NCBI GenBank assembly: GCA_028554795.2
Contig: CM068831.1
Coordinates: forward strand, 30,780,659-30,844,658
Length of the DNA stretch: 64,000 bases
Source: Sinohyriopsis cumingii
Taxonomy: Eukaryota; Mollusca; Bivalvia; Unionida; Unionidae
Reading direction: 5' to 3'
Shown here one piece after another: positions 1-64,000 of this stretch (within the stretch, counting starts at the first letter, position 1; each line of letters begins with the position of its first letter). Position numbers and translations under genes: made by a program. The notes under the pieces are model-generated. The model was given only the letters and a program-made list of their open reading frames with translations. It made no database searches and was not told the DNA's origin.

Positions 1-84
1 ACTACCTTTGGGACGCTTATAGGGTCTGGTAGTAGTTCTTCTGCCAATCAGGATGAGTTGGATTAAAAAAATGTCAATCGCGAC

Positions 85-468
85 ATGGATTCCATGCAGG
101 GACATCTCAAAATTATCGGTCACAGAATCATCAATCTCGACGACGTGAGGTATCCAGCCCCGCACGCCAATGCCGCACGAAGGTCACACGTGAGCAGACT
201 AGCACAGACAAAATTATCACTGACCGGCGAAAATATGACCGTGAGCATTTACATGGGTGGTAAAACGCTTTATTGGCTTCGAGCACCAATTGCACAAGCT
301 CTTGTATCTTCACAGGCCGTCTCAGGTAGAGATCTCCAGGTGTCAGTCACGAACAAATACGATACAACTGTTGGTGTCTTGTCTGGAAATTTAGTTCTTA
401 GTACTTTCTACCACCAGTTCCGCGATTACGCTGATCAAACCCACGACGACGTGGCTGATCACCGATAA
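85..468 (+). pseudogene. Relic reading frame, 127 codons, unidentified
   Basis: An open frame of 127 codons starting at an ATG and ending at TAA. An alternative ATG at 71 in another phase opens a 25-codon frame, and sequence on both sides looks coding but out of phase, so this is probably part of a longer decayed gene. The translation alternates short hydrophobic and polar stretches, as a beta-rich structural protein would, without a motif I can name. A viral capsid-type protein is a guess. Confidence 0.3.
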
Positions 469-884
469 CACCCAGGCAATATCGTAATCACAGTTGAAGT
501 CATTTGGTGGCAAACAGTTATCTACCACTGGAGAAACAGTCACATGAAATCTCACCCAAGCGACTGCGCTAAACTTGTAGTGACGGATTATCCGCCCACG
601 ACTAACAAAGAAGTGTCCACGAAAATGTACGTGGACACTCGACACGTCAGAAATAATGTTGGATACATTCCAATGTTCTACGCTTTTCAAAGTTTATATT
701 ACCTTTGCTCATCACATCGCACCCGCGACCACTGGAGGTTTGGCTACAAATACAGTTACCGCACGCAGTTTCTATCTGGAAACTTCAAGTGCGTGGGTGA
801 ACATCTGGTTCAGAGATAATTCAGAGATAATTCATAGTTCTCACATGGAGTCTTCATGGCATCAAACTTGATTGCACCGCGGAT

Positions 885-1070
885 GTGTTTTACAACGGTA
901 CAGCAACGATCAGTGGAAGCACAATTGACGTTTACATCGCTAGGATTTACACGAAGTATTTCATGTTTAAGTTTACAGCGCTCACAGCAGAACCATTCAA
1001 TCAGGACTTGAGATATATTCAGATTATTACAAACGATGAATTAATAGTTCATAGCAGCTACGTGATATAA
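885..1070 (+). pseudogene. Relic reading frame, C-terminal piece, unidentified
   Basis: The frame is open from well before its first ATG (about 858) to TAA at 1068-1070. It looks like the C-terminal end of a longer protein whose upstream part is shifted into other frames at 544-871. It is followed 5 bp later by the ATG of the next short frame (1,076), again suggesting a once compact gene array. No family recognised. Confidence 0.3.
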
Positions 1071-1075
1071 TTACA

Positions 1076-1237
1076 ATGGCGAAAATTGTCCTAGTGGCGA
1101 TCGAGATTTGCCAGTTGCCGTTCGACGATACTTATAGGCAGGATGCGTCGTATGCTGAAAATGCAAATCACGTGCTCGAGCGTACCACGGGAGTTCTTGC
1201 AGATATCAACCCGGTGAGAAGCGCGAGTAAATCATAA
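1076..1237 (+). pseudogene. Short frame (53 aa) plus frameshifted continuation
   Basis: ATG at 1,076 opens a 53-aa frame ending at 1,237. A lysine- and glutamate-rich frame in another phase continues to a TAG at about 1,323, as if a single small protein had been frameshifted. No function can be assigned. Confidence 0.25.
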
Positions 1238-1490
1238 CTGAAGACTGCTCACGAGCGGAGGCGTACAAGTACCTTGAGACTTTTAAGCAGGAAGAGATTG
1301 AGAGTAAGTTCAAAGGTGTTCTTTAGGAGGGTGAAGTCATCCACAAAGATGTGTTGCTCATCCTCCAGTGGCCTCTCAGGATGTGCCTGAGAAAATTAAT
1401 GATCCAAAACCAAGGATGAATCTCTCCTGAATGCTGTGGGTCGGAGTCTTTTTCGAGAAATAATAGGATACCAAAAAAGCGAATAGAAAC

Positions 1491-1835
1491 GTGGAGAAAA
1501 TAGATAATACGTTTTATCACCATTACAGACATAACCTTAGTGATAAACACATTATGATGTTTCGTGTAGCAATGATGGTAAACTCTTATGAATACTTAGA
1601 GCATATTAACCTGCAAGGATCTCCTGACATGTTAGCGGATCTTGTTAAGTTAAACCCGATGACCGAGATAAAAAAGGATCTAGCGTTTAGGATGCTGCTT
1701 AACTGTGGTCTCACACGAGCATGGATCAGTCAGATGCTGGCCTTACAAACACTAGTAAAACTCGCCGAGCCACAACTGGATGCAACAAAAATACCACGAA
1801 GTAGGCAACGCTGTCGTTTGAAAAACGCTCAATAA
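1491..1835 (+). pseudogene. Relic reading frame, 114 codons, unidentified
   Basis: An open frame of 114 codons with a mixed, helix-compatible composition (many Leu, Met, Lys) and a basic C-terminal tail. A short AT-rich gap follows, then another small frame (2,022-2,102, 26 aa). It is the longest uninterrupted coding-like stretch of the 1-2,110 block apart from 85-468. I do not recognise it. Confidence 0.3.
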
Positions 1836-2163
1836 AATATGTTTGTATATTCGTGGGTCTCAATTAGACATGCAATTGCTCATCGTTGAGATGAGAACCG
1901 TCGACAATATCATTGTGGACATAGCTGGCAAACAGTGCGAGTTGACGTTGCTGAGGTGATTCGTAAAATGTTACGATAAAAAGTATATCACTGATTATTA
2001 TTTTTAGTGATATATAAGAAAATGTCTGACTACACCAACGAGGTATTTGTCACCGGCGTGATCCAGCATAATCTAGAAGTATCAGGTGGTGCTAAACCTT
2101 AACGCGAGTGACTATGCATTACGTACGTTTCGAACTTCTCAGTGCGCGTTATCTTCATAACGA

Positions 2164-2609
2164 CTAAGCACTGGATGAATTCTTTACGACAAAATTGTTG
2201 ACAGCGGAGTTGTCTCCAATGCTGTTGTGATCTTTGGCGATGTTGCAGCTTGAAACTGTGATGACATAAGCGGAGTTATCTTGTACATTTGCGTCATGTT
2301 TTATCCTCGCCAGAAACTCGTCGAACACAGCTGAATTTGTTTTCATTCGTTGTCTGGTCCTCAATTTCTCGTAGTAATATTTAGTCGTTCTTATCTTTCG
2401 ACAAACGCAATGTTGACACACCAGTAGCTGACCTCGAACACCTTCTTGACAACCGAGGCATGCTTTAAATCCTTGACTTCATTACTTGATGCCCGCATTA
2501 TGTTATCCGCAATACTTTCCCAAGAATGCCTTGTGGCACTTCTCCGTGCTGACCTGATATAGCCACTCACACCTATATGATCCATGTAGAGGCATTGTAT
2601 AACAAGCAA
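2164..2609 (-). pseudogene. Minus-strand coding-like relic in two frames
   Basis: Two minus-strand frames (2,609-2,391 and 2,421-2,164) overlap by about 30 bp in different phases and together read like one frameshifted protein of roughly 150 residues, charged and Ser/Asn-rich toward the end. It abuts the (TA)n tract at 2,627. No family recognised; chance open frames are possible. Confidence 0.25.
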
Positions 2610-2623
2610 TTAAATAAACAGTC

Positions 2624-2626
<3 letters not shown>

Positions 2627-2702
<76 letters not shown>
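2627..2702. repeat. (TA)n microsatellite
   Basis: Uninterrupted alternating T and A for about 75 bp. It creates spurious Ile-Tyr reading frames on both strands. Confidence 0.97.
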
Positions 2703-2703
<1 letters not shown>

Positions 2704-2839
2704 GAGATCGAACATTTTGTCTCTGACCAGGAAAAACAACAATCAATTAAAGAAATAATTATCCGGCTATATTTCTTTGATATAAAATAATTTGTCTCTG
2801 ACCATGCAAAATAACAATTAATTAAAGACACAATAGACG

Positions 2840-2842
<3 letters not shown>

Positions 2843-2936
<94 letters not shown>
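2843..2936. repeat. (TA)n microsatellite
   Basis: About 93 bp of alternating T and A. The 140 bp between this tract and the previous one contains two diverged copies of a short motif (TTTGTCTCTGACCA followed by an AACAATYAATTAAAGA-like block at about 2,718 and 2,792), so the two (TA)n tracts may belong to a duplicated unit. Confidence 0.97.
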
Positions 2937-2937
<1 letters not shown>

Positions 2938-2964
2938 GTAACAGATTAAGTACAGACACAAAAC

Positions 2965-3213
2965 TTGCTATATAATGGAGTCTATGCTCTTAAAATAAAT
3001 AACAGAAAATGGTAAAAGGCAACATGCTTTGTAAAATTCAACAAATAATTTATCTCGCTAGAATACAAAGTGACAATGAGAAAAACGAACTCACTGTAGA
3101 TTTAAATCCCATAATAATAAAGAATTATAGACACAAGTCCTAATAATTTAAAGTCCTGAATAAAATTCAATAGAAGTCTAGAATAAATACATAGCTGAAG
3201 ACGTATGTCACGT
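2965..3213 (-). repeat. Fragment of a Ty3/gypsy-type LTR (terminal part)
   Basis: Closely similar in order to the start of the repeat at 51,003 and 53,937: a TCTATGCTCTTAAAATAA-like start, a purine-rich stretch, then CTAGAATAC followed by AAAGTGACA. It stops around 3,213. The collinear remainder of the same LTR reappears at about 4,955, so it has been split by an insertion. Orientation is inferred from the complete minus-strand element at 51,003-54,890. Confidence 0.7.
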
Positions 3214-4950
3214 TGTTGGGAAAATTTGCTGATGCTTCATGTTTCATATGTACACATATTTTCTTATAGCAGAGTCGTAGTTAAGAACACCTGTGATAAT
3301 GTCAATGCGTATTATGTAAGATTATGACTATATACCCGATTCTGGACACAAAGAAACTGCCTTTCTATTGTTAACCTTTACGCAACGACACGTTCGCGGT
3401 TAAATTCAATGGGAATTCTACCACCAGGTAGAGATTTCTCTGCTTGTCTTGCACTCAGTTAGTGATGTCACGACCGGTTTGGAAGCAATCTCAGGCTTTG
3501 GTAACCGGAAACTCCGAGATTAACAGATAAGTGCTAAACTACTCCTGGGCAGTTTTCAAAGATACCAGACCGTATCCAATCGACACCCAGCGATTCAAAT
3601 CTAGGGCAGAGTCTCAATGAGCAATTTTTCGGACTAAGTCCATTTTTCCTTTAGTACATGTTTGAACGTTGCCAAGAGTGGATCGTATAGCAGTAAAGAT
3701 GCATTAGACTGTAAGCTCGTTAAACGGCGGGAAGGAATACTAGTGGAATTCTATGTTGGATTTGCGGACAAAGTCTTCTTGAGGCAACATATCGTCGCTC
3801 GAATTTGTCTCACTTTCATAACTAGGTGTTGTGAGATTGATACATTATTACGTACATTTTATTTATTAGAACTGGAATCTTCCATGTACAGCTGAATTAT
3901 CAACATATCGCAACGTAGCAAATAGCGATTCATTAACATATAGATTAACGTATGTAGATTGTTGATTGTGTAATTTACTATGTTGCATTGTAATGCATGA
4001 CTGAATTTATTAGTGAATTGTGTTAGAACTTGTACTTGCTTTATTAATATATGAATATATAGATTGTGAATTATGCAGAGTTACTCATTGTTGGACTTGT
4101 GCAGATATAATTAAATATTTGTATATTTGTATGTGTCTTTTATAATTCGTAGGGTAGGAAATGCATATGATTGTTGTTGATGATGATAGTTTACTATATC
4201 GAGAACTTAACAATTAAGGTTGTATGTGCATTTATTAGAAGTAATTGATACTATTGTTACTGTTATAGCACAATTAATGCAGAACAAACCGTGTAAGGAA
4301 CATTAAGATGTAAGTGAGCGAGTTGACCTGATCATTTATTCGCCATTATTCTGATGAAAAGTCTGTGAGAGCGTGGTTGATTCTCCTGAGATCAGAACAA
4401 GGAGAAAAGAGTATACGCCCCATCTAACTCCACAGGAAGATTTCCGGGTGAGTGTGAAGGGCGACACCTAATGATCGGAGAGAAGGAAGACACGTTGAGA
4501 GCACACGGGAAGTATATTGTTACGTCAGCAGTTTGTGTGGAGCGCAGTGCTGGAAGGAAGTGTCAGAAGGACGGATCCAGACGTGCCAGGAGAGACAGTA
4601 GTCAAGGATACCGGAACTACCAAAAAAGAAACAAGAGGCGCAAAGACGCGTAACAGAGACGAACACTGAAGGCAAACACTCTCATTTAAGACTTTAATTT
4701 GATATGATGATAGCAATTCACAAATGTGAATAGGTAATTGACTATATTTGTTCGAAAGATATTGCGATTGAGAAATTTGCTGATGAAATTGCTGAATACA
4801 TTTGATATATTTGATTAAATTGTTATACCTTTCACCTTGAGTTATGTAAACTAAACCACCGGCACTTCTGCCTGGCGGCTCGGAGCGATTTAAATTTTAA
4901 TTGCCCACCTTATCCGGTTCTAGAACAATACCGTAGGAGGCACGATGCAA
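3214..4950. mobile_element. About 1.7-kb insertion splitting an LTR, unclassified
   Basis: This segment lies between two collinear halves of one LTR copy. It starts with TGTTGGG and ends near GATGCA, so a large solo LTR of another retroelement family (TG...CA ends) is conceivable, but I could not confirm a target-site duplication. Internally there are only short chance-sized frames (3,662-3,895; 4,471-4,653) and no recognisable transposase or reverse transcriptase. Confidence 0.35.
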
Positions 4951-6250
4951 CGATGATGTATCTGTGGTAGCTTTTAGGGTATTGATGTGTCAACAGTCTT
5001 TTGTTGAATCACAGTAATATAATTCCTGGTTTGAATTCTCTATAAATTCAAGTGAATATCTATGTCCAAGAATTTAATCAGAGCATTTTTCTATTTTCAG
5101 AGAAAATAATCACTTGAATTCAATAAATTGAAGATATAAAAATTCCAGCCATAAAATGAAATACTGGACACAACATATTAATACAACTTGAAAGTGATAG
5201 ATCTTAAAGCACGACTAATAAAAACAGTTACAGGATTATATAGTTCTCCACTCGACCTCAGGTCACAATTAGCATTACCGAAAAAAAAAAACCTATTATC
5301 TGATGAAAAATAACCTTCTAGAGTCATCCTGATGTTTTACAAAATACAAACTATAGCCTGGACTAAGTAAAATTAACTAAGGAAATTCCAAAACCTAGAC
5401 CCAAACAATCATACTTACCTCTATTAATAATAATAATAATTTTAAACCCATACACATAGAGAAAAAATTAGCTATGTATAAGAAGTTTACACAGAATTAA
5501 ATAAAAATGTCAATTCAGGTTAAGCCAAAATGAACTCAATTTCGGACAAGGTCAAGTCCAACAGACAATGTTACATTACAACAGTATGTAATGAAATAAA
5601 AGTAAATTAAATAAAATTACAAACATACAAAGGAAATTAAATATACATAACTCAACAGTCTTTTGATGACTCACAATACTATAATCCAAGATGTCTTTGG
5701 TTGACTTCATTATAAATCCGAATTAATGTTTCTGTACAGGAATATTTTGAGTACTTCCTAATTCCATTGAACTATAATTTGATTAAATAATTCCACCCAA
5801 ATGAAACACTGAACCCAATAATAAAATCGATCCTGCGTCAGATGTTAAATTCATTAACGGGTAATTTCTCAAGTAAACAAGATTACATAAAAAGCTAAGA
5901 CCGTAAAATAGAAACAGGATGAGGGTCAAAAGTTAATTTCTAGAACAATCTAAGTTGTGAAAAAGATAAAATTTGCTACTAAAATTATAATTAGTTGTAC
6001 TAGTTATTGCCAGCGGTGAATATCAATGTCCTTGACTAAGATTAAGATAAATAGGCTCACATTAACAATGATCTTAGTAGTTATTCCACAATCATAGGAA
6101 AATAGTATCTATGTATTATGTTGTTTACCTTGCCAATGTTACTGGTGAGGTAAACAATGAAATTAATTTTGGAAAAGGTCAAGTCCAAAATACAATTATG
6201 CCTAACACATAATCATGTAGAAAAACTAACAAATAATACAAATTAAATAA
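4951..6250 (-). repeat. Degenerate gypsy LTR sequence, two partial tandem copies
   Basis: From about 4,951 to 5,640 the sequence follows the 51,003/53,937 LTR: the CAACAGTCTTTTGTTGAATCACAG block at 4,990-5,013, an AAGAATTT...TCAG block, an ACACAACATATTAATACAACTT block, and the AAGGTCAAGTCCA...ACAATGTTACATTACA block near 5,548-5,580. A second, more diverged pass follows, starting again at the CAACAGTCTTTTGATGACTCACA block (about 5,652) and ending with a diverged AAGGTCAAGTCCA block near 6,175. Tandem LTR material implies nested or recombined insertions. Confidence 0.6.
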
Positions 6251-8022
6251 TCGAAACAATATCACCACTCAAGAGATTCATATTGTTCATGGAGGTGAGT
6301 GAAGAGTTTGGGTTCTTTGAGTAATTTGTACGGTCACTATTTGGGCAGATCCAAGAAACTGAGGACTCGTTACTAAAACGTACTTTGAGGGTCTCATGTT
6401 CTATGCCTTACCAAACACTGTGAAACCACCGTCAACATTTTTCACAATAAATACTGCTGTCTTTAGGTATAAGGTTTTATTTATAACTGTCGCAGGAATA
6501 TTCAGGGGATGGTTTCATGATATATTAGACGAGAGTAAAATAAATTACAAACTTAAGTATAGCAGAAATATGAGCGTTTGATCGGGTTGAGTAATAGTTA
6601 TCTAAGTAAATATTCCTTAGCTCTCTACATGACTAATTATTATTATTATTATTATTATTACATCGCTTTCATTATTCCGCTGCAACATTGTGAAATATAT
6701 TTATTTTATTACTTTTACACATAATTCTACCGGGATTGACCTTTTTTTACATATTGTCGATGTCTTAACCACGCATCGTTTACATCATTTACCCCAGACT
6801 AGAAATATTAAAAAACAACTCGGTTCTCTATGCGAATGAACGACCTTGGATTTTTATTATAGAACTATACTGGTGTTATGGCAGCACAAAATAGACATGT
6901 TTGCCCATTGTAGGGTAATTTCTTTAATTATTCTTTCTTTCCCTCGTACATTATTAAACTTATTTATGCCCCCACAATTAAAAGCGTAGTCCAATTAGTC
7001 TCTTGGTGTTTTTATATAATGGTTGTCTTTTGGATGTAAGTTGTTTTATTCGGCTGAGTTGAATATCGACAGTTCTAAGTGCTTACATATTTGCCTTGAA
7101 CTCAGTTGTTTGCTTCATCTTATTATTGTCGGCGACAGATTAGCGAGAACAATCCAGATTAACGTCACCACAAAATATGCTCCTATAGTCTCCTTTATCT
7201 TTCTCTAGCACATGGTGAGGCTGCGACCGAGTAGCCAAAAAAGTTTTAAAAGGTCTCGAAGCAGTCATGATAAGTTAAGAAGGTAAATGTCCCATGCTAA
7301 TTTGTCTTGATGGTTGAATTTACTATGTGAATTTGCTAATCCAGTATCATATACAAGCCCTTAAATCAGTTACAGAGTTAAAATACAGCAACAATAGTGT
7401 AACAGAACAGTGTTTAACTTTAGAACTTTGCTGTCAACTCAGGTCTAACGGTAGACATCAGATTAAGTACAAATACAAATTATTGAGGGTGCTTGTATCA
7501 CGGGTAGAAACGGAAAGGGTAGATAAATATTATGATGAATTTTTGGAAATGCATGACAAAACAAAATGAAAATGTAACAGTCATCACTAATCTGAATTTA
7601 CATGGGAACTGAATGATTTAAATATTAGTTCTATTCAGTTACCAAATCTAATCTGTACGTTAACATTTGTGATATTTTGCAGATCTCCGTGTTTGTGTGT
7701 GCTTTTGATTTTGATTTTTAACGTAGCTTTTAGCAGATCGTTAAATTTTTATGTATTAAGTTCAGTAAAATATTGACATCGTAAAGAATAGTGAAATTCG
7801 TCACCTATATATTGTGAAGCACATACTTCACATCCTTTAGATATAGCCAACTTTACATCACCTTCTAATTTCAACTGCAGACTAATGAGATGCTGTATGG
7901 AACATTGTCACTTAGTGGCAGAAGTCTTCGAATGGTCCAAAATTTGAAAATATTAAAAGACGTCAACAAATCCCATAACTTCTACTTTTAAAGTAGTTCA
8001 AAACACCAGAATGAAAAGTTTG

Positions 8023-8027
<5 letters not shown>
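6251..8027. other. No gene seen; AT-rich DNA with a short (ATT)n tract
   Basis: I see no exon with paired splice signals and no transposon protein here. An (ATT)n tract lies at about 6,634-6,660. Open frames of 60-80 codons (6,396; 7,023; 7,327) are of the size expected by chance. The frame at 7,327-7,569 is Leu/Lys/Glu-rich and might be a decayed exon, but nothing supports it. Confidence 0.5.

Positions 8028-8098
<71 letters not shown>
8028..8098. repeat. (TA)n microsatellite
   Basis: About 70 bp of perfect TA repeats; no coding content on either side. Confidence 0.97.
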
Positions 8099-8099
<1 letters not shown>

Positions 8100-8550
8100 C
8101 GCCCAATAGCAAGCAAAGGAATAACGGAGATAAACAAAACTGACTTCGTCCAAAATCACATGAAATTTGTCTGATAACAAAAACCCATTTAAATTGCATT
8201 TACTAGTTGCAACAAAGTGTAGCATAATAACATACCAGTTTTGAATTTGTTGCTCGTTTTTGTTCATAAAAACAAATCAGCTGTTTCCCATTGTTTTGCA
8301 TACAAATGCAAAAGAGAAATAGTTAGATTGTCTTGATATGAAATATTATTTTAATTTGGTTTTCAACAATTTAATATTCAGTCCCTGTATTATACGCATA
8401 ATTAATTCAGTTTTCTGAAGACGTTTTTGTATTACCATATACTAGTTTATTGTGGGCCTTGGGCTCACCTTGAAGAATTTATGGGCCAGTATAATTGTGG
8501 ATCAACTTTACCACCTAAACGCATACGTAATAAATATGCCTAATATCTTT

Positions 8551-8574
8551 GGGAGAGAGAGAGAGAGAGAGAGA
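8551..8574. repeat. (GA)n microsatellite
   Basis: GAGAGA tract of about 24 bp, followed by purine-rich DNA to about 8,660. It gives a spurious Arg-Glu reading frame. The flanking stretches 8,099-8,550 and 8,840-9,430 show nothing I can assign. Confidence 0.9.
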
Positions 8575-8734
8575 GACGCGGAAGGCAAAGACAGAAAATG
8601 GGATAGATAGACAAAGCAAAGAGAAAGAGAGAGAGCTACATAGGGAAAAGTATAAACATATAGTTCATGTTCTAACTTTTCAGCTGCATGGATTTAGTCA
8701 TCGGTCCTGCCATACACGATGTATGCACAAGTAC

Positions 8735-8837
<103 letters not shown>

Positions 8838-9429
8838 TACGTTTACTTTTTGTCCCTGATTTGGAGTAGAGTCTTTGCCAACCTTGCTTTTGTCAATTGT
8901 ATTATGATTATTACTAAAATCTGAGTTTAAATTCTAACCATATTTACGAGCTTAGAAGGTTCTGGAACAAAACTTGTTTAGAATTTCATTGGAATTTTCT
9001 ATCGGAAATTTGTTTTTTCCGGAACAATCTTTTGTGACGTTGATCAATTGAAATATGTATATAAAGGATTTGGTAAACACTTATTTATTTCTGTTTCATG
9101 TTAGTCTTTGGCAATCTATGATCAGAGTTTGTATATGTGTTCAGATATAATTTGAGATAAATTATTTAGTTAAATTCATCATATGGTACTCATCAATGGA
9201 AATATAAGGTATAAGGTACTCATTGACTATTAGGACTAAAACACCACTTTGAGATTTTTGAAAATTTATTCAACGACATTCTGGATTATAGAATTGTATT
9301 CCTTCAGGATATTCTAGACTGTCAGAATTCATTCGGATTAGTGGGCATCTTAAATATTAAACAAACAGTAATGAAAACTGATCGCATATTTACCATTTTA
9401 GAAATATGTACGGGTCTGTAGCATAAATA

Positions 9430-9690
9430 TTATATACGTTTCTAGAGCAGTTGCTGTGTTGTTCTTCTCTATTACAACTGTCAAGTACACACAATTTTCT
9501 GTTCGTGCATTTTTATTACATCTGTTGAATACATTATAATTGCTGTATTGTGCGCTTGTCACAATTGTTGAATACACACGAGTTGCTATTTTGTGCATTT
9601 GTTATGTGTGTTGAATACACACCAGTTGCTATTTTTTGCATTTGTTACGTCTGTCACACCAGTTGCTATTTTGTGTATTTCTGTTACAAA
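9430..9690. repeat. Degenerate tandem repeat, unit about 45-55 bp
   Basis: A unit built on GTTGAATACACAC followed by AGTTGCTATTTTGTGCATTTGTTA recurs four to six times with divergence (best copies at about 9,565-9,610 and 9,612-9,655, truncated copy to 9,690). The repetition makes a Cys-rich open frame at 9,550-9,768 that I do not regard as a gene. Confidence 0.75.
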
Positions 9691-10520
9691 TCTGGAATAA
9701 ACAATGTTTTGTGCATTTCATCATCCACTAAATCTAGGCATATTTATTGTCACTTAAAATATAAATAATATTGTGTGAATTGCACAACTTAGTAAAGTTA
9801 ATTTCAATGTATGGACCATATCCATGGTCCAAACATGAGCATAAAATACTGTCTTGGAAGCATCCTGTACATCTTTTTTTCTCAGCTGATAAATACATAT
9901 CAATATGATTTATGCATATATTCATCTTTTATTAAAGCTGTATTTTCGATCATTTGAAACTAAAATAAATTTTACGTATTCTGTACAAGAAATTACAAAA
10001 TTAATTCTCAACTTGAGTCACAAGTACACTATCCTATCTTTGAAATAACTATACTTCAGTGATTGCCGGTTCAATATCTGCCTAGCCGAGGTGAATTTGG
10101 ATGCCATGGAGTCTTTTAGAAAAGCACATGGCTGTTATTTCTTCAGCATGATAAAGCCAATGTTGTAATAGTGGTTAAAATCAGGAAACTTTTGCAGTCA
10201 TTTAAATCGTGTGAAATTTGGTCTCTTTACAAGTTTCCAAAATAATGCCTGAACTCTACTCAGTTTTCAAACCTTATTAATTTTGAGACAATTCCAATGG
10301 AAAAATCATGCAAATATTTCAGACGCAATACAAGAATACTTTATTTCTTTTCCAGATTATGTGTGCTGTGGAATTAAAATAAATAAGTACAATTACTTTT
10401 CTATAGAGCATTCTCTTACAGTTTTGAAGTTGACCAGCATTGAGAACACCCCGTCTCTCAAAAAAAAAAAAAGTAGCAGTACTTCATTATGACACCAATA
10501 ACACACACGCGCTCTCGCTT

Positions 10521-10559
<39 letters not shown>

Positions 10560-11189
10560 AAATTATAGCTACATTTTGTCAGGTCATTGGTTTACAGTGA
10601 CCTTCAGAGCTCTAAAACAAGATAGCGTGACATTCGGAGCTCTTATATTTTATAATAGCCCCTCTCCTATTTTAAGTGAGTTGCCCAATCTGGAGTAGTA
10701 ATATATATGTTATTTAATTTGCTTGAGGAATCCCCAAAGCCAGACTACAAAATGCATCATTTGCATTTTAAAGTTCTTAAAAGACACTGGTAAATCAATA
10801 CTCGGCCCACTTATGAATTGGGGAACGATTCAGGTTTTCTTTTATGTATTTCATTTCTTACTATAATTAACACTCACTTGTGCTGCATGAATAGTAACCG
10901 GTAATAATCTGGTTTGCCCGTGCATGTAGTGGATGAATGATTAAATATAACGTGCAGTACCTATAAGAGTATTTTGAAGTTAAGTCAAGCTAAGAGATTA
11001 ATGACTTGCAGCAAGCCCAATACAATGATTTTGACCTTAAAAGACAAAGGATAGTTAAATAACGTGAACATACTGTTTTAACGATTGATTGAAATAAGAA
11101 AGACCAGTGCCTCTGTTACTGAATTTGTATTCGACTTTAATCAAGAAGCACTGCAATTCTCCAAAGTTCCTATATATTCTTCTCTACAG
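9691..11189. other. No gene seen; contains a (CT)n tract
   Basis: AT-rich DNA without recognisable coding exons. A pyrimidine tract with pure CT repeats lies at about 10,516-10,556, preceded by an A-run at 10,461-10,472. The part just before 11,190 is presumably the intron preceding the exon there: it ends in a pyrimidine-rich stretch and ACAG. Confidence 0.5.
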
Positions 11190-11411
11190 ATAACGATGCA
11201 ATACAGAGACTGTACATTGACGTGGAGGCAAATCTGAAAATATATATTACAAGAACTTGCATCAGCAGAGGTGTGTGCTGCAATTATTCACAACAGGCAG
11301 AAATTGTAAAATTGTTGGAAATCATGTTAGGTGTGAGACCTTCTACAGCAATTAGGGTAGAGTCTCATGAACAGTATCACAATTATAGGGAACCAATGAT
11401 TCAAGCTTTAG
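11190..11411 (+). CDS. Internal exon of an unidentified host gene
   Basis: A 222-bp stretch bounded by a good acceptor (TTCTTCTCTACAG just upstream) and a consensus donor (GTGAGT at 11,412). It is open in one phase across its whole length, starting with two bases and ending with one base of split codons (phase 1-1), so it encodes 73 whole residues. The sequence begins N-D-A-I-Q-R-L, contains T-C-I-S-R-G, and ends with M-I-Q-A-L. It looks like ordinary conserved cellular protein, but I cannot name the family. I see no partner exon on the same strand nearby, so the introns must be long. The exon call rests on splice signals plus coding-like composition. Confidence 0.6.
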
Positions 11412-13395
11412 GTGAGTGAAAATAATGGCCAAAAATTGGCCCTGATATGTAATGGAATTCAAGTAGGGTCAAGTGGATTTCGAATTGGGGCACATATCTT
11501 CAACAGCTTCCAATCGTCCGAAATACAATTCAGAATAGTTTGGCAATGTTGTAACGTTATAGAGATAACTCTATCAAACATATTATTTTTTGCACATTAT
11601 GTTGATAAAGTGTTTCCATGATTTGGTAAATCACAAAATTCCTCAGTGAAAGCTGCACAATCCAAGTAAATACGTTGGAAGCATTTAAAGGAGTGAGTAA
11701 TAAGTCCACATATAAAAATAAATTTGATTGTATTTGTCAGAAACGGTTGCCCACCCACCCTTTAATTTTGACTGCTGTGCAAAATTTAGTTTGTCGTTAA
11801 GAAATCCATTAACAAGCTCCTGGAGCAAACACTGGATGAAAGTATTAATTTCATGCTCTTCTGCAGCGAACTCGGATGAAAGTTTAACATATTATTTTTG
11901 GAGCATGATTAGAAACTGTGAAGCATCACTTCTCTGATGATGAGGTATTTTATCCTGATGTATCAAACAATTTTGAAACATATCCTCCAAACCTTTTCAA
12001 CTAACCTAGCATTATTGTTGAAATGCCAGCATCATGAAGTTGCTACTTGTAAGATCACAACTGAGACAACTATGGCTGTTAAAAGAAATAACTATTATCA
12101 TCACCATTTTACTTCTGAACGGATGTTTACATCAATGTTTGTTAGCCATCATGTACAGTTGTCGTGTTTTTACATCATTGGTTCGTTAGACACCGCACAA
12201 GAACAGGTGGACATTTACTCGATACTTACTTAGTCGGCGCCATCATTTGTCTATGAAAACGCTTCCATGAGGGGTGTTTTGAGTTCTGTTACATATATTT
12301 ATTCTCCATCATAGCGCAAATTTACAAATTAATATTCTTATCAAGGATGGTGACAAATTTATCTAATCCCACCCCAGCACATGCACTCGTACCGATTTTG
12401 CACTGTTGCTTCCATGTTCATTCTATAGTAGAAAATATTCACACAAAATAAATGAATGAATTTAAAGAATATAATAATCTACCCAATAACATAAATGCAC
12501 TTAGAATTTATGTTTCAGATCCTAACGGCATGTATTGCCTCATCAGCACAAGCTGTTGGTAACAGTACAATATGCTCCATTTTCACTTGTGGCTGCCTGT
12601 GACAAGATTTCCTTCTTTTTCATGAATGACCATAACAAAATACATACTTAACAATGCAATGTATCAGTCTCCATGATGTCAGTGAAAGTGCCCTCTTTAT
12701 CAATTGACAAGTCACTGTTTGGAAGAAAAACGTACATGCAAACAGCATGCCATGTATGGCCAACATTGCAAGAGAAATTTATTCGCACTCACAATGCTTG
12801 GTTAATCAGGTATATGCATATTCATGGGAAATGAGTAAATCTTGTATCAGGCTGGCTCAAATAAGAGAGCAAAGTAGATTTGTTGGCTTTAGCTTGTCAT
12901 AATGATGCTGTCGTCACATTCTGTTGGTGTGGACACTATGATTACTTCGTGTACATGTCTTGCTGTAAAAAACATGCGTCTTCGAGTACCAAAGTTTACG
13001 TCATGTCGTTTTAATTACTATTGGTTTACCGGAATTAAACCTTCACTTGTCTGGTGACCTGTTGACATGAGCTCCTTGCAGTGTTCAGATTAAACTGTGA
13101 CATCACCAGGCCATGTTGGTTAATTCCATACACCAAAATCATTGTTCAATAACTAACTTATGTCATTTTGTACAAATAATAATAAAACGTTTTATCTAGA
13201 ATTCAATAATTGACCATGATGGACAGTAATGATACAAATTACAATAATAATAATTTTAAAGAAGGTGATGCCATTAGGTGCATGGAATGTATCCTGGTTG
13301 TGGACCGGTATTATTTACATACTTTTTAGAGCACATGTACATAGTGGCATTTAGAGATTAAAAACCTACATTGACATTATTCATTGACATTATTC

Positions 13396-13396
<1 letters not shown>
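11412..13396. other. Intronic/intergenic stretch, no gene seen
   Basis: Follows the donor site at 11,412. There are several chance-sized frames (11,728-11,937; 11,937-12,233), no second exon with convincing splice sites, and no transposon proteins recognised. A small (AAT)n-like patch occurs at about 13,177-13,190. Confidence 0.45.
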
Positions 13397-13470
<74 letters not shown>

Positions 13471-13474
13471 GTGG
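13397..13474. repeat. (TA)n microsatellite followed by (TATG)n and a G-rich run
   Basis: TA repeats from 13,397 to about 13,458, then GTATGTATGTATG, then GGGGGTGGGGGGGTGG to about 13,488. A compound microsatellite. The G-run is the longest in the window outside the palindromic element. Confidence 0.95.
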
Positions 13475-13547
13475 GGGTGGGGGGGTGGAAATAATAAACA
13501 TAAACGTTTGGGAGAACATGCTACGACTATGAACAAGGTATATTGTG

Positions 13548-13857
13548 CAAATACAGTCCAAAATATATGGAGACGACAAAGTCCAAAGTTTAATTCAGCT
13601 TTATGTTGTAATGTATTGGTCAAATTGAACCGGTTCCTTTTCTCATCCATTAAATTAGACTATCATTAAATGTATTTATATTTGTCCTTTTTCTAATATC
13701 ATTTGGGATTATGTGTGAGATTGGTGGCCCTGAATATGCTTTGATTGATTAGAAATGGAAAGAGTAGCCAAGATTAATCTTAAATTGGGAACATTGTCTT
13801 TGTTCTAGCATGAAATAGTTCGTGATATAACGGGTCCATATTGTTTGGGGCTTAGCA
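13548..13857 (+). repeat. Dispersed repeat, copy 1
   Basis: About 310 bp that is collinear and clearly similar to 18,618-18,925: an ATATTGAGACGAC-like start, GTTGTAATGTATTG, TCAAATTGAACCGGTTCCTTTTCTC, ATTTATATTTGTCCTT, GATTGGTGGCCC, GAAATGGAAAGAGTAGC and CTAGCATGAAATAGTTC. No terminal repeats or coding motif were recognised. Strand is assigned arbitrarily, but both copies lie in the same orientation. Confidence 0.75.
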
Positions 13858-15176
13858 CAAAATCTAGCCTTTCCAAACATATTTGTTCACTTACTATTCA
13901 CATATAATCATTCATTGGTTTTATGATGGTTTCAGCATTTTCTATGATGAGTCTGCAAGCTCTTCTGCAAGCTGAACAATTTGTCGATATTCTTGTCAGA
14001 AGTGTTTCCCCAGATAACATTAGTTGCCTTGTTATGGTTGTATATGGTTTAATAACACATTAAACTATGTTCAGTTTATAGATGTTGCCTTATTTTGCTC
14101 AAAAACCACATAACGAATTGATTTTAAGACATTCGAATTGAATATGTTGATATCATTGCATATTTTTGTCAACCATCACCCACAAGAAGCTTCAGAGGGG
14201 CATAGTATCACCTTCTGCAATGCCAGACTTATTTGCGACAAGGCTGAGTACCACATTCCCCTCCGTGGTCTCACCCATCCCGGATCCGATTACCTGGAAC
14301 GTCGATCTGTTTGTATTGATTGGAACGGTATCGACGCATACGATTATTACCTCTGATTCCGAAAGTGATACAGTAAACAAGATAATCGGAATGTCACGTA
14401 ATCCTGATTGTTCCAACTAAGATAGGAAAAATAGTGGATCAACGACCTCGTAAATGTCGCAACAGTTATCTCGAGGAAATCGATATTCCCTCGTCTGCTC
14501 AAGCAGCCACGATGGCAAATATTTCATCTCAACGCAGAGAGTCAAGATCATATTAAACAGGTCCGCAGGAATAAAGGTTGTCATAACTATATGTCGATGT
14601 TGCTCTATATTTTAAAAGTGCAAGAAGGCAAATGGAAACGTTTCACCCAATGGTGTGCCCAGTAACAAATCATACCAGTACAGTGCTTCCGTACCTCAAA
14701 TAACTACAATGGCTTTTTGATGAGAAACAGAACCAATCACAATCAAAGGTTACAGTTCCACGATCACCAACACCATATGCCATGATTGAAGGGGGGATAT
14801 AAGACAAAACCAAGACCTGCCCAATCCAGTTTTGACTACACACGTCTAAAGACATTGACTTTATGCCCAATGTGGAATCTATGATAGGTAATTACCTGGA
14901 AGAAGATATCTGATAAATCAAGTGAATAATTATTATTTAATTTATCAATTAGCTACAGAGTATCAAAGTCCAAAAATCACAGTACTTTGCAAGTAAATGT
15001 CTATAAACGGAAACCCACTGTGAAAGTTGAATGGTATTCTACAAATTACATACAAATCGACCTTGTGCAAATATGTTGGTCGACTGAAGCCAAAATCTTA
15101 CTTAAAATGTAATTTACATAATTTCTTTTAGCAGTTTCTATACTCGTTTTTAGTTCCAGATATATGTTAAAAATCT
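13858..15176. other. No assigned gene; less AT-rich patch at 14,170-14,560
   Basis: From about 14,170 to 14,560 the base composition becomes less AT-rich and open frames of 72-84 codons lie on both strands (plus 14,166-14,420; minus 14,192-14,416), suggesting a decayed foreign or transposon coding segment. I recognise no motif. The rest is AT-rich without coding signals. Confidence 0.35.
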
Positions 15177-15427
15177 TTAGTTTAAAGGGTTAAATATACT
15201 ATAAGAAGGGTCAATAGCAAGAAATCGCTGCAGTCTATATAGCTGCTCTTCTCGCAGTTCATATGATGTTGCACTGGCCAAGGACATCATCTGTTTCATT
15301 CCACATCCTACGTGTTGCATGCCAGCTGGATTCCCAAAGATAATGGTATTTCTTTGTTGGATCTGCTTTGGAATAAAAATGTCCCACGGTCTTATCATGC
15401 ACAGAGGCTCTTCTGACAACCTCCCAC
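15177..15427 (-). CDS. Terminal coding exon of an unidentified host gene
   Basis: On the minus strand an intron end (TTATTTCCAG) is followed by an open frame of about 83 residues to a TAA at 15,177-15,179. The peptide starts G-R-L-S-E-E-P, contains I-R-P-W-D-I-F-I-P, and ends near S-I-F-N-P-L-N. Its balanced composition is typical of a conserved cellular protein, unlike the surrounding DNA. I cannot name the family. Upstream exons should lie at higher coordinates on the minus strand, or outside the window; none was recognised. Confidence 0.6.
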
Positions 15428-15900
15428 CTGGAAATAATATTTGAAAATTTAACAGCAAATCATTAATATATGCATATTTTATTGCCTCTTCATGTATGTC
15501 ATTCAGGTAGGTGAATTATATTTTAAAAGTTCTCAAGGATTAAAAAATACTTTTTCTCTTTATTGGTCAGTTACAAAGTAATGTAGCTCGTGAAAACATT
15601 ATCTAATGACCACATATATATCCTTACTGATTGTCATTGACACGTGCAGTCGATTGATCCATTCGCTTCCTCCTCTCTCCTTTTCCTTGTTTTTTTTTTT
15701 TCTTTAATTAGTTTTGGTTTATTTAGCAACCTGCCAAGAGACTCTTGTTTGTAGTAGTTCATGACGAATCTGCTTCATATCTCAATCAAAAATATATTAA
15801 GGGTAGGATAATTACCTTAATGTGACTAATACACTTATATTACTGTTCGGGTTTTTAGTTGTATGGCGAGTTTTCAGCACATGATAGCTATACATGGTGG
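15428..15900. other. Presumed intron upstream of the minus-strand exon
   Basis: Contains a T-rich run (about 15,690-15,700) and no recognisable coding sequence. Confidence 0.4.
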
Positions 15901-16075
15901 ACAGTATATCTAACAGGCGAAGTACCGGTGAAAACGTGATAAGAACGACTGAGCCACGGAAAGCTACTGGCGAGCTTTCTTAAATACAAATTTTATCCTC
16001 GAACCTATGCGGACAAATTTGATCAGTTCATGATCTGTAAAGGTAAGCACCTTAGACCACTCGGCCACTCATGAT
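15900..16075 (-). repeat. tRNA-derived SINE (tRNA-Ser/Leu-like head)
   Basis: On the minus strand an A-box-like block (TGGCCGAGTGGTCTAAGGTGC, complement of 16,047-16,067) is followed about 45 bp later by a B-box-like GGTTCGAGGAT (complement of 15,995-16,005). This is the internal promoter pair of a class II tRNA, but the rest does not fold as a clean tRNA, so a tRNA-derived SINE is the best reading. The 3' limit is approximate. Confidence 0.65.
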
Positions 16076-16833
16076 TACTCTAGGAGTACTGTAATGCTTC
16101 GGTCATCTAAACAGTGGCTTGAAATATATAGTACAATCCAAACCTACTTTACTTCATTGCATGAGACACAACACTACAATAAATTAAATAAAACAGACGA
16201 AACAAAATAGTCAAACAGATGTTGACATTATCTCTTATTGTTCTAGACGCAACTGAACATAACCTATCTTTAATCCGTCCAGTCTTTGCGAATCAGCACA
16301 TGCTACCTGGTAATGTACATTGCTTAGTTGTTCTTGCTAATTACGGGTATGTACATATTTGGTTAAAACGGGATATGTGTACACTATATGCCGGTCATTG
16401 TATAAATATGATTTATTGTATTATAATGTCGATGAAGATATCCCAGTTGCCCTTCTCAAACATGAAATTGACAAATCAAAGAAAACCTTGACGCACAGTT
16501 CAGAGCGCATCATTCTCAAAGCCTACGCTTCAGCACAATTCACATGCTTTTTTTTAAAACGAAAGCTAGGTGTATATATGTTGTTGTTATGATACCGCTT
16601 TATAGGCGATAATGTCAGGATTTTAGCGCTGGCTTCATTTAAACGTTAACAGGAGCCAAAACCCGTCGTTTCCGCAATAGGAACTAACCCTCAATTTAAT
16701 CGTATTTGTTTTAATTGGTTCGGAACTATACTATAGCATATGACTGACTGCACGGTCGATGGTATCGAAATGTGCTGCTTAAAGCTGCTACTGCAGAAAC
16801 AAAGGTCAAAGTCATTGAAATTCGATAGCATAT
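16076..16833. other. No gene seen
   Basis: AT-rich, with two overlapping chance-sized frames (16,219-16,491; 16,359-16,592) and no splice-bounded exon or transposon motif. Confidence 0.45.
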
Positions 16834-17440
16834 TGTTACGACTCTATGGTCTTAAACAAAGCAACAGAAATGACTCAAAACCAACAACGTTTGTAAAAAA
16901 AAGTAACAAAGAATTTGTTTCAACAGAATACAAAGAGAATATTTAAGAAGAACTTCAAGTATTATGATTGAAATCCCAAATTGTCAAAAACGTTTTGTCA
17001 TAAGTCCCAAAAAATAGAGTTCTAAATAAATTGCAGTGGTGTTCCAAATTCGCTCTATCGCTGGATGTACCGTAGTCTAGAATGGAATAATGTGTCAGTG
17101 ACCTGGAATGTGATGGTGTGTTAACAGTATTTTGATGTATCGCAACTAGATACATATATTCAATCGATACCGACAGGCAAATTTTAGTTATGTATTATGT
17201 TATTTACAAAACAATATCACAAGTCAGGTACACCATAAATGTAAGGTCAATTACAAATTATAAATATACATCACATATAATCATAAAAAGCTACCAAACA
17301 ATAAATATTAAATATATAACACAACTGTATTGTGTAGTAATAAAGTAATTATTTAGCTTCTGTTACCACGACACAATAATGTCAACTGTTGTGAATTGAC
17401 TGTTTTCCTGCCATGAGGTTGACTGTAAAATATCACATGA
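16834..17440 (-). repeat. Diverged gypsy LTR fragment
   Basis: Begins TGTTACGACTCTATGGTCTTAAAC, the same terminal motif as at 51,003 (TGTTACGAGTCTATGCTCTTAAAA) and, inverted, at about 40,080-40,104. The body keeps the CAAC...GTTTTGTAA-like block but soon diverges, so the 3' limit is approximate. No coding content. Confidence 0.55.
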
Positions 17441-18617
17441 TACTACTCTTGATTGTTTACACACTGGTAAATTCTGGTGACTTCTTTTGAATCTCAATCG
17501 CTCTCCAGTGTACGTATGCGTTATATAAGCCCCATAATAATAACACCACTATCACTAACAACAAAAATGTTTGATCTGTGTATTGGTCATACGACGTAAG
17601 AAGCAGTGGATCTCGCAAAAAATTGTTGCGAGTTTTGTTTTTAAATGTCAAAATGCGTTGAAAGCGAGCACAATGAATGGTCAAAATGCAAATTGTATTT
17701 GCTCAATGACAAACATTGTCGCTCTCATGAACCTTTTTCAATATGATTTTTACAGGCTAGGTTATCATAGACAGCAAAGATTCGTTGAGACGTTTAGCTT
17801 TAATAGAATTACAAATTTGACCTAACTGCCTACAATGTCGCCATAGGTCATTTGCAGAGATTTCCCTTTGTGAGTAATTACGTAAAACTTTAGACATCAA
17901 TAAATACATGGCCATGGATTTGTAAAAATATATTCAAGTTTTAAATGTTTCTACTTAATTGTTTCCTCAGTGTTCGTACTTTTGTATTTATTTTATTTTT
18001 CCCGAGTTCATTATTTCTACAATTGTTTTATGAATATGACTTGACACGAAAACCACTTTCAATCAATATCCAGTTGTATTTAAACTTAACAGATACAGGT
18101 AGGTATGGATTATTTTTAGCTTATATTCGTTGTGCAGCAAAGGTGAAATAGTCAATATGACTAGAACTATTAGCAACGTTATAATATAAAAAATTAATCA
18201 CGTACAGTAGTAACTAACCAGTGATTATTCAACGTTTTCATAAAAGTATTTTGTTATTGGTAATCTATCGAAGACATTAACGTCAGATATTGGTTAAAGC
18301 AAATTTTAGGGGATTTGTTCTGAAAGGCGATTGGCCGCTGAATACACATTGTTATGTTCAACCATCACATCATAATCCTTCTCGAAAACAACGACGCTAC
18401 TGCACGAATCCGTGCATGGTCGAGTCCACCAACAAAGGCTCTTTAGGTTTGCGATGCAAACTGTTTCACTGGTCTGGATACATTGTAATGCATGCGCTCA
18501 CTTTCACGTTTTCTCTTTAAATGTCTTTTGTTCGCGCGATATTGAAAATGGCTGTTAGAACCCCACTTGATATGTTGGGAGGAACATATTTTTAAATTTC
18601 CAATGTATTAATATTAT
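17441..18617. other. No gene seen
   Basis: AT-rich; frames at 17,571-17,825, 17,945-18,151 and 18,290-18,520 are chance-sized and without motifs. Confidence 0.45.
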
Positions 18618-18925
18618 TGTCTATATACAGTTCAAAATATATTGAGACGACCAAGTTGAAAATAAGAAATTTAGCTTTGTGTTGTAATGTATTGTTCAAA
18701 TTGAACCGGTTCCTTTTCTCGTCCATTAAATTAGATTATATTAAATGTATTTATATTTGTCCTTCTAATTTCATTTGGGATTCTGTGTCAGATTGGTGGC
18801 CCTTCATATTCTTTGATTCGTATGAAATGGAAAGAGTAGCTAAAATTGATCTTAAATTGGGAGAATAGCCATGGTTCTAGCATGAAATAGTTCTTGATGT
18901 AATGGGGCCATATTTTTAAGGCTTA
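18618..18925 (+). repeat. Dispersed repeat, copy 2
   Basis: Collinear with 13,548-13,857, sharing the TTCAAATTGAACCGGTTCCT core and the GGAAAGAGTAGC block, with small indels. Two copies 5 kb apart in direct orientation indicate an interspersed repeat family, class unknown. Confidence 0.75.
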
Positions 18926-20289
18926 ACTAAATCTTTATGTCGGCCACGACATCAACTGCGTACTGTAACTTCCAATCTTGCAAGGTTTGGCTGGGGTCAT
19001 TCTTTTCCTATTGACGATGAATGGTAGTTCAATTGATGTCTCGTTCGCGCATTCGGGCATGTGCGACTCATTAAAGCTATCAATGTTAAGTATATAGTTT
19101 CTCGTCGGGTTGTAACCATGCACGTGATTCTACCTGACATATTAATGTATTTTAAGCGTAATACTTAGTCGTCTGGTGGGAAAGGAACCACGCGCCTGAC
19201 GACACCCTGGTACCGTGCTTTAGAACCCACAAATCGGGGATATTTGAAAAGGGACGAGTAGGAATCTCATCAGTTAGTTGTCTGTGCTGCGAAAAACTCG
19301 TCCTGTAGGCAGTGCCGGATTAAAGCCTGTGGGTGCCCTTAGGCAGTCGAAATCTTGGTGCCCTCTCGATACGTTTTATCAACTGATCCGTCGTCGTGGG
19401 TCCACTAAAAGACGTGGGACAAGGCGTGTGGCCCATAGGCTGGTGCCTACTCTGCCTTTTTGGTAATCCGGCTCTGCCGGTAGGAATACACCCTACACAT
19501 GCTGACACCCCGATTCCGTGCCTACAAGCTCTTCGCGCATTTAATGTACTCGACGAATGGGAATCTGACCACACACTCATCTTTTAATTATACCGTATGG
19601 CACAGCTGATACGGTACGATATTTAGTTAGAGTCGCATTTGGCCGTAGGGACATGCACGGCTAGTCTATTCCCACTAGGTGGGATAATAACTAAATGCAC
19701 ACAAAGTGTGCTAGTTAGTTTAGAGTCGATGGGCAAAAACATTAAGTCGACGTATTTGATTGCAGAATGTATGGGAATCGAACCAACACATACAAGTTAT
19801 GATTCTGTATCTTGGATTGCAATATAAGATTTTGGGTGTGATTGGACAGTACCTTCGTCACCCCGGTTTCGTGCATACACGCACTATTGGGCATTTGTTC
19901 AAGATAAGTGTGAATAGGCCCACACACTTGTGTTTTGGTGTCCGGTTAGGGACAGTAGGACGTCAGCCGGTACGTTAAATAACGCCAGGGGAACACATAA
20001 GTCAAATTCTTCCACATATGTAATTACAGTCACACCTAGTGGTTGCACATTTTCCTACGCATACAATTTGGTGTTTGGTGTACAAAGTGTACTTCCAAAT
20101 CTTGAATTGATCTAAGGAAGGTCAATGAGACCATTTGAATTTGTAAGCCGTGTTATGTTATATGAATAGATTTAATTCGGAACGGTGTATATAAGTAATA
20201 TGGTTGTTTAATTTTTTTAAAAAATATTATCAAGTTTGAAATATCTTATTATGAAGCAGTTGGTTTTATCTCTGAAATTAGCTTAGGCC
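18926..20289. other. Less AT-rich repetitive-looking DNA, no gene
   Basis: From about 19,140 to 20,120 the sequence is less AT-rich and contains many short frames on both strands, as decayed repeats do. A perfect complement of a Pol III B-box (GGTTCGATTCCC) lies at 19,773-19,784 in minus orientation, but I found no matching A-box, so a decayed SINE is possible but unproven. Confidence 0.4.
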
Positions 20290-20969
20290 ACACATCAGAA
20301 GGCGGGAACAGAAACGGTATATATAATGGAGCATGGAACGTCTTTCTCTCTCTCTCTCCGTCTCTCTCTTTCTCGTCCGCCTCTTGTATTCATTTGCAGT
20401 GACTATTTCACCTAGCACCATAAGCTTCCACTGGTGATGTTGTTGGATCGGTTTGGTCAGTATGCCATGGATTTTGGAAAGTTCGTTGATCATCAGTACT
20501 AGGACTGGTAAGGAACATTTGGAAAATTGTTGCCCCACGGTACTGATATCAATGGCAAATTTCATAACCCTTTCAATTAATTTCATGTTTTCCTGTTTAA
20601 GGCACCGTCTTGATACGTTTTCGGTGTGTTTCAAGGATTGAACTTAAAGCTTCGGTGTATTGAATAGTTGCCTCATAGTTATCCAGCAAATGAGATAAAG
20701 CCCAGATTTTAATTTGGTCAAAATATTATTGACACTACAATAACTGCTCTTCGTTATACGTCCCGCTGCAGTTTAAGCTGACTTCTCCATGTCTTTGGTT
20801 TATCCTCTTTCCCCAGGTTGCTGGGCATTAGCTGTTTAAATGAGGCTATTGGTGCTCTCATTGGTAGAGTAATTATTGTAGCTGTTAAAGGCGTGGGTTT
20901 TGTTAATGTGATTGTGGTAAATGTATCTATGATGCCTTCCATTGGCGCATTCAGTACCTATTGTTGGTG
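20290..20969 (-). pseudogene. Decayed minus-strand frame, downstream part, split by the palindromic element
   Basis: Coding-like minus-strand sequence continues here from 30,990-30,651 if the insertion is removed. Immediately left of the insertion it reads about 40 residues, rich in Asn/His and Thr, to a stop. A second phase (20,942-20,754) is Thr/Pro-rich like the right-hand part. After another frameshift a helical, Lys/Glu-rich stretch follows (20,634-20,278), ending in an Arg-Glu run encoded by a CT-rich microsatellite. I cannot identify the protein; a transposon gag-like protein or a host gene relic are both possible. Confidence 0.4.
20965..20969. repeat. Putative target-site duplication, left copy (TGGTG)
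   Basis: Identical to 30,651-30,655. Removing the element and one copy restores an uninterrupted GTTGGTGTTGTTTC junction. Five base pairs matches by chance about once in a thousand, so this is good but not absolute evidence for insertion. Confidence 0.75.
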
Positions 20970-21207
20970 AGCAGCAGAGGGGGCGAATCCGACATTTTGT
21001 CCAATCGTTATTTTGCTTAATTATTACTTCTGCACTCAGCGGATCCGGTGTAGTCAGCGCTGGTAAAAAAAAAACGACGACGTCGTTGGGGGATCGTCCA
21101 ATCGTCATTTGGTTTAATTAACACCTTCTGCGCGCCGATCCCCAGCGTCGTCAGCGTCCGGTAAGCACATCGACGACCGCGTCGATGTCATCGCCCCCTC
21201 TGCTGCT
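20970..21207. repeat. Terminal 238-bp module with its own 17-bp inverted ends
   Basis: The first 17 bp (AGCAGCAGAGGGGGCGA) recur inverted at 21,191-21,207. Between them a block of about 70 bp is directly repeated with divergence: TCCAATCGTTATTTTGCTTAATTA... near 21,000 and TCCAATCGTCATTTGGTTTAATTA... near 21,097, each followed by a TTCTGC...GATCC...GTCAGCG run. The module holds no gene. Terminal repeats with iterated motifs suit an integrase-binding, replication-origin or packaging region; the role is inferred. Confidence 0.75.
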
Positions 21208-21239
21208 AAGGAGTTATTTACAATGAAAATTATTTACAA

Positions 21240-21710
21240 CTAACCGAATATTTGGTCAAGTCCGATACGATATCGTGTCCGAGGATCATGTAAATTTATC
21301 GTTACAAATCCATGTGGGGTCGACTGAGCATGACTAAAAAAGTTTCGAAAACCATTAAAGTCCATGTCACCGCCGCACCATGTCTGCCAAATATTTCGTA
21401 GCGTGTGTGTATCAACGCCGTTGAATACAGCAAGAATATTACAGTTGTCTCTGATTACTTTTGGAATCTGAGTATACCGTTGAGTGACATATATCACGTC
21501 AGTGTTTTTATGCCTGCCTCTGGAAAATATCCTAGCTGGGTTTTTTTGATTGTCTAACATAACATCATCGTACACGACTAGATTGTTAACGTCGCCATCA
21601 ATATCATCAATACCCGGTGCATCATTGATATCTGTAATAAACTCAATAACATTTTTTTTAGCGATCGCTGATGCATTCTCGTTGAAATCTTTCAACACCT
21701 CGTAGCATCG
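21240..21710 (-). pseudogene. A32-like packaging ATPase, C-terminal fragment (left arm)
   Basis: The frame gives 152 residues from a TTG and has no ATG; it opens only a few codons earlier, inside the 53-bp repeat. Counting from the TTG, L-V-V-Y-D-D (residues 40-45) is a Walker B strand with two acidic residues. F-S-R-G-R-H-K (58-64) and V-T-Q-R-Y..I-P-K-V-I-R-D-N (71-85) match the post-Walker-B region of FtsK/HerA-superfamily genome-packaging ATPases of the A32/Polinton type, where the Gln is a sensor residue. The N-terminal half with the Walker A P-loop is absent, so this copy cannot be a working ATPase. The break coincides exactly with a copy of the 53-bp repeat, implying recombination at that repeat rather than random decay. 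Confidence 0.75.
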
Positions 21711-21762
21711 ATGAAGGAACTGTCCTAGTTCCTATAAATAATTATTATGACATTTCCTTCAC
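21710..21762. repeat. 53-bp repeat with inverted ends, copy L1
   Basis: Starts GATGAAGGAACTGTC, contains the hairpin AGGAACT-gtcct-AGTTCCT and an AT-rich core (AATAATTATTAT), and ends TGACATTTCCTTCA. The outer GAAGGAA/TTCCTTC are inverted repeats. This copy has one extra A in the core and a diverged right end. It lies at the 5' break of the ATPase fragment and before the divergent HTH gene. Confidence 0.85.
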
Positions 21763-21829
21763 TACTCTGTCATGGGTCATTGTTGTTGTTGTTGTTGTTT
21801 TACAAAATAAAAAATTTTTTTATTAAATA

Positions 21830-22579
21830 ATGCCACATCGGCGGATTTTAACCGACGAGGATACCAATGAAATAATAAGACTCCGTGGGAAAACACCAAT
21901 ATCGGAAATAGCAGATCGATACAAAATCAGTTACCAGCGCATCTATAAAATCTGGAAAAATGAACCCGACAACGATATCAGAATGATAGACCTCAGCATC
22001 GACGATGAAATAAACCAGATTGTTGATACACCCAGTGATGCGAATTCATCCATGGACGCCATCGTGGATAAACAGACCATTCAGGACTTGCAATGGCGGC
22101 TGAATAATTTGATCAACGAGAATAAATCATTGCAACAACGGTTAAAACACGTGTCAAGCACGGCCGATTATAATCGTATACAACGGCGCTATGATTATTT
22201 ACAACAGCGTTATGACGACTTACAACAGCGACACGATGATATGCAACGGCGTCACGATGATACTCAACGGCGTAACGATGATGCGCAACGACGTAACGAT
22301 GACATGCGACGCACCATTAATGGGCTTCAGCATGAACTTGGGAGTGTTCGGAAGGAATTGAATGAAGCACAACACGATAATGCGCTACTGATTCAGCGAA
22401 TCACCGAAATGACCGCAGTTCCCCCCAGCGAGCCGGAAATAATCAGAAAAAAGAATAAATCTCGTGAGGACAAACCTCGTGAGGATAAATTCACGATCAA
22501 CGAGATCCCCGGTGTGGTATCTCGCAGCGATATTAGGTTTGTGAACCGCATGGACAAGGTGCTTCAAGATAGCGACTAG
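21830..22579 (+). CDS. Helix-turn-helix plus heptad-repeat coiled-coil protein (left arm)
   Basis: 249 aa from an ATG preceded by an AT-rich leader and a (GTT)6 tract. Residues 8-45 read as a resolvase/Homeodomain-like helix-turn-helix (basic start, then I-S-E-I-A-D-R-Y-K-I-S and Q-R-I-Y-K-I-W). Residues 85-195 are a long coiled coil. Residues 118-160 are six near-perfect 7-aa units of Q-R-R-x-D-D-x type, a 21-bp minisatellite at about 22,181-22,309. The C-terminal end is basic (K/R-E-D-K-P repeats). A sequence-specific DNA-binding protein that oligomerises is the natural inference (regulator, or site-binding factor for replication or recombination). Its stop overlaps the stop of the convergent 96-aa gene in a shared CTAG. 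Confidence 0.75.
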   Translation: MPHRRILTDEDTNEIIRLRGKTPISEIADRYKISYQRIYKIWKNEPDNDIRMIDLSIDDEINQIVDTPSDANSSMDAIVDKQTIQDLQWRLNNLINENKSLQQRLKHVSSTADYNRIQRRYDYLQQRYDDLQQRHDDMQRRHDDTQRRNDDAQRRNDDMRRTINGLQHELGSVRKELNEAQHDNALLIQRITEMTAVPPSEPEIIRKKNKSREDKPREDKFTINEIPGVVSRSDIRFVNRMDKVLQDSD

Positions 22580-22866
22580 ACTTTTCGTTCGGTAATTACC
22601 CATACTGTGTCAAATCGTTTGACGTCATGGTTTGGAAACATTTTTTCATATTCTCGTTGGTAATATTTGTCGCGGAGACATAACCGAGCTTTCGCTGAAC
22701 GGCTTTCGAATACCATACAATTGTATTTATCCCCGCTGGGGAATTTCTGAACTGCATGATATTTTCCGTTCTTATATTTTACATTGATCGGCGTTCTCGG
22801 ACAGGATTTTTTATATTCGCTGATGACGCTGTCGAATTTCACCGGGTGATATTCCAACAACGACAT
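22576..22866 (-). CDS. Small basic protein, 96 aa, unknown (left arm)
   Basis: ATG at 22,864-22,866, stop at 22,576-22,578. The product is Lys/Arg/Tyr-rich with no membrane segment and no recognised motif. It is tail-to-tail with the HTH gene, the stops overlapping in CTAG, and head-to-head with the NUMOD-like gene across a 34-bp AT-rich gap that probably works as a bidirectional promoter. Such packing is typical of viral genomes. I assign no function. Confidence 0.65.
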   Translation of the reverse strand: MSLLEYHPVKFDSVISEYKKSCPRTPINVKYKNGKYHAVQKFPSGDKYNCMVFESRSAKARLCLRDKYYQREYEKMFPNHDVKRFDTVWVITERKV

Positions 22867-22900
22867 TATAATTAAAGCCGTTATTTAATTAAATATTAAA
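22867..22900. promoter_or_regulatory. 34-bp AT-rich divergent intergenic region (left arm)
   Basis: Separates the start codons of the 96-aa and 240-aa genes. Composed almost wholly of A and T with a TTAATTAAATATTAAA run. A shared bidirectional promoter is inferred from position and composition. The mirror is at 28,720-28,753. Confidence 0.5.
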
Positions 22901-23623
22901 ATGATATCAGGTGGACGATCCTGGATGAACAGTTGTGCCGAAAACTTTTCCAGACAAGCTAGTCATTTCGTTGACGATGTTGCCTCGGGGCGAATTAAAC
23001 TAGCACCACCGAAATTACCATTATTTCGGTACGACAAAACCAGAATAATTTCTCCGACGAAACAACTTTACAAGGACACTAGAGTCAATACTATCTGTTT
23101 AAATATCAACGAGAAAAAGATCATCGAATTTGATTCCACCGCGGAGACGTGTAAATGGTTCAACCTCAGCCCGGACACAATTCAACAACCCTTTTTTCAG
23201 GCACGAGATGGAATATTATGGATCGTGCTGCGCGGTGATATCGACGCGGAAAAGCGGGCTTGGTTTGATGACATTGATACTCTATTCGATAACGCGATTA
23301 ATAGTCTTCCAGAAAAATATCGGCTGCGGGTCAATTATTTACTCGAGTCCGGAGAAAACAAAACAAAATACGGCCTCAACCCCAAAATACCCACGGTTGC
23401 TGTTAATTTAACTAAACGAACAGTCCTGCGATTCAGTTGTATCAACGAAACGAATAATTACTTCCATGTCGGTACGTCACGAAAGCCGTTTTTTAAGTCA
23501 GCGGGGGATTACTGGATTGTAATTCGCGGTGATAAAAAACATTGTACCACCAAAGAGATAATTTCCGACGCGATGAAGAATTTAACGCCCGACCAGAAAA
23601 ACGCGATGAAGGAACTGTCCTAG
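22901..23623 (+). CDS. Protein with two NUMOD-like repeats, 240 aa (left arm)
   Basis: ATG at 22,901. Residues 63-113 and 165-211 are diverged copies of one ~50-aa domain: a short beta strand ending L-N, then K-x-x-x-x-F-x-S/C-x-x-E-T, an aromatic-rich helix, P-F-F, and W-I-V-x-R-G-D at the end. The first part resembles NUMOD1/IENR-type DNA-binding modules (strand, then a residue-counting helix-turn-helix). That similarity is my judgement by eye. The last residues (M-K-E-L-S) and the stop come from the 53-bp repeat, so the native C-terminus may be lost. DNA binding, perhaps of a homing-endonuclease-associated or viral regulatory kind, is inferred. Confidence 0.65.
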   Translation: MISGGRSWMNSCAENFSRQASHFVDDVASGRIKLAPPKLPLFRYDKTRIISPTKQLYKDTRVNTICLNINEKKIIEFDSTAETCKWFNLSPDTIQQPFFQARDGILWIVLRGDIDAEKRAWFDDIDTLFDNAINSLPEKYRLRVNYLLESGENKTKYGLNPKIPTVAVNLTKRTVLRFSCINETNNYFHVGTSRKPFFKSAGDYWIVIRGDKKHCTTKEIISDAMKNLTPDQKNAMKELS

Positions 23624-23657
23624 TTCCTATAATAATTATTATGACACTTCCTTCATC
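23605..23657. repeat. 53-bp repeat with inverted ends, copy L2
   Basis: The best-preserved copy: GATGAAGGAACTGTCCTAG at the left, GTCATAATAATTATTATAGG on the opposite strand in the core, and TTCCTTCATC at the right, giving inverted ends GATGAAGGAA(C/G)TGTC. It supplies the last codons and the stop of the 240-aa NUMOD-like gene. Confidence 0.9.
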
Positions 23658-23759
23658 AGCGGAGACAACCCCCCCTCCCCGCTATCGAGAAAACCGACCA
23701 CCGAGGAGATAGATTCCTCCATTACTCTAACTGGTCTCCGCCGATGACGACATTTTGAG
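23658..23759. other. 102-bp spacer between 53-bp repeats L2 and L3
   Basis: A non-coding module bounded by inverted GCGGAGAC/GTCTCCGC (about 23,660-23,667 and 23,734-23,741) and containing a C-rich run (CCCCCCCTCCCC) and a GGAG...CTCC stem. It resembles a small excisable or protein-binding cassette between two directly repeated 53-bp units. The mirror copy is at 27,861-27,962. Function unknown. Confidence 0.6.
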
Positions 23760-23812
23760 CGTGAAGGAACTGTCCTAGTTCCTATGATAATTATTATGAC
23801 ACTTCCTTCATC
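23760..23812. repeat. 53-bp repeat with inverted ends, copy L3
   Basis: Same unit and orientation as L2, 102 bp downstream. It carries the G at 23,786 that distinguishes the left arm from the right. It overlaps the stop of the inverted primase-helicase C-terminal fragment (TGA within the repeat's first bases on the minus strand). Confidence 0.9.
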
Positions 23813-24590
23813 ATCGGGAAAACCATCCATTAACCGACCACACATGGAATCGTAACGCGCTGGTATGTTCGTCCGTCGCGGTAACATCTCCTCCAGCGAA
23901 TCCAACATCATCGATGGTCTCGTTGATCCACGCTGGATCACCTACAAAATCAGATTCGGGCCAGTCGGGATAATACAACACGTAGTCGGATCGACCCGAG
24001 TTCTTAGTACCATCCGATTGTAATCGCCCGCCGAATCCTTTGTAGATCGATTTGATTTTTTCAATGATATTTTTTAGCGTCAATTTACCCCTTCTGAACT
24101 TCATATCCGGAAATATATCGCCGAAATGTTTCAACAGCGCGTTATACTTGTCAAGTCGGTCTGGTTGCGCCAGCATCTCAGATACGCTATTGATTAACCC
24201 GGCGCGGCTCACAGGAACGCTCTTCACATCAAGTCGATTCGGAACCACATCGGGGAGACTTAACGCGCCAAGAACATTTCTAACGATGTTAAGTTGTTGC
24301 CGGGGACTGATTTTATCGGATCGACATGGCGTCGTTGCCACAGCGTTACCGTTATTATGCTCGTCAACGAGAACGCGCTGATATCGCTGCAGCCGCGAAA
24401 TGTTTTTATTCAGATGTTCTATCCGGTATTTATCTAGTTTTCTTACATCGGTCTGGAACGTGTAATTGAGATACGTCAACGCCTTTTCATATGGCTCTAG
24501 CCGCTGTTCGGGGTCGTATTGGTAGTATTTATCACCGATTTCATCACCAGTGATTTCATCACCAGTGATTTCATCACCAGTGATTTCATC
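23808..24590 (-). pseudogene. Inverted C-terminal third of the primase-helicase (left arm)
   Basis: Minus-strand copy of the last ~250 residues of the large plus-strand gene, from the D-E-I-T-G minisatellite to the TGA in the 53-bp repeat. Upstream on the minus strand the frame runs into the antisense of the other copy's 5' part, so no primase or helicase domain precedes it. The segment has no motor motifs of its own; the family's C-terminal region here is of unknown role. Confidence 0.85.
24541..24590. repeat. 15-bp minisatellite at the fold-back junction
   Basis: Units of ATTTCATCACCAGTG. The minus strand encodes D-E-I-T-G; on the plus strand it gives the artificial S-D-F-I-T start of the large frame. 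The arm symmetry ends within this array at 24,578, and the sequence then enters the 5' part of the plus-strand primase gene. Confidence 0.9.
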
Positions 24591-27500
24591 GACGAATTGG
24601 GGCGCGGAACATCTTACTACGAGGAGTCCCCGGATGACTTTTTTACGTCCCCGGAAACGTATCACAACTTGCGAGAATACTACCGAAGGCATTTGGGTCC
24701 ATCTTGGAGCGTTTCCAGTAAAAAGACCGCAATTGATCTTCTCACCGTTGCAAACTATCGGTTTCGTGGAGTAATCATACAACAAATGGGGAGATTCCAC
24801 GTGTTCGTAGATGATCCCGACACAAGGGAATTTCAGGGACATTCCGCTGTTAATGAGATTATTCCAAAACACCGGTGCAGATATCCTACCATCGACGTGG
24901 ATTCCAAGACGCCATCGCTGGCCGAGTTGTTGTCGTATTTCCATGAGTTAGTTGATTCCATCAACGATGTTTTGGTTTTTGAAACCAGCGGCGGTTATCA
25001 CATCATGTTGAAAACGATCCCGGTGGATTTCGAGGAACATCAATCGCTGTTGAAGAAAGTCGCCGCGGATAGACCAGCATGGAATGTTGATACGCAAGCT
25101 GGACTGTATAGCATCAAATTGTCCGGAACCAGGTCGGCGAAACCAAACAGCGTTGATAAGCGATTAATTTATCCTGTTGGATTCACCGGCACGCTGCTAT
25201 CTTGTCCGGTCTCTATTCAGCCGTGTTACGAACAACTGAAACCTGAAATTACTGGTGATGAAATCACTGGTGATGAAATCACTGGTGATGAAATCACCGC
25301 TGAACAAATTCGACAATTTTCCACGTTGTTGTCCGGACAACCCGATCAAATCACCGGGACTACAAATCGGCTCGGCAACATAATATCGCTAGGGCGAGTT
25401 GCAGGCTCATTTTGCAGCATATGTCAGCGACGTCACGGATACAATGAGATCGGTGGATTCATCGAAGGAAAGGCCATTGACGCATTTGTGCGTGTTTACT
25501 CTGATCAGTTTGTGATTGGTTGTTACAGAAGCACGCAAAAAATAATAATACCGCGTGATACTGAAGCCGCTGGTGATAAAATCACCGGTGATGAAATCCC
25601 TGGTGATGACGATAAAACCCTCTACGAAAGGTATGTAAGGGGTTTCAATTATCGCCGCAAGGACTACAGTGGAGAGTTTCCCAAGAGGACTCCCGATTAT
25701 ACTTATCACGAGTCACCCGTTCATGAAGGTGGACGCGGATGCAAAATCATTCTCAACGACGACTACATGGATGGATCCCACTGTGGACTCGGCAAGTCAG
25801 AGTCGGCGTGGAAATCAATACGAGATGATCAGTCTGTGTTGTGCGTCTCGTACAGAAAGACATTTACCAGAAAGACCGCCATCGACTACAATCTCGAATC
25901 GTACGAGAGTATCCATGGAGACATTATATTCAACGTTAAAAAGCCTCGTAAAGTCATTTCACAAGTAGAATCAATTGTACGGGTCGGGGGAATTCCCGAT
26001 GTTCTATTGCTGGATGAGTGGCACGGAATTCTTCGCCAGATAGTCTCATCAAGACGCGGTAAACAGATTTGGGGAACACTGACATGGCTGATTTCATCCG
26101 CGAAACGGGTAATTGTACTTGACGCGGACGCTAACAATGACGACTTAGAATTATTCAGGAAATACTTGAATCGCCCGGACATGAAATTCATCACCAACGA
26201 ATATCGGCCCGATCATGGTAAAAAATTTATTGTGGAACAATCTCACAACGACAACTACAGTAAACTGTTGGACATGTTACGACGAGGAAATCGTGCAGTT
26301 GTATTCACGCACAATCGACGCGGAAATTATTCTGTGGAGAAGCTCGCCAAATTGTTACAGCACTTAGGATACCGAGTAAAGTACTATCATGCGTACACTG
26401 ACCCGGCCGAAAAACAACGAGATTTCGCTGATACCACTGCGGCGTTTGAAAACATCGACGTGGTGATCTACAATTGCACCGTCGAGGCCGGGATATCCAT
26501 TGTGGACCCGCGATTCAAGTACATGACAGTGTTTTCCGAGGAATTAGGGTCTGTAGAGGCGACCAAACAAGCCATCCATCGTTTCAGAAATATTTCGGAA
26601 ATACATTATTCAGCAACAAAACGGAGCCGCACAGAGCTTCCACTGACCCGCGATGATATTATTTCCGCAATCGAATCACATGAAAGGGATTTATCGTCGA
26701 CGGAGTTACTGTTTAGAACGCCCAACCGCTTTGATGTACATACCGGTTACGGATACATGTTTATTAGCACGATTATTGACGAGAACAATTCAAAACGTTA
26801 TTTCACGTGCAGACTCGTTGAAATGATGAAACGAACCGGTTATTCAGTTGAATGGGAATTACCAGATGAATACGAAATATGGAAGAAAAAAAAACAACAA
26901 AAGCAGAAACGAGTCAGCGACGCTGTACTTAACAGCGATCCACGCGTAGATGATTTTTTAAAATCCTCCGTCGGAGAGAGAATTGCCGCGGTTAATAGTG
27001 ACAGTGATGAAATCACTGGTGATAAAATCGGTGATGAAATCGGTGATGAAATCACTGGTGATGAAATCACTGGTGATGAAATCGGTGATAAATACTACCA
27101 ATACGACCCCGAACAGCGGCTAGAGCCATATGAAAAGGCGTTGACGTATCTCAATTACACGTTCCAGACCGATGTAAGAAAACTAGATAAATACCGGATA
27201 GAACATCTGAATAAAAACATTTCGCGGCTGCAGCGATATCAGCGCGTTCTCGTTGACGAGCATAATAACGGTAACGCTGTGGCAACGACGCCATGTCGAT
27301 CCGATAAAATCAGTCCCCGGCAACAACTTAACATCGTTAGAAATGTTCTTGGCGCGTTAAGTCTCCCCGATGTGGTTCCGAATCGACTTGATGTGAAGAG
27401 CGTTCCTGTGAGCCGCGCCGGGTTAATCAATAGCGTATCTGAGATGCTGGCGCAACCAGACCGACTTGACAAGTATAACGCGCTGTTGAAACATTTCGGC

Positions 27501-27809
27501 GATATATTTCCGGATATGAAGTTCAGAAGGGGTAAATTGACGCTAAAAAATATCATTGAAAAAATCAAATCGATCTACAAAGGATTCGGCGGGCGATTAC
27601 AATCGGATGGTACTAAGAACTCGGGTCGATCCGACTACGTGTTGTATTATCCCGACTGGCCCGAATCTGATTTTGTAGGTGATCCAGCGTGGATCAACGA
27701 GACCATCGATGATGTTGGATTCGCTGGAGGAGATGTTACCGCGACGGACGAACATACCAGCGCGTTACGATTCCATGTGTGGTCGGTTAATGGATGGTTT
27801 TCCCGATGA
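24579..27809 (+). CDS. AEP-type primase / UL9-like SF2 helicase fusion (5'-truncated)
   Basis: About 1,080 residues. Counting from the TTG at 24,519: a D-V-D metal motif at about 125-128 and S-G-G-Y-H at 156-160 match the archaeo-eukaryotic primase core. C-x2-C-x3-H...C near 300-340 resembles the primase zinc motif. A helicase core follows: G-L-G-K-S P-loop (about 421-425), D-E-W-H Walker B (498-501), V-L-D-A-D motif III (about 535), V-V-F-T-H motif IV (about 596), a C-T-V-E-A-G-I-S motif V (about 655) and Q-A-I-H-R-F-R motif VI (about 684-690). This is the order in herpesvirus UL9/origin-binding SF2 helicases and large-DNA-virus primase-helicases. The role would be primer synthesis and unwinding at origins. 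There is no ATG before residue 90 although 25-89 look coding: the first ~24 codons are antisense minisatellite, so the true start was lost at the palindrome junction. D-E-I-T-G repeats occur at about 245-262, 350-362 and 827-855. Confidence 0.85.
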   Translation, partial: SDFIDELGRGTSYYEESPDDFFTSPETYHNLREYYRRHLGPSWSVSSKKTAIDLLTVANYRFRGVIIQQMGRFHVFVDDPDTREFQGHSAVNEIIPKHRCRYPTIDVDSKTPSLAELLSYFHELVDSINDVLVFETSGGYHIMLKTIPVDFEEHQSLLKKVAADRPAWNVDTQAGLYSIKLSGTRSAKPNSVDKRLIYPVGFTGTLLSCPVSIQPCYEQLKPEITGDEITGDEITGDEITAEQIRQFSTLLSGQPDQITGTTNRLGNIISLGRVAGSFCSICQRRHGYNEIGGFIEGKAIDAFVRVYSDQFVIGCYRSTQKIIIPRDTEAAGDKITGDEIPGDDDKTLYERYVRGFNYRRKDYSGEFPKRTPDYTYHESPVHEGGRGCKIILNDDYMDGSHCGLGKSESAWKSIRDDQSVLCVSYRKTFTRKTAIDYNLESYESIHGDIIFNVKKPRKVISQVESIVRVGGIPDVLLLDEWHGILRQIVSSRRGKQIWGTLTWLISSAKRVIVLDADANNDDLELFRKYLNRPDMKFITNEYRPDHGKKFIVEQSHNDNYSKLLDMLRRGNRAVVFTHNRRGNYSVEKLAKLLQHLGYRVKYYHAYTDPAEKQRDFADTTAAFENIDVVIYNCTVEAGISIVDPRFKYMTVFSEELGSVEATKQAIHRFRNISEIHYSATKRSRTELPLTRDDIISAIESHERDLSSTELLFRTPNRFDVHTGYGYMFISTIIDENNSKRYFTCRLVEMMKRTGYSVEWELPDEYEIWKKKKQQKQKRVSDAVLNSDPRVDDFLKSSVGERIAAVNSDSDEITGDKIGDEIGDEITGDEITGDEIGDKYYQYDPEQRLEPYEKALTYLNYTFQTDVRKLDKYRIEHLNKNISRLQRYQRVLVDEHNNGNAVATTPCRSDKISPRQQLNIVRNVLGALSLPDVVPNRLDVKSVPVSRAGLINSVSEMLAQPDRLDKYNALLKHFGDIFPDMKFRRGKLTLKNIIEKIKSIYKGFGGRLQSDGTKNSGRSDYVLYYPDWPESDFVGDPAWINETIDDVGFAGGDVTATDEHTSALRFHVWSVNGWFSR
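25244..25298. repeat. 15-bp minisatellite inside the primase-helicase (between primase core and Cys motif)
   Basis: Three to four units of GGTGATGAAATCACT encoding D-E-I-T-G, an acidic linker between the primase core and the Cys-rich motif. The unit contains GTGAT...ATCAC, so it is itself partly palindromic and can fold or mispair. Confidence 0.9.
25569..25613. repeat. 15-bp minisatellite, third array (diverged)
   Basis: Three diverged units (D-K-I-T-G, D-E-I-P-G, D-D-D) in the linker before the helicase domain. Confidence 0.8.
27003..27091. repeat. 15-bp minisatellite, fourth array
   Basis: Mixed 15-bp (D-E-I-T-G) and 12-bp (D-E-I-G) units between the helicase and the C-terminal region. 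The arm boundary (27,042) lies inside. The left-arm equivalent has a different unit order, so copy-number change or misalignment happened here. Confidence 0.9.
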
Positions 27810-27860
27810 TGAAGGAAGTGTCATAATAATTATTATAGGAACTAGGACAGTTCCTTCACG
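27808..27860. repeat. 53-bp repeat, copy R3
   Basis: Mirror of L3; it supplies the TGA stop (27,807-27,809) of the primase-helicase frame. Confidence 0.9.
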
Positions 27861-27962
27861 CTCAAAATGTCGTCATCGGCGGAGACCAGTTAGAGTAATG
27901 GAGGAATCTATCTCCTCGGTGGTCGGTTTTCTCGATAGCGGGGAGGGGGGGTTGTCTCCGCT

Positions 27963-28015
27963 GATGAAGGAAGTGTCATAATAATTATTATAGGAACTAG
28001 GACAGTTCCTTCATC
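27963..28015. repeat. 53-bp repeat, copy R2
   Basis: Mirror of L2; supplies the stop of the right-arm NUMOD-like gene. Confidence 0.9.
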
Positions 28016-28719
28016 GCGTTTTTCTGGTCGGGCGTTAAATTCTTCATCGCGTCGGAAATTATCTCTTTGGTGGTACAATGTTTTTTATCACCGCGAATTA
28101 CAATCCAGTAATCCCCCGCTGACTTAAAAAACGGCTTTCGTGACGTACCGACATGGAAGTAATTATTCGTTTCGTTGATACAACTGAATCGCAGGACTGT
28201 TCGTTTAGTTAAATTAACAGCAACCGTGGGTATTTTGGGGTTGAGGCCGTATTTTGTTTTGTTTTCTCCGGACTCGAGTAAATAATTGACCCGCAGCCGA
28301 TATTTTTCTGGAAGACTATTAATCGCGTTATCGAATAGAGTATCAATGTCATCAAACCAAGCCCGCTTTTCCGCGTCGATATCACCGCGCAGCACGATCC
28401 ATAATATTCCATCTCGTGCCTGAAAAAAGGGTTGTTGAATTGTGTCCGGGCTGAGGTTGAACCATTTACACGTCTCCGCGGTGGAATCAAATTCGATGAT
28501 CTTTTTCTCGTTGATATTTAAACAGATAGTATTGACTCTAGTGTCCTTGTAAAGTTGTTTCGTCGGAGAAATTATTCTGGTTTTGTCGTACCGAAATAAT
28601 GGTAATTTCGGTGGTGCTAGTTTAATTCGCCCCGAGGCAACATCGTCAACGAAATGACTAGCTTGTCTGGAAAAGTTTTCGGCACAACTGTTCATCCAGG
28701 ATCGTCCACCTGATATCAT
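27997..28719 (-). CDS. Protein with two NUMOD-like repeats, 240 aa (right arm)
   Basis: Mirror copy with the same translation and the same repeat-encoded C-terminus. It begins 34 bp from the divergent 96-aa gene. Confidence 0.65.
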   Translation of the reverse strand: MISGGRSWMNSCAENFSRQASHFVDDVASGRIKLAPPKLPLFRYDKTRIISPTKQLYKDTRVNTICLNINEKKIIEFDSTAETCKWFNLSPDTIQQPFFQARDGILWIVLRGDIDAEKRAWFDDIDTLFDNAINSLPEKYRLRVNYLLESGENKTKYGLNPKIPTVAVNLTKRTVLRFSCINETNNYFHVGTSRKPFFKSAGDYWIVIRGDKKHCTTKEIISDAMKNLTPDQKNAMKELS

Positions 28720-28753
28720 TTTAATATTTAATTAAATAACGGCTTTAATTATA

Positions 28754-29044
28754 ATGTCGTTGTTGGAATATCACCCGGTGAAATTCGACAGCGTCATCAG
28801 CGAATATAAAAAATCCTGTCCGAGAACGCCGATCAATGTAAAATATAAGAACGGAAAATATCATGCAGTTCAGAAATTCCCCAGCGGGGATAAATACAAT
28901 TGTATGGTATTCGAAAGCCGTTCAGCGAAAGCTCGGTTATGTCTCCGCGACAAATATTACCAACGAGAATATGAAAAAATGTTTCCAAACCATGACGTCA
29001 AACGATTTGACACAGTATGGGTAATTACCGAACGAAAAGTCTAG
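28754..29044 (+). CDS. Small basic protein, 96 aa, unknown (right arm)
   Basis: Mirror copy with the same translation. Divergent from the right-arm NUMOD-like gene across 34 bp and overlapping the HTH gene at the stops. Confidence 0.65.
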   Translation: MSLLEYHPVKFDSVISEYKKSCPRTPINVKYKNGKYHAVQKFPSGDKYNCMVFESRSAKARLCLRDKYYQREYEKMFPNHDVKRFDTVWVITERKV

Positions 29045-29790
29045 TCGCTATCTTGAAGCACCTTGTCCATGCGGTTCACAAACCTAATATCGCTGCGAGA
29101 TACCACACCGGGGATCTCGTTGATCGTGAATTTATCCTCACGAGGTTTGTCCTCACGAGATTTATTCTTTTTTCTGATTATTTCCGGCTCGCTGGGGGGA
29201 ACTGCGGTCATTTCGGTGATTCGCTGAATCAGTAGCGCATTATCGTGTTGTGCTTCATTCAATTCCTTCCGAACACTCCCAAGTTCATGCTGAAGCCCAT
29301 TAATGGTGCGTCGCATGTCATCGTTACGTCGTTGCGCATCATCGTTACGCCGTTGAGTATCATCGTGACGCCGTTGCATATCATCGTGTCGCTGTTGTAA
29401 GTCGTCATAACGCTGTTGTAAATAATCATAGCGCCGTTGTATACGATTATAATCGGCCGTGCTTGACACGTGTTTTAACCGTTGTTGCAATGATTTATTC
29501 TCGTTGATCAAATTATTCAGCCGCCATTGCAAGTCCTGAATGGTCTGTTTATCCACGATGGCGTCCATGGATGAATTCGCATCACTGGGTGTATCAACAA
29601 TCTGGTTTATTTCATCGTCGATGCTGAGGTCTATCATTCTGATATCGTTGTCGGGTTCATTTTTCCAGATTTTATAGATGCGCTGGTAACTGATTTTGTA
29701 TCGATCTGCTATTTCCGATATTGGTGTTTTCCCACGGAGTCTTATTATTTCATTGGTATCCTCGTCGGTTAAAATCCGCCGATGTGGCAT
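29041..29790 (-). CDS. Helix-turn-helix plus heptad-repeat coiled-coil protein (right arm)
   Basis: Same 249-aa translation as the left-arm copy, including the six 7-aa units. Preservation of the minisatellite copy number between the arms is notable because such tracts normally change fast, so the arms must be very young or kept identical by recombination. The 68 bp before its start (29,791-29,858) are AT-rich with an (AAC)n tract and presumably carry its promoter. Confidence 0.75.
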   Translation of the reverse strand: MPHRRILTDEDTNEIIRLRGKTPISEIADRYKISYQRIYKIWKNEPDNDIRMIDLSIDDEINQIVDTPSDANSSMDAIVDKQTIQDLQWRLNNLINENKSLQQRLKHVSSTADYNRIQRRYDYLQQRYDDLQQRHDDMQRRHDDTQRRNDDAQRRNDDMRRTINGLQHELGSVRKELNEAQHDNALLIQRITEMTAVPPSEPEIIRKKNKSREDKPREDKFTINEIPGVVSRSDIRFVNRMDKVLQDSD

Positions 29791-29857
29791 TATTTAATAA
29801 AAAAATTTTTTATTTTGTAAAACAACAACAACAACAACAATGACCCATGACAGAGTA

Positions 29858-29910
29858 GTGAAGGAAATGTCATAATAATTATTTATAGGAACTAGGACAG
29901 TTCCTTCATC
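29858..29910. repeat. 53-bp repeat, copy R1
   Basis: Mirror of L1; lies between the divergent HTH gene (starting at 29,790 on -) and the ATPase fragment. Confidence 0.85.
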
Positions 29911-30380
29911 GATGCTACGAGGTGTTGAAAGATTTCAACGAGAATGCATCAGCGATCGCTAAAAAAAATGTTATTGAGTTTATTACAGATATCAATGATG
30001 CACCGGGTATTGATGATATTGATGGCGACGTTAACAATCTAGTCGTGTACGATGATGTTATGTTAGACAATCAAAAAAACCCAGCTAGGATATTTTCCAG
30101 AGGCAGGCATAAAAACACTGACGTGATATATGTCACTCAACGGTATACTCAGATTCCAAAAGTAATCAGAGACAACTGTAATATTCTTGCTGTATTCAAC
30201 GGCGTTGATACACACACGCTACGAAATATTTGGCAGACATGGTGCGGCGGTGACATGGACTTTAATGGTTTTCGAAACTTTTTTAGTCATGCTCAGTCGA
30301 CCCCACATGGATTTGTAACGATAAATTTACATGATCCTCGGACACGATATCGTATCGGACTTGACCAAATATTCGGTTAG
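29910..30380 (+). pseudogene. A32-like packaging ATPase, C-terminal fragment (right arm)
   Basis: Identical in translation to the left-arm fragment. It reads out of the 53-bp repeat (upstream in-frame TAG inside the repeat) and ends at a TAG at 30,378-30,380, 32 bp before the terminal 238-bp module. It lacks Walker A. Two identical fragments and no complete copy in the window mean that any packaging function would have to come from elsewhere. Confidence 0.75.
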
Positions 30381-30412
30381 TTGTAAATAATTTTCATTGT
30401 AAATAACTCCTT

Positions 30413-30650
30413 AGCAGCAGAGGGGGCGATGACATCGACGCGGTCGTCGATGTGCTTACCGGACGCTGACGACGCTGGGGATCGGCGCGCAGAAGGTGTT
30501 AATTAAACCAAATGACGATTGGACGATCCCCCAACGACGTCGTCGTTTTTTTTTTACCAGCGCTGACTACACCGGATCCGCTGAGTGCAGAAGTAATAAT
30601 TAAGCAAAATAACGATTGGACAAAATGTCGGATTCGCCCCCTCTGCTGCT
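30413..30650. repeat. Terminal 238-bp module, right copy
   Basis: Mirror image of 20,970-21,207, with the same internal 17-bp inverted ends and diverged direct repeat. It contains the A/T-run and CGACGACGTCGT palindrome also seen at 21,064-21,086. Confidence 0.75.
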
Positions 30651-30655
30651 TGGTG
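30651..30655. repeat. Putative target-site duplication, right copy (TGGTG)
   Basis: Partner of 20,965-20,969, directly outside the right terminus. Polintons usually give about 6 bp and many retroviral-type integrases 4-6 bp, so the length fits an integrase-type insertion. Confidence 0.75.
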
Positions 30656-31010
30656 TTGTTTCTGATGTTAATATTGTTGATCTTGTTGTAGCTCCTGGTA
30701 TTGGGTCATTATTGATCATGGTTGTACATGTATTTAACTCTTCAATATTTACTACAGTCAGCAATGCTGCAGTTACTATTGGTGTTGCCACTATTGCTGT
30801 GGATGGTATTACTTTTTCTGGTGCTGTGGCAATCATTGTAGATTTTTCCTTGTTCTGGGTGTCCTTAATTGCCTCAATCGCCTTTCTCTGCTGTTTACTC
30901 TTCGTTACCTCCATATCCCTATGTGAGGTCACCGCTATCGTTTGTGCTGAGCTCCCTTTAGTTGCTGAAGTTGTTAAATTGGTACATTTGAGTTAAGACA
31001 AGCCTCCGTT
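30656..31010 (-). pseudogene. Thr/Pro-rich minus-strand frame, upstream part, split by the palindromic element
   Basis: A minus-strand frame, open from about 30,990 to the insertion edge and continuing after it at 20,964. The part nearest the start is charged (K-x-Q-Q-R-K-A-I-E-A-I-K), followed by Ala/Thr/Pro/Val-rich simple sequence. It may be a transposon gag-like or a host low-complexity protein. Its reading frame runs through the restored target site for about 40 more codons, which supports the insertion model. Confidence 0.4.
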
Positions 31011-33179
<2,169 letters not shown>

Positions 33180-35830
33180 TGTTAAAGCGTGTTGTTCCTC
33201 GGTGTGTTGATTATATTGGTCATGGTTACAAGTTTCGGCACAGGTACGGTATAAAGGAAACATCAGCTTTCCTTGACAATGGTGTGCTAAAACGGGATGG
33301 TACAAATGAATGGAAGGTAGGAGATTGCATTTGCTCAAGCCTTCGTATTGAAGAATGTGTTCCACGAGAATGTATTCTGTCAACATTCGAGGATGCCCTG
33401 TTAGAAATCGACAATATTTACCAAAAGATACACGAACACAATGTATTTAATGTCTTCTCCTATAAATTTGTCCACGTTGTACGGCAAGTGTGCAAGATTA
33501 TTTTGTCCTCTAAATAAACTGTCGCGGGGGTTCAGAGGTTCCACGAACACCACGTCGTAACTTTCGACAATGCGCCCTAAACTAAAGCTCCCACATAGAT
33601 ACCACTTGGTATATTTGCTGTTCTAACGGTAGGAGTCGTTGGTAAGTTTTCTCGTACAATAGTTCACTGGTTTTCTCTAAGACGTTTTATGTTTTTATGA
33701 GGGTAACATGTAGGACATCCGTGTAATAAGCATCCATGAAATTTGCAGACGATCTTCTTGGTCTTCCAAATCGCATTCAGACACCAAAGGATTTCCAGTT
33801 TTCCTCTCTCCTCCTCCTCGTCTGCGTTGTTGAATCAATTTGTCTTCCTTTACGCACAAGTACAGTAACCAACGCAGAGCATTAACAGATTATCGACAGC
33901 TGATGAACTGGGAAGGATGAGAGCGTATTATGGCTCTGGCATGAATTTCCTGCAATACGCTAAGGGGCGCGCTTTGGCGATGGTATAAGCGTCCTTTAAA
34001 TGATCGATCTCCACTTTCCCTATACACAATTGTCAATATTTTTTTTTCGACATCGCATAGTCAATACTGTAAAATTTCTTCCAGAAAGTCAACGGGGTAG
34101 GAAGCATGAGAGTGTTACCAAATGAAGAAGGCTTTTTGTTGTTCGTTTTGCACATTGTTGGGGCCGTAATAGTGAGCGTCATGCAAATGCGGCCGAACAG
34201 TGTGTTGATTAGCTTCAATATTGAAAAAGTGTGGAAAATACCATTTGGCCATTTCTGGCATTCCAATCGTTTCAGGCACTCAAATGCATGGTCAAATAGG
34301 TCATGGAATCTTTAAACTGTATTTGTCCCAATTTCATGTTGATGATTTTGGCTCATGTTAAGGTGGCTTTGGTGCAGTTCGTGTCTTGTTCTGAATAGTA
34401 TTCAGGAAGAAATTATGCATCGTGTCTCGAGAAATTGTGAGCCATCCTCTTCGCTCCAAGTGTAATCGATAGGGTCTGAGATCCACTGGACGAAATTGGG
34501 AAGAGTGTTGGACTCTCGAAAGATGTTTTCGCGTCTTCCTGGACAGTTGGTACCGTGGGGACAATGAAAAAGGTTATTGGATGTATTTCTCTCAAGCTCA
34601 ATGAACGAAACAAATATTAGGGTTGTGCATGTATATCTCTTGCATACGTTTGAACCAAAATTAAATGAAAGCCATTTGTGTCTTTTTCTTCTGATAGTCC
34701 TTCATGTCTGCCTTCTGTTTAGAGTTTTATTTTTGGATGTAACATATATGTCTAAAGTATACGATTTGGTCACAAAAACAGATCTTCTTTTCTTGACAAA
34801 CACGGGCTTTGGAATGATAGTGCCAATGAAATGTCCACAGATGTCGCACAATCTCAATTATTGATAAGTACTTTTCTGCTATTAACCATGTGTCATGCGA
34901 TGTTTGTAACGGGTAGGGTAAGATTGAAACTAGTATGAACAACTAGGTTCGTTTGCAAGAAGAGCAATAAATTCGTTTTTTTTTCTCTTCGGAAATACAG
35001 GGTTTAGGTGCTAAATAACCCCGACATCTCTTTCCGCAATTAATGTTTCCCCACCTCGACTGCAAAGTCCTTGTTGACATTTCTCACAATAATAACAGTA
35101 CCCACAAATTCCGGTGATACTGGTAATATCATAAAAATGTTCTTCGTGATGATACAAGTGAATGTATTGTCCGTCTATGAAAATGGGGACTCAAAACACC
35201 GGATGCCCACGACCCATTTCAGGGTACACTTTCAAAACGTAGCGTGAAGCCAAGACGTCTTAAGGTTTGTTCATTTCAAGAATGCCGTACGCGGTGGCTT
35301 CCGATATGCCTGCCTGCCGAATCAAGAGTTTTGTCTCTTTTGTTTGTTTGGCTAAGTCCGATTATCGAATTATCTCCCAGACAATTTTCCATTCCACAGT
35401 TTCGTTCTTGTCGGCATACTTTCTACCCATGACAATGGTCCGGACTCAACATATGTGGTCTTGAACGTTTTCAATTTGGATGATGATGTGTTTGGACTTA
35501 CAAAGTTCATCACTAATAACACTTTGCATGGTCCTCTCCCTTTCGGAGGGGAAACTTGGGTAATGAAAACTGTAGTTTTTCCATCGGTGATGAAAACTCG
35601 TCATTATATTGCTGAACGTGCTGAATTTTTTCGATAACTTTGGAGCGTGTTAATTTTGCCGAGGTGCTGAACTTGATCCAGACAGGCGAGTTCAAAATGT
35701 CTTAATGAATGGAGAATCTCAAACGATCGTTTTCTTTCGCTTGACATTTTGGTTTCAGTTTCGCCCATAAGGAATTCCACAAATAGGTGATAAAACCTTC
35801 TACTTCTGGGGCGGTACATCAGACGTTAAC
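33180..35830 (-). pseudogene. Decayed Polinton/Maverick protein-primed DNA polymerase B
   Basis: Read on the minus strand through several frameshifts and stops. Near 35,700-35,550 lies the N-terminal region with I-E-K-I-Q-H-V-Q-Q-Y-N followed by S-L-P-K. At about 35,160-35,060, H-H-E-E-H-F-Y-D-I-T-S and C-x2-C-Y-Y-C-E-K-C match the zinc-finger segment of Maverick polymerases. At about 33,745-33,695 F-H-G-C-L-L-H-G-C-P-T-C-Y is the diagnostic H-G-C-P-x-C-Y block. At about 33,330-33,200, L-Y-H-P-V-L followed by G-K-L-M-F-P-L and an R-T-C-A-E segment is the next conserved block. The C-terminal palm with the catalytic Asp motif is not found, so the relic is truncated and inactive. The enzyme would replicate a Polinton genome by protein priming. 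Confidence 0.7.
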
Positions 35831-38220
35831 TCTTTAAATTCCACCTCGTTGGTTTAAGCGGAGGTTCTAAATTTTCTGGAGGTGCGATTTCCATCTCCAG
35901 AACGTGGTCGTAATTAAAAACGAGATCCCGAAGGACTTTCCTTGGAAGGCTGTCTTAGTCTTCGGGAGACGTGAACTGTTTTGACTCAGACTGACTTATG
36001 CTTTCACAATCGCTGGCATAGATATAAGCCAACATTTTATCTCGTGTCGAGTCGTTGCCTCTCACTTTCTTCTCCCTCTCTCTGAAATGACGCAATGATT
36101 GTTTCATCCTGATTGCAAAAGTTCATTTGACTTAGTTGTCCTGACAGAGGAGCACTATTATATGTTTGTGCCTTACTTTAGAAAAATTCATTCGGCTCTC
36201 AAACGATCAAGAAGATGGAAGAGTCAACACAGATCGACCTTCTATTCTGAGATTTGCAAAGTCATAAGAAGTGATAATTCAGAGGAAATGACGGACTAAT
36301 CCTCACGAGAAGAAGATCAAGATACTTGCCATTTCTGTCCGGAGAAGGGACATTATGCTCCAGAATCCCCAAACATATCAAAGCAAAGAAACGACAAGAG
36401 AAAAGAGAGAAAGAGGTCTAGAGACCTGACGCCTTTATCAGAAGAAAGAACATTGGCCTTGAGAGTGCACTGAGAAAAAAAAGAGAAGAAACAAAAGAAG
36501 CAAGGGGAAGAGGAGGTAAGGTCTTCAGAAATACATGAACCTATCCCCGTGAAGAAATGTATGAATCCAGAGAAAGCGAGGACGAGTACGAACCCACGCA
36601 AGTGACGAAATTAGAAAGGAGGGACAGAGAGTGAAAGAAGAAAATGGACATTAATGGTATGTTTTGAAATGTTCGTTGTGATCAGAAAAAAGAAAATAAC
36701 TAAAAGAAAACATACGAATCTCATTGTCTTGATTTTTTATTCTATGGATCAGCACATACGCACTCACGCTCGTACACCAGTCCATCATGGCAAAATGGGA
36801 TTTACGTTTAATTTTTAATGTCACTCTTTGAGTAGTATCTCTTTTCGAGAGGTGTAGGTGACCTTGCAAAGGACTGTTGGGTTTTTATTCTTTTGCAAAC
36901 TCATGGGCTTGACATGAAGTATTTTAACTGTCTTAAACCCTTCCATGACTATGTCTTACTTGATCTCCTGCTACTGTCGATACTTTGGTAGTCGTAATTG
37001 CTACTGAGGACATCTCAGTGGTAGTGAGTGTAGATGTACTGATAACTGAGCTGGAGTGCTTGGCACGTGAAGGCCTCTTTCTCATGGATCCAGATCAAGA
37101 AGTCTGACACACTTGCCTCAGATACTATAACTCTCTCAAAATGTCTTGTAGCACACACAAGGTTTGGCTTTCACCGTCATTCTTCTGCCCTGGTCCTTCA
37201 CACGTTCTCATTTTTCTTCTCGTTTTCTTCATTCATTTTCTTAATGTTGTTGAATACTCAAGCTATGTCGTATTGATTCACTGCATATGAACGATGGCGC
37301 ACCTATATACTGCATATCACGTTACACGCCGCTCTCTTTTGATTGAAAGAGAGACTCTGCGCTCTGACTGATTTTTGTAACGCCACGTTGGATTGGTGAA
37401 ACAATTTAATCGTTTCTATCCGGCGTTAGGCTATAAATGCTGCTACCTTGTATGATGGTTTCACCTGTTCGCAATCACAGTGAATGCATACCATGTTAGC
37501 AAGTGTAAACGCAATGACGTACACCATGTTAGCAAGCGTGGAGACATCCTCTCTCATATGGAGAATATTGTTCACCCCGAAGTATTTAATGTATGTGGGA
37601 CCATCATGGGACATCACCTACATTACGGACAAAACTTTTTGGAAGAGAAGAATTTATGTGGAGAGGCAAGGCGGACTGAAGAGAATCTTGCTATACAGTC
37701 CGCCTGTGAGATAAAGTTTGAGGATAAGAAAACGACCGGTGTGATGTCAAGCATGTTAATTCACTTTGGTTAATAAAAACCCCAAAGGGTCATTTTCGGG
37801 GCCACTCAGCTCTCTCGCCGAAAAGATACACTGTTTATATATTGCCAAAACTTTTGTTTGTCTGCTTGGTAGATGTCTGTTTTGTTTGGTTCTGTTTTCA
37901 ACTCAAATGTATAACCATTTATGATTACCTTTCTCCTTGGAGCCTGTAAACCCTTTTGTTGTATATCTGTTTGTTTCCCTCAATAAACACTTTGTCCCTC
38001 AATAGACCCACGCATGTCAATTTTCCACTGTTCAACTACGTGCCTCTCTATGTTAATTACACTTTGTCCTCCAATCACCCCACCCCCACATATTATTTTT
38101 GTCCGTCCCTCTATAGCCTCGCGCATGTTAATTTCACATTGTACCCTGTAGCTTCTTTGTTCCCCAATTCACTCATATTATTACTTACAGCCCCCAGAGT
38201 GGTATAAAGCTCATCCAATT
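35831..38220. other. Unassigned, partly coding-like DNA; possible remainder of the Polinton
   Basis: Lys/Glu/Arg-rich plus-strand frames around 36,100-36,600 and overlapping frames at 37,480-37,773 suggest decayed genes, but no motif is recognised. At 37,481-37,545 a short direct repeat occurs (ACCATGTTAGCAAG twice). From about 37,975 to 38,180 there are degenerate tandem repeats built on TTTGTCCCTCAATAGACCC...CGCATGTYAATTT. Confidence 0.35.
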
Positions 38221-39389
38221 AGATGCAAGATTATCTCAAAGATGTGGAAACGTATCGTTCATAACAAAATTCATACAACATCTTAATGACGTCAGCGCGC
38301 GTGCTAAGTTTGATTACAATCGTGTTAGAAATACCATCTTTTGGGAGTGGTAAGAGGCTCAGCCAAATTAACGCGCGAGCTCTGCAATATGCCTAGATTT
38401 CACTAACAATAAAACTCTTTCCACAGATTGATGATATAAGCTTGTCTTCGAGGTTAAAACAAAGTGTGATTAAAAACAGAGTTGCGAAGGTGTTGACAAA
38501 CGTTAATAATCATTATCTGTAGCATACTGGATAGACCTTGAAATCAGCGGCATCAATCAAACCCTGCGCTGCTTAATATGTTGAACTTTCCTGCATGTAG
38601 TTTTACTACAATGAACCCTGTGATGAGAAACCTTTTGTGAGTACAACTGAAACATAATCTTACCCGTCGGTCAAATCACGGACTTTTGTAATACTGACAT
38701 CTGTAGTAAGTCCAAATTGTGGGCCTTTCTCTACCAAGAATTCTCCTTCTTTCGTTATAAGCAAGACACCATGATGATTATAGAAGCTCCTGAACCAATT
38801 CGTTCTATCCTTTGCGTTGATAGGCCTGAAATGATACTATATAATGAATTTTTCTCCTTGGAATCTATATTGGCATCATTCTTTTTAATGTTGTGCATAT
38901 AAACCTAACCACTTTACCTTCCCCGGGGTAAATAATTTGAGACTATACTTTCACAGAAGGAAATCTATTTCAATTTGTCATAATGTTTAATTCTATACAT
39001 TAGCTATGTAGTTAATAAAGTGAAAAAATACACAGCAACTTTGTATACAGCGATCGCAGATATATAAATTTTCAACGTTGGAAATATAGTATTGAAGGTA
39101 AAATAATGCAGAAATAAACAAATATATTTTATTAGCAAATGAATATTGTAATTTGCATGCTTTACTAACTTTTAATACGATGCATATATGTAGTAAAATG
39201 GAAAACCTGTTTTGGGTTGTTTGGACATGTTTAGCATGCTGATATTTTATAATTTTTTAAAACAAATATTGGGTCATTTTATTACTGTTAAGTCTAAGTG
39301 AATTATGTTCTTTCTTGTCTAATATTTGCTCCGGTTGCAATAAAACGAGAAAAGATGAAAATATAGTCTCTGATAAGTCCTTAAATGTA
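38221..39389. other. No gene seen
   Basis: AT-rich DNA. The frame at 38,717-38,902 is chance-sized. No splice-bounded exon or transposon protein was recognised. Confidence 0.45.
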
Positions 39390-40102
39390 TTACGTAGCTA
39401 CATTGTGTTCATAAGTGTGGACTTGACCTTAAGATAATATTTGTAAACATGTTCACTTGGATTTGAGTTCATGAAATTGTTTTTCACCCTGGAAATTAAT
39501 TGCATACCTGATGTTTGTCAGGTTGATTCCCTAAAGTTTAGGTAAACAGACCTGGCCCTGTTTAAGGTGTTGAGCAGTTTTCCATTGTTTACAGCATGAA
39601 ATACATTTCCATTGATGTTAGGAGTATTTTCAAAAATGGCTATTGAGACACAGTTCAGGTGAGGAACTATATAATTTTATTTAAATAAGAATTACTCATT
39701 ACTATCTTTAACTTCAGTTGTGTTCCGGTATAATTAGAGAGGCTTGTTTATTTAAATTATTCATTGAAATTACAGTACTCATTGATTTTATTACTAAATC
39801 ACTATTTTATAAATATTGTGAATTCCTTCAAGGCCAGTCTGGATTATATCTTTGCGATACGTCTTTTGACACATCGGGACATTCAAGGCCACTGACACAT
39901 CAGTACATTCAGTAGTGGATTTCATTTGGAATACTCTCCTTTTGGACTTGTGATAGAACATTTTGAGTCATTTGGAATTTAATTCATTATACAGTAAGTT
40001 CCTTTTTAATTTTCACTTAATATTCTAGGGATAAATTATTTGTTGAATTAGTTGATTTCGTCTTTATCTGTTAATATGTTTAAGACCATAGAGTCGTAAC
40101 AA
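39390..40102 (+). repeat. Solo gypsy LTR relic, opposite orientation to the other LTR copies
   Basis: The right end (GTTTAAGACCATAGAGTCGTAACA at about 40,079-40,102) is the reverse complement of the LTR terminus at 16,834 (TGTTACGACTCTATGGTCTTAAAC). Toward the left, GACTTGACCTTAAG and GAGTTCATGAAA around 39,420-39,475 correspond inversely to the AAGGTCAAGTCC and AACTCAATTT blocks of the 53,937 LTR. The left limit is approximate. No internal coding region. Confidence 0.6.
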
Positions 40103-43100
40103 GGGTCATTCCAGCGAATACGAAATTACCACCAAGGGCTAGTTTATCAATTCCATGATATCCAAATGCGTAAGTGATAATTCCGTCGGGAAATATCCAT
40201 CACATGGTATCAAGTGGTGACCAGCTCTCTTAAGTGCATCGGTATACACCCATATGACAATTCTTTGACCAAATCGTATTTACTGAATGTTGACATTCAG
40301 ATTGCTCTCGGAGATATTCCACATAAGATCATTTTGGACAATAACCCGTGGAACTAGTATCTCCTTTTTAATGTTTATTTTTTCAACTGGAGTCAAGTAC
40401 ATTTTATGTCGAAGTCAGACGTATTGTTAGATTGGTAAACATAAGCACTAGTGTTCGAATGTTTTATTAGAGTTACAAAACCACATGCGTTCTTTCAGAT
40501 AATCCCTGTTGTTAAATTCTTTCGCGAGTATTCTTGATGCGACAGCTGAATAAACATCATCGGTGGTTGTATGCATCAATCGCGAATCTGTGTCAGTATG
40601 AAGAATTTTAAAGTAATCTTTATTAAAACGATATCATCATTGACAGACTTAGGTAGATATGATCTGTCAACTTGAGTTGTGCGTTTTTAACTATGAACGG
40701 CAATACATTCATAATAAAATATATTTCGTAATTCAATTGGCTGGAAAGCAATAAGCCTTTGAAGCATATCTTGTATATTATCAAGAACAGTTTCGATTCC
40801 GATTCCTTTTCGTGAATTGTCCATTATTTTGCTAAATATGGACTTATTCAAGAATTTCAAGAATTGTTTTTTTAAACAGTTGTTGGCCTTTGTCCTCAGA
40901 TCCGTATTGATTTGCATGTATCGGTGCTAGTTGGCGATATCCAAGCACACGATGAAAATTAATTACACTGATTCCCATCACATATAACTGCAGATTTTGT
41001 ACGTGTAATACGTAATTGTTTCTGGTCCTGAGATTAGGAACAAGCTTGCTGAGTTTAGTAAATTGTTCACAGATAGTCAGACAACCACTTATGAGGCACT
41101 GTCAACGCCTCTGGTGCTAGTGGATAATTATTATGAGCGTGGTAAGTTTCTTCAGGGTATTCTAAATCATCCTCAAAGAAGTACGTATAGCTACTATTTA
41201 TGCTGTACTAGTGTAAGTGCTTGAGAAGAAAAACTGTGATATTAGTCCACTGAAGTCAATCAACACGTAATTGTCTCATCATTACCCATCACTATTACTG
41301 GAAACATACACATGATGTAACTCTTTGGCATGAAGGGTTATACTCGTTCATATCTGCGGTGTTTGTTCGTTTATTGTGATGACTTACCATTGATATTCCT
41401 CACTGAAGTGAGCACTCAATGGACAGATGCAAATTAGTATCAAACAGAAATTCAAACTCGAGTTTGGTTTTTGATAGAAGTGTATCCCAAGGTATTCCCG
41501 GTGAGGTAAAATATTGAGCTGGATCGATCTTATACACTCCTATAGCAATGTCACGAAATCCCTTAAACACATGTGCTGGTTAGAATTCGTTGTTTTGCAA
41601 ATACATACCAGGGTTATTGTTCATGTTTTTGCAATCAAATGAGGAGCAGGAATTGTTTTGCACCTTAATAAACTTTTTCTGAAATATCTTCACGCGAAAA
41701 TGACAAATAAAATGCTTTTATTGGTATTAACTGAATTTCAGTAAATTAGTTCCAATTGCTCGTATATTGGTAGGGATGCGAGCCATTTATAGTTCACAAG
41801 TTAGTGCTAGTGGTACAATATCGATTAGAGGTTTTTACGTTTGCTGCTAACAAACTTGTCTAGCGATGAAATCAGATTCAGCAATGAATACTTCACTCAC
41901 TCATTAATATCATCACTGGCTACAAGCATGTTGCTGGGCGAAAAGAGTTTCTGTCGTAACGAAACAACTCAGCTGAGTTCTTACCACGATACAACATTGG
42001 TAAGTCAGTTTGACCTTCACATTTGACAACAGTGTAACAAAACCTGCAAAGAATTTTGTGAGCAGCTTGTGTTAAATTTGCTGTATTTGTTAGGTTCTGG
42101 TCATGCACGGGAAAGTCAGATAGTCGAAGCCCGCGTTTGTGATATAAGGCACAGGCATAATCGTACGATGTGTTTTTTTTTTTTTCACCGCAGCGAGCAG
42201 TATTTGTGTGCTGAATACACGCATGCAATGTCTCAATCGGGATTGCAACCGGGAAAGGTTCAGTGTCCATACGGGATGAGATAGCTACTCTAAACAAATC
42301 ATATCGCTCAGCAATAACATTTGATTTCGCTTGCTTTATACATATGCGTTATGCGTAAGTGGGCAAGTTAAGTGGTTCAATTGTGTTTGAATATTGCCTT
42401 AGTTGCCTGCACTGGAAATTCTATATCACAAAGATTGAGGTCGCCCACATATTGCTGATATTTACGCTGCTGGTCTTTGTGGTTATTGGAGTGATGTAAT
42501 GGAGATAAAATCGCCCATTTAACACATACTATCATCATTTTTATCTTTACCTCTGATCATGGCTGAACATACTCAGGTATTGGTATATAAGTAGTCCGCA
42601 AAATCTTCACTACTCAAGCTATTGAATCCACTTGATATTTAAATGGCAGAGTAATCTCCATTGCTGCATTCATGTGTATGCAAAGTCAGCGCCTTTATAT
42701 TTTCTTGTACAATTTCAAATAATGACTTATGAGGTCTTTTTTCTTCAAAATATTTATCAAGTGTACAACGTCGCTTTTCTAGGATAATTCCGAAGTTAAT
42801 TAATTTATCAATGTGTTCCGGCTTTGTGTTCTAAAACACATAACATATATTGCTCCTATTTGGTAAACCTCTATGAAGCATTCAAACGAAACAGCCATTT
42901 AATATTGTATAACGGTGCGTAAACTCCAATCTTATATGACAATGTCACGAATAAATTTCTCTATACATTAATTCAAAATACTATACCAGTGAATTTTCTC
43001 CAGTCCATTTGAATTAGAACGGTTCGATTACAACCAAAGATAAGCCGTTAGCAAGCCATAAAACATATGAAAAGGTTCAGAGGTTATTGAAAGGGAAATA

Positions 43101-44797
43101 CGTCTCAGATGTTGTATGCATGTCACGTACTTGTAACTGACATCAACCTTACATCCTCATATTTACGATTATTTATTTAATATACAACGAACTCAAGCAC
43201 TGACGTCTCCTCGATTATTGTGTAACTGGTAATATGGTGATTGATAGTATGATGCTTTATCTGTCTCAGCCACGTACTGTCTTAGCAAAAATTGAAAAAC
43301 AGATAGTTGAAGTTAAGAAGAAAATATGCTCGCGCACCATCCCAATAAAAAGCCAATATAAAAGATACGCTTTTTAAATTACTATTTAATTACTTATTAT
43401 ACAAGTATTCATACATGGTCCGCTGTAGTGCTAATCATACAGAGTCTTCAAAATAATAATTTTAGCACACCCGGAAGAATAACAAACATATTATTTATCT
43501 TTGAGATCTGCACGCCAAATAAGCAGTTTCACTGATTGAATACATTTCCATATAGTAACCAGCTAACTACCTAAACACACAATACACATATTCTGCGTAA
43601 GACTAAATAGCAATCAGTCTGGTGCTTGGCAACCACTGTGCTTAAACTGGTTGGGTCTTTCATCTTTAATAATATTTGCATCTCACCATGTTTAATTATT
43701 ATTAGACTTTATTTGTCTCGATCTTAAAATGGTGTCTAGCATTGTAGTGTGATAACGACAGTTTTGTCTGTTACTAATTTAGGTCAAGAGCCTCTATCCC
43801 CAAGACTCCGTCTTCGTTTATAGTCGCATATTATTTTCCTACATTTTTATGTTTATAATCCGTTTGTTTCGCATAACATTTCGCTTTTATTACGAATATC
43901 TGCAAACGTATATGGTGTGACCCGGATGAATAACCGCGATCTAAACCTAAATTATCAAACTAATTCACTTGCTTGACCTTTGCTATTAGTTACAGCAGTT
44001 TTATTGCTAATTCTTAAATTTGAAATGGTATTTATCACAACACGCCTACCAATCAGAGATTTTCTATCTTTATGAACCTGCAAATTACCGGTTTTTAAAG
44101 TTTTTAGTTTAACTTTTACAGTGTAGCATTAAGTCGCTTTCTTTGAGATTTGAAATCAGGGAGTCTGTGTTTCAATATATGTACTGTTTATGATGAATCC
44201 ACTTCAGCCAGTTTTGATTGTTGTTCATTATCGTTAATCATATTCATTATGTGCATTTTATCAATTAATATATTAACCGGATATTATACATTTGATAATG
44301 TTCATATTGTAATTTATCAGAACATTGTTTCGTAACCAATGGTATCCAGCCATAGTTAATATCAATTGCTGCTACATATTCAATTTACCCCATAACTAAT
44401 CCATATCAATCGTCATAGTCACTTTTCTGCAAGTACAAATATAACATTCAGGAGACAAGCATAGTTTATTTTGCGCACATAATTGGAGGTATATCTTTGC
44501 TTCAAATTTCAAGTGATTCAGCTATGGAGAAATATTTTGGATTAATATGGGAGAACGGTCACCGATTCATATCCTCTAAAATAATATTTGAAAGAGACTG
44601 AACGATATAAATAACTAATACAGATTATATCTTAGTTATATGTTGCTTAGTCTCTTTTGACGATATTCCTTGTTTTCTAAATATATCATAAACATTCCAA
44701 ATGTTCCTGTTTCATCATAAAGACATATAACAAGTGGATACATTAGGTTAGATTTGTCATTGACTGATTTGGCGTAGTTTCATAATGAGCTAAGATA

Positions 44798-44840
<43 letters not shown>

Positions 44841-46485
44841 GACCAGAGCAATTCATTTAATAAAGATTACTTTTTGATGCTTTCCGTTTACCTGAAGCTT
44901 TGACAATTACAAGTGAAAAGTCTGCAAATATTGCCGTCGCAAGCATTAAACGTTCGTTTGACGAGTGTTGCTTCCGATATATGTATCGTACCCAGATATA
45001 CGCATATTATCAAATCCCAATTTGACCATCATCCATGTGATTAATTTATTTAAGGTAGTTGATTCTAATGAACCCTTGTCGCTGCATATCCCGTTATTTT
45101 GGTTTTTACTTCATATGACATTATACACTATATCCAGTTATTCAGTATTTAGTAGTGTGACTTTTGAAGATTACCAATCTTGTATCAAGCATGCATTTAT
45201 CTTCATTCTATCTTATTTCTGAGCTCAGGTGTGAGTCCCAAACGTTGATTACGGTCTAAATTGAAGGTTAGCAACTAAAATAAAATATTCTATTCTAAAA
45301 ATTTTAAACTTTTAAGGCCGAAAGTCTACAACACAAAGAACTGTAAAAGTTTATACAATTGATACCTCTTGTTCCAATTGGTAATGAAGGCTCACTCATT
45401 GGTTTTTATCCTTCATTTTACATTTCAGATCAAGAAATGGGTACAAAGCTACTTGAATTGTTGTTAAAATATAACCAAATTATCTGACTCGTTCCGATTT
45501 GAGAAAATTTTATGACATTAAACAGTTTAACCAAAAGAGTTGCGATAAACCTATTGGACATTAAAATGAACTTACGTGTATCAGCTGGAGAGATCATTTT
45601 AATATTTGTGGTGTGGGTGTTTTTAAGATAACAACAAACATATTTAGATCTTATGTGAGCAGCCAATTGTGTTTTATTTGTCTAAGCAATCTCAGCTGCA
45701 CATTTAAATGATTAGTGCATTTTTGATCAGAAAAGGTAGAGGTACATTTTCATTGATGATCTGTTCTCTTGGATATAACCTCTGTTTGGGAAATATAAAT
45801 CAGCAGATACAATGAGTAAGAACTGGCGATCAATGGACAAAAGTACCCTAGACACAAAATGAGAATTTAGTATTTAAATGACTCTATACTGACAAGTGAA
45901 AAAAAACCATCAATTTTTACTTTTAAATATAATGTTAAAGCTACACAATCTACCTTAAAGCGCCGTTTGACAGACTACCACTTTTGTCATCTACTTACCA
46001 GCACTTACACTTACTAACCAACACGCCGTTTGACTGACCTCACACTCTCATTCTCTGACCTAAAACTACACTTATTAACCGACAACCCGTTTTGACTAAC
46101 CGAGACTTAATTATTGATCAACCAGTACACACACCTACCAATCGTCAAAAAGATGAAAAGGGTAGGAGTGTTACTGCTTACACCAACATACTATCACCCA
46201 GAAAAAGTAGAAATGTTCTCATGCACCTACCCTAACCAACACGCCGTCTGACTGTCCAACACCCACCCCAAACAACTAACGAAAATGGTAGGAATATGAG
46301 CACGCTATTACCACGAACACATTTATACAATATCACACATAAGTGTGGAAAGTGGAAGTTAGAAAAATTGTAGGAATAGGCACATACCTATACCAGCAAG
46401 CACACGTATATACTATCAAACTTGGGAGCACAAGTGTAAAAAGAGGAAAAGGAAGGTTATACTCACTATACGCTTATGTCACGTG
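40103..46485. other. Long gene-poor stretch
   Basis: No exon or transposon protein recognised. A (GT)n tract lies at 44,801-44,837. From about 45,955 to 46,270 a degenerate tandem motif (ACTTACCAACACGCCGTTTGACTGACC-like) recurs three or four times. The frames at 41,920-42,297 and 42,069-42,284 overlap on opposite strands around a T-run and are not supported as genes. Confidence 0.45.
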
Positions 46486-47480
46486 TTTAGGCTCGAAGAA
46501 ACAGTAACACAAGAAAAAGTGAAAACAACAACCTTTGAAATAACAGTAATAATTTATTTCCCTGGAAGATTCTGTGAAAATGAAAAAGATATGAACTTAC
46601 AGTTTTAAGAATCAAACCAAACATAATCCAAGAATAATCCACGAATACAATTTTGAAGTACTAATAACAAAGTGTTCTACTGATTTCAAGTTCGAATCCC
46701 GACGAAGAATCCAAGATGGAAGACGATGACCTATGCTGTAACCTGAATTTTTGAAGTCTATAGTTCCTTGTAGAAACAAGAATTATTACTCCGGTTTTGG
46801 AAATAAAAATAAATTTCTTATAAGAGCTCTCTTTGATTAAGAGTCTCAAATGAGCAAATGTATTTTCCAGGAAAAAAGAATTAATACTTTTTAAATCCAA
46901 GTAATTTGAAATAACTCCAATCCAAATAATTTGAAATAACTCCAAACAGCACAACATATAACTTCTAGTGTAAGAAAAAGCCCAGCTACAACTGAGAATA
47001 ACTCTCCAAAACAGAGGTTATATCGTCTTCTAAAACGTAAACAAGGGGACACGTGATCATGTTCAAGAAGCTTATAGAAATTAAATACTTGTTAAAGATC
47101 ACGTCCACCCAGTCTGGCCCTGACGAAATCCAATCATTTATGTCTAAAAAATTAAAAAAAAAATTGTTTACATCTTAAACACATAGTGCCATCGTGACCT
47201 CGACAACAACCAATGATTTTAAATAAAAATAGAACTTGTTTACGTGGTTGCTGAAAAGTTTGAAACAATGTCAGGATTTAGATCTACACCTGATGTTTAT
47301 AGAAGGAACAGTCAAGGTCAAATTATTTCCTGAAAAAAGTATCATCTCTTGTGAAAAAATTTACATTACAATATCATGTAATGAAAAATAATTTTCTTTT
47401 AAAACTGATAAACAATTAAATTGAAATAAATATATATTAAATCAGATATAATTAAATCAAATGTACATAACAATACACAC
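46486..47480 (-). repeat. Diverged gypsy LTR (solo)
   Basis: Same block order as the 53,937 LTR: AGGCTCGAAGAAACAGTAACA, an AACAACAACC...TTATTTCCCTGGAA block, AATAATCCA...GAATA, TTCGAATCCCGACGAAG...CAAGATGGAAGACGATGACC, and near the end TTACATTACAATATCATGTAATGAAAA. It is much diverged. No internal coding sequence follows on either side. Confidence 0.6.
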
Positions 47481-50400
47481 AAATGTACTATCATAATATC
47501 ACAAATCACAGAAAATAGCTGACTGGGATTTAAGTTTTTGTTGCGAGCGAAAGACAAATAATAAATTAACAGATTTCTGGTAAAAATTGAGCAGTATCTC
47601 TGTTGTCTGACACCATGGGTGGCTCTGAAAATGGCCGTTGTGAGTGAACTAAGTATAGTTAATATGCACATCTTTTCACTTTTGTCTGTTACAAGATTCT
47701 TACTGGTACCCTATACACAAATTCTCGCTTCAGGCACCGTTGTCTCCCCATATATACTCTTCGTTTCCAGACTCCCGTTATCTTGGTCACGGCCCACATC
47801 GTCTTCACCTATACCTTGGGTTCTATATAGAATAGTTATAGAAGCCTGAATGCTTCCATTTTTCTTGGAGGTTTATGTTTAGAACAGATGACAAAATGTG
47901 CAAATGTGCCTCTGTATATAGTCCACGAATGGGTCGAAACTAATGGACAGATTACACCAATCAGAACGCGTCTGACATAACTCAGAGACGGTGTATTTTT
48001 ATGTTCAATCAGAATACAAAAGTCAAGCGATATCTCTTTGGCTCTAAATATTTATGAGAGTTACCTACAACTAACATGTTCGGAACAATGTGAAGACTTT
48101 AAAACATGGCTGAATTGAAGACGTGTTGCTGCTGTACGCCTGCAATATATGCTTCTTATGATGTGAATGATATTGTTATTATAGTTGCTGTAGCGAGTAT
48201 TATTTCAGAGGAAAAAGACTTGACTTTGGGTATGGCGTTTTGCAATGTCTTATCTAAGCAAGATTGTTTCCCAGCGGTACGTTTATTTCCTTCCTTAGAA
48301 ATGACAGCCTAAGTTGATTTAAAAATTAACAAGAGGGAAAGAGGGAAGAGTTGCAGACTCTTTATATCACAGAAAAATAAGAAAATCAGACATTTGTTTT
48401 TAGAAAACAACAGCAAGAGGTAAACAGAAGGTAAGAAGAGGAGATGATAAATTTGAAAATCCAACAGAAAAAAGGGAATGAAAATGAACTGTCAGTTTGT
48501 TACATCATATTTGGACGTAGTTAAGGAACCTTTGAGGGTTACTTGAAACTTCTTTGGCGAACCCTAAAACCAGGAAACCTTCACAAGACATGCCTTCTTA
48601 AACTTTCGTAGTTAGATTGACGTCCACTCCTGAGACGCCAGTAGCTGCAGCATATCACAAACACTAAGACTACAGCAGCGATACCAGCAAGAGGTCATTT
48701 ACATGAAACGTTTTAAGACAGTTATTGCTGACTTCATGCTCATAATTTCATGTTCGAAACCCAACGGGACTACTCAAGATCAATGCAATCTCTTAGAAAG
48801 AAAATACTACTCAAATGATTGTCAAGCATGAAAAATAAACACCTTCATTAATAAATGTGTGTATTCGAATATCTGGTCATTACGCAAAAGAATACATATG
48901 TTTGTGGTATATAATTATGAATAAGAATCACAGCCATTTCAAACACACCATATTGGGTAGTAAGTGTGGGTATTGCTCAGTAAATGAACCAAGTGTTGGT
49001 CCGTTCATTCGGGGTGTTGGTAAATAGGTGTAGCTGTTTGTCAGTAGGTGACAGGTCGTTAGTCAGACAAATGGCTAATTGGTTAGCAGATGTAGTTTTA
49101 ACATCACATTTCCCCTTAACTGTACATTTTTTTAAATGGAAAGGTCATGCTATAGTATCTTGTCCATATTTAGTAATACTTATCCTTAAAATGTTTTCGA
49201 AAATGACACTTGACTGACATAATGTTAATTTCACTCCTGTCCATATACATTTTTTAGAATAGAAGCCTCATGCTAAATTCCCCCTTGTCCGTGGCGGATA
49301 ATGTTTGTTCGTATATCACTACACATTGCGACTGATGTAACATCGCTAACAATAAATGTCGGATTCTCTTAAATTGAGATAGTGCTATAGAACTAGTCCT
49401 TTGAATAGCAATATTTTGTTTAGGAAAAAATAGATAGGGTACATACACTTTTATGTTACTATCAGTGAATGTGTATGTTTCTGTTTTTTGACAACAATTT
49501 CAACACATACTTTTGGTATTCTTGGATTGACTCCATGCGTTAAATTCCACGAGCAATCTTGCCTTTCTAGTTCTTGTTATGCTTTCATTTGAGATGAGCA
49601 CCCTACTTCCCTCTAAAGCTACATGATCGTAAATGCTTGGTATAAAAGTCTTTGTTTTTAATGTTGTTGCAAAATTCAAGGTTTTTTTATTATCTTGGCA
49701 TGATGCATTTATTTGCTAGCCTAAATAATTTTGGCTCACTTGGTGTTGTATTAATGATTTTCTTTGGTTCCTCCTCCGTCAATTTATATATTGACAGATC
49801 TTTCCGAGTTGACTTTCCTTTACGCTTCAATAATTTTTTACACAACAATTTATAGATGTTAACATTTTCTTTATCTTGGAAAATTCTTTTCGTGTCGCTA
49901 CTAAATTGTACAGCTCAGTGAAAAGTTAAATGAACAAAACATCTTACCTTTTTATAAGATGTGCCCTTACAACTGGAATCTTGAGCACAGCCGGATCATA
50001 ATCAGACCTGAATCTATAAAAGTATTACAATATTACAAAATATGACTACGTCAGAAAATGTCTAACATTACTAGAATATATGTTGGGACATCCACTAAGA
50101 CAAGGAAATCCCAGTCGAGGGGTGGCATTATTATGTAAGGGGAGGGAGGGCGTACGGGTGCTGATTGTAGTGGGGTGGGGGTAAAATATTCTAAACCTTT
50201 AACTGCGATTTCTTTGTCTATATACAAACTCCAACATAAACAATTTTTCTATCCCTATATCTTCTGTTGAAATTAAAATAACCTTAATTTTAAAAAAAAT
50301 AAAAAATAAAGCTTAGCGCATTCAGCGCATATAGTATTCATAGGTACAATTATTTCCGAACCTTTTTCTACAGGTCATTTGGTCTTAAAACATTTCATGA

Positions 50401-51002
50401 ATATCTAAATAATTACATCAGTATAATCATACTATTGATCTGCAGCTGTTACAAAAGAAAAATACTATAATAACAGTTATAATTGTTACGTATTGTCAGT
50501 CTTGTAAGTTCTAAGCGTGAGACAGAAACAAAATCAATTAATAGTATTGCCATATTATAATATTTAATCAATCGCTGCATATAAAAATAACATCAAATAA
50601 TCAATTTTGTTTTTAATGGAAATTTTAACTTTTGAAAAAGTAGTATATTATAATAACATAAAGTTTGAAAAAGTAGTTTCTACAAGTGCTGTGGCTATCA
50701 TGCGGACAACATGACTGAAAAAACCAGGTAGAGACAACCGGACTGAAAAACTAAGGTTAGCAAAGCAAAAGATTTTCCTCTCGCATGAATGAGGAAAAGA
50801 TATATCTGTTGAATTATGATATGAACATAACATCCTTTCTCGTGGATTCAAGTAACGAAAAATGTATTTATTGACTAATTGATCCTCGACAAAGAGAATA
50901 TTTTAGTAGTTATTTTACTTTTGATTTTATATACATAACTTCATGGAAAATGTTGCAATAAATTTAGAAAGGTATGCATGTGATATTAGCAAGACTGTAT
51001 AG
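47481..51002. other. Gene-poor; one possible first exon
   Basis: A plus-strand frame at 48,106-48,312 starts with an ATG in a reasonable context, encodes a Cys-rich then hydrophobic-acidic stretch, and has a GTACGT donor-like site at about 48,278. It could be a real first exon but has no partner. 47,600-47,850 is less AT-rich without motif. 50,098-50,180 is purine-rich with GGGGTGGGGG runs. Otherwise AT-rich. Confidence 0.35.
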
Positions 51003-51850
51003 TGTTACGAGTCTATGCTCTTAAAATAAGTAACAGAAAAGAATGAAGACAACAAGTTTTGTAAAATTTAATTAATAATTTCTTTCCCTAGAATAAAAAG
51101 TGTAAAAAAAAGGAAACAAAAAGAACTTACGGTATTGCGAATTAAATCCAAAAATAATCCAAGAATTATAAACACAAGTGTCCTATCAATGAAAAGTTCT
51201 AAGTGAATCTCAGTTCAAATCCCGATGAAGTTCAAGATAGATGGAGTTGACGTCTGTAATAATCTTCAAAGTGCATATGAGTCAACAGTTTCTTGTTGAA
51301 TCACAGAAAACATTATTCCAGTTTTGAATTCAGTATAAATTACAGTAAATGTCTTTATCCAAGAATTTTGTCAGGTCACCTTTCATATTTCCAGGGGAAA
51401 TTAATCACATGAATTCAATAATTTGAAGAAAATAAAATTCATCCTCAACTGGTCACGACATAATACAACTTAATGAATCAAGTGTTAAAAGCCCAACTGA
51501 AAATTTTTTATGGAAACATCAATTGTACAACTAACTAAAACGCAAAACAGATTCACTGATAGGGGTCAAGAGTTCATTCTTTTGGAAAAAGTTTGTTATC
51601 AATTGACACATGATAAAAATGACGCAGTCTTTGACCCAGCTTAAAGATTTTTTACTCTGAGACAGATAAAAAGAATATTAAAACAAGTTGTTTACTTGAA
51701 TAGCAACTCGGTCAATCAGCTCATACACATATAATCTAATGAAGCTATAAAGAACAAGAAAGATTGATATAATCAACCATAGGTCAATTTTACATGTGGT
51801 TTATACAAAAAAATAACATGAGAAAAAATATTATGAATGATACAAAGTAT
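51003..51850 (-). repeat. Left LTR (3' LTR of the minus-strand element)
   Basis: Begins TGTTACGAGTCTATGCTC and is collinear with 53,937-54,700 through the AACTTACGGTATTGCGAATTAAATCC, AAATCCCGATGAAG, CAACAG...TTGTTGAATCACAGAAAA and GGGGTCAAGAGTTCATTC blocks. The inner end is uncertain. Confidence 0.75.
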
Positions 51851-51893
51851 ACATGAAATAATACATTTCTATAAAGGGAAAGTGCATCTGCCA

Positions 51894-52532
51894 TTAAATG
51901 ATCTTTTCCCTTGATGTGCCTGATGTCAATATTATATTCCTGTAATAACAAACTCTACCTAGTAATCTCTGGTTTTTGTTTTTCATCTTGCCGATGAAAG
52001 TAAGGGAGTTCTGATCACTAATCACATTAATCGGAGAAGGAGATGAACTAATGTGAACTTCAAAGTGTTGTAATACCAATATCAAAGACAGACATTCCAC
52101 CTCGATTGTGGAATACTTTATTTGCTGCTTATTTAATTTCTTACAAAAGGAGCACACGAGATGATCAACAACATTTTTATCTTCTTGAATCAATATTACT
52201 CCAACCCCAACATCACTTGCATCAACAGACAGTTTAAATGATTGACATAAATTTGGAGCTATAAGAACTGGTGCACTCTTAAGTATTGCTTTTAACTTAT
52301 CAAAAGCCTCCTGACACTTTGTAGACCAAAGAATCGCATTTGAAATGAAATAACAAAGATGTACTTCTGTGGCATCAGTTTCACCAGTGGCCCTTTGAAA
52401 CAAATAGGAGATCGTAGGATCTTTTTCCTGTTCGACGACAAGTGATTTTCGTTTGTCACCCTGATTAGAATAAAGAGAATGAGTAGTTAAAACAGGATCA
52501 CTGTAGCAATACCCTTTGATTGATCCAAACAA
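51894..52532 (-). pseudogene. Gypsy RNase H domain fused to pre-integrase spacer
   Basis: A 212-codon frame. The first ~55 residues match the spacer seen at 58,640-58,810 (T-H-S-L-Y-S-N-Q-G-D-K, then E-K-D-P-x-I-S-x-L-F-Q-R). From about residue 68 it is the reverse transcriptase thumb/RNase H of Ty3/gypsy: W-S-T-K-C-Q-E-A-F-D-K-L-K, the catalytic-type D-A-S-D-V-G-V-G-V strand, Y-S-T-I-E-V-E-C-L, and M-K-N-K-N-Q-R-L-L. The fusion of spacer to RNase H is the scar of the internal deletion. The starting codon is TTG, so the frame limit has no biological meaning. Confidence 0.8.
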
Positions 52533-52539
52533 GGAGTGA

Positions 52540-53170
52540 AAGTGACCTCATCAAAAGCCTGACCAATACATTTGTCAGCTAAATAAATACTTTCCTGATC
52601 AACATCATTCTCAAGAGCTTTATTTGCCATAGCTCTCATAACAGCACACGCTGGGTATAAATCAGGGAATTCTTTTTTCAGTGGGATAGAATTTCTGATC
52701 CAAACAAAGTTTGTCAGTTACAAATGGATTAACCACAACCTTATCTCCAGCTAGGTCATTGCCTAGTAGTAAATGCCTAGTATTAGTCTCTTGCAAATTC
52801 GATATGAGTTTGTCCAGCTTCTCTTTTATAGTTCCTGAATTTTGGCCGATAAGCCTCAGGGATTAACTCATCACCCTTTAAGATGCATTCCATATCCAGG
52901 TCATAGTCAGCACTCTGCTTTACTGATAGGGATGAATAGATGTCTCAGGTTTGCCAGAATGTACACTCTGTAATAATATAGTACAGTACTCCCTATGCCA
53001 TTTCGAATTTTTAGCAATGTTTTTCAAAATGAGGAAATTATTTACCTACTTCTTTTTCTCTAAAAGGGGGCACAAACCTTATATTGTTAGTAACATCAAA
53101 ACTTGAATTTGTATGTAAAGTGGGAATGCGTTTTTCACTTGTCAGCTCTAATCCTCTTAATCTAAATTAA
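52540..53170 (-). pseudogene. Decayed gag/protease-proximal region
   Basis: Broken minus-strand sequence collinear with 58,400-58,640 of the plus-strand element: the A-N-K-A-L-E-N-D-V-N-Q-E and P-D-L-Y-P-A-C-A-V stretches can be read in shifting frames. No intact protease D-T-G triad seen. Confidence 0.5.
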
Positions 53171-53207
53171 TATTCCCTTTTTTCCTTCTCTCTTTCTTTC
53201 TGCAAAT

Positions 53208-53765
53208 CTAGATCCATTTGCATTTGCTTCTCTTTTTTCTGAAACTGCATTTGTTTCTCTCTCTCCTCTTTCTCAAGCAGCAGTTGCTGTTCTTCTTTCT
53301 GTAACTGCATTCGTTTCTCCTCTTTTTCCAGTTGCATTTGTTTCTCTCTCTCTTCTTTCTCAAACAGCGTTTTCCTCTTTTTTCTTTCTTTTCTAATTGC
53401 ATTCGTTTCTCCTCTTTTTCCAGTTGCATTCTCCTTTCTCTTTCCTCCTTATCTAATTGCATTTGTTTGTCCTCTTTATCTTTATGGTGTCCAAGTTTTC
53501 TTAACTCTAATTCCATCTTGTATTTTAATTTTAATTCCTTTACTTTTGTGTCAGATTTTGATACAGACTTACTGATCAAAAGCAAAGCACTTTTATCCAA
53601 AACATTCTTTTCCAACAAATATTGGACCAAGATATTCTTTATTTCTTGCTTCGTTAAAGAAGCGTTTGCCTCATAGAGATCATATTTTCTGGCAAGTGGA
53701 CGCAATTCATCTTTTTTTAAAGAAGTCTAACTGTTCCTGGTTATGATTTGAAATAAAGGTCTTAG
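53208..53765 (-). pseudogene. Gag-like N-terminal region with Lys/Glu/Gln coiled coil
   Basis: A 165-codon frame preceded by an out-of-phase N-terminal piece. Residues 1-45 resemble the SAP-like helical start common in Gag-like proteins of animal gypsy elements (R-P-L-A-R-K-Y-D-L-Y...L-T-K-Q-E-I). The rest is a charged coiled coil with repeated M-Q-L-E-K-E-E units encoded by a 30-45-bp minisatellite, later frameshifted into Arg/Cys-rich noise. Confidence 0.6.
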
Positions 53766-53936
53766 CTTTTAATGGCATTGTGAAAGAAGCTTGTTGCTTT
53801 CACTAAAGATTTCTAAAATGTGAAATAATAATTGGGATCTTAAAAATCCGAAACTAAGAGAATTTAAATTTCAAAAACAAAGTTTTCTGAAATATGTTAG
53901 CAAAATTTGTATCCCAAGGACGAACACCACAATTTC

Positions 53937-54890
53937 TGTTGCGATTCTATCCTCTTAAAATAAGTAGCAGAAAAAGTGAAGACAACAAGCTTTGGAAAAT
54001 TTTACAAATAATTTATTTCCCTAGAATACAAAGGGAAAAAAAGAAAACAAAAAGAACTTACGGTATTGCTAATTAAATCCAAAAATAATCCAAGAATTAT
54101 AAACACAAGTCCTATCAATGAAACGTTCTAAGTGAATCTCAGGTCAAATCCCGATGAAATTCAAGATGGAAGGTGATGACGTCTGTAATAACCTTTAAAA
54201 TGCAGATGTGTCAACAGTCTATTGTTGAATCACAGAAAATATTATTCCAATTTTGAATTCAGTATAAATTCCAGTAAATATCTTTATCCAAGAATTTTGT
54301 CAGAGCACGTTTTGTATTTCCAGGGAAATAAAAAATCACTTGAATTTAATAATTTGAAGAAAATAAAATTGAGCCGAAACTGGTCACAACATAATACAAC
54401 TTAGCGAATCATGTGTTAAAAGCTATAATGACAATCCTTTATAGACACGTCAGTTATTCAACTAATTTAATCGCAAAACAGATTCCCGGATGGGGGTCAA
54501 GAGTTCATTCTTTTAAAAAATATAAGTTTGTTATCAATTGACACATGATAAAAATCACGAAGTCCAGGTATGACCTTGACTCAACTTAACATTCTTACTC
54601 TGAAACAGATATAAACATATTAAACAAGTTGTTTACTTGAATAATAATTCGGTCAATCACTTCATGCACATAGAATGTAATGAACCTTTTTTTAGTTTTT
54701 TTACGTAAACGAAATACATATTTTTTTAAAAACTCAGTCAGGTCAAGCAGAAATGAACTCAATTTTGGACAAGGTCAAGTCCAGTAAACAATGTTACATT
54801 ACAATAGTATGTAATAAAATTTTTCAAAATATTTAAACTAACAGACAAATAATTAAATTAAATATGCATCACGTCCCGTTATAATAATTT
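53937..54890 (-). repeat. Right LTR (5' LTR of the minus-strand element)
   Basis: Starts near TTGCGATTCTATCCTCTTAAAATAAG (a variant of the TGTTACGAGTCTATGCTC end) and runs through the same blocks as the left LTR, continuing into AAGGTCAAGTCCAGTAAACAATGTTACATTACA at 54,769-54,801 and an AT-rich tail. The outer limit is approximate. Confidence 0.75.
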
Positions 54891-55663
54891 ATGATGATAA
54901 TAAATCGCTTATGAATGAATTAGACACAACTTGCAGTTGCTGATAAATCAGGAAGTCGAGAAAGTAAAATAATACACAAAGTAAGCAATACCATTAAATA
55001 AGAATGCCATCTGTAATTAGTCTACATAAGACACGTTTTTCTGTATATTTGGAAACATTTTATATTTTGATCTGCACACTATGGACACATTAGCTGAAAA
55101 CGATAGTAAAATATTAAATGACTCACTATTTGCATATTAATAACATTATTACGCAGATGATGCCGATGACCTCAGTCTTTCTGAGGGGTATGTGGCACTT
55201 ATTGCTACGCATATCAAAATAAAATCAAGCAAGAATAGAAACCACAATATGTATTAGAAAGATACACATTAATGCAAGACCAATGAAACTAATAGTGAAT
55301 TGTGAAAAGTCGCATTTAGAAAGAAAAAAACGGTACCTATGGCTCTATGTTAGAAGCATTACGAGTGCCTAAAATTAAATTTGAAATCAAATGAGTTTGA
55401 AAGAATAATGTTATTCGAAAACCTTGCAAAAGTCTATCTCACACATAGAGTGAAATGTTCAAAATTATTTTTGAATTTCAAAAATTTGGTCAAGATAGAA
55501 ATTTTCTTGAGCTTGGAAAATGCATTTCTAATGTAAATCAGTAAAGGCAGAAATTAATGTATTTATTGTATGCAAACGTCTTCGAACATATATCACTACT
55601 TATATTAGTTAATCATTTGTTCCGCTCGGCATGTTCAATGGGGTAGGTTAATTGTCAAATGTT
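54891..55663. other. No gene seen
   Basis: AT-rich with no recognised repeats or exons. Confidence 0.45.
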
Positions 55664-56100
55664 ACGGTCTACGGTCTTAAATTACGTAACAATTAAAGAG
55701 CCACAACCAACAAGTTTTGTTAGATTCAAAATATAACTTCGTTCCTTACATATAAAGTGAAATAAATAACAAATAATGTACAGTATATAGGAATTTCATT
55801 TTCCTAAATAGTTCAATCAATTCCAATAGATTCACTGTAATCCGAATAAGTTACAAACATATTCTGAATGATAAGTGTAATATCCTTTTTTGCTGAAGCT
55901 ACAGAATTCACTATTTTAAATCTAAACGTCTTTAAGTGAATTCACAGTAAAATCCAATACAATGCAAATACACTTGAAGTGAATTCAGGGAAAAATCCAA
56001 AATAATATTCTGCTTGACTATTATGATAATTATCCAATTGTCCTTTGAATAGGCTCATAGTAACAAGTTCAGCTATTAATATCCGAATATCTTTGAATAA
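55664..56100 (-). repeat. Diverged gypsy LTR fragment
   Basis: Begins TGTTACGGTCTACGGTCTTAAATTACGTAACA, the LTR terminus of this family, followed by an ACCAACAAGTTTTGTTAGATT block, and fades by about 56,100. Confidence 0.55.
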
Positions 56101-57600
56101 ATAGTCTTCACATTAATGCAATTCCAACAAAATGATTATCAATTTGAATAAGTAGGACATAATCCTCAATGTATCTGAATGCTTGATTCCTCGTGCTGTA
56201 ATATAAGCCGCGATAATTATTTACTATTTATACTTTCGTACAGTCTGTACGAAATATATTGTAGTCATAATATTCCCACACAATATCTTGTATATAAATA
56301 TAGCCACTATCAATATACAGTATTAGCACATGTGAAATATTTTCTGCTACCTATACATTCTTTCACAAAGAAAACAGCATCCGCATAATATATTGTTTGG
56401 GGTATAGTGCGATCAATAATCACTGTGGTAGGCAGATAAAACGGTATTATTGATCTGATGGACTAATTTCACTAAGCTGGAAGGGGAGGGCTCATCAAGG
56501 GTTCGCGTAAATAATGGGCTAGCGTGTGATTCAAAGGTAACATGGATTATAGAAGGAGTGGATCTCTCCCAGCTATTAAAATCCAAAGGTCCCATCATGA
56601 TGCTGCTTTTCCCCTCTAATTTCTTCTCTCACAAACTCTGATTATAACTGGCTACAGCAAAGATGAAGGCAAGGGTTTCAAGTGAAGAAAAATCAGTATT
56701 TAGGCCAGCATAAATCAATCCATATCTACCTGTGGAAACCGCTGAACTACTATCAACAATTACAGTTAGCCGTTGTCTATATGATAAATTACAACTATAA
56801 AACAAAGAACGAGAACGAGGTTAGAGAATTTCTATTGATTCCGTTTTTTATCCCTTTAAATAACTACTTTAAAGGTTTTTGCTTGGATCTTTGCTTGTAC
56901 TGTTCTCTAATGCTATGTCGGGAGACTCTTTTTCGCATTTAACATAAATTTCTTGAAATTCTAGCATATGATTTATATTGTTTATTCTCTGTTTGTGCAT
57001 GAAAATCGGTTAAAGATAATGTAATATCTAAATACATTTAACTGTCATCTGGATGGCAAAATGTTGTCGGTTATTGATATATCCGGAACGAATTTCTAGT
57101 AAATAGCAAGTAAGAAAAACATTTTACTTAGTAGAAAATTAACATGAATGATGACTAGAAATTTTGGTGTCTTTGAATTAATATAATAAGTGAAAATATT
57201 ATCTTCGACTATTAAATATGAAAATTCCAAAGAAATAAGAATAAATTGTTTCAAAGGAATGGAAAGGGAAAATATGAAAGAGACTGTGATTCACCAAAAT
57301 CTCTAACGCAATGTCAGTATGTAAAACAATGTTATCCTAAGTAAATTGTCTTATCAGGGAAATTGCCAGGTTAAAAGGTTCAGAGAAATATATAATGGTT
57401 AGATCCTACAAAATAAGTTGTATGATTAAGTCCTCTTTTCAATGTCACCTCATATTTTTAATTGTCAGTGATTAAATTTCACCAGAAGAAAGTTACGTGG
57501 ATCAAGGAAAAAAGAAAACAATAGTTAAACTTTTCATCAGTCTTTAGTGAAACAAAATATCCCGGATATATCTTGAGCGCTAATGTTTCCCAAAATAGTT
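56101..57600. other. Unassigned; possibly 5' part of the plus-strand gypsy element
   Basis: AT-rich. 56,400-56,620 is less AT-rich without motif. No 5' LTR for the plus-strand element was recognised here, so that element seems 5'-truncated or too decayed. Confidence 0.4.
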
Positions 57601-57614
57601 TTTGTCAAAATTGA

Positions 57615-57995
57615 TTGCTAGTATCGAGTGAAAAAAAGAATTCTAATTTAGACGTTAATAATTTATTTGCAGTCACATTCTACCTCCGTGTATCAAACAC
57701 ATTTGCGGTGATGTTAAGACTTACCATGATGAAGAAAAAGGTCGAAACTGTAGAAAATGCAGCTGACGATTTTTCCTGTACTAACAAAGTTTATTTCCGC
57801 ACTGAGTCTTCCACTCAGCAGTGTATTTGTAAAAAGACATTCCAATCTAATATGAACACTTCCAAATCTTAGTCTGTCACAACCTTTAGGAATCTATCTG
57901 ATAAAACTGATCATAAAGCCTTACCTCTTCCTACGTGCACCTATTGCAAAAAGGAACGGAACATTATTTCTGATTGTTACATATTTGAAATAAAT
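57615..57995 (+). pseudogene. Gag C-terminal relic with decayed CCHC knuckle
   Basis: A frame to 57,872 is followed, after stops, by C-T-Y-C-K-K-E-R-N-I-I-S-D-C at about 57,936-57,977. This matches the C-x2-C-x4-H-x4-C nucleic-acid-binding knuckle with the His position mutated to Asn. It is placed just ahead of the protease, as expected. Confidence 0.55.
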
Positions 57996-58089
57996 TAGCA
58001 ACAAATTGAGGACAGACTTATTCCAAATGCTCTTATTTCTTTGAGGTCAAGGCCACGGTCATGAATTGAAAGCAATACATTATTTCGAG

Positions 58090-58735
58090 CCAAATAAACC
58101 TTAGTCTGATTGTAGTACGAAGAATTATGAACCATTCCTGTCGAAAGGTTCTATATCACTTATTAGTGATTCTGCCAATTATATCCTATTAAAATTTAAG
58201 GGACACAGGTGTTTATTAGAGCATTTTATTATAATGTACATTGCTTTTTCCTGAGACGTTTCTTCTCATGTAAGTGGTCTTATTCAATTTGTAAAGTGTG
58301 GCTTTGGCAATGTCTTGTCCATCGTGTAAATTTCTAATTAGACGTAGACTCAGGTCCTGTGACAGTCGGAATAATGAGGCCGTTTTCCGTCGAGACTATT
58401 CATTTACTACTAGACAATGACCTAGCCCGAGATAAGGTTGTGGTTAATCCACTTGTAACTTACAAGCCTTGCTTGGATCAGAAATGCGATCCTATTGAAA
58501 AAGAAATCCCCGATTTATACACAGCTTGTGCACTTACTAGAACTATTTCAAATAAAGCTCTTGAGAATGATGTCAATCAGGAAATTATTCATTTAACTGA
58601 CATGTCTGCTTGTCAGACTTTTGATCATGTCACCTTTGCTCCCGATGTGAATCAATCGAGAGGTATTAATCACAGTGATCATCTTTTTACAACTCATTCT
58701 CTTTATTCTAATCAGGGTGACAAACAACAATAACT
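58090..58735 (+). pseudogene. Retroviral-type aspartic protease and spacer
   Basis: R-D-T-G-V-Y at about 58,200-58,217 is the D-T/S-G active-site motif. A later frame from 58,359 (V-G-I-M-R-P-F then L-L-L-D-N-D-L-A-R-D-K-V) corresponds to the protease C-terminal hydrophobic and I/L-L-G-x-D motif, with Gly replaced by Asp. The spacer to 58,735 precedes the integrase. Confidence 0.6.
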
Positions 58736-58739
58736 CATT

Positions 58740-59366
58740 GTCAGATAGGAAAAGGATCCTAAGATTTCTTGTTTGTTTCAAAGAACTATTGGCAAAAGTG
58801 AACACAAACAAGCACCTAGTTGATACTTTGTTAAAGAGGAGTCCTTATGTGAAAATGGATCCCACCTGAAGTACACGCTGGCCTGTGAGATATCAAATTG
58901 TTTTTCCTAAGTCGTATGGACAAAACATTCTTAGTCTGGTCCTTGAAACTCCTTTTGATGGTCATTTAGTGTTCAGAAAGGCTTATCACAAGATCTTGAA
59001 CCATTTTATTGGCCGAAAATTAAAAGTTATGTTCTTATTTGTCAAATGGTAGGAAAAGCTCTCAGATGATCCATAAGGGTCATCTGCAACCTGTTCTTGC
59101 AATGAACGAACCATTTAGCAGACAGTATCGGTTACTTACCTAAGGCAAAGTCAGGCAACCAATACTTGTTGACCATAATGTGTACGTCTACAAAACTCCC
59201 AGAGGCAATTCCTTTGAAGAATATTAAGACTAAAACCATAGTAAAAGCTTTCATAATTTTTGTTGCTAACATTTTGGCATTCCCAAATCTGTCCAATCTG
59301 ATCAGGGGTCAAATTGTATGTCAAATTTTCCAGAAGCTATGCATAATTCTTTATCCAGTAATTTAA
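58740..59366 (+). pseudogene. Integrase, decayed, located upstream of reverse transcriptase
   Basis: At 59,150-59,345 the frame reads N-Q-Y-L-L-T-I-M-C-T-S-T-K-L-P-E-A-I-P-L and K-T-I-V-K-A-F, then a diverged Q-S-D-Q-G-like stretch, which is the core of a gypsy-type DDE integrase. Weaker similarity to the zinc-binding N-terminus lies before. The third catalytic Glu region is missing. Its place before the reverse transcriptase is the reverse of ordinary Ty3/gypsy order and fits the Gmr1-like clade. Confidence 0.65.
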
Positions 59367-59399
59367 GTATTGCGCCTTTCACTATGTAAGCCAAAAGTT

Positions 59400-60120
59400 C
59401 CAGAAGTTCCAACACCTTTAAAAAAGCATCCATAAAGTTTGAACTCTCTCATACAGGAATGTTTGAGAAAAGAAATTCTGCATTTGTTGGAGAATGATTT
59501 CATTGAACCAAGAAATACTGACTGGCGTTCACCATGTATTCTTGTGCTGAAACCAGATAACACTTTCTATATGTACACCGACTATATACAAGTTAACAGT
59601 GCGATTGAAACAGATTCATTTTATTGCCAAGGATCGACGATGACTGTACTGACAGAATTGGAAATGCATAATATGTCACCAAGTTTGACCTTTTGAAAGG
59701 ATTCTGGCAAATTTCGCTGACGAACAATGCAAATTAATGTTCGACATTCATAATTCCAGATAGATTTATCAATATGAAGTGATGTCATTTTGGATGAACG
59801 GTTCGCCTTGTACTTTCTAGCGTTTAATGAACATCATTACATCTGGTCTTAATAATTGTGACACTTACATAGACGATGGCACTGGGAAAGATGGTTTGGA
59901 AACCAGCTGGACATTTTTGGATAGACTCAGTGATGCAAATTTGACAATTAATGTAAGTAAAATTGAGTTTTGAGGTGCTTATGTTATATTTGTGGGGCAC
60001 CGTTGGACATGGTCAAGTTAAACTTACAGTAGTCAAGGTCAAGTCTATCTCTAAATTCCCTGTGCCAATCAATAAAAAGCTGTTGATGGGATTCTTTGGT
60101 ATGGCTGAATACTATCTTAA
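59400..60120 (+). pseudogene. Reverse transcriptase, decayed
   Basis: Segments in shifting frames: I-L-H-L-L-E-N-D-F-I-E-P with S-P-C-I-L-V-L-K-P-D-N and the Y-T-D-Y-I-Q-V-N (domain 1-2, 59,470-59,600); K-F-D-L-L-K-G-F-W-Q-I (domain 3, about 59,682-59,714); Y-I-D-D (catalytic, about 59,866-59,877); and L-T-I-N-V-S-K-I-E-F then V-G-H (59,938-60,003). Stops and frameshifts throughout. Confidence 0.75.
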
Positions 60121-60418
60121 ATTTGCTCAAATTGTTAAATAATTTCTGAACCCCTGATCAATTTTTGGTGAGCAAGAAAACCGAATTTATATGGTCTGAA
60201 AAATAGCAGTAGGCTTTTGGTAAGTTCAAGGGCATGTTTAAGAGCGCACACGTTATTTGATCTCCAAATTTTAAGCCAAGTATTTAAAATGTCTGTTGAT
60301 TTAAGTGATGTTATGGTTAGTGGAGTATTGATTAAAGAAGAACAAATGTTGTAGATCACCTAGTGTGCTATTTTTGAAAAATGAATTCAGAAAGCAAGAG
60401 AAATTATTATGCAGTTGA

Positions 60419-60460
<42 letters not shown>

Positions 60461-61020
60461 TTTAGATTTGTTAACGTAGCTTGAACAATTTTCTAGTCAT
60501 ATCGCTACGATGTCTGCAGTGTGGCAGTTTATAGTGATGTCTAGCAGTGGGTCATCATGCCTCAGACATGTAGCATCACGTCCCACCCAGTCAGATTATC
60601 CTGACACCAGACCGACCAGTCGTATCACTAACCTCTTAATGCTGAGCTCCACATGAGGCAGCTGTTAGTACCATTTTTTTAAATCATTGGTATGACTCGG
60701 CCGGGGTTCAAACTAAAGGCCTTCCGCATCCGAGGAGGACGCTCTAACCACTAGACCACCAGAGCTGTCCGCTATAATTGAAAAGGAATGTTTTGGCCTT
60801 GATATTGGATTTACAACACTTTGAAGTGTATTTTAGTCCAGCTCCTTTTGCGATTATTGTATTTATTGATATCAACCCCTGTATTTTCATTGTCAACATG
60901 TAAAAAGAAAATCAGAGATTATTAAAATTCAGTATAATGATGCAGGAATACAATAATGACATCAGACACATTAAGGGAAAAGATAGTCTGGTTGCAGATG
61001 CACTTTCACCTGTATAGAGG
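60121..61020 (+). pseudogene. RNase H, decayed and split by a SINE
   Basis: Starts with the K-L-L-M-G-F-F-G-M-A-E-Y-Y connection segment (60,075-60,117) and runs to Y-A-V-E at about 60,409-60,420, where a (GT)n/SINE insertion intervenes. It resumes at 60,772 with I-E-K-E-C-F-G-L and ends with a V-A-D-A-L-S motif at about 60,993-61,010, the usual end of gypsy RNase H. Confidence 0.75.
60421..60775 (-). repeat. tRNA-derived SINE with (GT)n tail, nested in RNase H
   Basis: On the minus strand, A-box TGGTCTAGTGGTTAG (complement of 60,744-60,758) and B-box GTTTGAACCCC (complement of 60,703-60,713) mark a tRNA head, followed by about 230 bp of unrelated body and a (CA)n tail (plus strand (GT)n at 60,421-60,459). 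Short TTGAA..GG sequences at both edges may be the target-site duplication. Confidence 0.85.
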
Positions 61021-61130
61021 TATGATATTGCTTTATGTATATTTTGTATCATTCATAAGACTTCATTATATGTATGCTTTTTATTTGACTAATTTTAAAT
61101 GACAGCTTGAATATATAAATCTTTTTCTTC

Positions 61131-61145
61131 ACGAAGGGAGGTGTT

Positions 61146-61171
<26 letters not shown>
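61131..61171 (+). other. Polypurine tract and start of the 3' LTR, overrun by a (CA)n repeat
   Basis: GAAGGGAGG followed directly by TGTTACAC at 61,141 is the expected polypurine tract and LTR start of the plus-strand gypsy element. The sequence then passes into (CA)n and (TA)n, so the LTR itself is missing or replaced. Confidence 0.5.

Positions 61172-61240
<69 letters not shown>
61172..61240. repeat. (TA)n microsatellite
   Basis: About 68 bp of TA repeats directly after the (CA)n tract at 61,145-61,171. Confidence 0.97.
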
Positions 61241-61242
<2 letters not shown>

Positions 61243-61277
61243 AGTATCACTGTTATAACATAACCATGTTTTCAATA

Positions 61278-61311
61278 ACAAAAGCCAGCAAATTATATAT
61301 CTATCTATCTA

Positions 61312-61399
<88 letters not shown>

Positions 61400-61410
61400 G
61401 CTGGCTTTTC
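61278..61410. repeat. (TA)n tract bounded by perfect inverted arms
   Basis: AAAAGCCAGCAAATTATATA on the left and TATATAATTTGCTGGCTTTT on the right enclose (TCTA)n and about 80 bp of TA repeats. The whole can extrude as one long hairpin or cruciform. Confidence 0.9.
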
Positions 61411-61840
61411 TTAATTATTATATGTTGTAACATTGGTCTTTTGTACTTGATCCTGTCCAAGCTCAAGTTTACAATGTAACTGACTAGGGACACTGACTTT
61501 GTAAACAACATAAGACGTAGCTATAATTCTCTGTGAGAATAAATTAAATATTTGGATTATTAACAACGGAAATAAATATATTTATCTTAATCTGATTCCG
61601 GGACATTGGAATTGAACTATAGAAAAACCTGCTAGCATCTAATTTGGAGGAAATTCCAGCTTCTGTGATAGTTTTTACTAGACACTATCAGGTCTTGTTT
61701 GAAATGACACTGTTATGAATTAGACGGGAAAACCATCTTCCGCTCATCCTTCAAAGTCAACAAAATCAGCTGGTTGTAGCAACTTAATAGTGAGATTAAT
61801 AATTTAGTACATCTTAATTAATTGAATAAATCTCAATTTT
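61411..61840. other. No gene seen
   Basis: AT-rich sequence between the hairpin repeat and the LINE relic; possibly the unrecognised 5' part of the latter. Confidence 0.4.
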
Positions 61841-62835
61841 TTTACGTCAAAAAGAATCAGCTGATGGAAATTCGTAAAGAAACGAAACGGAGGGTATGAG
61901 AATGAAAATGGAGAACGGGTATCAAAATTGGGAAAATGAAACTAGGTATGTAAAGTCATGTATAACTTATTAAAATCGGATGGAACATATATTGATAATC
62001 AGTGAGAAATTTTGAACGAACAAAAGTTATATTATCAGAAGCTCTATTCATATTATCAGGTGGATTAATTTAACCTTGCATGTCTCCTGCATTATAGCGA
62101 TATTACAAAATCAAGACAGTGTACATTAAGAATTCTTGAAGGGCCATTGACTTTAACTGAAAGAACTGCAAACCTAAAAGCCATGCTAAATAATAAAAAT
62201 CCAGGATAAAATGGGTTTACAGTTGAGTTTTTCAAATTAGTTTGGATACATATTGTTTGATGTTATGGAAGGGCAATTAGTTTTTCATATAATTCTGGGG
62301 AGCTATCATAAACTCAGAAGGAAGGTCTAGTGACATATCTTTCAAAAGGAAATAAACCAAAACAGTGCTTGAAGAATTGGAGACCCATCTGGTTGCTTAA
62401 TGTAGCTTACAAAATGTCATCGACATATATAGCAAATACACAAATGCATGTTCTTCCAGCAATTATTAATAATTATCAAGTTATTTTCACTAAAGTATGA
62501 TATTTTGGGAAAATATTCGTATCCTATATAATTTTTTCTACAAATAAATTTAACGTATCTGGACGTGTTCTCTTAATTGACGTTTGAAAAAGCTTTTGAC
62601 ATTGTTGCATGGACTTTCATTGATTTAAAAAAGACTGGTTAAAGTTTGGAGGAGACTTCGTAAATTGGCAAAAACTGATGTACAAAGATATTAAATCATG
62701 CATTTACTATATAAGAATAATGTTCATCCTGGTTAGATATTAGGAGTTTGGCTGCAGGCAGTGTGATCCCATCCCCACATTATAATTTAATTTTTGGTAC
62801 AAATACAGAAAAACAAAATGCATTAGTTGTATGCC
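61841..62835 (+). pseudogene. Non-LTR (LINE) reverse transcriptase relic
   Basis: Shifting plus-strand frames give the linker before the polymerase (S-D-G-T-Y-I-D-N, then Y-Y-Q-K-L-Y). They continue with N-N-K-N-P-G..N-G-F-T-V-E-F-F-K, Y-L-S-K-G-N-K-P-K-Q-C-L-K-N-W-R-P-I-W-L-L-N-V at about 62,337-62,405, and L-L-I-D-V-x-K-S-F at about 62,572-62,600. G-C-R-Q-C-D-P follows at about 62,752-62,772. These are blocks 1-4 of an L1/Tx1-like reverse transcriptase. The F-A-D-D block is not found. Decayed and inactive. Confidence 0.75.
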
Positions 62836-64000
62836 ATATCTTCAGAGTATTACTACGCTAACTGAGCGAATTAGATCTTATTCATAGGCTTTGCCCTAAG
62901 ATTATCATTATTAGCTTCCTTATTTTTGTCTTGAATGTCTGCGCACTAGAGAAGAATGTTTCATGTATTCAATAGACAGTAGCATTTATAGTTAAAAAGA
63001 CAGTAAGTTGTTGAAATCAGTCTATCTTATTATAGGATGACAAAGCAAACGATGTGCTTCGATCTGTTCCAGAAATGTTTTGCCAAACATTTCCAGTGAT
63101 TTTATTAATATGCAGCTACTTCATGAAAATGCAACGAAACCCATGTCGAGTGTTTAATATGCTGTGTTCAAAAAAATAACTTACATAAGTAAACTAGTCT
63201 TTCGGTATTTGAACATGTAATTAAATGACTATATTGCACCACAAATGTCAGCGTTTCGAGGAAATAAGTAATAGGCACCGATTATATAGCACCGGATCCG
63301 TTTACCCATAACTGTAAGTTCTTCACATATATTTTGAAGTAACAAATGTATTAAAGAAAAAAACTCAGTAGAGCGAAACTGAAGTGAAAATGCACGCTGA
63401 ACCGTTCGCTGAACAATTTATAATATGTTGCACGCATTTAGGAAAAGTGTACAGTTTGCAGAAAAGTGAAAAGCATGATATTAAAAGATTGATTAAAATT
63501 AAATTGAAAACAATCCGATGATAATACCATAAACTAAATCTTTAGATATTATGGAATAGACATTGTATTCATTTTTTTTTTAAGATTTAATGTAATGATA
63601 TGGAAAATTAGAACAAAACAACTGTTGACGTATTACCTCAGTTTTTGTACTTTTGATGTTTCCTATTAAATATGAAGGCAGACAGTTGTTCAAAGTTCCG
63701 ATCAAGTTCTAATCACAACGCTGTATCTACCCGACTGACACTTAGGGACATGAAACAGAAAATCAATGAAAGACAAAATAGGATAGAAATAAATACGTTG
63801 ACATTTCCTCATGTATAGTGTCTGTATTGTTTTAACTGACGGATGAATAAGGCTGGGATAGGTAACATCAAAAAGTAGATGTCACAAAAATCTAAAGCCA
63901 TTTTATCCGGTGCCGCACGCATTTTTTGTTGTTTAATTTTTACGCATACTCTGATTTGACATCGCAGTTACCTGTACGATGGAGATTATAAGTAGGCGTT
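62836..64000. other. No gene seen
   Basis: AT-rich DNA without convincing exons; the first part may contain further, unreadable remains of the LINE. Confidence 0.45.

Follow-up and report, generated by a model that had tools for sequence, protein, structure and literature searches.

The window, by which we mean the whole 64,000-nt stretch of Sinohyriopsis cumingii DNA that was analysed, contains a nearly perfect palindrome with virus-like genes. The question raised by this locus is whether such a structure is the rearranged relic of an ordinary element or a member of a family whose normal form is palindromic. Our preferred reading, to which we assign a probability of roughly 0.64, is that it is a centre-deleted member of a family of giant palindromic satellites living off a co-resident Polinton.

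Architecture and genes of the window copy

The two inverted arms are 3,609 bp each, differ by a single mismatch (23786 G/A) and enclose 2,463 bp of single-copy DNA (Table 1). This re-measured geometry agrees with the original prediction, as do the identical 17-bp ends and the TGGTG directly outside both of them, beyond which the flanks differ from each other. The 17-bp terminal sequence, AGCAGCAGAGGGGGCGA, has four exact occurrences in the window versus 0.01 expected (in a search allowing up to 3 mismatches), located at both ends of the element and as inverted copies 238 bp further in, and the terminal 238 nt have a DNA fold z of –5.6. No relatives of the window locus were found in the viral contigs or genome contigs searched, six matches to the terminal 17-mer in viral contigs being taken as chance, and Rfam and tRNA scans were empty.

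Table 1. Features of the palindromic element, in positions of the window
Feature	Position	Strand	Remark
Target site duplication TGGTG, left	20965..20969		
Left inverted arm, 3,609 bp	20970..24578	+	one mismatch vs right arm
Terminal repeat, left end	20970..21207	+	17-bp inverted ends: A 20970-20986, inner A' 21191-21207
A32-like packaging ATPase, C-terminal remnant without Walker A part (left arm)	21240..21731	-	
HTH + coiled-coil protein (left arm)	21827..22579	+	HTH_7 2e-5
Small conserved ORF (left arm)	22576..22884	-	about 96 aa from ATG in C102
NUMOD1-like protein (left arm)	22889..23623	+	
Second, truncated helicase copy	23811..24578	-	C-terminal part
15-bp GATTTCATCACCAGT array at junction	24537..24590		inverted DEITG repeat
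Single-copy centre	24579..27041	+	helicase N-terminal part only; family's central hairpin absent
Putative deletion junction	24585..24590		6-bp microhomology TTCATC (DEITG array / helicase codons 10-11)
UL9-type helicase	24588..27809	+	ATG and codons 1-9 lost at junction, then open to stop
15-bp GTGATGAAATCACTG array inside helicase	27004..27093		absent from relative P0001
Right inverted arm, 3,609 bp	27042..30650	-	
49-bp hairpin repeat between convergent genes	27810..27858	+	DNA fold z -4.6
Further 49-bp hairpin repeat copies	27965-28013, about 29860-29908; left arm 23607-23655, 23762-23810		
NUMOD1-like protein (right arm)	27997..28731	-	
Small conserved ORF (right arm)	28736..29044	+	
HTH + coiled-coil protein (right arm)	29041..29793	-	
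Same ATPase remnant (right arm)	29889..30380	+	80% DNA identity to Polinton L037
Terminal repeat, right end	30413..30650	-	
Target site duplication TGGTG, right	30651..30655		

Pfam matches among the window ORFs were Herpes_ori_bp (2e-10), Pox_A32 (5e-5) and a resolvase-type HTH (HTH_7, 2e-5), which bears out the UL9-type helicase, A32-like ATPase piece and HTH protein read from the letters alone. The NUMOD-like assignment is weaker: the window protein has no Pfam match, and its relative P0002 gives NUMOD1 at 0.0044, under the cut-off. ATPase relatives are ~220 aa long and carry GPSGSGKT, the window remnant starting at their residue ~65. The HTH and coiled-coil protein has a 248-aa counterpart in C102, another copy in the same genome.

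The helicase matches PF02399 at 39.9 and 40.4 bits against a curated cut-off of 20, a domain common to it and herpesvirus UL9, and the best PDB relatives of a four-sequence helicase profile are herpes origin-binding proteins. It differs from them in that only about 115–130 residues align, within a protein of 1,050 aa whose N-terminal 380 aa belong to no recognised family. Motifs noted by eye in this N-terminal part (DVDS, GGYH) may correspond to a primase pattern; no Pfam primase domain matched in the three helicase proteins. A match to phage phiHAP-1 RepA (27% identity over 27%) reflects superfamily similarity only, and the structure prediction for the helicase had a pLDDT of 29. In all 44 helicase pairs listed, drawn solely from copies whose reading frame stays open for 1,000 aa or more, dN/dS is 0.15–0.28, which shows purifying selection on this gene.

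The centre of the window copy was set beside the intact helicase start of C102, which stood in for the actual parent; the comparison points to a microhomology deletion that removed the axis of the palindrome and the N-terminal part of one helicase. The DEITG arrays were considered as a conserved origin and ruled out, P0001 having no arrays.

A palindromic family and its central axis

One host genome of 2.9 Gb was searched, as assembly sequence alone. Scoring covered 40 of 285 candidates; of the 40 matches spanning at least 2,100 bp of the helicase probe, 36 lie in inverted pairs, forming 18 outward pairs whose members are 1.5–3.3 kb apart; the four unpaired matches are the window, C18, C19 and C8:75.06 Mb. 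The 2.8 kb fetched for C18 contain the axis tip and then a second arm without the helicase N-terminal part. Window-like asymmetry is seen in four copies (the window, C18, C17 and C10). In a protein search that scored 43 of 1,167 candidates, loci were paired inward in 10 cases and outward in 4, and 15 were unpaired among those scored; both of the unpaired loci examined (C151 and C9:86.36 Mb) turned out to be palindromic.

In the ten copies fetched, the main arm blocks are 99.35–100% identical, with arm-to-arm mismatches in 8 of 10 blocks (0 to 28 substitutions per insertion), and eight copies are palindromic straight through the axis. Blocks that run across the axis are less similar than the arms themselves (94.6% in C126 when the tip and gaps are included). 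The two arms are each other's closest sequence in 7 of 11 elements, the remaining four being two pairs of identical siblings. All ten palindromes with both ends read (the window, eight outward copies and one inward copy) start with AGCAGC and are flanked by 5-bp target duplications. The original prediction held that copies ending elsewhere without duplications would speak against an integrated element; the other copies share the end point and have 5-bp duplications. Two clades of opposite gene order, outward and inward, are separated by a helicase dS of 0.43–0.68.

In the copies examined, the family genome consists of two units of roughly 6–7 kb joined head to head as an inverted dimer. What was taken for the rearrangement, the palindrome, is instead the form in which a multi-copy family is inherited. 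The earlier claim of a rearranged copy holds insofar as the window element is rearranged, the rearrangement being the loss of its centre, and fails insofar as the palindrome itself is inherited. A normal virus with native long TIRs was also rejected, because the window arms end within the helicase and the palindrome of complete copies continues across the axis.

All 13 palindromes with an available centre have the axis sequence, which is common to both clades despite their opposite gene order; it is absent from six Polinton pieces. The axis ±160 bp is 79–100% identical in nine copies, one inward copy being 79–87% identical to the others, and its GC content is 0.28–0.34 in seven copies. Each of the four copies folded gave a stem exceeding 50 bp that has an unpaired bulge at its tip. 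CGCGG motifs number 8 in the central 400 bp of C102 versus 19 in the remaining 6,324 bp of that half, and 6 in 400 bp versus 11 in 3,721 bp in C151. In the copies examined the axis is a conserved AT-rich sequence, predicted to form a hairpin with an imperfectly paired tip. Poxvirus termini are likewise AT-rich hairpins with conserved unpaired bases, and in duplicated form they make an inverted-repeat junction (PMC8956199); the satellite, which is likened to them in general form only, differs in that each element has a single hairpin axis and, at its outer ends, Polinton-type termini. None of the satellite genes had a recognised nuclease, resolvase or transposase domain, so hairpin resolution is left without an enzyme. 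The HUH replication endonuclease that marks parvovirus-like rolling-hairpin replication had no Pfam match in seven window-region and two extra central ORFs, a search that a diverged enzyme could escape.

Relation to the co-resident Polinton

Also present in this genome is an abundant Polinton with integrase (rve), DJR capsid and packaging ATPase, one copy of which (C10:75423006-75438871) is 15.9 kb long and has a 5-bp duplication, GTTAG. Compared with this one Polinton, 11 of 12 satellite ends have a TIR identity of 76–84% (the right-end terminal repeat of the window being 77–80% identical to both of its TIRs), and the TIR of C11b is merely 52–53% identical. The inner A' motif is missing from its usual place in C102 and C17 and partial in the inward copies. 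Because the identity is only of this order, the true helper may be another Polinton subfamily. The ATPase piece accompanies a Polinton-type end, with 80% DNA identity over a 757-column alignment with the co-resident Polinton; it is missing in 6 of 8 outward copies compared, and satellites carry it as a remnant only (the window, C9a and C11b). A tblastn search (1e-4) of 19 of the 35 satellite loci with the Polinton's MCP, integrase, PolB-like/helicase, protease and mCP gave no match. The prediction of a viral or Polinton-like satellite is upheld as to the Polinton link, the probable satellite status and the 5-bp duplication, and not as to the palindrome being a rearrangement.

An autonomous transposon that is Polinton-like merely at its ends, and moves by an unrecognised enzyme of its own (the Cys-rich or HTH protein), would fit with several satellite ORFs having no known domain and with satellite TIRs mostly resembling each other more than the Polinton's. 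We consider it unlikely, as the end motif and 5-bp duplication match a Polinton that encodes an rve integrase and the ATPase remnant links the satellite with Polinton-type DNA.

A Polinton satellite would stand apart from the elements that it most resembles. Foldback transposons have long inverted repeats that are mostly non-coding, whereas the satellite's recognised genes all lie inside the palindrome. With Polintons/Mavericks the satellites share an AG-type end motif, terminal inverted repeats and a target duplication, although the end motifs of vertebrate Mavericks are mainly (AGT)2 or (AG)3 (PMC8097293), versus AGCAGC here, and the Maverick duplication is 6 bp versus 5 bp in the satellites and the co-resident Polinton. 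They differ further in being wholly palindromic, with no matched capsid, integrase, PolB-like or protease gene and no intact ATPase. Virophages and Polinton-like viruses are comparable as small integrating elements, the satellite probably borrowing functions from a larger virus in the same manner; the satellites have no recognised capsid gene, their presumed helper is a Polinton and not a giant virus, and their replication gene is UL9-type versus the S3H/TVpol replication genes described in PMC3671162 and PMC4642659.

A proposed life cycle and its alternatives

From these sequence features we infer how the satellite would replicate and depend on the Polinton. In a free form the axis would serve as hairpin terminus or as replication junction, and the UL9-type helicase would open an origin at or near it, where the CGCGG motifs cluster. 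Replicating DNA would turn round at the central hairpin, so that every new molecule would be a fresh palindrome. Since both ends of a finished palindrome are identical and of the Polinton type, the Polinton integrase could insert it, and at 12–15 kb it would fit a particle holding the 15.9-kb Polinton; Polintons/Mavericks encode capsids, their particles being unobserved at the time of PMC8097293. A later microhomology-type deletion would have removed the axis and one helicase N-terminal part, freezing the window copy. We give even odds to the fuller proposal of a new element class: a Polinton satellite, palindromic by inheritance, whose hairpin-ended free genome would be copied by a UL9-type helicase system round a conserved tip that is not fully paired, and whose unfolded inverted dimer would be inserted by the Polinton integrase and perhaps carried in its capsid.

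Herpesvirus oriL is palindromic, and a UL9-type helicase coexisting with an AT-rich palindrome that bears CGCGG motifs could mean that the satellite is an ordinary double-stranded palindrome, with the axis as origin only, no hairpin stage and arm identity due to gene conversion. This is improbable in our judgement: the range of arm differences across insertions is that expected from free divergence after insertion, gene conversion would need to act mainly before insertion, and the tip is kept as an unpaired bulge in every copy folded.

A poorer account is that of independent fold-back (snapback, defective-interfering) genomes, each template-switched from a longer ordinary parent and inserted once. 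Asymmetric snapbacks of AAV are subgenomic by-products that vary in length, are self-complementary and carry one and the same terminus at either end (PMC8235507); the four asymmetric satellite copies resemble them in their single-copy middle, and the window junction carries short palindromic repeats. The satellites differ in their insertions with target duplications and in an axis conserved across both clades, whereas independent fold-backs would differ in axis, and among the loci examined, a minority of loci, none was a longer parent encoding this helicase. The shared axis also led us to reject, for the family, the reading of one snapback derived from an ordinary parent. Near-perfect inverted arms are also the usual sign of an assembly artefact in which reads fold back on themselves, an explanation that we practically dismiss given the differing flanks with target duplications at either end of all ten readable copies, the arm mismatches, the axis repeated in unlinked copies and the one-sided centre deletions.

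To our knowledge, palindromy by design has been described for no mobile element. The titles and abstract openings of the literature searched held no palindromic Polinton satellite, in keeping with the prediction of an undescribed lineage. If our reading of a Polinton satellite is true, an element inherited as a 12–15 kb palindrome, with selection still seen on its replication gene, would be an animal counterpart of virophages and a hairpin-based genome able to spread as a transposon. Each insertion would carry a built-in clock in its pair of arms, and because many helper and satellite copies lie in one genome, the dependence is directly testable. A fish host, considered because of a Gypsy sequence, was dropped in favour of a likely freshwater mussel: searches with the ATPase and the NUMOD1-like protein returned Sinanodonta woodiana, in which relatives of the latter are 67–71% identical.

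The window copy and its apparent deletion

The original prediction claimed long inverted arms, a 2,463-bp gap between them and TGGTG immediately outside both ends, and all three were recovered, with flanks that are unlike beyond TGGTG (see table). The 17-mer AGCAGCAGAGGGGGCGA forms the outer edge of each terminal 238 bp and, in inverted orientation, the inner edge as well; as single-stranded DNA these 238 bp fold far more strongly than shuffled sequence (z -5.6). The predicted UL9-type helicase (PF02399, 39.9 bits; cut-off 20), the A32-type ATPase remnant and the resolvase-type HTH protein with a coiled coil stood, accompanied by a small ORF, and the NUMOD1-like protein earns its name only through a weak NUMOD1 match of its relative P0002.

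Features of the window (window numbering)
Feature	Position	Strand	Remarks
Left arm	20970-24578		3,609 bp; single mismatch to right arm
Right arm	27042-30650		3,609 bp
DEITG unit arrays in helicase	25244-25297, 25570-25609, 27004-27093
~49-bp hairpin	27810-27858, 27965-28013, about 29860-29908		also in satellite loci L015, L019, L021, L027, L029
Repeated blocks towards right window end	51003-51746 / 53937-54687
ORF near right window end	51894-52547	(-)	presumably Gypsy-like

The window helicase has no ATG before its first conserved residues. The intact helicase of C102 (copies are named after their contigs) begins ATGGATAATCATTATTCCAATAACACC-TTCATC-GACG, and the window reads array DNA followed by TTCATC-GACG. 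Judging from this junction, the N-terminal part of one helicase and the entire axis, the palindrome centre, appear to have been deleted; the breakpoints would lie in an inverted DEITG array and at codons 10-11 of the other helicase, which share TTCATC as an apparent 6-bp microhomology. Such a deletion accounts for the lack of an ATG and for a single-copy centre of 2,463 bp. In C17, C10 and C18 the axis has lost one of its sides.

Two repeats are recorded as observations in their own right. Near-palindromic 15-bp units, GTGAT-GAA-ATCAC, coding for DEITG, are expanded at three sites within the window helicase; the related helicase P0001 has none, and the last array is shorter in C102 than in the window. 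A hairpin of ~49 bp is scattered through the satellites and is found precisely where the ATPase remnant breaks off; it could be a terminator, a recombination hot spot or a tiny mobile repeat.

A palindromic family with a conserved axis

The copies examined share a palindromic organisation, a conserved axis, Polinton-type ends, 5-bp duplications and a helicase under selection. The window lies on contig C8 of a 2.905-Gb genome, in which helicase DNA used as a probe found 71 matches; of these, 40 (40 of 285 candidates scored) cover at least 2,100 of 2,420 bp. Thirty-six of these 40 form 18 outward-facing inverted pairs spaced 1.5-3.3 kb apart, and the other four (the window, C18, C19 and C8:75.06 Mb) are single in that list. 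Probing with P0001 (43 of 1,167 candidates scored) yielded 10 inward pairs, 4 outward pairs and 15 loci unpaired in the list, of which the two inspected, C151 and C9:86.36 Mb, are both palindromic. All 10 outward pairs examined, each read as separate pieces, are near-perfect palindromes with main arm blocks 99.35-100% identical, and 8 of the 10 match themselves straight across the axis (94.6-99.4%, counting tip and gaps).

The prediction had called for a check for other copies with the same ends, and these exist: the eight outward palindromes with ends read (12.5-14.7 kb; C16a and C16b, with N runs on the left, stand outside this analysis) start with AGCAGC and are bounded by CCAGT, ACACA, GATTA, ATTGT, TAGGG, TGAAA, TCCTG or ACAAT. 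With the window (TGGTG) and an 11.9-kb inward palindrome on C10 (GTACC), a 5-bp target duplication is present in 10/10 palindromes with both ends read.

From axis to end, the outward unit reads Cys-rich ORF, helicase, NUMOD-like gene, small ORF, HTH gene and terminus (C102, C10), and two of eight outward copies carry an ATPase remnant, as the window does. In the inward copies read (L035, L036, L041) the terminus adjoins the Cys-rich ORF, ~630-670 bp from the helicase start, and in C151, whose sequence covers the left end to 4 kb past the axis, the axis lies past the HTH gene. The C102 axis sequence is present in all 13 palindromes with an available centre (C99, C102, C17, C11b, C13, C16a, C16b, C11a, C9a, C10, C126 and the inward copies on C10 and C151). 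Its stem is AT-rich and contains CGCGG motifs, and its tip, shown for seven copies, sets GACCCCTAAGCA opposite AGCAAGG; all four copies folded give a stem of >50 bp with a bulge. Within 160 bp on either side, nine copies are 79-100% identical, and C151, the only inward copy among them, is 79-87% identical to the other eight despite the reversed order of its flanking genes; beyond the centre, no match that it shares with C102 exceeds 105 bp. The central 400 bp of C102 contain CGCGG/CCGCG 8 times, versus 19 times in the remaining 6,324 bp of that half, and the central 400 bp of C151 contain it 6 times, versus 11 times in 3,721 bp, the central counts being doubled by the palindrome itself.

Because the two clades share this axis while their helicases differ at dS 0.43-0.68, palindromy with a conserved axis probably predates the clade split. 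This is the chief argument against the alternative that each palindrome is a separate accidental fold-back, which we regard as quite improbable. Pairwise comparison of ten helicase copies whose frame stays open for 1,000 aa or more gives dN/dS 0.15-0.28 in all 44 pairs shown of 45 (C102 and C17 are nearly identical). Over a 1.6-kb helicase stretch the two arms of one element are each other's nearest relatives in 7/11 elements, the remaining four being two identical sibling pairs, C102/C17 and C16a/C16b; both arms therefore seem to have been copied from one template shortly before insertion and to have diverged afterwards. In the main block, the arms are separated by 0 to 28 substitutions. Searches of open-access papers turned up no mobile element described as palindromic by inheritance.

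A co-resident Polinton as likely helper

By gene content, the satellite is not a Polinton, and we class as one the 15,866-bp element at C10:75423006-75438871 (L046, L045, L037), the single such element read, in pieces. It is flanked by a 5-bp duplication, GTTAG, and its TIRs are 97.8% identical to each other over 231 bp. Among its products are a DJR capsid protein (PF21738, 3.9e-20), an rve integrase (1.1e-8) and a DUF5679 Zn-ribbon. A further protein, 1,165 aa long, contains an SF1-type helicase (AAA_19, 1e-10) and, by eye only, a PolB-like palm and HNH; an adenovirus-protease match is weak and under its cut-off, and one protein without a Pfam match we take to be the mCP. Vertebrate Mavericks are reported to duplicate 6 bp instead (PMC8097293).

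Of 12 satellite ends, 11 share 76-84% identity with the Polinton TIRs and that of C11b shares 52-53%, and the terminal 745 bp of the window copy are 80% identical to the Polinton. Among 14 ends, inner A' (CTGCTGCT at 228-263 bp), the inverted repeat of the terminal motif A, is perfect in seven (window, C10, C126, C11b, C11a, C9a, left Polinton end) and carries 1-2 mismatches in five (C13, three inward ends, right Polinton end); C102 and C17 lack it at that distance. The Polinton MCP, integrase, PolB-like/helicase, protease and mCP had no tblastn match at 1e-4 in the 19 satellite loci searched, out of 35. The terminal repeat of C11b (L019:1800-2040) retains the AGCAGC end and A', yet its identity to every other end in the comparison is only 51-58%, which may reflect an end swap or a second helper subfamily.

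The co-resident Polinton is the likely helper of the satellite. Its integrase would insert the satellite and its particles may carry it, and satellite replication may originate at the axis and turn round at the axis hairpin. The likeness to the incompletely paired hairpins and concatemer junctions of poxviruses (PMC8956199) and to the asymmetric snapbacks of AAV (PMC8235507) is one of mechanism rather than of membership.

Among 5.8 billion proteins (7,996 candidates scored) the helicase had one match, P0001, 67% identical over its full length, and the NUMOD-like protein had 4 relatives among 246 candidates, two of them chromosomal sequences of the freshwater mussel Sinanodonta woodiana. For the ATPase remnant, 48 of 53 candidates (E up to 10) proved to be relatives; complete ones have ~220 aa and a Walker A motif, lost in the window. 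Apart from P0040 of S. woodiana, these dozens of distinct Polinton ATPase relatives (P0006-P0053) come from short public contigs (0.5-3.1 kb), which may be collapsed repeats of host genomes. The predicted structure of the full-length ATPase P0006 (22 sequences, pLDDT 76.6) resembles packaging ATPases: in PDB it matches STIV B204 (E 3e-7), and in BFVD, A32-like proteins and adenovirus IVa2. P0029, a relative known as protein only, runs on past its gene end into sequence encoding an element terminus, with inner A' at the same distance from the gene and outer A followed by a different flank.

The Polinton is abundant and homogeneous in the genome of the window: all 150 scored P0006 copies cover the whole 220 aa (92-95% identity), 149 of them free of stops (150 scored of 41,313 loose first-look candidates, a figure that is no copy count). 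The left flank of C126 (L033:1030-1660) contains a Polinton-type ATPase whose longer match is ~67% identical, so that this satellite adjoins another Polinton-like copy. The Polinton at C10:75.42 Mb itself sits within a long coding-like minisatellite of MTTINLDVLA-type repeats (L046:30-3465, L037:2364-3638).
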